Source: Acidobacteriota bacterium
GTDB lineage: Bacteria; Acidobacteriota; UBA6911; JACOSC01
Direction: 5' to 3'
Length of the DNA stretch: 64,000 bases
Assembly: GCA_016179055.1 (NCBI GenBank)
Contig: JACOSC010000025.1
Span: 1 to 64,000, forward strand
The notes beneath the pieces are model-generated. The model was given only the letters and a program-made list of their open reading frames with translations, had not been told where the DNA came from and ran no database searches. Both the position numbers and the translations under genes were made by a program. The stretch's first letter is position 1. Each line of letters begins with the position of its first letter. Of the stretch, positions 1-64,000 are shown piece by piece.

Positions 1-181
1 CAGCGCAGCCCCTGGAAAGAAATCGTCACCAGCACGTTAGCCCTGAAAGGGCGCACTAATGAAGATCAATTCCAAGGCCGTCGTCGATTTCTTCCATACG
101 TATTCATCGATCAGAAGGGTATCGCGCCCTTTCAGGGCTTATAACTTATATAATCGTACATACCAGGGGCTGCGCAGCGCT
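1..181. repeat. Nested inverted-repeat (REP/BIME-like) element, probably cut by the window start
   Basis: cagcgcagcccctgg (1-15) pairs with ccaggggctgcgcagcg (about 163-180); agccctgaaagggcgc (about 40-55) pairs with gcgccctttcagggct (about 124-139). Confidence 0.75.
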
Positions 182-439
182 TGCCCCTGGCTATTATAGC
201 CCGCTCCTTCAGAGCTACGCGAACAAGCTTCAGGCTATGGCGGGGCGCTCGCTCGAAGTGGTGGGGACGAAAGGATCGCGCGTGGCTGTGGCCCATGTCC
301 AAACTCCAGAACCCGTGGGACTGGGGTTTGGCATCCGCGCATTTCTTAATGATCGAACTTCACGATGTTGCTGCCTCCTCTGTTAGGAAAAGTTGAAAAG
401 TGCACTTTTCAACCTTAAATGACATGTTGCTGCCTCCTC

Positions 440-468
440 TTGACATTTTTCCCGTTTCACCATAGAGT
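440..468 (+). promoter_or_regulatory. Putative sigma70-type promoter TTGACA-N17-TAGAGT upstream of tetR
   Basis: TTGACA 440-445, 17-nt spacer, TAGAGT 463-468. Confidence 0.45.
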
Positions 469-478
469 AACTATCGTT

Positions 479-499
479 CTTCGAACGAACGTTCGAACT
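479..499. promoter_or_regulatory. Putative TetR-family operator (GAACG/CGTTC palindrome)
   Basis: TTCGAACGAACGTTCGAA with perfect core CGAACGTTCG (486-495), between promoter and tetR start. Confidence 0.45.
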
Positions 500-529
500 A
501 AATCGGGTTTGGCGAGCGCACGGCACAAC

Positions 530-1126
530 ATGACTTCAGCAAAAACCATTTACGCGGGTTGCGATCAGAAATTGGAAATCATTCTCCGTGAAGCGGCTCA
601 CATTTTTGCCCGCAAAGGCTTCCGCGGAGCCACGATTCGCGACATTGCCCGCCAGACCGGAATCAGTTTAGCCGGCCTTTATTACTATTTTCGCAGCAAG
701 GATGAGTTGCTCTTTCTGATCCAGAAGCACTGTTTCGAATGGCTGACCTTGTCGTTGGAACAGCAGTTGGAAGGCGTGGCCGATCCGGTCGCCCGGCTTC
801 GCCTATTGGTCAAGAACCATTTGGAATATTTTCTGACGAACATGCGAGAGATGAAAGTTCTCTCCCACGAAGCGGAGAGTCTCGACGGCGCTTTTCTGGC
901 GGAAATCGAGCAAATCAAGCGGCGCTATTACAAGATATGTTTGAGCGTGGTTCAAGAGCTGATCAATGCCGGCAAGATGAAAGAGCTCAATCCGCGTATA
1001 ACCGTAATGAGTTTGCTCGGCATGATGAATTGGATATATAACTGGTACGATGCCAAGCGCGACGGCAAAGTCCATGATCTGGCTAACCCTATGACGGAGA
1101 TTTTTCTGCGCGGCATTTTGCGTTAG
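530..1126 (+). CDS. TetR/AcrR family transcriptional regulator
   Basis: N-terminal HTH IFARKGFRGATIRDIARQTGISLAGLYYYFRSKDELL; ATG at 530 preferred over the 419 ORF start. Confidence 0.92.
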   Translation: MTSAKTIYAGCDQKLEIILREAAHIFARKGFRGATIRDIARQTGISLAGLYYYFRSKDELLFLIQKHCFEWLTLSLEQQLEGVADPVARLRLLVKNHLEYFLTNMREMKVLSHEAESLDGAFLAEIEQIKRRYYKICLSVVQELINAGKMKELNPRITVMSLLGMMNWIYNWYDAKRDGKVHDLANPMTEIFLRGILR

Positions 1127-1180
1127 TGAGCGCGGCTTTGCCGGCGCAGCAACCAATTTATAACGGAGGAGGAATCTGAT

Positions 1181-2614
1181 ATGGCCAAGATGTTTATCGG
1201 CGGCGAGTCTGTCGACTCTCTGACCAAGCACGTTTACGAAGTAAGAAATCCGGCCAATGGCGAGTTGGTGGATACGGTCCCCAAAGGCAATGCTGAGGAT
1301 GTTCGCCGCGCCGTCGACGCAGCGGATACGGCATTCAAATCTTGGAGCGAAACCACCGCGGAAGCGCGGGCCAAATGGCTATTTAAGGCCGTCGACTTGA
1401 TCCATGAAAATATTCAAGAGCTTTCCGTGCTGCTGTGCCATGAGCAGGGAAAGCCGGTAAAGGAAGCCGTCACGGAGATAGATCACTTTCTGCACGGGCT
1501 GAGTTTTTATGCGGGCCTGGCCGCGAAGCTACGCGGGTCGTACGTACCGCTGCCGGATAATAAGATGTACGGCATGGTGATCAAGCAACCTTTGGGCGTA
1601 TGCGCGGCCATCGTGCCCTGGAATTTTCCCATTACCTTAATGGGAACGAAAGTAGGTCCGGCCCTGGCCACCGGGAACACGGTCGTGGTTAAGCCGGCCA
1701 GCTCCACGCCACTGACCACCATTCGCATCATCGAGCTGATGGCTAAGGCGGGAATGCCCAATGGAGTCATCAATGTGGTTACCGGTCCCGGCGGCGTTGT
1801 CGGCGAAGCCCTGATCGCGCATGCGAAAGTCCGCCGCGTGGCCTTCACCGGCGAGTCCAAGACCGGCAAGCACGTCATGGCCGTGGCCGGGCAAGATTTC
1901 AAGCGCATCACGTTGGAGTTGGGCGGCAGCGATCCGATGATCGTCTGCGATGACGCCGAGATCGACAAAGCGCTTACCGGCGCCGCCGTCGGACGCTACT
2001 TCAATTGCGGTCAGGCCTGCTTGGCCGTCAAGCGACTCTTCGTGTTCGAGAGTGTCTATGACATGTTCGTATCCAAATTGGTTGACAAAGTCAAAAAACT
2101 GAAAGTCGGGAATGGCATGAGCGCCGATACGCGTATAGGGCCGTTGCACAATGAGGCGCAGCGCGCCGAGATCGAGGAGCAGGTGCAAGACGCGGTTAGC
2201 CGCGGCGCCCGCGTTATCTTCGGCGGGAAACGGCCGGAAGGCCCCGGGTTTGAAAAGGGATTCTTTTACCTGCCCACGCTCCTGGTCGACGTCCCCGATA
2301 ACGCGCGCGTGGCGACCGAGGAAGTTTTCGGGCCGGCGCTGCCGATCTTCAAGGTCAAAGATTTGGATGAAGCGATTGCCAAAGCGAACAGCTCTATCTA
2401 CGGTCTCGGCTCCTCGATTTGGACGAAAGACTTAACGCGTGCCCGCCGTGGGGCCGAACGTCTGCAAGCCGGCAATGTTTGGATTAACTCGCTGCACATC
2501 GGGTACGACGAGATGCCTTTCGGCGGAGTCAAGCAAAGCGGTATCGGGCGTGAGCACGGCCCGGAAGCGCTCGAATATTATTTGGAGACCAAGGGTATCG
2601 TGGTGGCGACCTGA
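1181..2614 (+). CDS. NAD(P)-dependent aldehyde dehydrogenase (SSADH-like)
   Basis: ALDH motifs VPWNFPI, TLELGGSDPMIV, FNCGQACLAVKR (catalytic Cys), FGPALPI. Confidence 0.93.
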   Translation: MAKMFIGGESVDSLTKHVYEVRNPANGELVDTVPKGNAEDVRRAVDAADTAFKSWSETTAEARAKWLFKAVDLIHENIQELSVLLCHEQGKPVKEAVTEIDHFLHGLSFYAGLAAKLRGSYVPLPDNKMYGMVIKQPLGVCAAIVPWNFPITLMGTKVGPALATGNTVVVKPASSTPLTTIRIIELMAKAGMPNGVINVVTGPGGVVGEALIAHAKVRRVAFTGESKTGKHVMAVAGQDFKRITLELGGSDPMIVCDDAEIDKALTGAAVGRYFNCGQACLAVKRLFVFESVYDMFVSKLVDKVKKLKVGNGMSADTRIGPLHNEAQRAEIEEQVQDAVSRGARVIFGGKRPEGPGFEKGFFYLPTLLVDVPDNARVATEEVFGPALPIFKVKDLDEAIAKANSSIYGLGSSIWTKDLTRARRGAERLQAGNVWINSLHIGYDEMPFGGVKQSGIGREHGPEALEYYLETKGIVVAT

Positions 2615-2639
2615 TAAGTAGCCTCGCGATAGCCGCAAT

Positions 2640-2830
2640 GTGGAAGCGGCTTCCAGCCGCTTCCTGAAGTTTCGACATTTTATGTGGTCCCGCAGGTCGG
2701 GAGAGTCGGCTTGTCTTGGAAGCAGTCAGAGCCCCGACATGTCGGGGCTTTACATACGGAAATGTCCAAACTCTATGGACAGGCAAGATGCCTGTCCCAC
2801 CTTACGGCTCGTCCGGGTTAGGTTTCAGGA
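2640..2830. repeat. Cluster of short palindromic repeats between the two ALDH genes
   Basis: gaagcggcttccagccgcttc; agccccgacatgtcggggct; gacaggcaagatgcctgtc; ggctcgtccgggttagg. Confidence 0.65.
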
Positions 2831-2862
2831 AATTACTTGAAAACGTAAGGAGCAAATGGCAG

Positions 2863-4299
2863 ATGGCAAAAATGATTATTGGGGGAGAAGCGGTCGATTC
2901 GGTGAGCGGTGAGCGCTATGAAGTGCGCAGCCCAGCCACCGGCGAAATTGTCGATACGAGCCCCAATGGGACAGTCGAGGATGCCCGGCGAGCCATTGCT
3001 GCCGCCGATTTGGCGTTTAAAACATGGTCGAAAACCCCGCCCGCTAAGCGAGCCGAGATTTTGGCCCGTGCGGAACATGTGATTAGCGAGCATGAGGAAG
3101 ATCTGGCCTGTACTTTGACGTTGGAGCAAGGCAAGACGTTACGCGAAGCTAAAATGGAAATCCACCGCTTTTGTCACACGATCAAGCATTATGCCGGCCT
3201 CGGGAAAAGCCTGCGCGGCGGCTATGTGCCTATGCTGGATGAGAAGCGTTATGGCATGATCATCAAGAAGCCGCTGGGGGTTTGCGGCGCCATTGTGCCA
3301 TGGAACTTTCCAATATCTCTGATGGGCAACAAGATTGCTCCCGCACTATTGACGGGAAACACGGTGGTGGTTAAGCCCGCCGGCACCACGCCGCTGACGA
3401 CGATAAAAGTGATAGAGCTTTTCCACAAAGCCGGACTGCCTGCCGGTGCGTTGAACGTCGTTATTGGTTCCGGTCGCTCAGTCGGAGAGGAGATTTTGCG
3501 CCACCCCAAGGTACGTAAGATCGGGTTTACCGGCGCGACCAGCACAGGCAAACACGTGATGGCGGTAGCAGCAGCCGAGCTCAAGCATGTCACTTTGGAG
3601 CTCGGCGGCAGCGATCCCATGATTGTATGTGATGATGCCAATCTGGAAGCGGCCGTGAGCGCCGCCTCCGTAGGTCGGTTCTTCAATTGCGGACAAGCCT
3701 GCCTGGCGGTCAAACGCCTTTTCCTCTTCGAAAAAATTTATGATGAATTCCTCAGCCGCCTGTGCGAGAAGGTGAAAAAGCTGAGAGTCGGCAACGGGCT
3801 GGATCCCAAAAGCACTCTGGGCCCGCTGCATTCCAGCGGGCAACGCCAGGAAGTCGAAGAGCAGGTGCAAGACGCCGTCGCCCGCGGGGCCCGTGTGATC
3901 GCCGGTGGGAAACGCCCGGAAGGCAAGGAATATGAGAAAGGCTATTTTTATCTTCCCACGCTGGTAGTGGATGTGCCGGACGAGGCCCGCATGCTGACCG
4001 AAGAATGCTTCGGCCCCGCTTTGCCGATTGTGAAGGTCAAGGATCTGTCGGAAGCGTTGGCCAAAGCGAACAGCTCTATATATGGTCTTGGATCTTCCGT
4101 GTGGACGAGAGACATCAACAAGGCCACTATCGCCGCCGAGCAACTAGAGGCCGGTTATACGTGGGTCAATTCGGCTCAGATTATTTATGACGAGCTGCCG
4201 TTTGGCGGCGTCAAGCAAAGCGGACTTGGCAAAGAGCATGGATCCGAAGTGCTCGATTATTACATGGAAACGAAGTCGGTGGTCATTGCCATCGAGTGA
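2863..4299 (+). CDS. Aldehyde dehydrogenase, paralog of 1181-2614
   Basis: MAKMIIGGEAVDSVSGERYEVRSPATGEIVDTSP is collinear with the first ALDH; same active-site block FNCGQACLAVKRLF. ATG at 2863 follows an SD-like aagg agc. Confidence 0.93.
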   Translation: MAKMIIGGEAVDSVSGERYEVRSPATGEIVDTSPNGTVEDARRAIAAADLAFKTWSKTPPAKRAEILARAEHVISEHEEDLACTLTLEQGKTLREAKMEIHRFCHTIKHYAGLGKSLRGGYVPMLDEKRYGMIIKKPLGVCGAIVPWNFPISLMGNKIAPALLTGNTVVVKPAGTTPLTTIKVIELFHKAGLPAGALNVVIGSGRSVGEEILRHPKVRKIGFTGATSTGKHVMAVAAAELKHVTLELGGSDPMIVCDDANLEAAVSAASVGRFFNCGQACLAVKRLFLFEKIYDEFLSRLCEKVKKLRVGNGLDPKSTLGPLHSSGQRQEVEEQVQDAVARGARVIAGGKRPEGKEYEKGYFYLPTLVVDVPDEARMLTEECFGPALPIVKVKDLSEALAKANSSIYGLGSSVWTRDINKATIAAEQLEAGYTWVNSAQIIYDELPFGGVKQSGLGKEHGSEVLDYYMETKSVVIAIE

Positions 4300-4390
4300 G
4301 GAACGCGTAGAAACAGAGACCTATATTCGGCCGGTGCGCGCGCGCCGAACATCGGCCGCGCCCTGGACCCAGAACAACGGAGCCATCATC

Positions 4391-5179
4391 ATGACGGAAA
4401 AAATGATCGAATATCAAGTGGACAACGGCGTCGGCATTATGGCGCTTAACCGGCCGAAGGCCAACGCCTACACTCTGGAAATGCTGAAGGAGCTGGATGA
4501 GGCGATCCTCGCCGCTCGGCTCGATGAAAACGTCCATGTCATCGTGTTACGCGGCAAAGGCGAGAAGTTCTTTTCGGCCGGCGCCGATATTGAAATGTTG
4601 ACGAGCCACTCCACTTCCTACCGTTATTACTTTTCCTTGTATGGCCATGAAACTCTGACCCGCCTGGAGAATACGCCGAAGCTGGTGATTGCAGCGCTCA
4701 ACGGGCACACGGTGGGCGGAGGATTGGAAATCGCGCTGGCGTGCGACATAAGGATCGCCAAACGCGATGGCGGTCGCTTGGGGCTGGCCGAAGTCAATCT
4801 GGGAGTGCTGCCAGGCATGGGCGGCACACAGCGGCTGCCGCGTTGGATCGGCCGCGCCCAGGCCTTGGAAATGGCCGCCACTGGACGGCAGCTTTCTTTT
4901 GAAGAAGCCCACGAGCTGGGTCTCGTCAATCACATTTATGAATCGGAAAATTTCTTTGAACAAGTTTTGGATTATGCCCGACAGTTTGTGCCGCCCAATA
5001 AAGCAAGTTTTGCCGTGGGGCGAATAAAGCGGGCCATTCATGCCGGATTGGATGGGTCCCTGAGCGAAGGGTTGGCCCTCGAGCGCGAGGTCCTGCTGGA
5101 AGCTTTTCTCAGCGAAGATGCCGCGGAAGGGCTCGCTGCCAACCGCACACGGCGGACGCCGCAGTTTAAGGGCCGCTAA
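4391..5179 (+). CDS. Enoyl-CoA hydratase/isomerase (crotonase) family protein
   Basis: LNRPKANAYTLEML, KFFSAGADIEML, ALNGHTVGGGLEIALACDIRIA. Confidence 0.92.
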   Translation: MTEKMIEYQVDNGVGIMALNRPKANAYTLEMLKELDEAILAARLDENVHVIVLRGKGEKFFSAGADIEMLTSHSTSYRYYFSLYGHETLTRLENTPKLVIAALNGHTVGGGLEIALACDIRIAKRDGGRLGLAEVNLGVLPGMGGTQRLPRWIGRAQALEMAATGRQLSFEEAHELGLVNHIYESENFFEQVLDYARQFVPPNKASFAVGRIKRAIHAGLDGSLSEGLALEREVLLEAFLSEDAAEGLAANRTRRTPQFKGR

Positions 5180-5237
5180 TCGGATATTTTCGGGCGAAGG
5201 TGCCCTTGGCTCGGCCATAGTATTGGAGGATTTGCTC

Positions 5238-6338
5238 ATGACAAGAGTGGCGACATTCGACGATTGGAAAGATATGTTTCGCCAATGGGAGAAGGAGATT
5301 GATCTCGACGTTTCCAAGTTTAAGGATTATGAATTCGAGATTAAATTTGAACCGACGGAGTGCGAGGAGATTGAGTTCGGCGATTTCAAGGGCCGTAAGA
5401 AATGGGAAACCGTCCTGCAGATTCCGGATCAGCGCATTCGTGACGGTCTGCAACACTTGATTGTCTATCAGGGCGATACCGAATTCGGCTCCGTTGAGCA
5501 ACAACGCCGGCTTTTGCGCCATCCTCCTAACGATTACGATTTAGGCAGCCTGGTGCGGGTCATGCGTGAAGAGATGCGTCACGGGTGGCAGATGTGCTAC
5601 TTGCTCGTCAATTATTTCGGGCACTCCGGCAAGATTGAGGCGCAAAAGCTGCTTGAGCGCCGGTCGTTCAAAAAGACGCGGTTGCTCGGCTCCTTTAACC
5701 AGTCCATCGATACCTGGCTGGATTTCTTCTGCTTCACGCAGTTCGTCGACCGTGATGGCAAGTATCAATTGGGCATGCTGCACCATTCCGGTTTCGGACC
5801 CTTGGCCCGCAGCATGGGTCCCATGCGCAAGGAAGAATTCTACCACGTGCTGACCGGCCACACGGGCCTTGCGCGTATTATCAAAGCCGGTCGAGTTCCG
5901 CGTGATCTCTTACAAAGATTTGTCAACAAGTGGTACCCTTCGGCGCTGGACTTGTTCGGGGTCGATAACTCTACCTCGGCCGCTTGGTTCTATGTGTGGG
6001 GCCTGAAGGGGCGCTATGATGAGCATCCGGATCTGCCGCCGGCCGATCGGGAAAATCTTAACGATGAGGCTCGACATCATTACATGCAGGAGATGCGCGC
6101 GCTTTTTGCCGATCTCAACCAACGATTGCCGGCCGACCAGTCGCCCTTGCGGTTGCCGGAGGAAAAGTTTAACCGCAAGATGGGCCGCTATGCTGATATG
6201 GCCTTTGATGTGAACGGCGAGCCGCTGGCCGCCGCCGACTATATGGCCTACCTGGCGAGTGTATTGCCGGGCCCCGAAGACTATCGCCGGCTGGAAGAGA
6301 TCTGTAAAGACAAAGACTGGATCGTGGCCGTTTCCTAG
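5238..6338 (+). CDS. Ferritin-like diiron oxygenase, BoxB/PaaA (phenylacetic acid catabolic) family-like
   Basis: Two ExxH motifs (MREEMRHGWQMCYLLVNYFGHSG; MGPMRKEEFYHVLTGHTG); WLDFFCFTQFVDRDGKYQL resembles BoxB. Confidence 0.8.
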   Translation: MTRVATFDDWKDMFRQWEKEIDLDVSKFKDYEFEIKFEPTECEEIEFGDFKGRKKWETVLQIPDQRIRDGLQHLIVYQGDTEFGSVEQQRRLLRHPPNDYDLGSLVRVMREEMRHGWQMCYLLVNYFGHSGKIEAQKLLERRSFKKTRLLGSFNQSIDTWLDFFCFTQFVDRDGKYQLGMLHHSGFGPLARSMGPMRKEEFYHVLTGHTGLARIIKAGRVPRDLLQRFVNKWYPSALDLFGVDNSTSAAWFYVWGLKGRYDEHPDLPPADRENLNDEARHHYMQEMRALFADLNQRLPADQSPLRLPEEKFNRKMGRYADMAFDVNGEPLAAADYMAYLASVLPGPEDYRRLEEICKDKDWIVAVS

Positions 6339-6461
6339 GTGAAGAGATTGCCGATCATATTTTTAGAAATAACGTTTTTGCAATGGCCCATGCGAAGTTT
6401 TTTTGGAGAGGCGCGGTTTTGAAGTTCAAACGCGTAATGGTCGTACGGGAGCGATAATTCT

Positions 6462-6794
6462 GTGGCGAAGGTTTCACACATACTAGTTTGCCAAAATGTG
6501 GATTGCCGGGTGCGAGGGTCCGACCAGGTTATGAAGGCACTTTCCCTCCAACTGGCCGAGAAAGGGCGCCGAGATATCACCGTCAAATCCTATATGTGCT
6601 TTGGCGCTTGCCAGGCCGGCCCCAATATGGTTTTTTATCCCGAGCGAACTTGGTATGCCGGCGTACGGCTCAGCGACGTTGACGCCATTGTCGATCACGT
6701 TATGGGTGGCCCGAAAGTAGAAGCCCTCGAGGGCAAAGTCGATCCAGCGCTGCGCGAGCTGATCTACCAGTTATTGGATGCCGGCTTGTTCTGA
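6462..6794 (+). CDS. Thioredoxin-like [2Fe-2S] ferredoxin (NuoE-like)
   Basis: HILVCQNVDCRVRGSDQVMKAL...SYMCFGACQAGPNMVFYPERTWYAGVRLSDVDAIVDHV. Confidence 0.87.
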   Translation: MAKVSHILVCQNVDCRVRGSDQVMKALSLQLAEKGRRDITVKSYMCFGACQAGPNMVFYPERTWYAGVRLSDVDAIVDHVMGGPKVEALEGKVDPALRELIYQLLDAGLF

Positions 6795-6888
6795 AGCAGG
6801 CCATCCGCGTACGGCTTTGGTGGGTCTTCCAGTCTTACCGCCAAAGCAGCGCAACGACGAACTGGCTGTTGATGGCCGGTCGCGCAAT

Positions 6889-7095
6889 GAATTATGGTAA
6901 CTGTTCACGGGGATCGGGGGTCAGGGATCAAGGGCCAAGGGCACAGTGGTACCGATGTCTGTTGGGAATTATCATGATTTAGCGATTGGGTGGTGGGGCG
7001 GATGCTTAACGGATTGCGGGAGTCTTTGGAAAAGAAATCCAAGTATTATCGACCGATCCCCGATCCCTGACCCCCGTGAACAGTAACGAATTATG
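6889..7095. mobile_element. MITE-like element with 8-bp target duplication, between the NuoE-like and NuoF-like genes
   Basis: GAATTATG (6889-6896) / element 6897-7087 with ends GTAACTGTTCACGGGG...CCCCGTGAACAGTAAC / GAATTATG (7088-7095). Confidence 0.85.
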
Positions 7096-8355
7096 CAGAC
7101 CATTTTGTTTCCAGAGGATTTGATCAAAGGCGAAGAGACGTTCGATGCCTATATCAATCGAGAAGGCTACTGCACGTTGCGCGCGTTGGCCGCGCAAGCT
7201 CAGCCGGAGACCTTGATTGAAGAGATTGCGCGGGCCGGTCTGCGCGGACGAGGTGGCGCCGGCTTTCCTACGGCCAAGAAATGGTCTGTGGCGCGCCAGA
7301 CGGAAGTATTCCCGCGCTACCTGGTCGGCAATGGGGGCGAAGATGAGCCCGGCAGCCTTAAGGATCGTCGGCTTATGGAAGCGCGCCCACACTTGATATT
7401 GGAAGGCGCTCTGCTAGCCGCCCTGGCCATTGGCGCGGAAAAAGTCATTTTGTATGTGAATCACATGTTCGACCATGCCGCGACGCGACTGCAGACAGCC
7501 GTAGATGAAGCGCGCGCCGCAGGCTACTTGGGAGCCTCTATCCTCGGAGGCCGCTATTGCATCGAAGTCGAAATCTGCAAGGCGCCGAGCAACTATGTCG
7601 CGGGTGAAGATACCGCGGCGCTGGAAGTCATCGAGGGACGCCCGCCGTTGCCGCGACAAAAACCTCCTTACCCGGCCGTGCAAGGATTGTATGGCAAACC
7701 CACGGTGGTAAACAATGTCGAAACCCTGGCCAATGTTCCGGTGATTGCGCGCATGGGTGCGGAAGCCTATCGTCGCATCGGCGCCGCCGACAGCCCCGGC
7801 ACCATGCTTTTCAGTTTGGGAGCAGAGGTCCGTAGGCCCGGGGTTTATGAGCTGCCTTTCGGCACACCGCTGCGTCATTTAATTTTCGCATGCGGGGGCG
7901 GTTTAAGCAACGGGAGCGCAATTAAAGCCATTCTTCCCGGCGGGCCATCGACCGCTTTCCTGACGCCGGATCATCTGGATACCGCCCTTGATCACGCGTC
8001 ATTAGCCGACGCCGGCTCGGCTATCGGCTGTGGCGTCGTGAGCTTGTTTGATGTTGGCGCCTGCATGGTGGAAGAAACTCTGGCGCTGGCGCAATTCTTT
8101 GCCCGCGAATCTTGCGGCCAATGCCCGGCGTGCCGTATGGAGACGGCGATGCTGGCGACGCTTATCGAGCGCGTGCAAAATGGGGCGCCGCCGGTTATCC
8201 TGGATCAGATTGACAAGGTGCTCGATTTTAATCGGGGCAAAGGGTATTGTGCGCTGGTCAACATGCCGGGTCCTCCGCTACGTAGCGCCGTGCGGTGGTT
8301 CGGCGCGGACTTTGATCACCATCTCAGACACGGGACTTGTCCGATAAGGCCGTGA
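7093..8355 (+). CDS. NuoF-like NADH:FMN oxidoreductase (SLBB and 4Fe-4S domains)
   Basis: GLRGRGGAGFPTAKKW, GNGGEDEPGSLKDR, ESCGQCPACRMET with distal GYCAL cysteine. Confidence 0.9.
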   Translation: MQTILFPEDLIKGEETFDAYINREGYCTLRALAAQAQPETLIEEIARAGLRGRGGAGFPTAKKWSVARQTEVFPRYLVGNGGEDEPGSLKDRRLMEARPHLILEGALLAALAIGAEKVILYVNHMFDHAATRLQTAVDEARAAGYLGASILGGRYCIEVEICKAPSNYVAGEDTAALEVIEGRPPLPRQKPPYPAVQGLYGKPTVVNNVETLANVPVIARMGAEAYRRIGAADSPGTMLFSLGAEVRRPGVYELPFGTPLRHLIFACGGGLSNGSAIKAILPGGPSTAFLTPDHLDTALDHASLADAGSAIGCGVVSLFDVGACMVEETLALAQFFARESCGQCPACRMETAMLATLIERVQNGAPPVILDQIDKVLDFNRGKGYCALVNMPGPPLRSAVRWFGADFDHHLRHGTCPIRP

Positions 8356-8406
8356 AAGCCCGGAACAAGCTCGTGCGGGTTAGTATCTGACAAGATGAAA
8401 TTGTGC

Positions 8407-8470
8407 TGAAACGGGTCAAATATTTTTTGAAGGTAGCCTTCCACGCTTTATTCATGCGGGTATTTGACAG
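8407..8470. repeat. Dispersed repeat copy (related to 14982-15004 and 60556-60610)
   Basis: ctgaaacgggtcaaatattttttgaag...ctttattcatgcgggtatttgac. Confidence 0.6.
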
Positions 8471-8540
8471 TTTTCCAGCGTCACTAACCTTTTGAATTTT
8501 ACCGGGTTTGTTTACGCTCGTCCAGGTTAGGGCTGGTCAT

Positions 8541-9323
8541 TACCCAAGCTATTGCGCTAAACCGAAGGCTGGATAAACCGGCCGCGTAGCGGCCGCATGA
8601 CTTTAGCCGTGCCTTTCAAGGCACGGTAGGTCTGGCGGCGGAAAGCTCTTTCGTCCCGACGCTGTCGGGACGGTTGAACCGCATCCACCGGGTAGAAATT
8701 ATGGCTAATACGTATACTTCACTCCACTACCACATCGTCTTCAGCACCAAAAATCGTATTGGTTACCTAAAACCGGAGAGCCAACACCGAGTCTGGGCTT
8801 ACCTCGGCGGGGTCGCGCGCGAACACCAGATGACGGCTTTACAGGTAGGTGGTAGCGATGATCATATTCACGCTTTGGTTATGGCGCCAGCCACGCGGGC
8901 TCCTAGTCAGATCGCGCAATACCTCAAAGGCGATTCTTCCAAATGGATTCACCAAGAGTTTCCCGAGTGGCGCGGTTTCGGCTGGCAAGACGGATATAGC
9001 GCCTTTACCGTGAGTCAATCAAACGTTCCCGAGGTTATACGCTACATTCAGAATCAGCGAGAGCATCATCACCAGAAGACCTTTCAGGAAGAGTATGTGG
9101 AATTCCTGAAAAAACACGGGATCTCCTACGACGAGCGTTATGTATGGGGCTGAATTTTCCAAGGCGTCCTAGAACGCCATTATCGCCTGAATCAATCGTC
9201 GCTGACGCGACGGGGGCCAGCGGCGGGCCCATCGGATCCGTGCCCTAAAGGACACGGCTAAAGTCAACGGGCCGCTACGCGGCCGGTTCATACAGCCTTC
9301 GAGTCATTGCCATAGTCTGGGTA
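8541..9323. mobile_element. IS200-like/RAYT-like element flanked by long imperfect inverted repeats with internal hairpins
   Basis: Left arm 8541-8690 (ccgaaggctggataaaccggccgcgtagcggccgcatgactttagccgtg...) pairs with right arm 9180-9323 (...cacggctaaagtcaacgggccgctacgcggccggttcatacagccttcg). Confidence 0.8.
8701..9153 (+). CDS. IS200/IS605-type Y1 transposase, possibly REP-associated
   Basis: SLHYHIVFSTKNR, HUH-type DDHIHALV, RYIQNQREHH. Confidence 0.92.
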   Translation: MANTYTSLHYHIVFSTKNRIGYLKPESQHRVWAYLGGVAREHQMTALQVGGSDDHIHALVMAPATRAPSQIAQYLKGDSSKWIHQEFPEWRGFGWQDGYSAFTVSQSNVPEVIRYIQNQREHHHQKTFQEEYVEFLKKHGISYDERYVWG

Positions 9324-9452
9324 AGGACAAGGCGGACGAGTGGGGCAATTACGTGGCCGATCAGCGAACCTGTCTCCGATGGGTTACCGCGATTTATTGA
9401 GAGCCTACTACTTTTACATGTTTGGTTCCGGCTCGTGCCGGTTAGGATGTTT

Positions 9453-10241
9453 ATGACGATTTATAAAACGATACTTTACGAGGTTAGTGATAATGTCGCG
9501 GTCATTACGATGAATCGTCCGGAAAGTCTAAACGCCATCAGTCTGGAGATGCTGGATGACTTGCTGCACGCTTTATTTGAGTGTACTCAGGATGAACGGG
9601 TGCGCGTCATAGTACTTACCGGCCGCGGGCGCGCCTTTAGCTCCGGCGGCGACATTAATATCATGAAGGATTTCCTAGACAAAGATGTCGGGGCCTTCAT
9701 GACGGAATGGATAACCCGTGTCCACCTGCTGGAAATGCAGATTCGTACGGTGCCCAAGCCGGTGGTTGCGGCTATTAATGGCATTGCCAGCGGTCAGGGC
9801 TTCAACCTGGCGTTGGCTTGTGACATTCGCATTGCCGCCGAGAGCGCGCAATTTAACCAATCGTTTGTCAATCTCGGGCTCACTTCCGAGGGAACTTACT
9901 TTCTGCCGCGCATGGTGGGTGTGAGCAAGGCCACCGAATTGTGTTTTACCGGTGACGCCATCGACGCCCGCGAGGCCGAGCGGCTGGGGATCATCAATCG
10001 CGTCGTTCCCGAGGCCGATCTGTACAATGAAGTTCACGCCTTTGCGCAGCGATTGGGGCGAGGACCCACGGCCGCGCTCGCTCGCATCAAATGGCTGATC
10101 AACGCCAGCTATCGCAATCCGCTTGACACACATTTACAGCAGGAGTGCAAATTGATTGCGGAAACCGCCGGCACGCAAGATTTCCGCGAGGGCGTTCTCG
10201 CCTTTTTCGAAAAACGCAACCCCAATTTCACCGGCAGGTAG
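9453..10241 (+). CDS. Enoyl-CoA hydratase/isomerase family protein
   Basis: MNRPESLNAISLEML, GRAFSSGGDINIM, AINGIASGQGFNLALACDIRIA. Confidence 0.92.
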   Translation: MTIYKTILYEVSDNVAVITMNRPESLNAISLEMLDDLLHALFECTQDERVRVIVLTGRGRAFSSGGDINIMKDFLDKDVGAFMTEWITRVHLLEMQIRTVPKPVVAAINGIASGQGFNLALACDIRIAAESAQFNQSFVNLGLTSEGTYFLPRMVGVSKATELCFTGDAIDAREAERLGIINRVVPEADLYNEVHAFAQRLGRGPTAALARIKWLINASYRNPLDTHLQQECKLIAETAGTQDFREGVLAFFEKRNPNFTGR

Positions 10242-10374
10242 TCGCACTGTTCAGGGGGTCTACGTGTCATACGTCTCTTGCCCGGTCGCTACCGCTTCCC
10301 GTTCCGTATCGGACGATTACTTCACAAATTTGTCAAAGAGTCTTTTCAACAACATCCGTGGTAAAATCTAACCA

Positions 10375-10689
10375 CACGATAGGTAACTGTTCAAGGGGGG
10401 TCCGCTGATGAGCCTATCGACAAAAGGTAGCCCTACGGTGCCCGGTCCCCGAAGGGGACGCTGTTAATAGCCGGGGGTGGCGTTTCGCCACCCCCGGACA
10501 GTAACCCCCGCGCAGGCCGACCCTGAAAGGGTCGCAGTCGTCCACCCACACCGGACCCTACGTGCACCCTTTCAGGGTCCGGCCGGGGGTGATAGCATTC
10601 CGTGGGTGGCGCGGGGCGCCACCCACGGCTATTAACAAGGTCCCCTTCGGGGACCGGCCAGCGACCGCCCTGAACAGTTACCACGATAG
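10375..10689. mobile_element. MITE-like element with 8-bp target duplication and nested hairpins
   Basis: CACGATAG (10375-10382) / element 10383-10681 with ends GTAACTGTTCA...TGAACAGTTAC / CACGATAG (10682-10689). Confidence 0.85.
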
Positions 10690-10896
10690 GTAGTAAGATG
10701 TGGCCGGGAAGCACAGGTCATTATCGTAACGCGAAGGAGCGGTCTCGCTCCCTGGCGTTTCCCGGAGCGGAGTATTGCTTTATGTTTGGCATGGCTAAGC
10801 CAATAAACCATGACAATACCACGATACAAGTCAGCGAGGTCGAGTTGAAATTGGGTAACCAGGGCTCAGCCGCTGATTCTTGGGAGGGACTTCCTC

Positions 10897-12033
10897 ATGG
10901 CAGAAGAATGGGAGAAGGCAATGGAGCGTTGGTTGAAAGCCAACCTCATTGACGCCGCCACCGCTGCACGCATACGCGCTTTTGAGAGTGGCGAAAAGCA
11001 ATCGCAGGGGCTACGGTGGCCGGTAATTCTGGCCCTGGCCTTAGGCGGCTTGATGCTGGGAGCCGGGGTGTTGCTCTTTGTGGCCGCGCATTGGGATAAG
11101 CTTTCACCCACTCAGCGGTTTACTTTAGTGCTGTTTATGGTGTCGGCATTCCACGTAGCAGGTGCGCTGACGGTGGAACGCTTCGAAAATTTGGCTGTCA
11201 CGTTGCACGCCCTGGGCACGGTAGCGCTCGGGGCCGGAATATTTTTATCCGGACAAATTTTCAATTTGCAGGAACACTGGCCCGGCGGGTTGATGCTATG
11301 GGCTTTGGGCGCATGGATTGGATGGGGTATGCGCCGAGATTGGGTGCAAGCTACACTGGTGGCCTTGCTGACGCCCGCCTGGTTGATTGGAGAATGGATC
11401 GTCGTCACGGAGCGTCTGCGAGGCGGGTATCGCATCCTTCTTGTAGGAACGCTGCTCCTTTCGTTCTCCTATCTCACGGCGCGCACCGCGGCAAGAGATA
11501 GCCTGGTGCGACGAGCGCTGATGTGGATCGGTGGTCTGGCTCTGATTCCCAGCACGGTGATGCTGGCGGAGCTGGCGTGGGAGCGTCCTTGGCAAGTATC
11601 AAATCTTCCCTTGCCAATGACGATTCTGGGATGGACGGCCGCCTTAGGCCTCCCCTTGCTGGTTGCCCTATTGGCACGCGGAAGCGCCGCCGGGCTAAAT
11701 CTTCTGGCTGCGTTGTGGGTACTGGTCTTGGGGCTCCTGGGTCAGTGGGCCGCCGAGCGTGAGGGGATCAGGTTGCTGGTTTATCTGTGGTGCGCCCTCG
11801 GCTCGTGCGGATTGGTGGCATGGGGCGTGACGGAGTCTCGCCGCGAGCGTATTAATTTAGGTGTCGCAGGTTTTGCACTCACAGTACTCTTCTTCTATTT
11901 TTCGAGCGTGATGGACAAACTTGGCCGCGCGGTCAGCTTGATCGGTCTGGGCGCGCTGTTCCTGCTGGGAGGCTGGGTTTTGGAAAAATTGCGCCGGCAA
12001 CTGGTAGCTATGGTAAGGGGGAGACAAGTATGA
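10897..12033 (+). CDS. DUF2157 domain membrane protein
   Basis: Soluble N-terminus then many TM helices; VLLFVAAHWDKLSPTQRFTLVL typical of DUF2157. Confidence 0.85.
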   Translation: MAEEWEKAMERWLKANLIDAATAARIRAFESGEKQSQGLRWPVILALALGGLMLGAGVLLFVAAHWDKLSPTQRFTLVLFMVSAFHVAGALTVERFENLAVTLHALGTVALGAGIFLSGQIFNLQEHWPGGLMLWALGAWIGWGMRRDWVQATLVALLTPAWLIGEWIVVTERLRGGYRILLVGTLLLSFSYLTARTAARDSLVRRALMWIGGLALIPSTVMLAELAWERPWQVSNLPLPMTILGWTAALGLPLLVALLARGSAAGLNLLAALWVLVLGLLGQWAAEREGIRLLVYLWCALGSCGLVAWGVTESRRERINLGVAGFALTVLFFYFSSVMDKLGRAVSLIGLGALFLLGGWVLEKLRRQLVAMVRGRQV

Positions 12034-12536
12034 GACCACTATACAAAGGACTAATATTAGCGCTGATCCACATTCTCCTGGTTTCAAGTCTTGGAGGCAA
12101 ATTGCTCATCGACCGTAGCAGACTGCCGAGAATCTGGATTCCTACGGCGCCGGTGGATCCGGAATTGCCCATACGAGGCCGCTATATTCGCTTGCTAGTC
12201 GAGGCCGATGCTTCTCGCCTGGCGGTAAAAGTGGCTACCTCCGCGAAGACCTGGGTCCATGTGAATTTCCAGGCGGAAAATGGGAAGCTCCTTGCGCTGC
12301 CTGCTACAGCGAGTGACGGTGTAGCGGCTTACTTAACGGGCTCGGGCGCCGCGGCAAGAATTCAAACCGTCGATCCCATGGCATGTTTTATTCCGGAGCA
12401 TGTGCCCGATCCGTCTCGGCGGGCGCCCGATGAGGAGTTATGGGTTGAGGTTACTGTGCCGCACAAAGGCCCACCGCGGCCCATACGTATCGGTGTAAAG
12501 AAGGCCGGCGTTCTAACTCCACTGGAATTAAACTGA
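12030..12536 (+). CDS. GDYXXLXY-type protein, partner of DUF2157
   Basis: ATGA overlap with DUF2157 gene; PVDPELPIRGRYIRLLVEAD. Confidence 0.75.
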   Translation: MRPLYKGLILALIHILLVSSLGGKLLIDRSRLPRIWIPTAPVDPELPIRGRYIRLLVEADASRLAVKVATSAKTWVHVNFQAENGKLLALPATASDGVAAYLTGSGAAARIQTVDPMACFIPEHVPDPSRRAPDEELWVEVTVPHKGPPRPIRIGVKKAGVLTPLELN

Positions 12537-12794
12537 GCGTACAATTTCTAGGATTTCACAATTTTTTCATTTGACCCGGACGTCGGCTAAAGAAACCCCT
12601 CGTTTACCGCCTGGCCCAGCATTATGGCTGCATGCCTTCACTCGCCCGTGCAGTCTAACGTCGTGCTCTGCCGCGCGCGCTATTCGATCTCCTTCTCGGC
12701 GCGCGTCGCCAGAAGCGAGTAGTTGGGTGGTTTTATACCGGTCGCGTTCACCTGCGCGCGGAGCGCGTCAAGTGCAACGCGTTGTCAGCCGCCA

Positions 12795-13139
12795 TTATTC
12801 TGTTGTATCTTCTATCGTTTCAAGCTGCGAGGCTACTTGAGGTAATTCAACAGTGGCAATTTGCCAGATGATATCAAGGTTAATGCCAAAGTAATGGTGG
12901 ATTAGTCGATCGCGGGCTCCGGCCATGCTCCTCCAGGGGACAGATGGATACTTGGCACGGAGTTCATCCGATAGGTTCTTGGCGGCCTCCCCAAGAATTT
13001 CCAGATTGCGAACGACAGCATCCTGAGTTTTGGGGTCGGTTACAAACGACTCATACGTCATTCCGGCCACATAGGCCTTGATGCGCTGAAGGGCCTCGCC
13101 GATGTCGATAAGAAATTCTTGGTCGGTCCGCTTAGACAT
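12795..13139 (-). CDS. hepT: HepT-like (DUF86) ribonuclease toxin
   Basis: RX4HXY motif RDRLIHHYFG; GEAAKNLSDELR; overlaps the nucleotidyltransferase. Start set to MSKRTDQEF. Confidence 0.88.
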   Translation of the reverse strand: MSKRTDQEFLIDIGEALQRIKAYVAGMTYESFVTDPKTQDAVVRNLEILGEAAKNLSDELRAKYPSVPWRSMAGARDRLIHHYFGINLDIIWQIATVELPQVASQLETIEDTTE

Positions 13140-13434
13140 ACACAATGCTTTGAGAAATACTGCGAGCGACCCGTTCGACGCGGATGTTTTGAATCCCGGC
13201 TGGCGTGAGCACATCTACCTTGCGGCCCAGCAAGTTTTCCAGATAGTCAACGAGTTCAATAAAGCGAAATCCAATTGGGCGCTCAAACTCGACGATAAGA
13301 TCAATATCACTGGCATCGGTTGAATGTCCTTTGGCATATGAGCCAAACAAGCCAATCTTACTAACGCCGAACTCTGCGGCAAGATAAGGATGCTTTTCTT
13401 GAAGTAACCTGACAGCTTTCTCTCTGGTCAGCAT
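13132..13434 (-). CDS. mntA: MntA-like minimal nucleotidyltransferase antitoxin
   Basis: GSX10DXD motif GSYAKGHSTDASDID. Confidence 0.9.
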   Translation of the reverse strand: MLTREKAVRLLQEKHPYLAAEFGVSKIGLFGSYAKGHSTDASDIDLIVEFERPIGFRFIELVDYLENLLGRKVDVLTPAGIQNIRVERVARSISQSIVYV

Positions 13435-13543
13435 GACTACCTCTGCTAAAGTATACCTGATAATGATTGTGATGGCTAATGCCCGCTATATGGCTGCACT
13501 TCCAATGGAGCCACCAATTTGACCAGGGTTTTGGAAGTATCGC

Positions 13544-13744
13544 CTAGCCTCGATTTCCACGTAAGTAATTTACGTAAGCGCCAGGCCCGTTTGGTGGTTT
13601 CGGCGCCAGGCTTACCACCTCTCGTTCGCTTTGCTTCTCCTTTTCTTTTAGATCACGATAAACCGCCTCCAAGTCATAATCAAACTGCGCGGCATATTCC
13701 TCACGGACTTTCCTTGTTTCCTCGACGATAGTGTCTTTCCACAT
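13544..13744 (-). CDS. Small charged hypothetical protein next to the decayed VapC
   Basis: MWKDTIVEETRKVREEYAAQFDYDLEAVYRDLKEKEK, immediately downstream of the PIN remnant. Confidence 0.6.
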   Translation of the reverse strand: MWKDTIVEETRKVREEYAAQFDYDLEAVYRDLKEKEKQSEREVVSLAPKPPNGPGAYVNYLRGNRG

Positions 13745-13747
13745 AGG

Positions 13748-14222
13748 TTAAGCTCCCATTAGTTCTTCGGGTGTACAAATGGCTGGCGGCGCATACCCGC
13801 TGACCAGACCTAGGGCGGCTATGGCCGGCTGCCTCTCTGCATTAGCAATATGTTTGCAATTCCCAGTAAGCAAGTAATCCGTACCGTGGACGGTCGCTAT
13901 AGCAATGTGTAAGGCGTCTACCCCGGCCTTCTCCGGCAACGGTCCCTTGGTTACCATCGCACGCGCCAATTCCAGAGCCGCCGCGTTCAATTCAAGCAGA
14001 GGCATCGGAGCCAGAACCTGCAATCGGGTTTTGTGCCGCCTGTTGATCTCCCACACTGGATTCTTGGATGACGAGTTGTGAGATGAATAAATCGAAATCT
14101 GTACGACGGTTTTGCCGCTAGTCCTGCGTGAGCTGTTGATGAGCCGCGATAATTAGATCTCTGCTAGGTCGCGCCGTTTGGTAGCTTACAATGGTTGTTT
14201 CTATATAAACTTTCGGCTTCAT
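13748..14222 (-). pseudogene. Disrupted PIN-domain (VapC-like) toxin gene
   Basis: ATG at 14222 gives MKPKVYIETTIVSYQTARPSRDLIIAAHQQLTQD then TAG (14120-14118); same frame resumes RQNRRTDFDLFISQLVIQESSVGDQQAAQ, then shifts near 14038-14044 into KTRLQVLAPMPLLELN...DALHIAIATVHGTDYLLTGNCKHIANA. Confidence 0.85.
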
Positions 14223-14867
14223 AAAACTAACGTGCAATAGAGGCTCAAACAGAAAGTTTAGCATAAAGGCTGATGCAATACTGTCACTAATTGCTCAGCA
14301 TCTTTCTGTTCAGTAGCTATTCCGTCCTTTGAGTGAGCCCGAGAGCAGTACCGGTGTGCACGTGAGCTTTTTCCTCCCCGGCCGGCTAGGCCGGGCTCCT
14401 TCAGTCCGGCGGCCACAGTGTGAAAATTGTTTCACAGGAATAGGAAACAAATTGCATATAATTCCTCAACCGATGTGGTTACTGTGGCGGTTACCTTGGC
14501 CGTCGGCAATGGAAAAAGCACTGATTTTTTATTTAAAGCCGTAGGAAATTGCGGTTTAGGTCATTTACCGGCTGAGCTCTCTGGAGCTTGGGCACGACGC
14601 TTGCAATATACCAGGCATGAATGCCCGAAAGAAAAATAAAGCAGAGGAAAAAGAGACGTGGCCGGCGCCAATCACCGGCGCCAGCCGCCGAAATTCGAAG
14701 CGAAGATAAAGGAGGCAGGGCATGTTTTGTTATAGAGTCACTCTCCATGGAATTCACTACGCGGCCTCCCCCTCTGCCTGGCTTACCAACGCATGATTTC
14801 CAGTGCGGGCGGCTACCCCCCTCAGGCCGCTCGCACACCCGAAAAATTGCAACGGCGGCCTATAATG

Positions 14868-14949
14868 CACCACAGAGACACCGAGGCCACCGAGAAGCCA
14901 ACAATATGAAGGCCTTTTCCCTCTGAGAACTCTGTGCCTCTGTGGTGAG
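14868..14949. repeat. Imperfect inverted repeat of the CACCACAGAGNCACNGAG type
   Basis: caccacagagacaccgaggccaccgag facing ctctgtgcctctgtggtg. Confidence 0.55.
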
Positions 14950-15307
14950 AAGAGAGAGGCCGTGTTGAAGGGATTTGTAAACGTCAAATACCCGCATGAA
15001 TAAAGGGCGAACTCCGACCTCAAATCAATATCACAATCATTAGCCCCAGCATCGTCCTCGGAAACCCCGCCTACGCAGCGAGAGAGAGGAAGCGACCTAC
15101 AGGCTTTCAGATCATGTCCCGGGCTACGGATAAAAAAAGTACCTACGGGCTTTCTGCTTGTCGTGGTTTTATATCATCGAATTTGAGTTTAATTTCTTGA
15201 CGCTTGATGAAGTCGTGTAGGCCGGGTATTATGTTAGCGGTGCGGCCGTTGTTCATTGATTCACGGCGACGATAAGCGTGACTGTTGATTAGCGATTTCA
15301 AACATAG

Positions 15308-16162
15308 GTGATTGTCATGAAAATTGCGATTCTAGGCGCCGGGGACTTAGGGGCGACTATAGCCCGCAAATTAGCAGAGACGGATCTGTTGCATGAGATT
15401 GTTTTATTTGACGATGTCGTGGGCGTGGCTCAAGGAAAAGCGCTCGACATTATGGAGTCGGGTCCCATCGTGCGGTTTGACACACATGTTTCTGGCAGCG
15501 CCGACATGGAGACGCTGAGAGAGGCGACTATACTGGTTAGCGCTAATTATTTTCAACAAGCCGGGGCCGGGCTGGATGAAAATCGGGCGACCGCCTTCTT
15601 CAAAGCGCTTAGCGGGATCGCTAAAAAATCATGCCTTGTGGTTGCTGAAGATTCCGGGGCACATCTCGCGGAGTTGGCCGTGCTTAGAGGCCGCTACTCT
15701 CCCCGCGCCGTAATTGGGAGTGCGCCTATGGCCTTTGCGGCCGCCGTGCGGGCCGGTTTGGCTCAGGCACTCAAGGCGTCCGCCGGCGAGATTAGCGTAC
15801 CGCTGTTGGGCCGCCTGCCCTCGCCGCTTATTGTTCCATGGGCCATGGTTACCGCGTGTGCTGTACCGGTCGATCGATTGCTGCATGTGTCGGCGACGAG
15901 AAAATTATCAAACCGGTTGCTGCAGGGGTGGCGCCTCGGTCCCTGTACCTTAGGCTATGCCGCGGCGGCCTTGGTATGCGATATGGTGCTCGATCGCGTT
16001 AGTCTACGGCCCGTTCTGGCTTATCTTATGGGTGAATACCAGCAGCGAAATCAATTCCTGGTCGTCCCGGCCCGCGTCGGCGGCCAAGGCGTCATCGAAA
16101 TTCCTGAATTAAGTCTGGACCCTGTGGACCGCGCGGCCTTCGAGCGCGCTCGCCACGGCTAA
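15308..16162 (+). CDS. Malate/lactate dehydrogenase-like Rossmann protein, probably catalytically degenerate
   Basis: MKIAILGAGDLGATIARKLAETDLLHEIVLFDDVVGVAQGKALDI; catalytic motifs replaced. Confidence 0.8.
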   Translation: MIVMKIAILGAGDLGATIARKLAETDLLHEIVLFDDVVGVAQGKALDIMESGPIVRFDTHVSGSADMETLREATILVSANYFQQAGAGLDENRATAFFKALSGIAKKSCLVVAEDSGAHLAELAVLRGRYSPRAVIGSAPMAFAAAVRAGLAQALKASAGEISVPLLGRLPSPLIVPWAMVTACAVPVDRLLHVSATRKLSNRLLQGWRLGPCTLGYAAAALVCDMVLDRVSLRPVLAYLMGEYQQRNQFLVVPARVGGQGVIEIPELSLDPVDRAAFERARHG

Positions 16163-16534
16163 CAGGCTGCCGTACAGCCGACTGCTGGAAAGAGAGGCCA
16201 AGTACCTACAGGGCGCTACTCTCGAGTCCAATGTCGCGCATCTCGGTTTTTTGGCTTCAGAACAGAAGCCTATAGAGAGCGACCTGGGCCAGTCTTGAGG
16301 GGATCGTGTACCTCATCGCAGACACCTAAGCCAGCCAGGGTTTTAATGTTTCGGCCGCAGACCACAACGGTTACGAGAAGCGGAGCAAAATGTCCAAGAA
16401 TGCAAGGGCTCTCTGCTCGGATCAGCCCGCACTTCCGTACTGCCCCGCATTATTATTGGGGTTTTAAATGATTACCTACCGGTTTTTTCCGTTTTCGGTG
16501 GAAGATACGCAGGGTAAGCGTCTGAGCCCCTGCG

Positions 16535-18484
16535 CTACTCCGGCGCGGGGCGATTCTCTAAGCCCTGGCGGGTTGTGGCATCACGGTCAGCCGCTGCCCA
16601 TATGAGCTGTTCCAAGCTAAATCCCAGTTTGCCATTTTCTTCATTTTCATACGGAGTGCCGGCCGGATCGAACGTTTGATCGGTATTGATTTCCAGCGAC
16701 GACCACGCGTCCACTTCGAGGTCCTGGCCGGGAATCAAGAACGTTTTTATAAACGTATGAGTCTCTTGGCGGAACTCCGCCAGCAGGCGGCCGTCCAAAT
16801 AAAGTGAAATGAGGGGAGGCTGCTTAAGCTGCTCAATCGGCACAAAAGCCTTAATGGTTAACATCTTATCCGAAGAATTCTTGTTCTTCAAAAAACAATA
16901 ACTCTTATTGCCGGTCCATAGAAACGTACGAAAGTACCCGCGATCAAAATCCAAGAAGGCAATGTCAGCCGTACTAATCCACACCGTTTGGTAATGGGAA
17001 GCTGTACTGCGTGCGATTCCGAGCAGACGAAAAGCCTCGGATTCCCTGCTAAAGCCAAGCGCCCAGGTGTAATTTAGCTCGGGATAATGATGGGACAAGA
17101 TGACGGCATTCATGCCTGGCTGGGGCAGAGTGTGCTCGCCGGCGGAAGGAATTAGGGACTGGGATGTGTAGTTTTTCAGATACTGTCGAACAAAAGGGAA
17201 ATACTGCTTATCGTAAAAAATGGTAACATTTTGTGGAGAGATGTTTTTTTGAATGTACTCTATCGCCTGCACGACCGGCGCTTTCTGTTCTCGAAAAATG
17301 CTGACTAGGGGGAGCGCTTGGACGCTTTCGGTTATTAATAGCAGGGTCATTCCTGTGAGGAACGCCGGGTTTCTCAGATGTCCCAGACGCGAGGACAACT
17401 CATTAACGCCGACGGCAGTAAAAAAAGCGAATAGGGGAATATATGGTATCGTGTACTTCATGTAATCCAAAGAATTGAAAAGGAAGGCAAAAATAAGAAA
17501 AGGGAAAAAACAACCGAGGACAATCAGCAGTTCGCGCCACTTTTTCTTGGTAATATAGGATAGCAAGCCCACGGCCGATAGCAAATAACAAATGGCAGCT
17601 AAGAATGGAGTACCCCATATAGTGAGAAACAGCTCTCGCAAAACCCACCCTCCAAGCCGAAATTCCATGAAAGTCTGCATGGTTAGGCCCCACCTATCCG
17701 CTTCTTTGATTTCGTCCGTATACGTGGTAATTAAATCAGCATACTCCTTTAATCCGCCGGCGCCATAGATCGCCATGGGTATGAGCCAGGCCAAGCAAGT
17801 AACGCCTAGGATCGTGATACCCGTCAAGGCCGCCCAAAAATCCCTTGCTCTTAACTTCCCCCATAAAGGGACCAAAAAAAATACTCCCAAAGCAAGATTG
17901 GGGGGTCGCACACCCAAGCCCAAGCCCAGAAGAAAACTGCCAAGGTAAAAATAGCGGTTGTCCTTGCTGCGCAGCAGGAAAGCCAGTGCCATAGCAAAAA
18001 CAAAAAATGCCGTAGGGTCATTGTAACCGGTCTCTCCCGTTGTCCACACCACCGGATTGAAAAGGTAGACCAAGAGCCCGCCGATAGCTATTTTGGCAGA
18101 GGCGGCTTGACGAAAAATATCGTATAGCGGAAAGACGGCGAGGCTTCCAAAAAGCACGCTCATTAGAACTTGCGCGTCTACTTCATTGCCAAAGAGTTTA
18201 TAGGATATACGTATCAAACAAACCCAAAGGGGGTACCCAATAGGATGAGGGCTATTATTGAAGAGATCGTAATTGTGTATCGCCGATGCATAGAGCAGTT
18301 CGTCCCAATCCCAGAATGAAATCTGACGAAAATATAATCGAATGAAGAAAACCGCGGTGAAAATCAGCAATACAAGCCACGCGGTACGGTTCTGTCGGTT
18401 CGGATCCATGAGGTTGTTCTTGCTCATGTTAGAAGAAAGCCGTATCCAAACCGGGGCGTTCTTAGCCACCCACAGCTTGACCAT
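16535..18484 (-). CDS. Multi-TM glycosyltransferase (GT39/PMT-like)
   Basis: N-terminal RQISFWDWDELLYASAIHNYDLFNNSPHPIGYPLW and about 10 TM segments; start probably the internal MSKNN. Confidence 0.75.
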   Translation of the reverse strand: MVKLWVAKNAPVWIRLSSNMSKNNLMDPNRQNRTAWLVLLIFTAVFFIRLYFRQISFWDWDELLYASAIHNYDLFNNSPHPIGYPLWVCLIRISYKLFGNEVDAQVLMSVLFGSLAVFPLYDIFRQAASAKIAIGGLLVYLFNPVVWTTGETGYNDPTAFFVFAMALAFLLRSKDNRYFYLGSFLLGLGLGVRPPNLALGVFFLVPLWGKLRARDFWAALTGITILGVTCLAWLIPMAIYGAGGLKEYADLITTYTDEIKEADRWGLTMQTFMEFRLGGWVLRELFLTIWGTPFLAAICYLLSAVGLLSYITKKKWRELLIVLGCFFPFLIFAFLFNSLDYMKYTIPYIPLFAFFTAVGVNELSSRLGHLRNPAFLTGMTLLLITESVQALPLVSIFREQKAPVVQAIEYIQKNISPQNVTIFYDKQYFPFVRQYLKNYTSQSLIPSAGEHTLPQPGMNAVILSHHYPELNYTWALGFSRESEAFRLLGIARSTASHYQTVWISTADIAFLDFDRGYFRTFLWTGNKSYCFLKNKNSSDKMLTIKAFVPIEQLKQPPLISLYLDGRLLAEFRQETHTFIKTFLIPGQDLEVDAWSSLEINTDQTFDPAGTPYENEENGKLGFSLEQLIWAAADRDATTRQGLENRPAPE

Positions 18485-18567
18485 CGACCGAAAGACAATT
18501 CGGTAATGCCACCCCTATCGAATTAGCCGACACGCGGCTCGCTCATCCCGCCACTGTGACAAAATAT

Positions 18568-19197
18568 TTAAAACAACTTTCTGGTAAGGACAAAGACCTG
18601 ATAGTCGCAGAAGCCGCTGAGTACGGGGAATTGCAAGTCGATTTTAAAATAGCGCTCAATCCACGTGCTGTAAACAGCGGGTGGGCGAATGTGTGCGCCT
18701 AAATCGGCCGCATGAATGAGCCGACCCGGAAGATTCCACCAAGCGCGGGTAGGTATATCTTCCAATACTAGAACGCGTCCGCCCGGCTTGATCACCCGTT
18801 GAATTTCCGTCATCGTGGCATCGACCGTGGATTCATCCATGTGGTGAAGCACACCCACGACGAGGATAGCGTCAAAGCGCGCCGATGGAAAGGCCATGGC
18901 GCGGCCATCCACTTGCGTAAACCCACGATCAGGATAGCGGCGGGCGGCATGGCGGAGATGCTGCCAGAAAAAATCCATCCCAATATAACTCTTTGCAGGG
19001 ATCAGATGACTCAATTCGCCGGTGCCACAGCCCATATCGAGTATCTTCGCATCGCCGGCGCACAAACCCGGAGCCGTCAGCAAGTGTTCGCGTATCAGAC
19101 GTTTTTGCGCGCTGAAATTATTTTCGACCAGCCGACGCAGGATATTCGAAAAAACCGCGCTCGAACCCAACCAGTTTAATAAATTTCCCAAGGGCAT
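18568..19197 (-). CDS. Class I SAM-dependent methyltransferase
   Basis: KILDMGCGTGELSHLI, FDAILVVGVLHHMDE, VIKPGGRVLVLED. Confidence 0.88.
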   Translation of the reverse strand: MPLGNLLNWLGSSAVFSNILRRLVENNFSAQKRLIREHLLTAPGLCAGDAKILDMGCGTGELSHLIPAKSYIGMDFFWQHLRHAARRYPDRGFTQVDGRAMAFPSARFDAILVVGVLHHMDESTVDATMTEIQRVIKPGGRVLVLEDIPTRAWWNLPGRLIHAADLGAHIRPPAVYSTWIERYFKIDLQFPVLSGFCDYQVFVLTRKLF

Positions 19198-19212
19198 GAT
19201 ATCGCTCTTCTC

Positions 19213-20352
19213 CTAACCGGCTCGAAAGCGCAGAATCGTCCGCGCCGCTCGCTCAGCATCACCCAAAGATAGTTCCGGCCAGAGCGGCAGGGAAAGCACT
19301 TCATCGGCCGCGCGCTCGGCGTGCGGCAGGTCGCCGCGCCGATACCCTAAATGTGCATAGGCTTCTTGCAGATGGGCCGGGATGCGGTAGTGGATCTGCG
19401 TGTCGATCCCTTCAGCGGCGAGAAAGTCCCGCAGCGCGTCGCGCGCGGCCGTCCGTACAACGTAAAGGTGATTGACGCTCCGGCCATAGGGCATTTCTGT
19501 CGGCGACGACACGATACGGCTATCCTTTAACAGTGCGGTATAGAGGGCAGCGCGCTGGCGCCGAGCGGCATTGTCGGAATCGAGATGCCGCAATTTTACA
19601 CGAAGCACCGCCGCCTGAATCTCATCCAGTCGGCTGTTGAGCCCAACAATAGGGTGATGATAGTAGTCACTGCGGCCGCCATTGCGCAGCAAACGCGCCC
19701 GCTCGGCGACGGCAGCGTCGTTGACGGTAACCATACCGCCGTCGCCAAACGCTCCCAGGTTCTTGGTCGGGTAAAAACTGAACGCGGCCGCGTCGCCAAT
19801 GCTGCCGACGCGCCGATCTCCGTATGTAGCGCCATGCGCCTGCGCGCAGTCCTCAACCAGCTTAAGCCGACGAGCGCGGGTTAGCTCCAGCAACGGGGTA
19901 AGGTCGGCCGCCTGACCATACAGATGCACGGGTAATACGGCTCTAGTGCGCGGAGTGATCTTTGCGGCCACGGCTTCAGGGTCTATATTAAAGGAGGTTG
20001 GGTTGATGTCGGCGAAAACCGGCGTGGCGCCCGTGGCGCTGATGCCCAGCACCGTGAACAGGGCCGTGTGCGGGCTCGTGATAACTTCATCACCATGACC
20101 CACTCCCACGGACTGCAAGGCGATCTGGATGGCCTCGGTGCCATTGCCGCAGCCGATGGCATGCGCCACCCCAATATAGGCCGCAAATTCCTGTTCAAAC
20201 TGTTCGCCCTCCTGGCCTAATATGAACCAAGAACGCTCCAATACCCCGGCTATGGCCGAATCGAATTCTGCCTTATGACGCACATATTGCTCTTGAGTGC
20301 TGCTCTGCGGGATACGCGCCGAGTTATTTGTCTGCAAGATTCTTCTCCTCAT
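19213..20352 (-). CDS. DegT/DnrJ/EryC1/StrS aminotransferase
   Basis: GNGTEAIQIALQSVGVGHGDEVITSPHT, VEDCAQAHGA, FYPTKNLGAFGDGG. Start near 20352, overlapping the epimerase end. Confidence 0.9.
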   Translation of the reverse strand: MRRRILQTNNSARIPQSSTQEQYVRHKAEFDSAIAGVLERSWFILGQEGEQFEQEFAAYIGVAHAIGCGNGTEAIQIALQSVGVGHGDEVITSPHTALFTVLGISATGATPVFADINPTSFNIDPEAVAAKITPRTRAVLPVHLYGQAADLTPLLELTRARRLKLVEDCAQAHGATYGDRRVGSIGDAAAFSFYPTKNLGAFGDGGMVTVNDAAVAERARLLRNGGRSDYYHHPIVGLNSRLDEIQAAVLRVKLRHLDSDNAARRQRAALYTALLKDSRIVSSPTEMPYGRSVNHLYVVRTAARDALRDFLAAEGIDTQIHYRIPAHLQEAYAHLGYRRGDLPHAERAADEVLSLPLWPELSLGDAERAARTILRFRAG

Positions 20353-21355
20353 TCCAATAGTGAGCATGGTGCTCGCGGTAGTAAGCGACCATACGTGTGA
20401 GGCCTTCGCGGAGAGGCACGCGCGGCTGCCAACTGAGTTCCTTACTGATCTTGCCATAGTTGCCGTAATAAGCGCCAATGTCAATCCGCTTGCGGTCGTC
20501 GGGCCATGGATGCAAAATATAACCACCGGGACTTTGTGTAATCTCGACCAGCAACTCGACAAATTGCCGCAGGGTCACCGGGTCATTTCCCAGGTTATAG
20601 ATTTGGCCATTGGCGACATCGCCGGCGCCAACCATCAGGAAAGCCTCGACCACATCATCGACGTAATTCAAGTCGCGAATCTGCTCCCCGTCCCCCCACA
20701 GCGGAATGGGACGCCCCTCGATAGCCAGGCGGACAAACCAACTGATGAAACCCATGCGCTCATCTTTCATCCACTGTCGCGGGCCATAAGTGTTGGTCAG
20801 GCGCAGTGACGTCGCGCGCAAGCCATACACATTGTTGTAAAGAATGTGATACCATTCGCCTGCCATCTTGTTGATGCCGTTCACATCTGTGGGATGCATC
20901 AGATGTCGCTCATCGACCGGCAAATAATCGGCTTTGCCATATTGTTGTCGAGTTCCGGCAAATATGATCTTAACGCCGGGATTATAGTGACGGCAGGCTT
21001 CCAAAATTACTACCTGGCTGCGGCAATTGATTTCCAGGTCCGTATAGGGATCAATCATGCTGTCGCGATGGCTAACTTGTCCCGCCAAATTAAAAATGAT
21101 GTCCTGCCCCTGCACAAGATAGTTCATCGTAGGGGCCGTACGAATATCGGCGACATTAACGCGGACGCGCGCGGAGTAGCCATCGAGGTTCAGATTAAAA
21201 AGATTGCCGCCATAAACCGGAATTAATGAGTCTACTACCAGCACATCGGCGCCCAGATCGGCCAACCGCCGGGCGAGGTTACTGCCGATAAAACCTAGAC
21301 CACCGGTGACCATCACGCGGCGCCCCCGGTAAGCTTCCCTATAGTCTACTTCCAT
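20324..21355 (-). CDS. NAD-dependent epimerase/dehydratase (extended SDR)
   Basis: VTGGLGFIGSNLARRL; active-site-like YGKADY region; NLGNDPVTLRQFVELL. ATG at 21355; the longer ORF reads through a repeat. Confidence 0.9.
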   Translation of the reverse strand: MEVDYREAYRGRRVMVTGGLGFIGSNLARRLADLGADVLVVDSLIPVYGGNLFNLNLDGYSARVRVNVADIRTAPTMNYLVQGQDIIFNLAGQVSHRDSMIDPYTDLEINCRSQVVILEACRHYNPGVKIIFAGTRQQYGKADYLPVDERHLMHPTDVNGINKMAGEWYHILYNNVYGLRATSLRLTNTYGPRQWMKDERMGFISWFVRLAIEGRPIPLWGDGEQIRDLNYVDDVVEAFLMVGAGDVANGQIYNLGNDPVTLRQFVELLVEITQSPGGYILHPWPDDRKRIDIGAYYGNYGKISKELSWQPRVPLREGLTRMVAYYREHHAHYWNEEKNLADK

Positions 21356-21386
21356 GAGCTGTCCCAAATAATCTCCTCTAAAAAAA

Positions 21387-21473
21387 CCTGGGAGCGCCCC
21401 GACTACCGTCGGGGCGAATCCCTTAGCGAATTGCGTCCACCCTTGCCCCGATGGTAGTCGGGGCGCTCCCAGG
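21387..21473. repeat. Palindromic REP-like repeat, copy 1
   Basis: cctgggagcgccccgactaccgtcggggc ... gccccgatggtagtcggggcgctcccagg. Confidence 0.8.
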
Positions 21474-21728
21474 CGCGTCGTTGCTATATTCATTCGTCGG
21501 GGTACCCCTCACAGGGGCATGAACAACTCCTCTGAATACAGCACCGGTTGCGGTAGCGACCGAGTGCGCCCCAGCCTATCCGCCTCGGCCATCCGCCCGC
21601 TACCGCAGGCGGTTCTGTTTTTCAATCGTCGTGGCGCCCCAAAGGGGTATGAACAACTCCTTAGTTAACGCTGATCCGAAAAACTGACACTACAGAAGCC
21701 GCTCACGGCGGTTAGGAGCCTCTTCATA

Positions 21729-21861
21729 CCTGAATTTTGCACGAGAATCACCAGGATCGTCTGGAAACAAGGCTTCAGCGTTGTTTTACGCTGATTAGCT
21801 GAGAACGCACAGTCATCGCTAAGTTACCCTCCGTGGTGATGATCGTCCGTGCAAAAATTTT
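21729..21861. repeat. Dispersed repeat, copy 1 (inverted match at 48474-48612)
   Basis: cctgaattttgcacga plus gcacagtcatcgctaagttaccctccgtggtgatgatcgtccgtgcaaaaattttt. Confidence 0.82.
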
Positions 21862-22161
21862 TTCTAAACCGATAAGATGACTGGAAGCCCACGCCTTTAG
21901 GATTTCAATGTGTAGACCGCTCACTAAGGAGAAGCGTTACGAGCATACCCCCAAAGACAACCCACCCTCACATAATCCGAAAGAGAATTGCGCCGGGCGA
22001 GTGACTCTGATGGCGCATGGTAAGAAATGGTGCCCTGAGCAAATCGGCTAAACATAAAGACTTTCTATTCCCAAAAGCTCAATTATATTAATTAATCCAC
22101 TTTACGTCAATGAAAAATTAAGCCGTGACCAATTAAGCCGGAAAATCCAAGGTGGGCGCGC

Positions 22162-22920
22162 TCAGGGACTATTAATACCAAATGGTTTTTTAAAAGTGCC
22201 CACGACGGATAATCCAAACGGGAAGTGAATACGCTTCAACAATAAGTTTTCCACTCGCATGATGCTTAATAGGAGTTTGTTAACCAGGGGATGCGCAGGT
22301 TGTATCCCCGAGGTAGGCGCCTGTTGAAAGTGTTCCATTACTCTTTGCAGCACGGCCAAGGGAAAAAGCATGGCGAGCCGGTATCCTATTCTTAAGCGGA
22401 CGAATCCAGCCTGCTCAGCCAGCTCTTCGAGTTCCGGGCAAGTAAAGCGGTGCTTGGTGTGGACAATAGCGTCGTGACCTGAACGCAACCATTCGTACGC
22501 CGCCAATTGGATAACGAGTAGGCCGCCGGGCTTGAGGACTCGAAAAAGTTCAGCCATGGCCTGGGCATGAAGGGCCTTCTCAATCAAGTAGACCACATCT
22601 ATCGAGATCACTACATCAAAACAGCTATTCCCATAGGGAATGTTGAGTATGGATCCTTGCTTAGTAAAAGTGAGGCCGCGCAACCAACAAAACTTAATAG
22701 CTTCGGTGGAGTAATCAAAACCGCTCAGCGACAACCCTTCGAGGTCTTGTAGTTGTAAGAGCAATCCACCGGTTCCACAGCCCGCATCACAAACCCGCAA
22801 TTCTTTAGAGCTGCGCTTTTGATAGTCAAGAATAATTTGTTTGACATACTCATGAAGAGAAACGTACCACCAGTGTGCTCGTTCATTTTCATAAATATTC
22901 TTATATTCGCTTATTTCCAT
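22162..22920 (-). CDS. Class I SAM-dependent methyltransferase
   Basis: RVCDAGCGTGGLLLQL, FDVVISIDVVYLIE, VLKPGGLLVIQL. Confidence 0.88.
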   Translation of the reverse strand: MEISEYKNIYENERAHWWYVSLHEYVKQIILDYQKRSSKELRVCDAGCGTGGLLLQLQDLEGLSLSGFDYSTEAIKFCWLRGLTFTKQGSILNIPYGNSCFDVVISIDVVYLIEKALHAQAMAELFRVLKPGGLLVIQLAAYEWLRSGHDAIVHTKHRFTCPELEELAEQAGFVRLRIGYRLAMLFPLAVLQRVMEHFQQAPTSGIQPAHPLVNKLLLSIMRVENLLLKRIHFPFGLSVVGTFKKPFGINSP

Positions 22921-23887
22921 CAGACCTATAAACTTCCTTCACAATATACAACGGTGTGCCATTTTGGGTAAAAAAAATGCGGCCAAGATACTCGCCAATC
23001 ATTCCCAGCGAGGTCAGTTGCACCCCGGAAAATATGATAAACAAAATCATCAATGATGCGTAACCGGCGGGCACGTTCGGGTATCGGAGCCTTTCGATGA
23101 CGGTAACCATACCAAAAACTAAACCGATCCCCGTAACCATCAAACCCAGCACAATCGAGAGACGCAAAGGCAGAATCGAAAAATTAGTGAACATATTGAG
23201 CCAGAGCCGGATCAAACGGTGAATGTTGTAGTTGGACTTCCCTTCCATCCGCCAGTTATGTCGAACCTTGACTTTGCCATAGCTCCGGCTAATGCGAAAG
23301 ATTATTCCATCCAGATAAGGGAAAGGTCCCTGGTATTTGCAAACCTCATTAATAAGAAACCGGCTGAGCACTTTAAAACTGGAAAGATACAGATCGCGAG
23401 GTTTTTTAAGCATGATGGTAGCGACGCGATCATTAAAGCGACTGCCCAAATTTCTAAACAGGCTATGCTTCTTCTTGTCAAAAAAGCTATACACGACATC
23501 GCAGTGGCACTTGAGAGCATGTTCGACCAGTGCAATGATTTCCTCAGGTGGGTTTTGAAAATCATCATCGATGATCCCCGCGTAGTCTCCCGAGGTGTGG
23601 GCTAATCCCGCAAGAACGGCATTATGTTCCCCAAAATTTCTCGACAAATTAACAAAGACCGTTGACTCCGGAAAACGCTTATGCACTCTGATACAGGCCT
23701 CGGCACTGTTATCCTCGCTGCCGTCATTGACCATGACGACCTCAGTTCGATAGTATGGTGAAAGCGCGGCGAAAACGCTTTCCACTAGTGGCTCGATAGA
23801 TTTCTCGCCATTATATACCGGAATCACCACTGATATAAAAAGATTAGAATTTGTTGGAGGGATAATTTCGTGCGTGCCTTGTTTCAT
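22901..23887 (-). CDS. Glycosyltransferase family 2 (polyprenyl-phosphate type, two C-terminal TM helices)
   Basis: SVVIPVYNGEKSIEPLVESV, VNDGSEDNSAEAC, GIIDDDFQNPPEEI; C-terminal TM pair. Confidence 0.9.
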   Translation of the reverse strand: MKQGTHEIIPPTNSNLFISVVIPVYNGEKSIEPLVESVFAALSPYYRTEVVMVNDGSEDNSAEACIRVHKRFPESTVFVNLSRNFGEHNAVLAGLAHTSGDYAGIIDDDFQNPPEEIIALVEHALKCHCDVVYSFFDKKKHSLFRNLGSRFNDRVATIMLKKPRDLYLSSFKVLSRFLINEVCKYQGPFPYLDGIIFRISRSYGKVKVRHNWRMEGKSNYNIHRLIRLWLNMFTNFSILPLRLSIVLGLMVTGIGLVFGMVTVIERLRYPNVPAGYASLMILFIIFSGVQLTSLGMIGEYLGRIFFTQNGTPLYIVKEVYRSDGNKRI

Positions 23888-24201
23888 AGAGCTATGTCAA
23901 CATTGAACGACCCGTATCGGATCGACCGCGGCCCGCCATCTGGCCGATGCCATCGGCTTGTCTAAGTATCCATGGCCATCTGACGCGCATCGTAAAGTCT
24001 CATCAACAATTGAGAACGTTTGTAGTACTCTGCCGGGAATAATAACCCGTTTACGACCCGTATTTTATCAAACTTTCCGCGAAAACACCAATCTGATTTG
24101 TCAAGTTCAGGAATTCCCGGTCGGCGGGCAAGCGGTATAATCGTTGAGTTTCCTTTCACGTCACCAGAACATGGGTTGTCCTCGCTATTGTCTCGAAAAA
24201 A

Positions 24202-25437
24202 TTAGACGCACGTTCGGTAATGCCGTATAACCTTATGGACGGCCTTAACCACGTCCCTCGCATCTTCTATGGTCAAGCGGGGCGACATCGGAAGTGAAAG
24301 AATCTGCTCTCCGGTTCGATACGCCACCGGGTAGTCTTCCGGTTTATATCCGTACTTGTCCCGATAAAAAGGGTTCGTATGCAAGGAGCGATAGTGCAGG
24401 GAGACTCCAATATTTTCTGCCATCAGGGCCTCAAGAATTTGGTTGCGGCTTACGGAAAACTGGTCCATATCAAATATCAGCACGTAAAGGTGCATGGCAT
24501 GCCGATCGATTTCATCGTTCGGGTGCGGTTGCGTCCGCAGATAATCCACCGTGGAAAAAGCCTCGTCATAGACTTTCGCGGCCTCATAGCGACGAACCAA
24601 GAGTGACTCTTGTTTGCGCAGTTGGTGCAAGCCCAGAGAGGCTTGTATGTCCGTCATGTTGTATTTATAGCCGGCATAGACAACTTCCGCCGGCACGTAA
24701 CGCCGTGATGTGAAGCGCTGCCACGCGTCGCGTCCCAAACCGTGCAAACGGTACACCAGCAACTTGTCCGCCAGGCCGGCGTCATCCGTCGTAATCATCC
24801 CACCCTCGCCGGTCGTCAGATTCTTATTGGCATAAAAACTGAAGCTCGTCAGCGGGCTGATCGACCCTACCATACGTCCCTTGTATTTGGTCGAAATCGC
24901 GTGGGCCGCATCCTCGATGACCGTCAGGCCATGCTTATTGCAGATCTGATGAATCTCGTCCATATCGCAGGCTAACCCACCATAATGTACCGCGATGATG
25001 CCGCGCGTTCTCGGGGTAATTGCGGCTTCTATGGCGGCGGGGCTCATGTTGAGCGTGCTGGGATCAATATCGACAAAAACCGGACGAGCATTAACATGTT
25101 CGATAACATTGGCAGAGGCGCAAAAAGTCAGCGGAGTCACGATGACTTCATCGCCGGCGCCAATTCCGCTCACGACAAGGCTCAAGTGTAGCCCGGCGGT
25201 ACACGAGTTTACTGAGATGGCGTACTTGGCCCCGACGTACTTGGCGAACTCTTCTTCAAATCTCATGGTCTTCGGACCAGTGCTGAGCCAACCGGACTTA
25301 AGCGTGTCGACCACTTCATCAATCTCATCGCCGTCAATGCTCGGTGGCGCCAATGACAGGAACGACTCGCGCACCGGATTTCCGCCTTCGATCGCTAACA
25401 AATCAGTGTTTTCAAAAGGCATCTTTAGCCTATCCAT
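24202..25437 (-). CDS. DegT/DnrJ/EryC1/StrS aminotransferase
   Basis: VNSCTAGLHLSLVVSGIGAGDEVIVTPLTFCASANVI, VIEDAAHAI, SFYANKNLTTGEGG. ATG at 25437. Confidence 0.92.
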   Translation of the reverse strand: MDRLKMPFENTDLLAIEGGNPVRESFLSLAPPSIDGDEIDEVVDTLKSGWLSTGPKTMRFEEEFAKYVGAKYAISVNSCTAGLHLSLVVSGIGAGDEVIVTPLTFCASANVIEHVNARPVFVDIDPSTLNMSPAAIEAAITPRTRGIIAVHYGGLACDMDEIHQICNKHGLTVIEDAAHAISTKYKGRMVGSISPLTSFSFYANKNLTTGEGGMITTDDAGLADKLLVYRLHGLGRDAWQRFTSRRYVPAEVVYAGYKYNMTDIQASLGLHQLRKQESLLVRRYEAAKVYDEAFSTVDYLRTQPHPNDEIDRHAMHLYVLIFDMDQFSVSRNQILEALMAENIGVSLHYRSLHTNPFYRDKYGYKPEDYPVAYRTGEQILSLPMSPRLTIEDARDVVKAVHKVIRHYRTCV

Positions 25438-25720
25438 AGCTTTTTCTCCAAATTCTCGGATCTCGTAGCGGCATGGATAGCTCGTAGACCGCCTGTGTGC
25501 CTCTTGCCCAACGTAATAATCCAATAACGCGTTGGTTGATCGGCTTTAGGGCGAGCTAAGGCTGGACCTATGAACGTCCTACGCGGTAAACCAGTACACC
25601 AAACTCATGTTCCTAGGGCCTCATGTAGAAGGCTCTCTCCACGCTTACCTTACTTAGCCGCGACTCTGACAACGCATTCCGAAATCTTATTTCGCGGCCT
25701 ATCGGCGCGACCAACCTCCA

Positions 25721-26323
25721 TTATAGTCGGTCCAGGTCCCCTTTCAAGACCGCCACTATCTCTACGTCCCCTTCGATCAGCGTAATCAGGCGATCTTTGT
25801 AATTCTCCAGAAATGCCTTGAACGACGCCGGAGTAAATCGGTGCGGCTTCATGCCATCGCCAGGATCATTAAGCAAGTAGGCCAGTTTACGTATGAACCA
25901 GCATGATGACTCCGTGTTGTTGCGAACGGGTTCCACGAGAATAAATCGCTTGGAATACGCCAGAATTTTGTCGATCAAGGCCTTGTGAGCTGGAATAAAT
26001 TGGTAAAGGCTGGCCATCATTAAGCTGAAGTCGGCCGGCACAGGCTCGTCTACACAAATATTCATAACTTGGCACGGAACGCCGCGTTGGTCGCGCAGCC
26101 GCGCAATGAACTGTTCATTAAAATCCAAGCCCAGGTACGCAACATCCCGGTGTTTTAAATGCGACGTGTATATCTCGGCGTCTCCACAACAATAGTCGAC
26201 GACTCGAACGTGGTCGGGCACGAGTGCTGCCACCGTCGTATAGCGTTTCCGATATTTACTCCGGTACGAAAGCAGCAGACCGAGCTTATATAAGAGGAGG
26301 GAGCGATAAATAATGGATGGCAT
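25721..26323 (-). CDS. SAM-dependent methyltransferase
   Basis: VRVVDYCCGDAEIYTSHLKHRDVAYLGLDFNEQFIARL; abuts the upstream GT2. Confidence 0.75.
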   Translation of the reverse strand: MPSIIYRSLLLYKLGLLLSYRSKYRKRYTTVAALVPDHVRVVDYCCGDAEIYTSHLKHRDVAYLGLDFNEQFIARLRDQRGVPCQVMNICVDEPVPADFSLMMASLYQFIPAHKALIDKILAYSKRFILVEPVRNNTESSCWFIRKLAYLLNDPGDGMKPHRFTPASFKAFLENYKDRLITLIEGDVEIVAVLKGDLDRL

Positions 26324-26324
26324 T

Positions 26325-27065
26325 TTAGACCACACCTCCTGCGGTGCGACGGCCGACTTTCTCCTTTCTCTTGTAAGCATAAAGGGCCCTGGAAAAGTTT
26401 ACGACGTCTCTGACAACGCGCATACTGCTGCGTTTGTCATTACGACGGGTTACTACTACAGGCGCCTGGACCACGCGTTGTGAATGCCTAATCGCTTCGG
26501 CGACTACTTCCGTATCCCAAAACCATCGTTTATCGCGCACTTCACCAAGAAATTCCAACACCGCTGACCGCCGAAAGAGCTTGGCGCCGGTCTCCGTGTC
26601 CAGGGATCCCAGATCAAGCGCCCACGATGTTATTCGACGGACAACTAAACTGCCAAAGTTGCGTATGAGGTTCCTGAGGTTGAGATTCCAGCGATAGCAG
26701 CGATCCGCGATAACCATGTCGGCGCCGGGTTCGAATACCGTCGCAGTATAATACAGCACGAGCAGAGTATACGCCGGAATTTCCAAGTCTGAGTCAATGA
26801 AGCAGACGTAATCCTTGGACGCGGTCCGTATACCTTTCGTCACTGCCGCTCCGCGGCCCTCGTTTTGTGAGGATAAAATCAGCCGGACGCGCCCTTCCGG
26901 AAAGAACGCCTGCAATGCGCGCTGAACAGCCTCTGAGCTTCCATCATCGACCACAATAAACTCATAGTCTATGCGGGCGGCCTGCATCATCGTCGTCAGC
27001 GCCGTATACGATCCGAAGATGATGGGTACTTCGTTAAAACAAGTCAGAATAATGGATAGGCTCAT
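26325..27065 (-). CDS. Glycosyltransferase family 2
   Basis: MSLSIILTCFNEVPIIFGSYTAL, FIVVDDGSSE, VCFIDSDLEIPA. Confidence 0.88.
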   Translation of the reverse strand: MSLSIILTCFNEVPIIFGSYTALTTMMQAARIDYEFIVVDDGSSEAVQRALQAFFPEGRVRLILSSQNEGRGAAVTKGIRTASKDYVCFIDSDLEIPAYTLLVLYYTATVFEPGADMVIADRCYRWNLNLRNLIRNFGSLVVRRITSWALDLGSLDTETGAKLFRRSAVLEFLGEVRDKRWFWDTEVVAEAIRHSQRVVQAPVVVTRRNDKRSSMRVVRDVVNFSRALYAYKRKEKVGRRTAGGVV

Positions 27066-27191
27066 AGGCTCTCCGAAAGAATCCAACCATCGGCTGATCG
27101 GCCCAGATCGAGGCTTGAATCAGCCATTACGGCTCCGTCAAAAAACTCTAGGGCGAGTCAGTAGGGCACGTTCGCCGTGCGAGAGTTTTTC

Positions 27192-28058
27192 TTAGCGTTC
27201 GGAGACTTTCTCGAAACACGCTAAGAGAAGGTCATACGTATTTAAAAAAATACATTTCCTCTCGAGAAATGCGCCGAGGCCGGAACGGTTTTTTCCAAAT
27301 ACAAAGTAGAGGATGTATTTAAGTATATAGCTAAGCTGAAAATATTTACCTCGATAGGAAAACGAGCACAAGGTGTAGCCATGCTCACGCAACAATCGTA
27401 TTAAGCCGGCTTTTGAAAAATAGGAGAGGTGATATTTATTGTAAAAATGCCAATATTTACCAAGAATGATGGATGGCAGTGTTCCGCACACGGGGATTTC
27501 GATAATGACGTGCCCGCCAATCGGCTGTATATCTGAGATGATCTCTAAGACCGAGCGTGGCTGCGGCACATGTTCCAAGACGTCGCACAACGTAACCACG
27601 TCAAACTGCGATTGGACCTTCGTGGCGAGGCTTTGCAGCGGGAAGTTATAAAAGTGTGAATTTCCTTTCAAGTACCTATCAAAGAGCGGTTTGGAAGGCT
27701 CTAAGCCCACCGCGTCAATTCTGTTTTCTCTTAGGAAGTTGACGAATTTGCCGCTTCCGCACCCGATGTCGAGCAGTTTTTTACCGGAAAGATTAACCTG
27801 TCGGGAGATCCAAGCGAGTAACGAATTGAAATTATGTCTATCGGAAGGATTGGCTTCCAGATAATTGATATAAGCTTCCTCGTAGCTTTCAATATCCGTT
27901 TGGTCATTAAGATTTACCTCGGGCCTTGAAAACCGGAATGTGCAGTGGCGACACTTGTAATATCTAATGGTATCCTTAACGAAAAGGGAGGAAGTGTCCA
28001 CAGAGAGACACAAAGGGCAGCCTGTTTCTGTTGCCAACCTATCCAAAGCCATGAACAC
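27192..28058 (-). CDS. Class I SAM-dependent methyltransferase with N-terminal zinc-ribbon-like CxxC pairs
   Basis: CPLCLSVDTS...YYKCRHCTF; KLLDIGCGSGKFVNFLRE; VTLCDVLEHVPQP. Confidence 0.88.
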   Translation of the reverse strand: MFMALDRLATETGCPLCLSVDTSSLFVKDTIRYYKCRHCTFRFSRPEVNLNDQTDIESYEEAYINYLEANPSDRHNFNSLLAWISRQVNLSGKKLLDIGCGSGKFVNFLRENRIDAVGLEPSKPLFDRYLKGNSHFYNFPLQSLATKVQSQFDVVTLCDVLEHVPQPRSVLEIISDIQPIGGHVIIEIPVCGTLPSIILGKYWHFYNKYHLSYFSKAGLIRLLREHGYTLCSFSYRGKYFQLSYILKYILYFVFGKNRSGLGAFLERKCIFLNTYDLLLACFEKVSER

Positions 28059-28210
28059 TAACTCGATAAGGTTCTCCAGAGCAAAACACGATGGTGGAAT
28101 GTTGCCCCGTAAGCGAACTAACTATATCATACACCGAGGCGCCGGACCAGATCTGCTTTGTCACTTTTACCCTAACCAATCCATCGCTGCTTGAAAAAAA
28201 TAGGAATTCG

Positions 28211-28239
28211 TTGACCGTGGCCGTCGCGTTTGGTATGAT
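28211..28239 (+). promoter_or_regulatory. Putative sigma70-type promoter TTGACC-N17-TATGAT
   Basis: TTGACC 28211-28216, 17-nt spacer, TATGAT 28234-28239; about 85 nt upstream of the next CDS. Confidence 0.55.
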
Positions 28240-28322
28240 CTAGTTCAGGATTTTTGAGAAGGCAGCCGTCGCTTGGTCTTCCTATAAAATTCTTCGCAGA
28301 TTATCAGGCTTGCATGTAGGGA

Positions 28323-29018
28323 ATGCCCATGAGAGATGAAAAATGCACCGACCCACAGATTGGTAAGCTTATCGGAAATTATGAAAACGGCTCGCTCAAA
28401 GGGGACCCGCGCGAGCGCTTTGAAATTCATTTGGTTCATTGCACATTTTGCCTCAATCAGACCCTGCAAAACCAACCCATTATCCGAAATATGCGCTTGA
28501 AGGCGCCTACCCTTATAACTCGAATCCCGCGCGAGCGGCCTAACCCGAAGCCGCTGCTCCCGGAGCGGATGTTCTCACTGAGCGATAGCCGGTCGTGGGC
28601 CGGGCTGGCTCTGATATTTCTTGCGGCCATAGTAGCGATATTTATTTATACGGAGAGAGGACGACGTCTCAGCACCGAGCATGGCGTTGAGAGGGCCAGC
28701 CCGGAGTTCCGCGTGCTCGATCTCAGCCCCAGCGGCCTCATCGACAGCGCGCCAACAGAGTTTCAATGGCGGGACATTCCAAACGCCGGGTACTACCAGG
28801 TTGAGTTATTTGATGAATTCGGAAAATCTCTGTGGCGACAAGAGACCGCGAGGCGCCGGCTATCGCTTCCCGACTCACTCCGTTTGTTGCTGCGCCCAGG
28901 CTATCGTTACACGTGGGAGATTCGCGCCGTAGAGAGCCAAAAATTGCGGCCATTTCACGGGAGCGCTGATTTTATGATTCGCCTCGACTCGCCATCCCAC
29001 CCCACGTCGAGACCGTAG
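28323..29018 (+). CDS. Anti-sigma-factor-like protein: zf-HC2-like N-terminus, TM helix, Fn3-like extracellular domain
   Basis: FEIHLVHCTFCLNQT (HxxxC..C-type), TM AGLALIFLAAIVAIFIY, SAPTEFQWRDIPNAGYYQVELFD. Confidence 0.65.
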   Translation: MPMRDEKCTDPQIGKLIGNYENGSLKGDPRERFEIHLVHCTFCLNQTLQNQPIIRNMRLKAPTLITRIPRERPNPKPLLPERMFSLSDSRSWAGLALIFLAAIVAIFIYTERGRRLSTEHGVERASPEFRVLDLSPSGLIDSAPTEFQWRDIPNAGYYQVELFDEFGKSLWRQETARRRLSLPDSLRLLLRPGYRYTWEIRAVESQKLRPFHGSADFMIRLDSPSHPTSRP

Positions 29019-29059
29019 CTCGGTGCAGCGGCGCACAGACGGAAGGGCATCCCCTATCA

Positions 29060-30022
29060 TTGTCTATCGAGGAAATGATGGCCGTATACGCGCTGGAGAC
29101 CAGAGAGTTAACCAAAGTATTTAAGAGCCCCATTCGTAAACATTCCCTAACCGCCTTGGATCGCATTGGTCTTACGGTCAATCAAGGTGAAATCTTTGGA
29201 TTGCTCGGACCGAACGGCGCCGGCAAGACCACATTCGTCAAGATACTGCTCGGCATCACGCACCCCTCCGAAGGCTGTGTATCTATCTTGGGAGAAGATC
29301 TGTCGAGCGTTCGGGTTAAAGAGCGACTCGGATACTTGCCGGAGAATCATAAATTCCCGGGATATTTGACCGGCGAGACGGCCCTGAATATTCTGGGACG
29401 CCTTGGCAATATACATGGCGCCGAGTCGCGTGCGGCTATCGAGAGTTGGCTTAAGCGAGTAAACATGTATGAATGGCGCGCCATGCGGCTCAAGCGCTAT
29501 TCCAAGGGCATGCTGCAACGAATCGGCTTGGCGCAATCACTGCTGAACAATCCCGAGCTTGTATTTCTCGATGAGCCAACCGATGGTGTGGATCCGGTCG
29601 GACGCTTCGAGATCCGCAATATTCTTCTGGAACAAAAAGCACTCGGAAAAACTATTTTTATTAATTCGCATTTACTGTCCGAGGTCGAGCGCCTTTGCGA
29701 CCGCGTGGCCATTCTGAATCGTGGGAAACTGATACGGATTGGCTCGATGGCAGACCTCACGCGTGCGACGCAAGAGTACCGAATTGAGCTGCACGAACCC
29801 TTCGACGCGAGTTGTCTAAGCACCGTCACCGCGGAGTGGACCGGCGCCCGACTGGAAAACAATTGGTTGAATATCTCTGTGGGCAACGTTGCGGACTTGA
29901 ACCGTGTCATTGACCGCCTGCGCGCCGCCGCCGTACAAGTGGTCGCCGTGGTACCCGTGCGCCGGTCGCTCGAAGAGACCTTCATGGATCTTATACAGGT
30001 TGAGAATCCCTCCCATGGCTGA
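29060..30022 (+). CDS. ABC transporter ATP-binding protein
   Basis: Walker A GPNGAGKTT, signature YSKGMLQRIGLAQ, Walker B LVFLDEPTDGVDP; C-terminal extension. Confidence 0.93.
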   Translation: MSIEEMMAVYALETRELTKVFKSPIRKHSLTALDRIGLTVNQGEIFGLLGPNGAGKTTFVKILLGITHPSEGCVSILGEDLSSVRVKERLGYLPENHKFPGYLTGETALNILGRLGNIHGAESRAAIESWLKRVNMYEWRAMRLKRYSKGMLQRIGLAQSLLNNPELVFLDEPTDGVDPVGRFEIRNILLEQKALGKTIFINSHLLSEVERLCDRVAILNRGKLIRIGSMADLTRATQEYRIELHEPFDASCLSTVTAEWTGARLENNWLNISVGNVADLNRVIDRLRAAAVQVVAVVPVRRSLEETFMDLIQVENPSHG

Positions 30023-31445
30023 GTGGAGCGAACAAATCCGACAAATATTGGCCGGCCGCGCGCCTTCGCCGTCCCCGGCGCCGGCGGACGACGTCTCGCT
30101 GGTCCGCGCCGCCGTGCTGATCCCGCTGTACGAATGCGAGGGTCAAATCTACGTTCTATTGACCCGGCGCACCGACAAGGTGGATCATCATAAGGGACAA
30201 GTGTCTTTCCCCGGCGGGCGCTACGACGACTCTGATCAGAATTCCCTCAATACGGCTCTGCGAGAGGCGTACGAAGAGGTGGGCTTACAGCCGGCCGACA
30301 TCAAAATTTTAGGCGTCTTGGACAGCATGCTCACCAGCACCGGATTCGTTGTCACGCCTTACGTGGGAATGATTCCTTATCCCTACAAATTTCATCTCAA
30401 TGAGGACGAAGTGGCCGCCGCCTTACACGTCCCTTTAGCGGTTTTTCAAGATCCATCGCATTTTCGTGAGGAAATCTGGGAATGGAATGGTGAGTTCATT
30501 CCTATGCAGTTTTACAGGCATCAAGAAGAGGTGATATGGGGGGCGACGGCCCGTATCATGAAGAGCTTCCTCGAAGTCGTGGGTGACGAGGCGATCGCTT
30601 GGCCGCTGGCGACGCCGGTTCCGGCGCGTGCAGGGAAACTGCAACTCGGTTCCCAGCGCGGTTTTCACTACGTCGAGTGGGGATCCGCGGGTCGCCCTTG
30701 TCTCGTGCTATTGCACGGCGCCTTGCAGACGGCACACTCATGGGATGATCTTGCCGCGGTTTTGCAAGACCGCTACCGGCTTTTGGCGCTTGACCAACGG
30801 GGCCATGGCGAAAGCGACTGGGCCGATAGTTATCGCCTGGATGACTACGTGATGGATCTGGAAGCCTTCTTGGATCATTGGCAGATTGGCCCAGTCGCAC
30901 TGATCGGCATGTCGATGGGCGGTCTTAACGCCATGGTATATGCGGTTCGTCGCCCCTCACAGGTCAAGGGGCTGGTGCTCATGGACGCCGGACCTGGGCT
31001 TTGTGAAGAGGGGGTACGGACGCTACGTGATTTCGCCAAGTCGGTCCCGGATGAATTTTCTTCACTGGAAGAGGCTGTCGAGCTTGCCCGCCTATTTAAC
31101 CCGCGTCGTTCGATTCAAAATCTGCGACATCGGCTATTCCATAATCTTCGGCGACGGGTCGACGGAAAATGGGTGTGGCGCTACGATCCGCAATTTAAGC
31201 AATTCGGTAGCGCCTATTCCGAGCCGCTGCCCGATTTGTGGCCGGTATGGGCGCAAGTGACATCCCCGACGCTGATCGTCCGCGGGCAAGAGAGCAACGT
31301 CCTTACCCAGGCCGTGGCCCACCGTATGACGGAAGGTTGCTCACGCGTAGTTCTGGCGGAAGTGGCGGGCGCCGGGCATGCCGTCGTGGGCGATAACTTG
31401 GAAGGCTGCTTAGCGGCACTGGAACCATTTTTGGCTAATTTATAG
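30015..31445 (+). CDS. Fusion protein: CoA-pyrophosphatase-type Nudix domain plus alpha/beta hydrolase
   Basis: LLTRRTDKVDHHKGQVSFPGGRYDDSDQNSLNTALREAYEEVGL then LLHGALQTAHSWDDLA...LIGMSMGGLNAMVYA...GAGHAVVGD in one frame. Confidence 0.9.
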   Translation: MAEWSEQIRQILAGRAPSPSPAPADDVSLVRAAVLIPLYECEGQIYVLLTRRTDKVDHHKGQVSFPGGRYDDSDQNSLNTALREAYEEVGLQPADIKILGVLDSMLTSTGFVVTPYVGMIPYPYKFHLNEDEVAAALHVPLAVFQDPSHFREEIWEWNGEFIPMQFYRHQEEVIWGATARIMKSFLEVVGDEAIAWPLATPVPARAGKLQLGSQRGFHYVEWGSAGRPCLVLLHGALQTAHSWDDLAAVLQDRYRLLALDQRGHGESDWADSYRLDDYVMDLEAFLDHWQIGPVALIGMSMGGLNAMVYAVRRPSQVKGLVLMDAGPGLCEEGVRTLRDFAKSVPDEFSSLEEAVELARLFNPRRSIQNLRHRLFHNLRRRVDGKWVWRYDPQFKQFGSAYSEPLPDLWPVWAQVTSPTLIVRGQESNVLTQAVAHRMTEGCSRVVLAEVAGAGHAVVGDNLEGCLAALEPFLANL

Positions 31446-31448
31446 TGT

Positions 31449-31847
31449 ATGTCGCGGACCCGTGTCGATAAAGCCAAAGCCAAGAAATTCCTGAAAAATG
31501 CCTTGCAATTAATTCCGAGCTTGTTGCGACTGCTTTATCGCTTGCTGCGGGATGATCGAGTAAGCCCCGGCGACAAACTGATTGTGGCAGCGGCGATAGC
31601 TTATGTCCTGCTGCCGTTTGATGTGATTCCAGACTTCATTCCTTTTTTCGGGCAAGTCGATGACATTTACGTCGTTGCCCTTGCGCTGCTTCGCCTCTTA
31701 CATCACTCGGACGAATCCGTGTTAAGGGAAAACTGGGATGGGCCCGGGGATATCGTGAAACTCCTCGAGCAAGTCCGTCGAATGGCCCTATTTTTCCTGC
31801 CCCGTCGCGTCCAAGAGATTCTGCTCGGCGTCCTTCGACATCACTAA
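31449..31847 (+). CDS. DUF1232 (YkvA-like) membrane protein
   Basis: LIVAAAIAYVLLPFDVIPDFIPFFGQVDDIYVVALAL. Confidence 0.9.
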   Translation: MSRTRVDKAKAKKFLKNALQLIPSLLRLLYRLLRDDRVSPGDKLIVAAAIAYVLLPFDVIPDFIPFFGQVDDIYVVALALLRLLHHSDESVLRENWDGPGDIVKLLEQVRRMALFFLPRRVQEILLGVLRHH

Positions 31848-31930
31848 TTTCCATTCGGAACGAAGCTGACGAGGAGATGTTCCTGCTCCGTGGTGAGGCG
31901 CCCCGACGAATGAAAAACAGAACCGCCGCG

Positions 31931-32015
31931 CCTAGGAGCGCCCCGACTACCGTCGGGGCAAGGGTGGACGCGGTCCGCGAGGGGACTCGCCAGCAGGGAT
32001 ACCGGCGCTCCCAGG
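31931..32015. repeat. Palindromic REP-like repeat, copy 2
   Basis: ggagcgccccgactaccgtcggggcaagggtggacgc ... gcgctcccagg; shares arms with 21387-21473. Confidence 0.75.
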
Positions 32016-32364
32016 TATTTTCAGGGAAGCTAACCATCTTCGTCTAACGACAAGCAGACGTTTCCATCCGCGTGCCAGCGGCGGACCCGGCCGCAAATAA
32101 TCAGCCTACTCTAGCGCGAGAACTAAAGTTTGTTCGGCTCTACTCCACGCGCTTAGGCTTATTTTGGGATGCCCCACAAACGCCCTGGGTGAACGCCGTC
32201 GGTGTCGCCGCGTAGTCGAGGTCTGTCGCTCACCAGTCCAAAAAGAGAGACGGACGGAAAGGAGCGTTAGTCGGATAAGAGGGGCGACGTGCGCCGCTCC
32301 CGTCCGCCAGACCCTCGGCGATGATCCGCCCCTGCCCCTGCCGCCCAATGATGTCCAAATTTTT

Positions 32365-32394
32365 TTGGTTGTCCATCCCCGACTGTGCTATAGT
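32365..32394 (+). promoter_or_regulatory. Putative promoter TTGGTT-N18-TATAGT at the defence island start
   Basis: TTGGTT 32365-32370, TATAGT 32389-32394. Confidence 0.35.
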
Positions 32395-32509
32395 GCTCCC
32401 GTAGGAAAAATGTCATTTCCTAACTGTTTATTATAACCGCTAAGGTTTAGCTGTATTCGTTTGCCGCTTTCTTACACAGCATTTGAGTGTTTAGAATGAG
32501 GAGTCATTT

Positions 32510-33367
32510 GTGGGATGGAGAACCGAATGGAATGCGATATCAAATCAGATTCAGGGTCTCTTAGAGGCAGGTCGTTTCTATGTAAGTTGTCTATCTACTG
32601 ATAATAAAGATCCTCACGAGATTGCAAGAAGGGAAGTGCTGCCGCAGACCGATCGAATGTTTGAATCACTCAGAAAGTTTTATGAAATTTACCAGGCTAA
32701 CCTGCCTACCCCTGCGGCTGCATGTTTGAATAGATTTCTCGAAAATAAGGAAAAGTGGGATAAAATATCTGTGCATCTCGTTATGCAGGGGCTTCCCGCT
32801 GTTCAAGCACGCTTAACAGCTCTTAGTTCGTTTGGGTCTGAATTCACGTACCAAATTTCGGATTGGTCCGCAGTGGCAAGACGCCTATCTGAGCGCGCAT
32901 TTTTACATTTACAACGAAGCATTGTGGCTGATTCGAGTATACGGGAACGTTGGAAGAGCGCATTTGAAGAGGGAGAGCTGGCCTGCGAAAAGCTTGGTGG
33001 CGCTCATCTGCTGCTTCATGGTATTTGGGCTTTCAAAGTTAATGCCGAGCGCGAACGGACGGACCTCGTTTTATCTAATCAGTTGACTGATCTCTCCGAA
33101 GTCGAGAGAACCGCTGAAGCCTTGGTCCTAACGGAATGGAAGATTGTTCGTGAGGAAAATGAAGTAGGCGCCAAGATCAAAGAGGCTCACAGACAAGCCG
33201 CTCGCTATGCTTTCGGTGCTCTGGCGGGTATTGAGCTAGCAAGCTACCATTACTTGGTCATGGTAACTGAGCGGGTGCTCCAAATGCGGGGTTCTTGGAT
33301 CGAAGACGGTGTAACCTACCAGTGTATCAATGTTGCCGTCGATCCAAAAACGCCTTCGGGTAGATGA
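32510..33367 (+). CDS. Hypothetical protein, possible PD-(D/E)XK nuclease-like fold
   Basis: GTG start after a GAGGAG SD; TDLVLSNQLTDL...EALVLTEWKIV resembles a D...ExK pattern. Confidence 0.55.
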   Translation: MGWRTEWNAISNQIQGLLEAGRFYVSCLSTDNKDPHEIARREVLPQTDRMFESLRKFYEIYQANLPTPAAACLNRFLENKEKWDKISVHLVMQGLPAVQARLTALSSFGSEFTYQISDWSAVARRLSERAFLHLQRSIVADSSIRERWKSAFEEGELACEKLGGAHLLLHGIWAFKVNAERERTDLVLSNQLTDLSEVERTAEALVLTEWKIVREENEVGAKIKEAHRQAARYAFGALAGIELASYHYLVMVTERVLQMRGSWIEDGVTYQCINVAVDPKTPSGR

Positions 33368-33467
33368 AGGAAGTAGGTAATTGATCTAACCGATGCTTAA
33401 ATCCTTGTTAGGCGCTCCGGAGCGCGACCCATTGCAGCCTTGGCTGCTCAGGAAGATGACTTGACCC

Positions 33468-35456
33468 ATGCCCGACCATAACTACTTCGCAAACCTGATA
33501 TGGCAGATCGCCGATCTGCTGCGCGGCCCGTACCGGCCGCCGCAATACGAGCGCGTCATGCTGCCGATGACCGTACTGCGCCGGTTCGACTGCGTGCTGG
33601 CGCCGACGAAGGCCGAGGTCCTGGCGGAGCATGAGAAGCGGAAAGGCGGGAGGCTGGAAGGCGACGCCCTCGACAAGAAGCTCAGCGAGAAGGCCGGCCA
33701 GCGTTTCCACAACCACTCGCCGCTCGACTTTGAGAAGCTCAAGGGCGATCCCGACAACATCGAGAAGCATCTAGTCAGCTACATCAAGGGCTTCTCGGCG
33801 AACGTGCGCGGCATCTTCGAATTCTTCGAGTTCGAGAACGAGATCGAGCGGATGCGCGAGGCGAACATCCTCTACCTCGTCGTTTCCAAGTTGTGCGACG
33901 TGGACCTGCACCCGAGCACGGTCCCCAACGAGCAGATGGGGCTGATCTTCGAGAACCTCATTCGCCGCTTCAACGAGCTGGCCAACGAGACCGCGGGCGA
34001 CCACTTCACGCCGCGCGAAGTCATACGGCTCATGGTGAATGTCCTGTTCATCAATGACGACAAGCTGCTCGCCACGGCGGGCACCGTGCGCAAGCTCCTC
34101 GACCCGGCCTGCGGCACCGGCGGCATGCTGGCGGAGGCGCAGAACTACCTGCGCGAGCACCACGGGGAGGCGAGGCTCTTCGTCTACGGGCAGGACTACA
34201 ACAAGCGCGCCTTCGCCACGGCCGCCTCCGACATGCTCATGAAGCAGGTGGACCATAACGGTGGTGGCGACAATGTGCGATTTGGCGACAGTTTCACCGA
34301 CGACCAGTTCGCAGCCGAGACCTTCGACTACCTGCTCACCAACCCGCCGTTCGGCGTGGATTGGAAGAAGCAACTAAACGAGATCAAGAAAGAACACGAC
34401 CAGCGCGGCTTCGATGGCCGTTTCGGCGCTGGGCTCCCGCGGGTCAACGACGGCTCGCTGCTCTTCCTGCAGCACATGATCAGCAAGTTCGAGCCCGTGC
34501 GCCCGGCGGAGCACAAGCACGGCTCGCGCCTTGCTATTGTTTTCAGCGGATCGCCGCTCTTCACCGGCGGCGCGGGCTCGGGCGAGAGCGACATCCGCAA
34601 GTGGATCATCGAGAACGACTGGCTCGAGGCGATCATCGCCCTGCCGGAGCAAATGTTCTACAACACCGGCATCGGCACCTACGTCTGGATTCTCACCAAC
34701 CGCAAGGAGAAGCGCCGCAAGGGCGAGATCCAGCTCCTCGATGCCCGCGAGTTCTACGTCCCCATGCACCGGAGTCTCGGGGACAAGCGCCGGAAAATCG
34801 GCGAGAAGGAAGACGGGCGCGACCAGATCGCCGAGATCGTGCAGATCTATGGCCGCTTCTCCGACGGCGATACTTCGAAGATTTTCGACAACGCCGATTT
34901 CGGTTACACCCGCGTCACCGTCGAGCGGCCGCTGCGCCTGCGCTACCAGATGACCACTGAGGACAAGACCCGCTTCCTCGATGGCTGCCCACATCTGCTC
35001 GATGATGTGCAGGCCATCGACAAAGCCCTGGGGCGCGAGCCGCAACGCGACTGGAACGCCGTGTGGACGCGCATCGAGGATCTGCTGCATGAGCGGAAGT
35101 CCCGCTGGAAGGCGCCCGAGCAGAAGCTCTTCCGCGGCATCTTCACACAAAGGGATCCCGATGCCAAGCCGGTCACGAAAGGCAGTCGCGACGAGGACTA
35201 TGAGCCCGACACCGACCTGCGTGACTTCGAGAACGTGCCGCTCAAGGACGACATTGATGCCTACTTCGAGCGCGAGGTGCGGCCCCACATGCCTGATGCC
35301 TGGATGGACCGATCCAAGGACAAGGTGGGCTACGAGATCAACTTCAACCGCCACTTTTACAGGCACACGCCCCCGCGCCCGCTGGAAGAGATCGATGCGG
35401 ACCTGAAGCAGGCCGAGGAGGAGATTATGCGGTTACTGCGGGAGGTGACAACGTGA
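33468..35456 (+). CDS. hsdM: Type I restriction-modification DNA methyltransferase (M) subunit
   Basis: GDHFTPREVIRLMV, LLDPACGTGGMLAEA, LLTNPPFGVDW. Confidence 0.95.
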   Translation: MPDHNYFANLIWQIADLLRGPYRPPQYERVMLPMTVLRRFDCVLAPTKAEVLAEHEKRKGGRLEGDALDKKLSEKAGQRFHNHSPLDFEKLKGDPDNIEKHLVSYIKGFSANVRGIFEFFEFENEIERMREANILYLVVSKLCDVDLHPSTVPNEQMGLIFENLIRRFNELANETAGDHFTPREVIRLMVNVLFINDDKLLATAGTVRKLLDPACGTGGMLAEAQNYLREHHGEARLFVYGQDYNKRAFATAASDMLMKQVDHNGGGDNVRFGDSFTDDQFAAETFDYLLTNPPFGVDWKKQLNEIKKEHDQRGFDGRFGAGLPRVNDGSLLFLQHMISKFEPVRPAEHKHGSRLAIVFSGSPLFTGGAGSGESDIRKWIIENDWLEAIIALPEQMFYNTGIGTYVWILTNRKEKRRKGEIQLLDAREFYVPMHRSLGDKRRKIGEKEDGRDQIAEIVQIYGRFSDGDTSKIFDNADFGYTRVTVERPLRLRYQMTTEDKTRFLDGCPHLLDDVQAIDKALGREPQRDWNAVWTRIEDLLHERKSRWKAPEQKLFRGIFTQRDPDAKPVTKGSRDEDYEPDTDLRDFENVPLKDDIDAYFEREVRPHMPDAWMDRSKDKVGYEINFNRHFYRHTPPRPLEEIDADLKQAEEEIMRLLREVTT

Positions 35457-36733
35457 GCGCATCAGCAGGCCGCGAGCAGCAGCGACTGAAGTATGTCGCC
35501 TCGATCAATACTGAGACCCTCACTGAGGAGACTAGCCCCGACTACGAGATGCGGTACGTGGATATCGGCAACGTTGATTCCTCAGGCGTTATCCATGAGA
35601 TCGCCACATACCGCTTTGACGACGCGCCGAGCAGAGCCCGACGCGTGGTCCGCGATGGGGACGTCATTATTTCCACGGTTCGCACGTATTTGCAGGCGAT
35701 TGCTCCTATCCAAGAGTCTCCCGAAAACCTAATCGTCTCTACGGGCTTCGCGGTGGTCCGCCCGCAGGCAAGCGTGTTCGATCCAGGTTTCTGCAAGTAC
35801 GCACTGCGCGAGCCGGCCTTCCTCGCGGAAGTGGAAATGCGCTCAGCGGGTGTGAGCTACCCCGCTATCAACGCTTCCGATCTTGGTGACATCCCCATCC
35901 ACCTGCCGACGCTGCAACAGCAGCGGGCTGTAGCGGGCTACCTCGACCGGGAGACGGCGCGGCTGGATGCGCTGGTGGCGGCGAAGGAGCGGCTGTTCGG
36001 GCTGCTGGCTGAGAAGCGCCGGGCGCTCATCACCCGCGCCGTCACCCGCGGCCTCGACGCCCGCGCCCCTCTCCGCGACTCCGGCATCCCCTGGCTCGGC
36101 GAGATTCCGGTGCATTGGGAGACGAAGAGGCTCAAGCACTTTGCTACGATTTACTACGGACTAAGCCAACCACCGGAATACGTGCCGTGTGGCGTCCCGT
36201 TCTTACGCGCGACGAACGTAAAGCGCGGAGAGCTGTTCAAGGATGGGCTCGTATACGTTGACGAAGCTGATTTGCCTGAATCAAGAGTCGTGCGACTTCG
36301 CTCTGGCGACATTATCGTGGTGCGAAGCGGAGCGTATACAGGAGACTCCGCTATCGTCACCGAAGAATGGGGCGGAGCTGTAGCTGGTTACGACATGGTG
36401 GTTCGGATGGCCCGGGCTGCTGAGCCCGAGTACATATCGTTGGCTCTCCTGTGTCAGTATGTGCTCGAGGCGCAAATCGATCCATTGCGTCTCCGAGCTG
36501 CGCAACCCCATCTGAATGCGGAAGAGCTCGGCAACATTCAGTTCGCCATACCTCTCCTGTCGGAGCAGAGAGACATCGTGGCATACGTCGGTGCCGAAAC
36601 TACCAAGCTCGACGCGCTCCGATCTGCCACCGAGCGCACCATCGCTCTACTCAAGGAGCGTCGGGCCGCCCTCATCGCCGCGGCAGTAACGGGGCAAATT
36701 GATGTGAAGGAGGTGATGGCAAATGCCCGCTAG
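35453..36733 (+). CDS. hsdS: Type I restriction-modification specificity (S) subunit
   Basis: ATGA-type overlap with hsdM; two TRD-like halves each followed by a coiled coil (LDALVAAKERLFGLLAEKRRALITRAVTRGL; LDALRSATERTIALLKERRAALIAAAVTGQID). Confidence 0.93.
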   Translation: MSASAGREQQRLKYVASINTETLTEETSPDYEMRYVDIGNVDSSGVIHEIATYRFDDAPSRARRVVRDGDVIISTVRTYLQAIAPIQESPENLIVSTGFAVVRPQASVFDPGFCKYALREPAFLAEVEMRSAGVSYPAINASDLGDIPIHLPTLQQQRAVAGYLDRETARLDALVAAKERLFGLLAEKRRALITRAVTRGLDARAPLRDSGIPWLGEIPVHWETKRLKHFATIYYGLSQPPEYVPCGVPFLRATNVKRGELFKDGLVYVDEADLPESRVVRLRSGDIIVVRSGAYTGDSAIVTEEWGGAVAGYDMVVRMARAAEPEYISLALLCQYVLEAQIDPLRLRAAQPHLNAEELGNIQFAIPLLSEQRDIVAYVGAETTKLDALRSATERTIALLKERRAALIAAAVTGQIDVKEVMANAR

Positions 36734-37904
36734 GGATAAGAAGAAGCCCGTCACGGCAGCCGTGCAGCCACAACTCCTCCGCTGGGCGAGGGAGCGCGTG
36801 CCCCTAACGACTGCCGCTCTCGCTAAGAAGGTCGGGCTCAAGGAGGAGCGGGTCATCGAGTGGGAAGCGACGGGCAAACTGACACTGGCGCAACTGGAGA
36901 AGGTCGCCGGCAAGACGTACACGCCCGTGGGGTATCTCTTCCTCCCCATACCGCCCCGGGAAGATCTGCCCATCGCCGATTTTCGCCGCGTGGCTGGCCA
37001 GCCAGTCGGCCGGCCAAGCCCCGACCTACTCGACACGATCTACGTGTGCCAGCAACGGCAGAACTGGTACCGAGAGCACCTGGTCGCGGAAGGAGAGAGG
37101 CCTCTGCCATTCGTCGGCAGCGCCAGGCTCACGGAGCAGCCGGCGATCGTGGCGGGGCGCATCCGGGCGGTGATCGGCCTCGATGACGCGTGGAGCGGGT
37201 CGGTCCGGAATACGAATGAAGCATTTCGCTCCCTGGTTGAGAAGGTGGAAGCAGCCTGCATTCTGGTGATACGGAACGGTGTGGTCGGCAATAACAACTA
37301 TCGCAAACTCAGCGTTTCGGAGTTCCGCGGCTTCGCGCTGTCTGACGAGTACGCGCCCCTCGTCTTCATTAATGCTGGCGACTGGCCCGCCGCGAAGATT
37401 TTCACCCTGGCACACGAACTCGGTCATATTTGGCTTGGGCACTCCGGCGTCTCCGACGCGGATATGGAATCGGACCACCAGGAAGAACACTTCTGCAACG
37501 AGGTGGCGGCGGAGGTGCTCGCGCCCATGGCCGAGTTTCGGGACGCCTGGCGCAAAACCGCCGATCCCTTGGATGAGGCGCGGCGGCTGGCCGATCTGTT
37601 CAAGGTGAGCATGCTGGTGGCGCTCATTCGCGCTCGGGCCGCTGGCCTTATCTCGCAGAAGAAGTTTGACGCCCTGTACGAGGCCGAGCGTGAAGGCTTT
37701 CCGCCCACGGAGAGTAAGACGGGTGAGAAAGGCGGGGGCGATTTTTACAGGACGCAGGGCAGCCGCCTGAGCAAGCGGTTCGCTCGCGCGGTGATCGTGA
37801 GCGCTCTCGAAGGGCGCACCACGTTCACAGAGGCGTTCCACCTGCTGGGGCTAAGGGAAGGAACGTTCGATGAATACGCTCGGAAACTGGGGGTCGTTCA
37901 CTGA
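36723..37904 (+). CDS. XRE-HTH plus ImmA/IrrE-family metallopeptidase
   Basis: TTAALAKKVGLKEERVIEWEATGKLTLAQLEKVAGKTYTPVGYLFL; HEXXH-type HELGHIWLGHSG. Confidence 0.92.
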   Translation: MPARDKKKPVTAAVQPQLLRWARERVPLTTAALAKKVGLKEERVIEWEATGKLTLAQLEKVAGKTYTPVGYLFLPIPPREDLPIADFRRVAGQPVGRPSPDLLDTIYVCQQRQNWYREHLVAEGERPLPFVGSARLTEQPAIVAGRIRAVIGLDDAWSGSVRNTNEAFRSLVEKVEAACILVIRNGVVGNNNYRKLSVSEFRGFALSDEYAPLVFINAGDWPAAKIFTLAHELGHIWLGHSGVSDADMESDHQEEHFCNEVAAEVLAPMAEFRDAWRKTADPLDEARRLADLFKVSMLVALIRARAAGLISQKKFDALYEAEREGFPPTESKTGEKGGGDFYRTQGSRLSKRFARAVIVSALEGRTTFTEAFHLLGLREGTFDEYARKLGVVH

Positions 37905-38401
37905 TGGCCTACCTGCTTGATGCTGACGTGTTCATATCGGCGAAGCGGCATCATTATCGCTTCATCGTCTGCCCGGGATTCTGGGAGTGGTTGCTCCATG
38001 CGAACGGACGCGGGAGGGTCTTCAGCATCGACAAGGTTCAGCGTGAGTTAAAAAATGGAACGGACGAACTTGCGGCTTGGGCTGAGGAGCAGTCAACGTC
38101 ATTCTTCCTTGAGGGGGACGCCCAGGTTATCGAGGCGGCGGAGAGGGTGAGCGCGTGGGCGCACCAGCAGCATTACGAGCCGCAGGCCATCTCGGAGTTC
38201 TTCAGGTCCGCGGATTACTGGCTTGTCGCGCACGCGATATCGAGGGGATGGAAAGTGATCACGCACGAAGTCTCGGCCCCCGAATCGAAGAAGAAGATCA
38301 AGCTGCCCGACGCCTGCGCCGCGGTCGGGGTAGCGACCACGAGTCCGTTTCAGATGTTGGAAGACGAGGGGGCGCGGTTTGTCCTGGGGGTGCGATTATG
38401 A
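37904..38401 (+). CDS. DUF4411 family PIN-like protein
   Basis: MAYLLDADVFISAKRHHYRF, FSIDKVQRELKNG, SADYWLVAHAISRGWKVITHE, KIKLPDAC. Confidence 0.88.
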   Translation: MAYLLDADVFISAKRHHYRFIVCPGFWEWLLHANGRGRVFSIDKVQRELKNGTDELAAWAEEQSTSFFLEGDAQVIEAAERVSAWAHQQHYEPQAISEFFRSADYWLVAHAISRGWKVITHEVSAPESKKKIKLPDACAAVGVATTSPFQMLEDEGARFVLGVRL

Positions 38402-41400
38402 CACAAACGAACGAAGCGGCCTTCGAGACCGTCATTGAAGCCCATTTCCTCGCCAACGGCTACGTGTGGGTGAGTCGGGACGGATTCGACCGCGAACGGG
38501 CGATCTTCCCCGAAGTCGTCCTCGATTTCATCCGTCAGACCCAGCCGAAGGAGTGGGCCAAGTTGGAGGCGCTGCATGGGGACAAGACCGGCGAACAGAT
38601 TCTCGGCGACCTGTGTAAGTGGATGGATGCCAATGGCTCGATCGCGACGCTGCGCCACGGCTTCAAGTGCTACGGACGGACGCTGCACGCAGCCTACTTC
38701 AAGGCGGCGCACGAGCTGAACCCGGAGCTTGAGGCGCGTTACGCCGCGAACCGTCTAGGGATCACCCGGCAGCTTCACTTCTCGTCGCGCTCGGAGAAAT
38801 CTCTCGATGTCACGCTGAGCCTGAATGGCATCCCCGTCGCCACGCTGGAGCTGAAGAACCCGCTCACGGGGCAGACCGCCGAGGACGCGCGCCGGCAGTA
38901 CAAGCAGGACCGCGACCCGCGCGAGCCGATCTTCGAGTTCAAGCGCCGCACGCTGGTGCACTTCTCCGTGGACACCGAAGCGGTGCTGATGACTACGCGC
39001 CTCGCAGGCACGGCCACTCACTTCCTGCCGTTCGACAAGGGCTGCGGGGGCGGCGCGGGCAACCCGCCGGACCCGGCGGGACGCACCTACCGCACGGCCT
39101 ATCTCTGGGAGGAAGCGCTGCAGCGGGACAGCCTGCTCGATCTCCTGGCCAGATTCATTCATATTCAGATGGAAGAGAAGCGCGCGGAAGACGGACGAAA
39201 GGTTAAGACCGAAACAATGATTTTCCCCCGTTATCACCAGCTCCAGGCCGTGCGTATGCTGGTGGAGGCGGCCCGCCGCGAGGGCGTGGGAAACAACTAT
39301 CTCGTCGAGCACTCGGCCGGCAGCGGCAAGAGCAACACGATCGGCTGGCTGGCGCACAGGTTGGCGTCGCTGCACGACGCCGCGAATCAGCGCGTATTCG
39401 ACAGCGTCATCGTGGTAACCGATCGGGTTGTGCTCGATCAGCAGTTGCAGGACACGATCTACCAGTTCGAACATAAACGCGGCGTGGTGCAGAAGATTGA
39501 CGAGAGTTCTCGGCAACTGGCGGAAGCGCTCGAGAACGCGGTGCCGGTGGTCATCACCACGTTGCAGAAGTTCCCATTCGTCTCGCGCCAGTTGCTCAAG
39601 ATGGCAGAGGAGCGCGGCGAGAGTGGTACCGGCACGCTGCCGACCCGCCGCTGCGCCGTGATCATCGACGAGGCGCACAGCTCGCAGGGCGGCGAGACCG
39701 CCACCGACCTCAAGGAGGTTCTGGGCGGCGAGGCGTTGCGGGAAGAGGCGAAGCTAAAGGCCTCCGATGAGGGTCAGGAGGACATGGAGGAACTCTTCCG
39801 CAGCATGGCCAAGCGCGGTCGGCAGGCGAACTTGAGCTTCTTCGCCTTCACGGCGACTCCCAAGCACAAGACCCTCGCCGTCTTCGGTCGCGACGGGCGG
39901 CCGGCCCACCGCTACACGATGCGCCAGGCAATCGAGGAGGAATTCATCCTTGATGTGCTGAAGCACTACACGACATACGCCGTTTACATCAAACTTCTCA
40001 AGGCATGCTCTGACGACCCAAACGTCGAGCGCAAGAAGGCGGCGAAGGCACTGGCGCGGTTCCTAAGGCTGCACCCGCACAACATCGCGCAGAAGACCGA
40101 GGTGATGGTCGAGCACTTCAACGCCGTCACTCGCCACAGGATTGGTGGCCGAGCCAAGGCGATGGTTGTAACGGGATCTCGACTCGAAGCGGTGCGCTAC
40201 AAGCAGAGCTTCGACCGGTACATTAAGGAGAAGGGCTATCCCATCAAGACTCTGGTCTCGTTCTCCGGTACAGTGCAGGACGACAAACTCTCCAATGTGA
40301 CCTACACGGAAGAGGGAATGAACCTCGGGATTCGCGAGAAGGAGTTGCCGGAGAAGTTCGCGACGCAGGAATACCATGTTCTTCTGGTGGCGGAGAAGTA
40401 CCAGACGGGCTTCGACCAACCGCTGTTGCACACGATGTATGTGGACAAGCGACTGGCGGGTATCCAAGCTGTACAGACCCTGTCGAGGCTGAACCGCACC
40501 CACCCGCTCAAGGAAGACACCTTCGTCCTCGACTTCGTGAACGACCGCGAGGAGATCCGCGAGGCGTTCAAGACGTACTACGAGGGCGCAGAAATGGGCG
40601 ACGAAGTCGACCCGGCGCGCATGTATCAGCTAAAGGGCGAGCTGGACACCTCGGGCATCTACCTGGCCGAAGAGCTCGAGCGGTTCTGCACGGTCTACTT
40701 CAAGCCCAAGCAGCGGCAGAGCGCCGCGGATCATCAGGCGATGAATGCGGCGCTGGATCCGGCGGTCTCGCGATTTACGGTGCGCCAGCGCGACGACGAG
40801 GACGAAGCGGAGTTGTGGCGGGGGAAGGTGCAGGCGTTCCGCAACCTGTACGGATTCCTCAGCCAGGTGATCCCATATCAGGACTCGGACCTCGAGCGGC
40901 TGTACGTGTTCCTCCGTCATCTGGCCGCGAAGTTGCCCCGGCGACGAAGCGGCCCGGCCTACCAGTTCGACGACGAGGTGCGGCTCGAGTACTACCGCCT
41001 GCAGAAGATCAGCGAGGGCTCGATCTCGCTGCAAGATGGCGATGCCCGACGCCTGGACGGTCCCACGGACGTCGGCAGCGGCCTCGTACGGTTGCAGCCT
41101 ATGCCGCTGTCGCAGTTGATCGACATCGTGAACGAACGGTTCGGGACGGACTTCAACCAGGCCGATCAACTCTTCTTCGATCAGATGGTCGAGGCCGCCA
41201 TGGACGACGATGGACTGCGGCAGGCGGCGGCGGTGAATCCGGGAGACAAGTTCGAGTTGCTGTTCAAGAATCTGCTCGAAAGTCTCTTTGTGGAGCGCAT
41301 GGATCAGAATGAGGAGATCTTCGTGCGCTTTATGAACGACCTGCCGTTCCAGAAGGTTGTAACGGCTTGGATGGCGTCAGAGGCCTACCGGCGGCTGCGG

Positions 41401-41943
41401 GCTTGCTCCGCCGATGCCGGCGCCGGCAGCGATCAACGGTCGGGAACGTCAAGGCTTCGCATCGTTCGGCCGCGTCCCGAGGAGTGCTACGTCACTTGCG
41501 TTCCGCTCATTCCGCTTGAGGCGGCGGCGGGCGCGTTCAGCGACCCGCAACTCGTCGAGAACAGTGACTGGGAGTGGGTTGCCATCAACCCGACCCGCAA
41601 GCTCCGTCCGGGGATGTTCGTCGCCCGGGTGGTCGGTAAGTCAATGGAACCGACTATTCCGGACGGTTCCTATTGCCTGTTCGCCACGCCCGTTACCGGC
41701 ACGCGGCAAGGGAAGATCGTGCTTGTCCAGCTCCACGATGCCGCCGACCCCGAAACGGGTGAACGCTACACCGTAAAGCGCTACGAGAGCGGGAAGGTCC
41801 CCATTGAGGGATCGTGGCGTCACGCCAAGATCATCCTGAAGCCGATCAACCCCGACTTCGCGCCGATCGAACTCAGTGGCGCAGAGGAGGGCCAGCTCCA
41901 GGTTATCGCCGAATGGCTCGTGGTCCTCGGTCGCGGCCAATGA
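38398..41943 (+). CDS. hsdR: Type I restriction enzyme R subunit with C-terminal LexA/S24-like peptidase domain
   Basis: VATLELKNPLTGQT (ExK), HSAGSGKSNTIGW, VIIDEAHSSQGG; C-terminal PLIPLEAAAGAFSD...GKSMEPTIPDGSYCLF...YTVKRY. ATG at 38398 overlaps the DUF4411 stop. Confidence 0.92.
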   Translation: MTQTNEAAFETVIEAHFLANGYVWVSRDGFDRERAIFPEVVLDFIRQTQPKEWAKLEALHGDKTGEQILGDLCKWMDANGSIATLRHGFKCYGRTLHAAYFKAAHELNPELEARYAANRLGITRQLHFSSRSEKSLDVTLSLNGIPVATLELKNPLTGQTAEDARRQYKQDRDPREPIFEFKRRTLVHFSVDTEAVLMTTRLAGTATHFLPFDKGCGGGAGNPPDPAGRTYRTAYLWEEALQRDSLLDLLARFIHIQMEEKRAEDGRKVKTETMIFPRYHQLQAVRMLVEAARREGVGNNYLVEHSAGSGKSNTIGWLAHRLASLHDAANQRVFDSVIVVTDRVVLDQQLQDTIYQFEHKRGVVQKIDESSRQLAEALENAVPVVITTLQKFPFVSRQLLKMAEERGESGTGTLPTRRCAVIIDEAHSSQGGETATDLKEVLGGEALREEAKLKASDEGQEDMEELFRSMAKRGRQANLSFFAFTATPKHKTLAVFGRDGRPAHRYTMRQAIEEEFILDVLKHYTTYAVYIKLLKACSDDPNVERKKAAKALARFLRLHPHNIAQKTEVMVEHFNAVTRHRIGGRAKAMVVTGSRLEAVRYKQSFDRYIKEKGYPIKTLVSFSGTVQDDKLSNVTYTEEGMNLGIREKELPEKFATQEYHVLLVAEKYQTGFDQPLLHTMYVDKRLAGIQAVQTLSRLNRTHPLKEDTFVLDFVNDREEIREAFKTYYEGAEMGDEVDPARMYQLKGELDTSGIYLAEELERFCTVYFKPKQRQSAADHQAMNAALDPAVSRFTVRQRDDEDEAELWRGKVQAFRNLYGFLSQVIPYQDSDLERLYVFLRHLAAKLPRRRSGPAYQFDDEVRLEYYRLQKISEGSISLQDGDARRLDGPTDVGSGLVRLQPMPLSQLIDIVNERFGTDFNQADQLFFDQMVEAAMDDDGLRQAAAVNPGDKFELLFKNLLESLFVERMDQNEEIFVRFMNDLPFQKVVTAWMASEAYRRLRACSADAGAGSDQRSGTSRLRIVRPRPEECYVTCVPLIPLEAAAGAFSDPQLVENSDWEWVAINPTRKLRPGMFVARVVGKSMEPTIPDGSYCLFATPVTGTRQGKIVLVQLHDAADPETGERYTVKRYESGKVPIEGSWRHAKIILKPINPDFAPIELSGAEEGQLQVIAEWLVVLGRGQ

Positions 41944-42420
41944 CGACGCAAGGCGCGCCTAGCAACCGGTTGCCGCCGACGGCGCGGCACGCCGCCGCTG
42001 AACCGGCGCGTTGGCGAAGTTTTTAATACGTCAACGGCAGAGATTTTAGAGGGGCTAATAATTGTCTTAAAGTCGTGCGCCTGTCTCACAAAAGTCGGGG
42101 AGATGCGCCAGAGTTAGTCTAACTATTTTTGGCACATAACCTCTTATCTAGCGCCTACTCACTCATCTCGAGGGTCTTAGCCAACCGCAACCATACCGGC
42201 ATATGTAGGTCAGCACTTAAACCGTTCGGAGGTCGAGAAGGCGCCGATCAGAAAGTTATCGTTTGAAATCGGATCAGGAAAACCTCCCGTCACAGATTTT
42301 AGAGAGCTTGGTGGCAACGGGCGGATAGGCGACTCGCTGGAGGCATGGACCCGAAAGGGCAGAAGTCCGTCGGCATCGCCAGTCCAGGACAGCACCGCGC
42401 CCTCATTTTACTCAGTTCTA

Positions 42421-43116
42421 TTATTGTTGCCCTGGACGCAGACGTTGTATAAGCTCTTCCGCCATAGGAACTAGAAATGTCCTTAGCTCTTCCAGGCCGA
42501 GCGGCTTAATCATGCGCGGCAATTTGCGCAATTTTTGTACTCTGTGTAAGTTGGTCGCAAAGACAAGAGTACCGTCTTCGCCGTCGAACACCGCGTCCTT
42601 TTCACGCGCCCGACCGATCAGGTAGTCCAGTGTATAGCGCGACTCTTTAAGAATGAAAAAGAGGTCACAGTAGTCCTTCAGGTCTGGTGGTTCTCTGCCA
42701 TAGATCGCGCAGATTTTGTTTACGGCTATATCCTCGAAAGAGTCCATGACAATTCGTTCGTGTGTTTGGGGCTCATCCATCTGTGCGGCCACGTCTTTAA
42801 TAAACTCAAGCTTGAGCTGATTTTCTATCTGACCCTCCGGGTAGACAAAAAATCTTCCAAAGTCGGCGTCCGTCTCGGGCTGTTCATCGATAGTCAGTCC
42901 TACAGAGGCCAAAATCTCCTGGACTTTTCTGAAGTCTTTATCCAGCGGGTCCGGCTTCCGGGTAAAAAAGTCCAAGTCATCCGAATAGCGATGTTGCAGG
43001 TAGAACTCAGACAACGCGGTGCCGCCCGAAAGGAAATATCCTTCATCGCCGAATCCACGATCAAACAGGGCCATCAGCACTTTGCTTTGCAGATCGGTAA
43101 GAACTTTAAACGGCAT
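42421..43116 (-). CDS. AbiEii/AbiGii-type nucleotidyltransferase
   Basis: FLSGGTALSEFYLQHRYSDDLDFFTRK; start at MPFKVLTDLQSKVLMALFDRGFGDEG. Confidence 0.88.
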   Translation of the reverse strand: MPFKVLTDLQSKVLMALFDRGFGDEGYFLSGGTALSEFYLQHRYSDDLDFFTRKPDPLDKDFRKVQEILASVGLTIDEQPETDADFGRFFVYPEGQIENQLKLEFIKDVAAQMDEPQTHERIVMDSFEDIAVNKICAIYGREPPDLKDYCDLFFILKESRYTLDYLIGRAREKDAVFDGEDGTLVFATNLHRVQKLRKLPRMIKPLGLEELRTFLVPMAEELIQRLRPGQQ

Positions 43117-46100
43117 GTCGCCAGACCTCAAGCGCCGCTTCCAGCATCTTGCGCTTTTTTTCCGGAAGATCCACTTGCGGCAACGCTTCTTCAATATCTT
43201 CGACGGTCAGCCATCGCTTTGCATCTTTCCATGCGGCATATTTCAAAATCCGACCAATAGCCCAAATCCGCTGGTCGGAATTCTTGTCCTGAATGTACCG
43301 GCGCAGATCGTTTACGTCTTCATCATAGTCCCATACGATCTGACGGGAGACTTCTCCTTCTAGGCGATTCATCACTTCACGCAGCCAGTCACGCGCGCGC
43401 GGTGGCGTGGCGGGGTCCTGCAATACACGCTCAATCTCACGCTTGCGCCCTTCGTAAAACCGCGACATAGGCCCTTCAATGATCGTTTCCTCTTGCTCTA
43501 TGCCTGCAGTCAGCCGGCGGCGCAATATTTCGTCATTGGGGTACATCTCAACCAGCTTGAACGCCAGGGGCCAGAATCCGGGTTTGGCGCCGGTCAAGCC
43601 GTTAGCGACGGCGCGTGCAGACTCTTCGCCCTTCCTGGCAAAATCGAGCAGCAGGTTTCCGTCACTTTCTTGGTCAAGCAGACCTTTCAGATCAAAGAAA
43701 AGGGAGGTATCCGTTTGAGCAACGTTCAGAACCAACTCAATAAGACGTCCTCTGTTATTACGGTAAAGGATTTCCCAGAATTTATGGGTGTCATAGGGGT
43801 CTAGAGGGTTCCACTGCTTCTCCGAAATCTCGGACTGTTGGATAAGCTTTTCGAGAAACTTAAATCCGCGCTCCGTATCATCTTGCGCCAGACCGGCGGC
43901 CAATTGATCAAAGTGCCGACCGCTGGTTGATGACGCAACCGGTAGTTCGTGTTCCAGGCAACACCAGGCAAACTCGGCCAAGCTGCCTTTCAACGCATGA
44001 CCACCTTGTACCCAAAAAGCTAACTGGCGAACGGCAACCGCGGCATATTCAAAATACTCGCCGGCAATTACCTTTAGAAGCTGCTCGAGCTGATCTGCCA
44101 TATCGGCGCGAAATTCAAGGGTGTCTGCAACGTATTTCGGAGTAACCTGTTTATTCTGAATCAGAGTCTTAACACGTGTTACAGTCGTCGGACCTACGCC
44201 AAGCCAAGCGGTGGCTTGCACAATAGCCGCTCCAAAGGGAGCACCCGAATCGGTTAATTCGTCCAGACGCGCCTCTGCCGCTTCTCGGTCCCGCTGCGCC
44301 CAACCTTGCCAGTAGGCGGCAAAGGCGCGCACGCTCTCGGGCTCGGGTTGTGCGCCAAATTCCTCTATGCGGTTTTGATAGCTCAACTCTTTATCCGCGC
44401 TTCCAAGAAAGAAGAAAAAAGTGCTGGATTTCTGCGCGGATGGAGATACTAGCCATGCCACTAAATCAGCCGTTAGAAGGCTGGGTTCCTTAACCACATC
44501 ACAGGCTAGCGCTTTGAGCTCGTGCGCGAAACGCGGATGGTCATCAGCCAAGATACCGCCACTCATATCATTTCCTGCCCAGCGTTTCAATCGTATGGCG
44601 AAGCCTGCTTGCCCCAGACTGTCTTCTAACTGTTGCAAGCCGGTAATACATTGGCGAAACCTATTCTGCAGATCGGATGGTAGCGTTACTGCTCCTTGTT
44701 CAAGTTGTTTAGAAAGATGCTCTCGCATTAAGCGAAGCGCCCTAAGAAGTGACGCTATATCAAGGCCGGCCTTGTCGGAACGAGCCCATTCCACGAGTTT
44801 TTTAAACAGTTCCAATGCCTCCTGATCCTGGCCAGCGCGAATACCTAATTGTGCAGTTAACCACGGCAATTTATCAAGTGCCGCTTTCGCAACCTCATCA
44901 CTCTGGTTCGCGAGGCACATCAGAATATCCACCAGATTACAAGCATAGTCGTAAAAGTCATTGTACGTAAAGTCCGGCTTCCAGTCTAAGGGCTCTGAAC
45001 CGGTACTCTGGCGAGCGCGGAACCACTTGTCAACCCAAGCGGCGGCCACCGCTTTAACAACAACTAGCTTTCCTTCCTTTGAAGCCTTGTCCGAGATGAA
45101 TTCGTTAAGCAACTCGATCCGCTCACCAAGAGGAAGCGGCATCTGGGGATGGGACGGATGAAAACATTCGATCAGCACTCCGGTTGCATTATTAGCATAG
45201 GTTTCATTCTCAGCCTCTGCCAACAGCCATAACAGGCGGACAGATCTCCGACTCGTACTTGCGCGAAAGATCAACTGCTCAAGCGTCCTTACGAGTTCAC
45301 GGCGTTCGTTATCTGCGATCCCAAGTCGAGTTTCCCTGTTGCTGTTTAGTAAACCGGATTCGAGCAAGCGTACTGTGTAATCCGGTACAGTACCTGCAAC
45401 CAGCGTCAATAGTTTTGCATTTTTAAGGGCCGCCTGAAAATTCTCTAGTGGGCCGCTGTGTGTAGAAAATTCCTTCCAAAACCGTGCTACCTCATCTCCA
45501 GTTACGCCGCTAAGCCTTTTTAACAAACGAATACGTCCTGGCTCGTCCAGCCTTCCAAATAAGGCAAGCATCACTTGTTGCCGTCCTTGCAGAAGTTTTG
45601 AAACCAGAGAATTGGCGAGCATGGGAATGGTTATCGCGACAAAGGATCCTCCGCGTTTCGCCAATCCCGCCTTTTCGAGTTCTGGCAATTTTAAAAGCAC
45701 ATTATGCCGATCCCATCCTTCCCCAAACAATTCGCAAATGACGTTAAGTTCATTTTCAAAGGCTCCGGAAATCCCCACATGCGTCAGAAGCGAGAACAAC
45801 TGAGCACCGTGGAGCGCATCGGGACCGAGTTCTTTTTTGATCCGATCCTCGAATTCCTGCCCTACTTGCTCGGCGAAGTCCTCTGACGTGTCTCGCAATT
45901 TGTTTCCAACACTAGCAGCCACCAGGAGCACTCCCGGAACTCCACCGGCATTACGGATAATCCAATCCTCAATGGAAAAATCCAAAGGCCGGCCGGCAGC
46001 TCTCAGAAGCTTTCGGGCATTTTCTTCCGAGAGGGGCTGAAGATGTACAGACTGTACCCGTTCATCGCGCCCGTAAGACGGCGCGGGGGCGTTGGCTGAG

Positions 46101-47038
46101 GTGGGCAACGTTATGATTAGTTTTAAGGTCGGTAACGTCAGCGCCTCACTCACCAATAAATCAATCGATTCCGAATCCGGGTCCTCAACGATGCATAGGA
46201 TCTCGCCCTTATCCGAAACGAGCTGTCGGTAATCGTTCAGAGCCATGGAGCGCGGGTCAAGCGCCTGGACGACATAGTGGGGTCGGTGTCGAGTGGCTTC
46301 TAGAGCAAGACGGCTCTTTCCAACATCGTGCGGCCCAGTCAGAACTACCACGCGTACTCGCGGATCGTCAACCAACAATTTAAGACGATTAAGCTCGCCC
46401 TCCCGACCTGTGAGTTCGACATCTGCCCCATTATGCTTTTGACTTTGGTGTGCTTGGTAAGCCTCTTGCCAGGTCTTGAAAGATTCGCGAGTAAAGTAGG
46501 CGGCGCGTAGATGTGGATTGTCATTTAGAAGCACGGCTAATTCCGCTGCGCCCACGATTTCCACATGAACCATGGATGAATTCGCGTATCCATCCAAAAT
46601 GGCCTTTTTTATCGGAGGTTTGCCATCATGATTTAGATCTGCATTGACGAAGAGAACGTATCGGTCCGGGTGCCGTCCGTTTCTTTCAGTCAGATCCTTC
46701 ACAGCCCCTTTGAGCGACGATTTTAAATTAGAAATGACTGCTCGACGTCCATCGGCGATCAGGTCACGCTTCTTGTATTGAAACACATTCCAACCGGGAC
46801 CAAGAATCGGCGTTGGCAGCGCATGACCATCATCGGGAAGCACGATGTCCCACTCGGCGTCAATGCCTTTATCCTTCGCATTGACACGCGCAGTAAACGA
46901 AGGTAGCTTTGGGCAAGCCCGTCCCGATGCGGCCCAGGCCAGGGCATCGCACAGCGACGCAAATCGATCCGGGGGCCACTCGCTGGTCCACTGTTCCAGG
47001 TGGCGTCCAGTAATCGCTTGTCCAATCAATAAAGCCAT
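43106..47038 (-). CDS. Large nuclease-STAND-like NTPase (Avs-like architecture) with long helical C-terminus
   Basis: N-terminal DKGIDAEWDIVL...NVFQYKKRD (PD-(D/E)XK/Mrr-like), Walker A LTGPHDVGKSRLALEA, Walker B-like ILCIVEDPDS, about 900-aa alpha-rich remainder. Confidence 0.75.
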   Translation of the reverse strand: MALLIGQAITGRHLEQWTSEWPPDRFASLCDALAWAASGRACPKLPSFTARVNAKDKGIDAEWDIVLPDDGHALPTPILGPGWNVFQYKKRDLIADGRRAVISNLKSSLKGAVKDLTERNGRHPDRYVLFVNADLNHDGKPPIKKAILDGYANSSMVHVEIVGAAELAVLLNDNPHLRAAYFTRESFKTWQEAYQAHQSQKHNGADVELTGREGELNRLKLLVDDPRVRVVVLTGPHDVGKSRLALEATRHRPHYVVQALDPRSMALNDYRQLVSDKGEILCIVEDPDSESIDLLVSEALTLPTLKLIITLPTSANAPAPSYGRDERVQSVHLQPLSEENARKLLRAAGRPLDFSIEDWIIRNAGGVPGVLLVAASVGNKLRDTSEDFAEQVGQEFEDRIKKELGPDALHGAQLFSLLTHVGISGAFENELNVICELFGEGWDRHNVLLKLPELEKAGLAKRGGSFVAITIPMLANSLVSKLLQGRQQVMLALFGRLDEPGRIRLLKRLSGVTGDEVARFWKEFSTHSGPLENFQAALKNAKLLTLVAGTVPDYTVRLLESGLLNSNRETRLGIADNERRELVRTLEQLIFRASTSRRSVRLLWLLAEAENETYANNATGVLIECFHPSHPQMPLPLGERIELLNEFISDKASKEGKLVVVKAVAAAWVDKWFRARQSTGSEPLDWKPDFTYNDFYDYACNLVDILMCLANQSDEVAKAALDKLPWLTAQLGIRAGQDQEALELFKKLVEWARSDKAGLDIASLLRALRLMREHLSKQLEQGAVTLPSDLQNRFRQCITGLQQLEDSLGQAGFAIRLKRWAGNDMSGGILADDHPRFAHELKALACDVVKEPSLLTADLVAWLVSPSAQKSSTFFFFLGSADKELSYQNRIEEFGAQPEPESVRAFAAYWQGWAQRDREAAEARLDELTDSGAPFGAAIVQATAWLGVGPTTVTRVKTLIQNKQVTPKYVADTLEFRADMADQLEQLLKVIAGEYFEYAAVAVRQLAFWVQGGHALKGSLAEFAWCCLEHELPVASSTSGRHFDQLAAGLAQDDTERGFKFLEKLIQQSEISEKQWNPLDPYDTHKFWEILYRNNRGRLIELVLNVAQTDTSLFFDLKGLLDQESDGNLLLDFARKGEESARAVANGLTGAKPGFWPLAFKLVEMYPNDEILRRRLTAGIEQEETIIEGPMSRFYEGRKREIERVLQDPATPPRARDWLREVMNRLEGEVSRQIVWDYDEDVNDLRRYIQDKNSDQRIWAIGRILKYAAWKDAKRWLTVEDIEEALPQVDLPEKKRKMLEAALEVWRHAV

Positions 47039-47544
47039 AGCAGAAATACTCTTAACGATTCGATCTCTTCGGAAAAACTATATCAAATGGCCGACGGGAA
47101 ATCCAATTTCGGAAAGGAGCGCCTTAAATTTGTATAGGCCAAGCTTCCCTGCCTGCCACTCCACCCGGCGCCGCGCCGACTTTCTCTCTTGCGCTTTGTG
47201 CGCTTTTTTGCGGTCCATTATTTCTTGTCGTAAAGAGGCACAAGAAGCGCAAGACTATGCTTTCCGCATTTTGGATTTAACTAAAACCCATGAAATTTGT
47301 CTAACTCCAATCAGGCCTTTGTTGCGGTATCCTCGGGCTTGTGCGTTCACGTGGTATTATAGGAATCCGTGACGGCGCGGGTGTGGGGCACGGATTGCCG
47401 CCGTCGTCATCGACATCTTCTGCTGCTGCCCTTCGGGGTTTGTCCTCGGCGCTCAAACAGGTCTCCTTATTGCCAAGCTCTGTTCGAGACACAGGGAAGA
47501 TTTTGTGCGAGGGGAGAAGCAGAGCCGGGACATTACAAAAGGTA

Positions 47545-48438
47545 ATGACCCAGAGTACGGGAGTTCACATGCTGATACTATCTCGATCGCTTCTACGCAG
47601 GGTCGCTTGGGCCGCCCTTAGTTTTATTATTCTGGGCTATGCGGCGCCGGCCGCAGAAGAATCTGCCGAAAAGTCGCTCGAGTGGAGCGGTTCCGTGGGT
47701 GTGTTCTCCAATTATATCGCGCGCGGCTTATCGCAATCCTGGGGAAAACCGGTGTTACAGGCCGAGGTAGACGCGGCCCACAAAAGCGGATTTATCTTTG
47801 GCGCCTTTGCCTCATCCCTTAGCCGGAACCTCTATCCGGGCGGCCATACTGAAATCGACGCCTGGGTGGGGTATGAGTACCCGTTGTCGGAGGAAATGGC
47901 CGTCAGTGTCGAGGCCTTCTATTATGCTTTCCCGAAAGCCAATATCAGCAAGGCCACTTGCGGGGTAGCCATCCCCTGTCCGAGCCGGCCGCATAGCTTT
48001 AACACGGCTCAGGTACGGGTCGGGACCACGTGGCACGGTGTCACTCTCCGCCTGGATTATTCTCTTACCGATTATTTCGCTGATTCTCGGCCAACCGGCT
48101 TTGCCGGGAGCACGCGTGGGACTATGTACTGGGAGCTTAATTTCAAACAAGCGCTTCCACGGACGCAAAGTTGGACGCTTATGTCGCATCTTGGTGCTAC
48201 GCGATTTCCAGTAAAATACGCGATAGCCGGTACGGGGATTAGTCAGAATCCTAATTACTGGGATTGGCATGCGGGAGTGGCGAAGGAATTTAAGGGTAAG
48301 CTGATGGGATGGCGCGCAAGTCTTCTCGGCGCCGGGGCCCTCGGTCGTTCGTTCGATAGTACTCCCTCGCTGATTAGCGTACGTTCAAAGGATCTTGGAA
48401 AACCCGTATTGGTCCTGGGTATCGAAAGGGCGTTTTGA
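47545..48438 (+). CDS. TorF family putative porin
   Basis: Signal-like N-terminus; SGSVGVFSNYIARGLSQSWGKPVLQAEVDAAHKSGFIFGAF; alternating beta strands, terminal Phe. Confidence 0.8.
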   Translation: MTQSTGVHMLILSRSLLRRVAWAALSFIILGYAAPAAEESAEKSLEWSGSVGVFSNYIARGLSQSWGKPVLQAEVDAAHKSGFIFGAFASSLSRNLYPGGHTEIDAWVGYEYPLSEEMAVSVEAFYYAFPKANISKATCGVAIPCPSRPHSFNTAQVRVGTTWHGVTLRLDYSLTDYFADSRPTGFAGSTRGTMYWELNFKQALPRTQSWTLMSHLGATRFPVKYAIAGTGISQNPNYWDWHAGVAKEFKGKLMGWRASLLGAGALGRSFDSTPSLISVRSKDLGKPVLVLGIERAF

Positions 48439-48473
48439 AAAAGTCTGGCGGTTCCAAAGTAAGGTTGATATCA

Positions 48474-48612
48474 CCTGAATTTTGCACGACAAGGAGGTTT
48501 CTCTAACAAATGATCCATTTTTGTCCGGCTCTGCTTGTTCGCGCGGATCCGTGCAAAAAAATTTTTGCACGGACGATCATCACCACGGAGGGTAACTTAG
48601 CGATGACTGTGC
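48474..48612. repeat. Dispersed repeat, copy 2
   Basis: cctgaattttgcacga plus gtgcaaaaaaatttttgcacggacgatcatcaccacggagggtaacttagcgatgactgtgc. Confidence 0.82.
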
Positions 48613-48659
48613 GCAGGAGCGGCCTGTTTATCGCAAGAATGCATGTGTGAGTTCGAACA

Positions 48660-48785
48660 AGCCCCGTAGGGGCGGCCTGTGTAAGGTTGATTTCGTCGAC
48701 GAACGCGTCCGGACAGGTCGCTCCTACGGAGCTTTAGGACCTACCATAGGAATCGCTACTATAAGCAGGCCGCCCCTACGGGGCT
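48660..48785. repeat. Nested inverted repeat with perfect 20-bp arms
   Basis: AGCCCCGTAGGGGCGGCCTG (48660-48679) and CAGGCCGCCCCTACGGGGCT (48766-48785). Confidence 0.85.
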
Positions 48786-48923
48786 GAGACGCATTGCCTG
48801 AGTAGTTACGATATTAATCTATATTGCCTCCCCCACGCACCTCAGAACCAACACGTTTATATTCTCTACGGCGGATGCGGCTAGATAAATTTCTAAATTA
48901 CATGTCCGGATGAAAAATTTATA

Positions 48924-48952
48924 TTGACTTTTGCGCTCTCATAATTTATAAA
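48924..48952 (+). promoter_or_regulatory. Putative sigma70-type promoter TTGACT-N17-TATAAA
   Basis: TTGACT 48924-48929, 17-nt spacer, TATAAA 48947-48952, in an AT-rich tract. Confidence 0.5.
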
Positions 48953-49638
48953 TATAAACATAACTGACCAATGGTTGGGCGTAGTTAGTCCTTTCTGTTT
49001 TTTTCAAATCAAACACTCAGCAGGCAACGATAATGTGTTTGTTACGGTATACCCTTTAGATCAACACCACATGTCAGTTGTACCGGTTTAACAAATGCCG
49101 ATGTAGTGACCAGATCTGTGTAAACTTAATTTTTTATACTGGCAATCTGACCACCGCCCAGGAGGCGTCGGGAAGGAACGCACCCGTAGTCTTCATTTTT
49201 CTTGACGCTCCTCTGGTGCTACGCCAGTCTCAAGGCTGTCTGGACCGTAGTCACCAGTTAAGGTTTCCCGCTTGCCACCGCTGCGGCGGTGTCACTGAGT
49301 TTTACTTTTAACAACAGGCTCCGGTAATGGTGCAACGCGACGCACCCGTTTGGGCCTCGGTCCGAACTGCGGTCATGTTGTCCCTTATATGGAGTGGCGA
49401 CTGTTGTAATTTCACCACGAGCCTGGCTCTACTGAACAGGGTTTAGCGCGACAACTGGCAGAAAAAACAAACGCTTCGAGTCCGCTACGTCGAATCCGTG
49501 CCATGGAGCGGCTCGGATTTTCTTCGTATCAGCGATGAGATCACGGCTGTTGTCTATGCGCCGTTCGATCTCGAGCACATTCCACGCAATCCCATGGGAT
49601 TAGCCGCGCCGCGGCGCCGCGTGCAGTAGGAGGAACGA

Positions 49639-51078
49639 ATGATGATACAAGGCAGGACAGAAGGTTATGACTTAGAGACCGTGCCTAACTTGAAGCCCCC
49701 GGCGGGCCCCGAGGCGCTCGAGCACATGAACCTGCTGCAGGGCGAGTTCTGGCGGAAGGTTCCCGCCTACCGAGAGATCGACGAGGCTACGTTTCTCGAC
49801 CACCTGTGGCAATACCGGCACTCGGTGAAAACGCCAAAGGAACTGACCGATACCGTACAGGATCTCGTATCGGCGTCGTTCCTAGAGGACCTGCAGGCCG
49901 GCTTCTATCGCGCGCCGATGAATGTACGCGTCTCGCCATACGTGATGGCGCTCATTGACTGGACCAACCCTTACGACGATCCGATTCGCACTCAGTTTAT
50001 TCCGCTGGCCTCGCGGCTGCTGCCCGATCACCCCAAGTTGACACTCGATTCGCTCCATGAGCAGGAGGACTCCCCGGTACCCGGCATGACCCACCGCTAC
50101 GCCGACAAGGCCCTGTTTCTTCCCACCAGCGTATGCCCGGTGTACTGCCGGTTTTGCACGCGCTCGTACGCCATCGGCGGTGACACCGACGTCGTTGAAA
50201 AGGCGGAATTGGCCACCGATCCCAAGCGCTGGCAGCAAGCCTTTGCCTACATCGCCTCCCATCCCGAATTGCAAGACATCGTCATCTCCGGCGGCGACAC
50301 TTATCAGTTGCCGGCCAAAAGCCTGAAGAAAATCGGCGACGCCCTGCTCGACATTCCCAACGTACGGCGCATGCGCTTTGCCTCCAAAGGTGTGGCGATT
50401 CTGCCGAGCAAGATCCTCACCGACCACGCCTGGGTAGACGCACTCTGCTCGGTCGTTCAGCGTGGCCGTTCGATGGGAAAGGACGTCGTCCTTCACACGC
50501 ACTTCAACAGCCCGAACGAGATCACGTGGATAACGGAGAAAGCGATGCGTCGGCTGTTCGAGCGCGGGGTGACCGTGCGCAACCAGTCAGTACTGATACG
50601 CGGCGTCAATGACGATAAGGAAACGATGCGGCTGCTCGTGCGGCGTCTCGGCTATCTCAACGCGCATCCCTACTATGTCTACTTGCATGACATGGTCAAG
50701 GGCGTGGAAGACTTGCGCACTACTGTGCAGACCGCCATCGACATTGAAAAGTTCGTCCGCGGCTGCACGGCCGGTTATAACACGCCGACGTTCGTCTGCG
50801 ACGCGCCCGGCGGCGGCGGTAAGCGCGACGTACATTCCTACGACTATTACGATCGCGAGAACGGCATCGCCGTTTACAGCGCACCCGGGGTAAAGCCCAA
50901 CCAGTGGTTCCTGTACTTCGATCCGTTAACGCAACTGGAACCGCAGGCGCGGCGCCGCTGGACGGACCCGGCGAACCATCGAGCGATGATCGAGGCCGCA
51001 CTGGCCCAGGCCAAGCGTTGTGACGCCTTTGACCTGAGGCCGGTCTCCTTTGCAAGCGCGAACACAGAAATCAGGTAG
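49639..51078 (+). CDS. kamA: KamA-family radical SAM lysine 2,3-aminomutase-like protein
   Basis: CPVYCRFCTRSYAIGG (CxxxCxxC), PTFVCDAPGGGGK (PLP lysine), YVYLHDMVKGVEDLRT (lysine-binding Asp position). Confidence 0.93.
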   Translation: MMIQGRTEGYDLETVPNLKPPAGPEALEHMNLLQGEFWRKVPAYREIDEATFLDHLWQYRHSVKTPKELTDTVQDLVSASFLEDLQAGFYRAPMNVRVSPYVMALIDWTNPYDDPIRTQFIPLASRLLPDHPKLTLDSLHEQEDSPVPGMTHRYADKALFLPTSVCPVYCRFCTRSYAIGGDTDVVEKAELATDPKRWQQAFAYIASHPELQDIVISGGDTYQLPAKSLKKIGDALLDIPNVRRMRFASKGVAILPSKILTDHAWVDALCSVVQRGRSMGKDVVLHTHFNSPNEITWITEKAMRRLFERGVTVRNQSVLIRGVNDDKETMRLLVRRLGYLNAHPYYVYLHDMVKGVEDLRTTVQTAIDIEKFVRGCTAGYNTPTFVCDAPGGGGKRDVHSYDYYDRENGIAVYSAPGVKPNQWFLYFDPLTQLEPQARRRWTDPANHRAMIEAALAQAKRCDAFDLRPVSFASANTEIR

Positions 51079-51083
51079 GAGCT

Positions 51084-54000
51084 ATGAAAGAAACACAGCC
51101 AAGTAATGAACAGATAAACCCTAAAATGACTGCAGAAGTTGAAAGGACCGCCTGTGACGAATCGGCAGGGTGTCTCCACGAGCTTTTCGAAGCTTGGGTC
51201 GACCTACGGCCGGACGCCCCTGCGATCCTCAGCGATGGTCTGTGCTTATCTTACAAAGAGCTTGAAGACCGGGCCAACCGCTTGGCACGGTGTATACGCA
51301 CCTACGGGGTCGGGCCCGGCGATCTGGTGGCGATTTATTTCGAGCGCTCGGCGGCGCCGATCGTCGCCATACTGGCTTGCCTCAAGGCGGAAGTCGCTTA
51401 CGTGCCCATAGATCCGATTTACCCGGCGGACCGCATCCGCCATATTTTGCTTGAAGCGGAAGTGAGCCTCGTCCTCACCGAGCAGGCGCTTGCGGCCCGC
51501 GCGCAAAGCTTTTCCTCCAGCCGGTTGCTCGTCACTGACGCGCCCGGCGACGAGATCAGCGGCCAATCGGCGGCGCGCCTTTCTCGCCAGGACAGCGGAC
51601 TCACGCCGCAAGATCTTTGTTACGTCATTTATACGTCCGGCACCACGGGTCGCCCAAAGGGCGTGATGACCGAGCACCGCAACGCCTGGAAATTCGTCTT
51701 AGCGTTCAACGAAGTGTGCAGCACGACGCAGGAAGATCGTATTTACCAAGGTTTTTCGTTGAGCTTCGACGGATCGGTAGAAGAGATCTGGATGGCGTTT
51801 TCCAACGGCGCGCCCCTGGTGGTCGGCACTCCTCAGACCCCGCGATTCGGCAACGATATGGCGCGGTTCCTCAGCCGGCACGGCGTAACGTATTTTTCAA
51901 CCGTTCCAACCATGCTCTCCACTATGACGGAGGACATCCCCTCGCTAAGGCAACTCGTGGTCAGCGGTGAAGTCTGTCCGCCTGAGCTGGTGGCCCGCTG
52001 GGCCCGACCCGGCCGGCGGGTTTTGAACGCCTATGGACCCACCGAAGCCACGGTCAATACCACGGTCGCCGAGTGCATGCCGGGCCGGCCCATCACGATA
52101 GGCCGGCCACTGCCCGGTTATGACGTATACATTCTGGATGACGATATGCAGCCCCTGCCCCCGGGTGAGAAGGGCGAACTCTTCGTCGGCGGAGACACTC
52201 TGGCGCGGGGCTACCTCAAACAGCCCGACCTGACCGCCGAGCGCTTCGTCACCTCTTCCTATGTCGGCAACGGTGAACCGACGCGGCTCTACCGGACCGG
52301 TGATTCGGCCTTGATCAACGTCCAGGGCGATATCGAGTTTTTTGGCCGCCTCGATGGTCAGGTCAAGATACGCGGCTACCGCGTCGAGTTGGCGGAAATC
52401 GAAACTGTGCTGATCGAATGCCCCGGCATTCGTGCCGCCACGGTCAGCCTGTTGGAGCACGACGGATTACGGGAGCTGGCCGCCTTCGTCCTGGTTGACA
52501 ACGCCGGCGCGCCGATGGATCGCAATACCGTGCTGGAATTGCTGAGGGCGCGGCTTCCGGATTACATGGTCCCCGCCTACCTCGATATCCTTCACGAGTT
52601 TCCCACCCTTGCCAGCGGCAAAGTAGACCGCAAGCGACTGCCCGCGCCGGTTTCGCCGCTGGTGCGCACTGCACGCCATATCATTCCGCCGAAGACGGAT
52701 CTCGAGCTCAAGATCGTGGCGGTATGGCAACGGTTATTCGGCGTCACCGAAATTTCCATTGAAGACGACTTTTTCCTGGACCTCGGCGGCTACTCGCTGC
52801 TTGCCGCACAGATGGTCACGATGCTGCGCAGCGAGGCGGGGTTAACCGTCGCCGTGCGCGACGCGTATCGTTTTCCCACGGTAAAAAAACTGGCGGAGCA
52901 AATCGCCACGACGGAGACTCGATCGCCCGCAGAGCCTACCACGGCCGATAAGGCCAAGCTGTCGAGCCGAGCTGCGTTTGAAAGCCTTTCGCCCTGGGCC
53001 CGCCGGGCGTGCGTGGCACTGCAAGCGCATTCGCTTTACCTTTTATACGGACTGGGGACGGCTCCCTTGTGCGCCTTCCTGTTGTTGGCCCTCAATGTCA
53101 AGGAAGGCGCCCTGGCGCTTAAGCCGGCAGTCGCCGTCGGCATCGCCCTTGGGTTTGCCACTTGGCCGACGCTGCTGTGCGTGAGCCTCGCAGCCAAATG
53201 GCTGATCATCGGGCGTTACAAGCCGGGACGGTATCCGGTTTGGGGGCTTTATTACTGGCGTTGGTGGCTGGTGATGCATATGCAAGGCATGAGCGGCGCC
53301 GGCGCGCTTACCGGGACTCCCGTGCTGCGCGTGTACTACCGTTTGATGGGCGCAAAGGTCGGTCGAGATGTCGCGCTCGATACTGCGCAATGCTTTATTT
53401 GGGATCTCGTAACCATTGGGGATGAAACGAGCATCGGCGCGGATACCCAACTTTTAGGCTGTCGGGTTGTGGACGGCATGCTGGTCATGGGCCGTATCGA
53501 CATCGGGAGCCGGTGTTTCATCGGCATACATTCGGCGCTGGGTCTGAACGTACGCATGGAAGACGATACACGGCTCGACGATCAATCCTTGCTTCCCGAC
53601 GGGGCCGTCATGGAGGCCGGTGAATCGCGTCGCGGCTCGCCGGCGTTGCCCGCGCCGGTGGCCGTGCCCGAGCCGAATCCTCACTGCGCGCTCCAAAGTC
53701 GTCGCTCGGCCCTGCTGTATGGGATGGCGCATTTTATCCTGATCGAACTGCTGGGCTGGCTGCTTCTGCTCCCCGCGGCGCCGCTTGCCGTCGGAATCAA
53801 CTTTGCCTATGTGACCGGCGGCTGGCCGTGGGGCCTGCTCGCGCTGCTCGCTTCGGTACCGGCGGCGGAGGTGCTCTATTGCTTCTTCATCGCCGGCCTC
53901 AAAGCTTTGGCCTTGCGCCGCCCGGCGCCAGGCGTGTATCCACTGGCCAGCGTTTTCTATCTGCGCAAGTGGTTTGTGGACGAGTTGATTAAATTGAGCC

Positions 54001-55112
54001 GTGTGGTTCTGCTGCCCCTGTACACGACGCTCTACCTGCCGCCCTGGCTGCGCCTGCTCGGCGCCCGCATCGGCGCGCGCGCCGAGCTGTCCACAGTATG
54101 GTATTTTTCTCCCGAAACTATGGACGTCGGAGAAGAGAGCTTTTTTGCGGACGGCTCGATAATCGGAGGAAAGAGAATCTTCCGCGGCCAGTGCGAGATC
54201 GGTGTAAACCACGTCGGCCGCCGCAGCTTCGTGGGCAACAGCGCCATACTGCCCGTCGGACGCGGACTGGGGGACAAGTGTTTGCTCGGCGTACTTTCGG
54301 CGCCGCCCTGCACGGCAGAGGCTGCGGTCCCCGACGGGACCGAATGGTTAGGCTCGCCGGCCTTCGCTCTGCCCCATCGGCGAAAAGTAGAAGGTTTCTC
54401 AGATGCCGTGACCTATCGGCCCACGCCGAAACTCTATTTCCAGCGGGCCGTTATCGACGGTATGCGAATTCTAATCCCCGGCTATATCGCCACGGTCGTC
54501 GGCGGCGCCTTTTTCGCGGCGCTTTACTTCTGCCGGCTGTGGTTCGGAACCGTCGGGCTGTTTGCGCTGGCGCCAGTGTTGGGAATCATCACGTCGATCG
54601 TGCTTTGTTGTATCGTGGCGGGGTTAAAAAAACTGGTGATGGGAACTTTTCAGCCGGTCATAAAACCCTTGTGGTCGCCCTATGTCTGGTTTAACGAAAT
54701 GATAAACGGCATCTACGAATCAGTCATGGCCCCGGCGATGGCGACCTATTTGGGAACGCCTTTTGTGGTGCCCCTACTGCGTTTAATCGGATGCAAAATC
54801 GGCCGTCGCACCTTCATTGACTCGACACTGTTCTCGGAATTCGATCTCGTTGAAGTCGGCGATTATGCCGCGCTCAATCACGGATCGGTGGTGCAGACGC
54901 ACCTTTTTGAAGATCGCATTATGAAGTCTTCGTATGCGAAAATCGGCGACGAGTGCTCGCTGGGCAACATGGCCATTATTCTTTATGATGCGGAGATGCA
55001 GCAAGGAGCCTCGCTGGGCCCGCTCTCGCTCTTGATGAAAGGGGAGACGCTCGGCCCCTATACCCGCTGGCACGGAATTCCTACGGTGTCGGCTCGGTCT
55101 TCGGAGACCTAA
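51084..55112 (+). CDS. Pls/PosA-like single-module NRPS: adenylation and carrier domains plus multi-TM left-handed beta-helix C-terminus
   Basis: YVIYTSGTTGRPKGVMTEHRN, NAYGPTEATVN, YRTGDSALI, LGGYSLLAAQM (carrier Ser), then TM blocks and LbH-like repeats; about the size of polylysine synthetase. Confidence 0.9.
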   Translation: MKETQPSNEQINPKMTAEVERTACDESAGCLHELFEAWVDLRPDAPAILSDGLCLSYKELEDRANRLARCIRTYGVGPGDLVAIYFERSAAPIVAILACLKAEVAYVPIDPIYPADRIRHILLEAEVSLVLTEQALAARAQSFSSSRLLVTDAPGDEISGQSAARLSRQDSGLTPQDLCYVIYTSGTTGRPKGVMTEHRNAWKFVLAFNEVCSTTQEDRIYQGFSLSFDGSVEEIWMAFSNGAPLVVGTPQTPRFGNDMARFLSRHGVTYFSTVPTMLSTMTEDIPSLRQLVVSGEVCPPELVARWARPGRRVLNAYGPTEATVNTTVAECMPGRPITIGRPLPGYDVYILDDDMQPLPPGEKGELFVGGDTLARGYLKQPDLTAERFVTSSYVGNGEPTRLYRTGDSALINVQGDIEFFGRLDGQVKIRGYRVELAEIETVLIECPGIRAATVSLLEHDGLRELAAFVLVDNAGAPMDRNTVLELLRARLPDYMVPAYLDILHEFPTLASGKVDRKRLPAPVSPLVRTARHIIPPKTDLELKIVAVWQRLFGVTEISIEDDFFLDLGGYSLLAAQMVTMLRSEAGLTVAVRDAYRFPTVKKLAEQIATTETRSPAEPTTADKAKLSSRAAFESLSPWARRACVALQAHSLYLLYGLGTAPLCAFLLLALNVKEGALALKPAVAVGIALGFATWPTLLCVSLAAKWLIIGRYKPGRYPVWGLYYWRWWLVMHMQGMSGAGALTGTPVLRVYYRLMGAKVGRDVALDTAQCFIWDLVTIGDETSIGADTQLLGCRVVDGMLVMGRIDIGSRCFIGIHSALGLNVRMEDDTRLDDQSLLPDGAVMEAGESRRGSPALPAPVAVPEPNPHCALQSRRSALLYGMAHFILIELLGWLLLLPAAPLAVGINFAYVTGGWPWGLLALLASVPAAEVLYCFFIAGLKALALRRPAPGVYPLASVFYLRKWFVDELIKLSRVVLLPLYTTLYLPPWLRLLGARIGARAELSTVWYFSPETMDVGEESFFADGSIIGGKRIFRGQCEIGVNHVGRRSFVGNSAILPVGRGLGDKCLLGVLSAPPCTAEAAVPDGTEWLGSPAFALPHRRKVEGFSDAVTYRPTPKLYFQRAVIDGMRILIPGYIATVVGGAFFAALYFCRLWFGTVGLFALAPVLGIITSIVLCCIVAGLKKLVMGTFQPVIKPLWSPYVWFNEMINGIYESVMAPAMATYLGTPFVVPLLRLIGCKIGRRTFIDSTLFSEFDLVEVGDYAALNHGSVVQTHLFEDRIMKSSYAKIGDECSLGNMAIILYDAEMQQGASLGPLSLLMKGETLGPYTRWHGIPTVSARSSET

Positions 55113-55181
55113 CGGCCACGAAGAACCCTAGTCATAGATTGATCGGCACTTTCGATGTCCCTTTCGCGTCAACCTTGATAG

Positions 55182-58100
55182 TTACGCGGATGGGCGAGCC
55201 TCGGCGTACACCGTTGTCGCTACTTTAACCGTCGGCGAGGCCGTCGCGGATTTGGGCTGCACCTTCCAAAACATCGGCGCAAAGTTATCCCATTGCGACA
55301 ACACTTCGGCGGCCCGGGCGCTCTGGGTTTGCTTGTGATGACGCTCGATCATACCGCGCATCCGGTCAATCTCTTCGAAATCAGTGAGGCGCAATACTTC
55401 CACGGTCTGTTTATTGCAATGAGACTGAAATCGCTCCGTCTCATCCAAAACGTAGACGGTACCCCCCGTCATCCCGGCCGCAAAGTTCTTGCCGGTTTCG
55501 CCTAGCACCAGAACCGTTCCGCCGGTCATATATTCGCAGCCATGGTCCCCGACACCCTCGACTATGGCCATGGCGCCGCTGTTGCGGACGGCGAAGCGCT
55601 CTCCCGCGCGACCGGCAGCATAGAGTTCGCCGCCGGTGGCGCCGTAGAGTACCGTATTGCCAAGCAAGACATTTTCATGGGAGACGAAAGTCGCCTCGGC
55701 CGGAGGTCGTATGGCGATGACGCCGCCGGTCATGCTCTTACCCACATAGTCATTGGCCTCGCCGATCAGAACCAGCGTCATGCCGGGAACGCAGAAGGCG
55801 CCGAAGCTCTGGCCGGCGCTGCCGCGGAAATAACACTCGATGGTGTTTTCCGGCAAACCGCGGTTGCCCCAGAGCTGTGCAATCTCGCCGGCGAGCCGAG
55901 CCCCAATCGCGCGATCCGTATTGCGAATTAAGTACTCAAGAAAGATCGGCCGCTTTTCGATAACTGTCGAGCGCGAGTCCATGACGAGCCGCTCATTTAG
56001 AGGATTTTCGGCGACGCGCGGGGCGGCGTCCGCCAAGCGCCGCGGCGCGTCGTGATCAACCGTGGCCAAGACTTGGCTAAGATTGATAGGCGCATAATCA
56101 CCGGACTTTGGTTCCAGCAGATCCGCACGGCCGACGATCTCCTCCATTGTACGAAATCCCAACGTCGCTAGAATCTCGCGTGTTTCCCGGGCCACGTATC
56201 GCAGGAAATTGATGAGGTGCTCCGGCTTGCCATCAAAGCGGCCGCGCAACTCCTCACGTTGCGTGGCTATGCCTTTCGGGCACGTATTCATATGGCACTG
56301 ACGGGCCATGACGCAGCCCAGCGCTACTACCGCCGCCGCGCCGAAGCCGAACTCCTCGGCGCCCAGCAGCGCGGCGACCACGACATCACGGCCGGTCTTG
56401 AGTCCGCCATCCACTTGCAGGCGCACGCGGCTGCGCAAGCCGTTCCATCGAAGAATTTGCTGCGCCTCCGCCAATCCCAATTCCCAGGGGACGCCGACGT
56501 TTTTGATCGATCCCAACGGCGACGCTCCCGTCCCGCCATCATAGCCGCTGATCAAAATGGTATCGGCGTGCGCTTTGGCGACACCGGCGGCAACCGTACC
56601 CACTCCGGCTTCCGCAACCAGCTTAACGCTGATGCGCGCCCGTGGATTGACCTGGCGCAAATCGTAAATGAGTTGCGCTAAATCTTCGATGCTATAAATA
56701 TCGTGATGCGGCGGCGGAGAAATTAAACTGACGCCGGGCACTGAGTGTCGTATGGCGGCAATCTCGGCGGATACTTTATGACCCGGCAGTTGCCCGCCCT
56801 CGCCCGGCTTGGACCCTTGCGCGATCTTGATCTGCAATTCTTGGGCGGCCATGAGATACTCGGTCGTGACGCCAAACCGCCCCGACGCCACTTGCTTGAC
56901 CGCGCTATTGAGCCGGTCTTCTCCCGATGCGGAGCGAAAACGGCGGGGGTCCTCACCGCCTTCGCCGCTGTTGCTTCGCGCTCCGACGCGATTGGCGCCG
57001 GCGGCCAGCGTTTCATGGGCTTCTCGACTTAAGGCTCCGTGCGACATCGCCGATGTGACAAAGCGACGGACAATTTCTTCAACGGGTTCCACTTCGGCTA
57101 GCGGTATCGGCGTTCCGGTGCGAAACTGCAAGAGATCGCGCAACGCCGTCGGTGGTCGTTTTTCCACAAGCTCCCGATAAAGCCGGTATTGTCCCTCATA
57201 ATCGGATTGGCGAACGGCTTGGTGTAGAGCCTTGAATACCTGCGGATTGAAAGCGTGATACTCGCCATCGGCGCGGAAGCGATAGACGCCGGCATCTTCC
57301 AGCCGCGTAGAACCGGACTCAAAGGCCGACGCATGGCGGAGGAGAAGTTCCTGTGCCAAATCTTTAAATCCAATTCCGCCGATGCGAGAAGGAGTGCCGG
57401 GAAAACACCGATCGATGATTTCTGCGGAGAGTCCGAGGGCTTCAAAAAGCTGGGCGCCACGATAGCTACTCAACGTAGAAATGCCCATCTTCGACATGAT
57501 TTTCAAGAGGCCATTCTCGAGCGCCAGTTTATAATTATGAAGGATGGTGCGAGCCGTAAGGCATTCAACGTCACCGTTAGAAACCATGGCTGCCATCGTA
57601 GCAAAGGCCAGGTAGGGATAAAGGGCGTTAGCGCCGTAGCCCAGCAAAGCCGCGCAGTGATGTTCCTCAAAAGCGCATCCGGTCTCGACGACCAGGCTGG
57701 CTTGGCCGCGCAAGCCCGAACGAATCATGTGATGGTGGACGGCCCCCACGGCCATAAGCATAGGGATGGGCGCCTGGTCGGGACTGACGGGACGATCCGT
57801 AAGGATCAATATTGAATTCCCTTCTCGTACGGCGGCAGCCGCCGTTTCGCAGAGCGCGCTGATCGCCACGGCAAGGGCTTCGCTCCCTTCCGAGGCATCA
57901 AAAAGACACGGCAACGTCTTGGAGCGGAAAGTGGGACCCGTCAGCGACTGCAGCCATGCTACCTCCGTCCGAGTGAGAATCGGCGTCTTCAATTTGATAC
58001 CAGTGGCGTTTTCTTCGCAGTCCACCAGCCATTGTCCCCGGTTGCCCAGGAATGTCGTGAGCGACATGACCAGCTTTTCACGTAAGGGATCGATGGGAGG

Positions 58101-59687
58101 GTTGGTCACTTGAGCGAAGAGCTGCTTGAAATAGGTAAATAGCGATCGCGTTTTCTGAGCGAGCACAGAAAGCGGCGTGTCATCGCCCATGGAGCCGATG
58201 GCCTCTTTGGCCTCGAGGCCCATGGGCTTCATCATACGTTCCAGGTCTTCTGCGGTGTATCCGAAAGTTTTTTGCTGCCTGAGCAACTGCTCCGGCAGAA
58301 ACGACTCGGCTTCGATGTCGTATAGACTCACTTCCACCGGCACCATCCTGCGACGTACCCAATCGCCGTAAGGATTTTCCCCAGCTAGTTGCGCTTTAAT
58401 AGCGGAATTATCCAGAATGATACCCTTCTCCATATTCACGGCAATCATTTGACCGGGACCTAGCCGCCCCTTGCTTACCACGCGTGCTGGATCGATGGGG
58501 AAGACGCCGACCTCCGAAGCCAGACTCAGCAGGCCATCGTCGGTAACTTGATACCGAGCCGGCCGCAGGCCATTGCGATCAAGCGCCGCGCCCACTACGG
58601 CGCCGTCACTGAAAATCACCGCCGCCGGTCCATCCCATGGCTCCATAAGGGGAGCATGATAATCGTAAAAGGCTTTGAGATCGGCGCTCAGGCCGGGAAC
58701 CGTTTCATAGGCCTCCGGAAACATCATGGCCGCACTGCGCAGTATTGTGCGGTTGGAATGGGTCAGGAATTCTAAAACGTTGTCGACGCCGGCCGAGTCG
58801 CTGCGCCCCGGCTGCACAATAGGACGTAGTTGATCAGACGCCGCCGCATCCCAAAGGGTCGCCGGTAGATGAGCTTCGCGCCCCGCCATCCAATGGCGGT
58901 TGCCTTTGATCGTATTGATTTCGCCATTATGCGCCACCATGCGAAACGGATGAGCAAGCGACCAATTGGGAAACGTATTGGTGCTATAGCGTTGGTGGAA
59001 GAGAACCATGGCCGTCTCGAACAGCGGGTCCTGGAGGTCACGATAGAACTCCGGTAGATGCGCCGGCGTCATGAGGCCTTTATAAACGATAGTCTTATGT
59101 GAGAGTGATGGAATGTAAAACCGCTCTATCGACGACGTTCTCGCTTCAATCGCTTTACGGGTCAGGTATAAGGCTCTTGCGAAGCCGGCGCCGGACATTC
59201 CTTCCGGGCGCGCCAGCAATACTTGCTCGATATACGGTCGCGTGGCGGCCCCTTTGGGGCCGAGGGCAGATAGCTCTACCGGCACCTCGCGATAACCAAG
59301 CAGTGATAGGTGGTGAATCCGCATAGCGTTCTCGATAGCCGTCCGACAAAACTGCTGCGCTTCCATATCGTCCGGTGGAAGAAAGAGCATGCCGACGGCT
59401 AGGCGGGAAGGATCGATGGCTGCAATCCCTCGCGCAGCCAACGCGGCCGCGAGAATTTTATAAGGCAACTGTGTCAGCACGCCGGCGCCGTCTCCGGTCT
59501 GATCGTCGGCATCCACCGCGCCGCGATGAGCCAAACGATCTAAAGCATGTATCCCCATATCCAGAATCGTACGGCTGGAGTGGCCGTTAATACTGGCGAC
59601 GAAACCGACGCCGCAGGCATCATGCTCAAAATCCGGCGAATATAATGGCGGATGAGCACGCTGAAGAGCATCAAACATAATACGCAA
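55182..59687 (-). CDS. gltB: Glutamate synthase large subunit
   Basis: ACGVGFVASINGHSSRTIL (class II amidotransferase), HQRYSTNTFPNWSLAHPFRMVAHNGEINTIKGN, FMN/GXGXG C-terminal domains; 1501 aa. Confidence 0.96.
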   Translation of the reverse strand: MRIMFDALQRAHPPLYSPDFEHDACGVGFVASINGHSSRTILDMGIHALDRLAHRGAVDADDQTGDGAGVLTQLPYKILAAALAARGIAAIDPSRLAVGMLFLPPDDMEAQQFCRTAIENAMRIHHLSLLGYREVPVELSALGPKGAATRPYIEQVLLARPEGMSGAGFARALYLTRKAIEARTSSIERFYIPSLSHKTIVYKGLMTPAHLPEFYRDLQDPLFETAMVLFHQRYSTNTFPNWSLAHPFRMVAHNGEINTIKGNRHWMAGREAHLPATLWDAAASDQLRPIVQPGRSDSAGVDNVLEFLTHSNRTILRSAAMMFPEAYETVPGLSADLKAFYDYHAPLMEPWDGPAAVIFSDGAVVGAALDRNGLRPARYQVTDDGLLSLASEVGVFPIDPARVVSKGRLGPGQMIAVNMEKGIILDNSAIKAQLAGENPYGDWVRRRMVPVEVSLYDIEAESFLPEQLLRQQKTFGYTAEDLERMMKPMGLEAKEAIGSMGDDTPLSVLAQKTRSLFTYFKQLFAQVTNPPIDPLREKLVMSLTTFLGNRGQWLVDCEENATGIKLKTPILTRTEVAWLQSLTGPTFRSKTLPCLFDASEGSEALAVAISALCETAAAAVREGNSILILTDRPVSPDQAPIPMLMAVGAVHHHMIRSGLRGQASLVVETGCAFEEHHCAALLGYGANALYPYLAFATMAAMVSNGDVECLTARTILHNYKLALENGLLKIMSKMGISTLSSYRGAQLFEALGLSAEIIDRCFPGTPSRIGGIGFKDLAQELLLRHASAFESGSTRLEDAGVYRFRADGEYHAFNPQVFKALHQAVRQSDYEGQYRLYRELVEKRPPTALRDLLQFRTGTPIPLAEVEPVEEIVRRFVTSAMSHGALSREAHETLAAGANRVGARSNSGEGGEDPRRFRSASGEDRLNSAVKQVASGRFGVTTEYLMAAQELQIKIAQGSKPGEGGQLPGHKVSAEIAAIRHSVPGVSLISPPPHHDIYSIEDLAQLIYDLRQVNPRARISVKLVAEAGVGTVAAGVAKAHADTILISGYDGGTGASPLGSIKNVGVPWELGLAEAQQILRWNGLRSRVRLQVDGGLKTGRDVVVAALLGAEEFGFGAAAVVALGCVMARQCHMNTCPKGIATQREELRGRFDGKPEHLINFLRYVARETREILATLGFRTMEEIVGRADLLEPKSGDYAPINLSQVLATVDHDAPRRLADAAPRVAENPLNERLVMDSRSTVIEKRPIFLEYLIRNTDRAIGARLAGEIAQLWGNRGLPENTIECYFRGSAGQSFGAFCVPGMTLVLIGEANDYVGKSMTGGVIAIRPPAEATFVSHENVLLGNTVLYGATGGELYAAGRAGERFAVRNSGAMAIVEGVGDHGCEYMTGGTVLVLGETGKNFAAGMTGGTVYVLDETERFQSHCNKQTVEVLRLTDFEEIDRMRGMIERHHKQTQSARAAEVLSQWDNFAPMFWKVQPKSATASPTVKVATTVYAEARPSA

Positions 59688-60199
59688 TCCTTTCTGAAGT
59701 CCTCAGCCCAAATGCTAAGGCGCGGCAAGAGCCCGCGTCGATCACAATTTCGCGCGGAGACACTAAGCCCGCGCCACTAACCAAGAACCTTCTGTTTATA
59801 TATGAATTGGCCGCGCCACCCGATGGCCGGCCACGGCGTGCGGCCTTGCTTACGCCATCGCCCTATTTTGGACCGCCGCCCCGCCTATCCCGATCCGGGG
59901 CCTTATACGGCGTAACTATCTTTTACTATAATTGCATAAGATAAGTAAAATAGAATTATTTCATAGATTCGATAAGCAAAACTCATAGGAGTGCTATGCA
60001 GAATAATCATTATTTGCATCGAGTTTAATTATGGCGCGGGATTATTTCCAGGTATCGGTTGGCAAAGATCTTTACCACTCTGCTACCGCATATTAGCCCG
60101 TTTGTGCTGAGAATCTTGCCAAAATGGAAAAAGAAATTCTTATGTTATCAGAGTTCACCGAGGGATACGGGTTTCATACACTCTTGCTACGGATACCGT

Positions 60200-60305
60200 C
60201 TTTAGCCGCGGCACTCCTCATAGTAGATTCCAGCAGACCTGGCCCCAGCGTCCGATGCACGTCGATGGCGGCTACGATAATTTGTTCTGTGATCTTGTTC
60301 AAATC
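60200..60305 (-). pseudogene. Truncated, frameshifted GxxExxY family gene fragment
   Basis: DLNKITEQIIVAAIDVHRTLGPGLLES, then a 1-nt deletion near 60223 before the expected YEEC, then a stop. Confidence 0.7.
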
Positions 60306-60335
60306 CGTTGCAGCGATTCGCGGCGGGGCGCGAAA

Positions 60336-60560
60336 ACAATCCCAAAGGGATTGCGGAACAAAGCCCAGGGTTAGCCGCGTCCCCGCGGCCAACCCTGGGA
60401 ATGCGATACGCATTGGATCCAACCCCCAAGGGGTTGCGGCACGACCGAGGAACCGACGCAACCCCGTTGGGGTTGCTAATGTCCGCCGATCTTTTCCCAG
60501 GGTAGCTCGTGCCTCGCAACCCTGGGCTTGGAGACGGAATCCCGTTGGGATTCTGAAACG
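60336..60560. repeat. Large nested palindromic repeat
   Basis: aatcccaaagggattgcggaacaaagcccagggttagc pairs with gcaaccctgggcttggagacggaatcccgttgggattc; inner aacccccaaggggttgcgg pairs with gcaaccccgttggggtt. Confidence 0.8.
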
Positions 60561-60637
60561 GTCAAAATATTTTCAGGAAGTGCCATTCAGGCATTTATTC
60601 ATGCAGTCTGTTGGGTTCTGGCTCGTCCGGGTTAGGG
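60556..60637. repeat. Dispersed repeat copy with GGCTCGTCCGGGTTAGG
   Basis: ctgaaacggtcaaaatattttcaggaag...tttattcatgcag...ggctcgtccgggttagg; compare 8407-8470 and 2806-2822. Confidence 0.6.
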
Positions 60638-60853
60638 AGCAAGTTGAAGATCACAGGTGGGGAGACCATACTTTAACCGCTCAAAACCTTGCACCGTTAT
60701 TCAGGTTGTACCCCCCAAATTCATCTTGATTATCCAGAGATAAGCGCTGGTCTGCAATTTGCTAAAGTACCATGTATTGACGTATACCTTGGTATAAATC
60801 GTCAATAGGTAATGCTTGAAATTTAAAGGAAGGTTTATTGTAGGAGAAAGGCA

Positions 60854-61006
60854 ATGATAGCGCTCTTAATTATAGGCTATATGGGAGCATTGTACATGAG
60901 GCTTCTTGAGCGGATACGATTGACTTTTACACATCCCTTTCATAAACTTCTATTGGTGGCGATGGGGTCCGCCAGGGAGTGCCCGCTCCCAAACCGTCCC
61001 AGCTAG
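60854..61006 (+). CDS. Possible 50-aa small membrane-like protein
   Basis: ATG after aggagaaaggca; MIALLIIGYMGALYMRLLERIRLTFTHPFHKLLLVAMGSARECPLPNRPS. Confidence 0.3.
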   Translation: MIALLIIGYMGALYMRLLERIRLTFTHPFHKLLLVAMGSARECPLPNRPS

Positions 61007-61057
61007 GACTGATGGCTCCTAAATAATTAGTCACCTTCAAAGAGAAAGGAGCTATGA

Positions 61058-62230
61058 ATGGACCTCTACGTGGGACTGCTGCTGGCAGTCTTAACCTTTA
61101 TAGCGAGTTTGCTCTCTATTAAGTTGGGACTTTCGGCAGCCATCATAGAAATCACGCTCGGCGTCATCGCGGGGAATTTTCTTGGTGTAACACAACTTGA
61201 CTGGGTAAAATACATTGCCGGCTTCGGCGGAATCCTGCTGACTTTTCTAGCCGGTGCGGAAGTAGACGTGCAAGTTATGCGCGGAAAGGCCAAGGAAAGT
61301 ATTCTTATCGGGACACTCTCATTTGCTATACCGTTTCTTGCTACAATGCTACTCTGTCGTTATCTGCTGCATTGGGACTGGCCACCGGCGCAAATTGCGG
61401 GCCTGGCTCTGAGCACAACATCGTTGGCTGTGGTCTATGCCGTCCTTGTCGAGTCTGGCCTTACGCATACTGAAATCGGCAAGATTATCATGGCTAGTAC
61501 TTTCGTGACGGATTTTGGCACCGCCGCGGGGCTTTCCCTGCTTTTTATTACACCCAACACAAACACCCTCGGGTTCGGAGTTGTCTCTGTTGGAATCATT
61601 GCGCTGGCGCCTCTCGTCATGCCGCATTTTGTTCGCCGCTATGGCGCGCGTGTCATCGAGCCGGAGATTAAGCTCCTCTTTTTACTCCTGCTGGCGCTGA
61701 TGTACTTTGCTCATAAAGGCGCAAGCCATGCCATCTTACCGGCATTTGTGCTAGGTTTGGCGCTCTCGCGGTTATTCCATAGCAATCCGGAGCTCCAGCG
61801 CAAACTGCGTATCGTTGCCTTTGCTTTCATCACGCCAATTTTCTTTTTAAATGGGGGATTAAATATTTCGTTACCACTGCTCTGGGCAAATATCAGTCTC
61901 TTCCTAATTCTTTTATTTGTGAAACTCATTGCTAAGTTTGTCGGCGTCTACCCGATCTCAAAGTTCTTCCTTCCGCGTGAAGCTACCTATACAACGCTGT
62001 TGATGAGTACCGGCCTTACGATGGGTACCATCAGTTCGATGTTCGGCTATCAAGCCGGGATTATTAGTCAGGCGCAGTTTTCTGTATTAGTAGCGGTCGT
62101 GATTGCCAGCGCCATTGTTCCGACGTTTTTGGCCCAACGTTTCTTTCATCCACATCATGCGCTCGAAGCTATAGGTGGCGAGGTTGACCCGGAACTCCTG
62201 GAGAGCAAGAGGTCAAATCCACGCCCATGA
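61058..62230 (+). CDS. Cation:proton antiporter (Kef/NhaP-like, CPA family)
   Basis: About 11 TM helices; FAFITPIFFLNGGLNISLPLLW; TTLLMSTGLTMGTISSMFG. Confidence 0.9.
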   Translation: MDLYVGLLLAVLTFIASLLSIKLGLSAAIIEITLGVIAGNFLGVTQLDWVKYIAGFGGILLTFLAGAEVDVQVMRGKAKESILIGTLSFAIPFLATMLLCRYLLHWDWPPAQIAGLALSTTSLAVVYAVLVESGLTHTEIGKIIMASTFVTDFGTAAGLSLLFITPNTNTLGFGVVSVGIIALAPLVMPHFVRRYGARVIEPEIKLLFLLLLALMYFAHKGASHAILPAFVLGLALSRLFHSNPELQRKLRIVAFAFITPIFFLNGGLNISLPLLWANISLFLILLFVKLIAKFVGVYPISKFFLPREATYTTLLMSTGLTMGTISSMFGYQAGIISQAQFSVLVAVVIASAIVPTFLAQRFFHPHHALEAIGGEVDPELLESKRSNPRP

Positions 62231-62428
62231 TCGCAATGAACATATCACTTGCTCCGGAATTAGGCTGACCCCAACCGAGTGCCACTCCGTCTTGACTTCG
62301 ACGTTTCCTCGTATCGAGAAAAAACCATATCAGGTTATGGGTTATCTACGTCCGTTTCAATTATTATGTCGACTTATCTAGGCAACGTTATATAGTAACG
62401 ACGGCTCTCTTAAGGCTGACCGGTATGG

Positions 62429-63946
62429 CTATGGCCGGGTGGACGGCTTTCCCCGATTCGCCATGAGCGCTTCAATTTCCGTAATGGTGCGGGGACTGCC
62501 GTTGCTCAACAGTTCGTAGGAGGTGTCTGTCACAACGACGTCGTCCTCAATGCGTATACCAATGTCTTTATATTTCTTGAGCGCCGGTTCGATGGCCGTT
62601 AGAAATTTATGTTGCTCGGGATCCTTGCGCAGATTATCCAACGCCGCCTCCCGTATGTAGATTCCCGGCTCAACGGTCAATACCATCCCTGGACGAAACG
62701 GTTCGTCGCGATCGCCTACGTCATGCACGTTCATTCCCAACCAATGCGAGACGCCGTGGGGAAACCATAGGCGGTACTGTTCACTGTCCTTGTCCGTGAT
62801 CAAGCCCACGCGCAGCAGCCCTTCCTTAAGGAGATCGACCGCTCGCTCATGGACATCGGAAATACGCGATCCGACGCGAACCTTGGTGAGCGCGGCGTCG
62901 GCCGCTTGCAGAACAATAGAGTAAATCTCCGCTTGGGCAGAGGTGAATTTTCCATTGACCGGGACCGTGCGCGTGACGTCGGCGCTGTACTGCTTATACT
63001 CGGCCCCAACGTCCATCAAAGCCAGATCGCCATTCTTCATGGCGACGTCGCGTGGAGAATAGTGGAGTACGGTGGCATTGGCGCCCGATCCCACAATCGG
63101 CGGATAGCCATAGCCGCTCGTATTGCTTTTACGGAAGACGTATTCGATGAGCGCGCCGATTTCGAATTCCTTAACGCCGCTGTTTATGGCTTTAATCGCC
63201 TCGTTGAGCGCGTGATTGGTAACGGTTGTGGCCCGGCGAAGCAAGCTGATTTCATAGGGAGACTTTACCAGCCGTAGCCCGGCCAGCCATTTCGAAACAT
63301 CGCGCACCTGAATGCCGAGAAAATTTTCTCGGATACGGTTGGCCAATTTCCACTCTCGATTGGCTTGCCCCCGCAGCCCGGGTCCATTCTCCAGAATCAA
63401 ATACGTCTGCGCTTCTCCCCGATCCAGCGCGGAGAAAAAGGTTTCAAATTCTGTTGAGCGAGCATAGCGGCGAGGTCCAAAATGGCGACGGCTTAGCGTG
63501 GCTTCAAGAAAGCTGTCAAATTGCGCGGTGCTGTGGATGACGCTGATTCCGCTGATTTGGTCCGCTTCCTCACGCGTCAGATTTTTTCCGAACCAGGTTT
63601 CTTTGGAGAGGTCGCGGTCGGGGATAAACAGGATCTCTCGCGCCGAAGAATTGCCCGGGAGGAGGACGAGAGTGACGTCGGGCTGAGTGATTCCCGTCAG
63701 ATAATAGAGATTGCTATCCTGGCGATAAAGGTAATCCACGTCGCGCTCATAGTTTTTTACTTCTCCACTGAAGATGACGCACAGGGCGTTTGGGCCCAGC
63801 TTATCCATCAGCGCGGCTCGGCGACGCACGACTTCCTGCCGAAGGGTTTCTCTGTCGCCTTTGTCTTGCGCCATTACGGCCGCCGCCGGCAGCCCGGCCA
63901 CGGTCAACAGTAAAATCATGAGTGCTCGACCAACCCAATTCATCAC
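62429..63946 (-). CDS. pepP: Xaa-Pro aminopeptidase (M24B) with signal peptide
   Basis: Signal-like MMNWVGRALMILLLTVAGLPAAAVMAQ; ALMDVGAEYKQYSADVTRTVPVNG, FPHGVSHWLGMNVHDVGD, MVLTVEPGIYI. Confidence 0.92.
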   Translation of the reverse strand: MMNWVGRALMILLLTVAGLPAAAVMAQDKGDRETLRQEVVRRRAALMDKLGPNALCVIFSGEVKNYERDVDYLYRQDSNLYYLTGITQPDVTLVLLPGNSSAREILFIPDRDLSKETWFGKNLTREEADQISGISVIHSTAQFDSFLEATLSRRHFGPRRYARSTEFETFFSALDRGEAQTYLILENGPGLRGQANREWKLANRIRENFLGIQVRDVSKWLAGLRLVKSPYEISLLRRATTVTNHALNEAIKAINSGVKEFEIGALIEYVFRKSNTSGYGYPPIVGSGANATVLHYSPRDVAMKNGDLALMDVGAEYKQYSADVTRTVPVNGKFTSAQAEIYSIVLQAADAALTKVRVGSRISDVHERAVDLLKEGLLRVGLITDKDSEQYRLWFPHGVSHWLGMNVHDVGDRDEPFRPGMVLTVEPGIYIREAALDNLRKDPEQHKFLTAIEPALKKYKDIGIRIEDDVVVTDTSYELLSNGSPRTITEIEALMANRGKPSTRP

Positions 63947-64000
63947 GTAGTATCCTCCATAGCCCGTTCGCGGTAGTCGCGTTATGCGATCCTATGATTC

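Follow-up and report, generated by a model that had tools for sequence, protein, structure and literature searches.

The hsdS-hsdR gap of the type I restriction-modification (RM) operon described here is a cargo slot. In the 64,000-nt stretch of DNA that we analysed (the window), it is occupied by two genes that encode an XRE-ImmA protein and a DUF4411 protein and that probably form a toxin-antitoxin module. We think it rather likely that this pair serves as a toxin-based defence cassette that can be exchanged and is expressed together with the RM enzymes. The base for this reading is the gene order, the conserved residues, homology to PDB entry 9vzy, the polarity of gene decay, independent and recurrent embedding of the pair, and the swapping of cargo between closely related operons.

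The operon consists of five intact ORFs, all on the + strand, in the order hsdM-hsdS-XRE-ImmA-DUF4411-hsdR. The DNA methyltransferase subunit gene hsdM (33468..35456) matches Pfam N6_Mtase (184.5 bits) and HsdM_N (92 bits) and PADLOC MTase_I (873 bits), and the specificity subunit gene hsdS (35453..36733, GTG start) matches Pfam Methylase_S in two stretches and PADLOC Specificity_I at 314 bits. The XRE-ImmA gene (36723..37904) encodes a probable antitoxin with a predicted HTH and M78 metallopeptidase (Pfam Peptidase_M78, 60 bits against a cut-off of 22 bits), and the DUF4411 gene (37904..38401) a probable PIN-type nuclease toxin (Pfam DUF4411, 178 bits against a cut-off of 23.5 bits). The restriction subunit gene hsdR (38398..41943), whose product carries a C-terminal S24 domain, matches Pfam SWI2_SNF2, HSDR_N, T1R_D3-like and Peptidase_S24 (34 bits); its 200 bits against TIGR00348 lie under that model's cut-off. 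PADLOC assigned M, S and R of the window to a type I RM system, and two foreign genes lie between hsd genes, on the same strand, in an otherwise complete type I operon. Successive genes overlap by 4 nt (hsdM/hsdS), 11 nt (hsdS/XRE-ImmA), 1 nt (XRE-ImmA/DUF4411, TGATG) and 4 nt (DUF4411/hsdR, ATGA), and the five-gene order and junctions named in the preliminary description (35453/35456, 36723/36733, 37904, 38398/38401) proved exact by ORF coordinates. These overlaps suggest translational coupling across the operon and would fit a single transcript for hsdMSR and the pair. An internal promoter for the pair is unsupported, since the number of promoter-like sites was near expectation (3 vs. 1.8) and the sole + strand site lies inside DUF4411. 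GC content is 59-63% across the RM genes and cargo (61-62% for the RM operon), compared to 55% for the window; the RM operon may therefore have been acquired. This genome has a single DUF4411 gene and one further M78 gene.

Relatives of the two proteins have been solved together. XRE-ImmA aligned with 9vzy_A (annotated 'HTH cro/C1-type domain-containing protein'; E 6e-26, residues 14-358) and DUF4411 with 9vzy_D (E 1e-11) and with 9vzz_A, and the window proteins align nearly end to end with both molecules of 9vzy. Since 9vzy contains an HTH cro/C1-type protein and a DUF4411 family protein, a homologous pair is already available as a structure; 9vzz is likewise a DUF4411 protein, and the same two families are thus represented by sequences diverged from those of the window. 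A literature search found no paper describing 9vzy. The HTH part of XRE-ImmA has no Pfam match of its own, and its assignment therefore rests on the alignment with 9vzy_A. H231, E232, H235 and E255 are invariant among 28 aligned XRE-ImmA sequences, a pattern that we take to be that of zinc metallopeptidases (HExxH plus a downstream Glu). Similarly, four acidic residues of DUF4411 (D6, E48, D104 and E122) are invariant among 30 aligned sequences and presumably correspond to the PIN catalytic residues. The match of DUF4411 to Pfam PIN reached only E 0.058, and the PIN call is thus based on these residues and on the solved DUF4411 chain. An AlphaFold model of DUF4411, made from two sequences, was unusable (mean pLDDT 35), so that the predicted PIN fold likewise derives from homology and residues. 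XRE-ImmA scored up to 60 bits against the PADLOC RmrA models, which have no stated cut-off. No PADLOC model matched DUF4411 at E 0.1, a family that these models do not cover.

We also examined how consistently the two genes occur together. Of 396 genomes of the phylum searched with Pfam DUF4411, 42 contained it, and 40 loci besides the window were examined with their flanks. XRE-ImmA lies directly upstream of DUF4411 in 39 of the 40, the remaining one (L060) being at a contig end; this recurrence indicates that the pairing in the window is more than chance. Annotated plasmid records show XRE-ImmA followed by DUF4411 in 12 of 12 cases. These records come from Croceicoccus, Sphingomonas, Acetobacter, Gordonia, Pseudoalteromonas, Enterobacter, E. 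coli (among prophage genes), Leptospira, Arthrobacter, Komagataeibacter, Sinorhizobium and Caballeronia. The closest relative of the window pair is a free-standing one in a Planctomycetota MAG (L100; XRE-ImmA 65% and DUF4411 61% identical). A single-protein scan of genome contigs for DUF4411 gave one locus. Viral contigs held no relative of either protein, and phage records gave one weak DUF4411 match.

Loss of the two genes is polar. An XRE-ImmA protein search of the same 396 genomes, verified by tblastn, identified seven full-length XRE-ImmA genes whose DUF4411 partner is either absent (L080 and the second XRE-ImmA copy of L072) or damaged, by truncation in L070, L078 and L132, by a frameshift in L079 and by an internal deletion in L131. 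Conversely, no intact DUF4411 without an intact XRE-ImmA was seen in this survey or among the loci examined. This 7:0 polarity (sign test, p 0.016, with imperfect independence, as the cases come partly from draft contigs or related lineages) is as expected for an antitoxin (XRE-ImmA) and its toxin (DUF4411). Together with the homologous pair in one PDB entry and the near-invariable pairing, it supports the toxin-antitoxin assignment made in the preliminary description. Uniqueness to this contig would, according to that description, have refuted its reading; the arrangement is not unique, since embedding in RM operons recurs in other genomes.

Type I operons hold or abut the pair, on the same strand, in 10 of the 40 loci; the others are mostly free-standing. 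The order is M-S-[pair]-R in L042, L048 and L054, in L051, where a contig end cuts the operon, and in L072, which has extra genes. It is R-S-[pair]-M, sometimes with a further gene, in L062, L063 and L074, R-M-S-[pair] in L079 (the frameshifted case) and M-S-R-[pair] in L047. Random placement would give about 0.14 such loci, when 10 kb is granted to each of 61 HsdS loci (hand count, 36 genomes). Since this figure takes no account of the general tendency of defence genes to cluster, the excess indicates association and not a specific preference for RM operons. Other RM types are affected as well: the pair lies between type III Mod and Res genes in L065, and after an Eco57I-type methylase and before an SNF2/PLD helicase in L043. 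The Acetobacter vaccinii plasmid NZ_CP043507 has the order M-S-[ImmA-DUF4411]-Abi-R, and its HsdM is only 25% identical to that of the window over the aligned part. In a tree of 55 XRE-ImmA sequences (a quick tree with several long branches), there are 12 changes between the embedded and the free-standing state, and well supported branches force at least 7 of them. Shuffled labels gave a mean of 12.6, so the embedded state is no more clustered than random. The pair thus occurs outside RM operons too, and related RM operons without it exist. In L074, an 807 aa protein (6020-8443) is encoded between hsdS and the pair; it has no Pfam or PADLOC match and is a candidate for unknown cargo.

The exchange of cargo is best seen by following the RM core. 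A search of 297 genomes gave relatives of the window HsdM in 37, and we examined 20 of these loci, of which those with HsdM 71-87% identical to that of the window are referred to as close cores. Their S-R slot contains XRE-ImmA and DUF4411 in L042, L048 and L054, an orphan XRE-ImmA in L080, Septu PtuA/PtuB in L081 and L082, and an ATPase and HNH pair (Septu by annotation) in L113, on Ketogulonicigenium vulgare plasmid pYP1. The slot of L072 (operon strand 4656-9452) holds three cargos in tandem, namely HEC-01A/B, a distant XRE-ImmA/DUF4411 pair and an orphan XRE-ImmA; here and in L080 an XRE-ImmA gene without DUF4411 stands directly before hsdR. In L051 the pair accompanies an HsdR 81% identical to that of the window, with HsdM off the contig. 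No empty S-R slot was found among close-core operons. More distant operons either have a slot without cargo (L083, L084, L114) or carry GmrSD-like, AbiE, RhuM, SIR2 or Fic-like genes between S and R or between M and S. In the core tree, Septu-bearing L081 groups with L080, which has XRE-ImmA only (97/98), and both join DUF4411-bearing L054 (95/96). As these cores fall together despite their differing slots, cargo has been swapped between close cores. The core-adjacent XRE-ImmA proteins are 45-48% identical to that of the window, compared to 79-87% for the cores themselves. Whatever the cargo, its junctions with the operon are mostly 1-4 nt stop-start overlaps.

In the explanation that we favour, a two-gene toxin-antitoxin cassette would occupy the hsdS-hsdR slot and be transcribed together with hsdMSR. 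XRE-ImmA would bind DUF4411 and keep it inactive, perhaps with a role for its protease domain, until phage infection. DUF4411, as a predicted PIN-fold nuclease and most likely an RNase, would when freed attack an RNA target and arrest growth. The cassette would then be an exchangeable second layer of defence, probably of the abortive-infection type, that moves with the RM operon and is triggered by phage rather than by operon loss. Our literature search found no published demonstration of phage protection by a DUF4411/XRE-ImmA pair.

The main rival of this explanation is addiction, in which the selected role of the same pair would be to kill cells that lose the RM operon or its mobile element. 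The pair is frequent on plasmids, near relaxase, partition and other toxin-antitoxin genes, and the GC content of the RM operon is in keeping with acquisition. However, near-identical cores hold Septu or HEC-01 in the slot, neither known as an addiction module, and loss of the toxin often leaves antitoxin and RM operon in place (L080, L079). Since Septu and HEC-01 can take the place of the pair in this slot, we favour defence cargo over an RM-specific addiction device and regard addiction as unlikely. A more exciting but less likely possibility is that the pair guards the RM enzyme: XRE-ImmA would sense that HsdR or HsdM is blocked, for example by anti-restriction proteins of a phage, and then release DUF4411, converting failed restriction into abortive infection. 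If true, this would explain why the pair has turned up again and again between the modification and the restriction genes of RM systems of different types, as it has in type I operons of two gene orders, in the type III locus L065 and between the Eco57I-type methylase and SNF2/PLD helicase of L043. Against it, most pairs are free-standing with no adjacent RM genes, and the far lower identity of the XRE-ImmA proteins than of the cores beside them gives no sign of co-evolution; we therefore consider a guard function improbable. Finally, the chief role of XRE-ImmA might be to regulate the RM operon, with DUF4411 as an accessory nuclease and no toxin-antitoxin pair at all. The orphan XRE-ImmA genes retained before hsdR in L080 and L072 would fit such a role, yet XRE-ImmA lies in mid-operon and not at its head, the pairs that stand free on plasmids and in a prophage lack an RM operon that they could control, and intact DUF4411 is never seen without XRE-ImmA, all of which makes this reading very improbable.

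The S24 domain of HsdR (residues about 1068-1171, encoded at about 41599-41910) has the Ser and Lys motifs GKSMEP and YTVKRYE. The preliminary description had counted it, beside XRE-ImmA, as one of two separate protease modules of the operon. Among eight close HsdR homologues compared, S24 is present in six and cleanly absent from L042, which has the pair, and from L081, which has Septu, and L080 combines an S24-bearing HsdR with an operon lacking DUF4411. Because L042 has the pair without S24 and L080 has S24 without DUF4411, the two vary independently, and we rejected S24 and ImmA as a single double-protease device.

Defence genes embedded in type I operons have been published. DarTG2 lies between hsdS and hsdR in the RRDM island of E. 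coli, a site that the authors suggest is a recombination hotspot (PMC12255303). It is a toxin-antitoxin system in the hsdS-hsdR slot, as the window pair probably is, but its toxin, a DNA ADP-ribosyltransferase, and its antitoxin are unrelated to the window proteins, and the RptR repressor stands at the head of that island. TgvAB, embedded in a Vibrio type I operon (PMC11411939), and the Hma-embedded candidates (HEC, PADLOC) also place defence genes inside another defence operon, although these are nuclease or ATPase systems and not an XRE-ImmA/PIN pair; HEC-01 itself occupies the S-R slot of the close relative L072. RosmerTA (RmrA/RmrT) and NetFlax node D25, an ImmA antitoxin node predicted with PIN-like partners (PMC10440598), combine an HTH-ImmA metallopeptidase antitoxin with a small toxin gene, as the window pair probably does. 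In contrast to RosmerTA, no PADLOC toxin model matches DUF4411, so that a known RmrT is absent beside XRE-ImmA; the tested Kita RmrT depolarises membranes (PMC10440598). A survey of Pseudomonas syringae listed DUF4411 among VapBC toxin domains (PMC8790059). The invariant acidic residues of DUF4411 are presumably of the PIN type found in VapBC toxins, but the candidate antitoxin here is a 393 aa XRE-ImmA (M78) protein and not a small VapB. In the open literature, where DUF4411 is seldom mentioned (preprints and most subscription papers were outside this scope), we came across no description of DUF4411/XRE-ImmA as cargo of RM operons. With this pair, the defence genes known inside type I RM operons gain a recurrent cargo of probable toxin-antitoxin type. 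The close cores also form a natural series in which the RM enzymes are almost alike and the slot contents differ, antitoxin-only versions included. With this series one can test whether embedded cargos act independently of, or jointly with, the host RM system.

Genes flanking the operon in the window were also noted. Before hsdM, a 285 aa ORF (32510-33367, + strand) has a GC content of 48%, far under the 61-62% of the RM operon, and no match in Pfam, NCBIfam or PADLOC. Just downstream of hsdR, on the opposite strand, an AbiEii-type nucleotidyltransferase gene (42421-43194, - strand) overlaps a gene (43106-47038, - strand) for a 1310 aa ATPase weakly similar to PD-Lambda-4_A, and the two are possibly a second defence pair.
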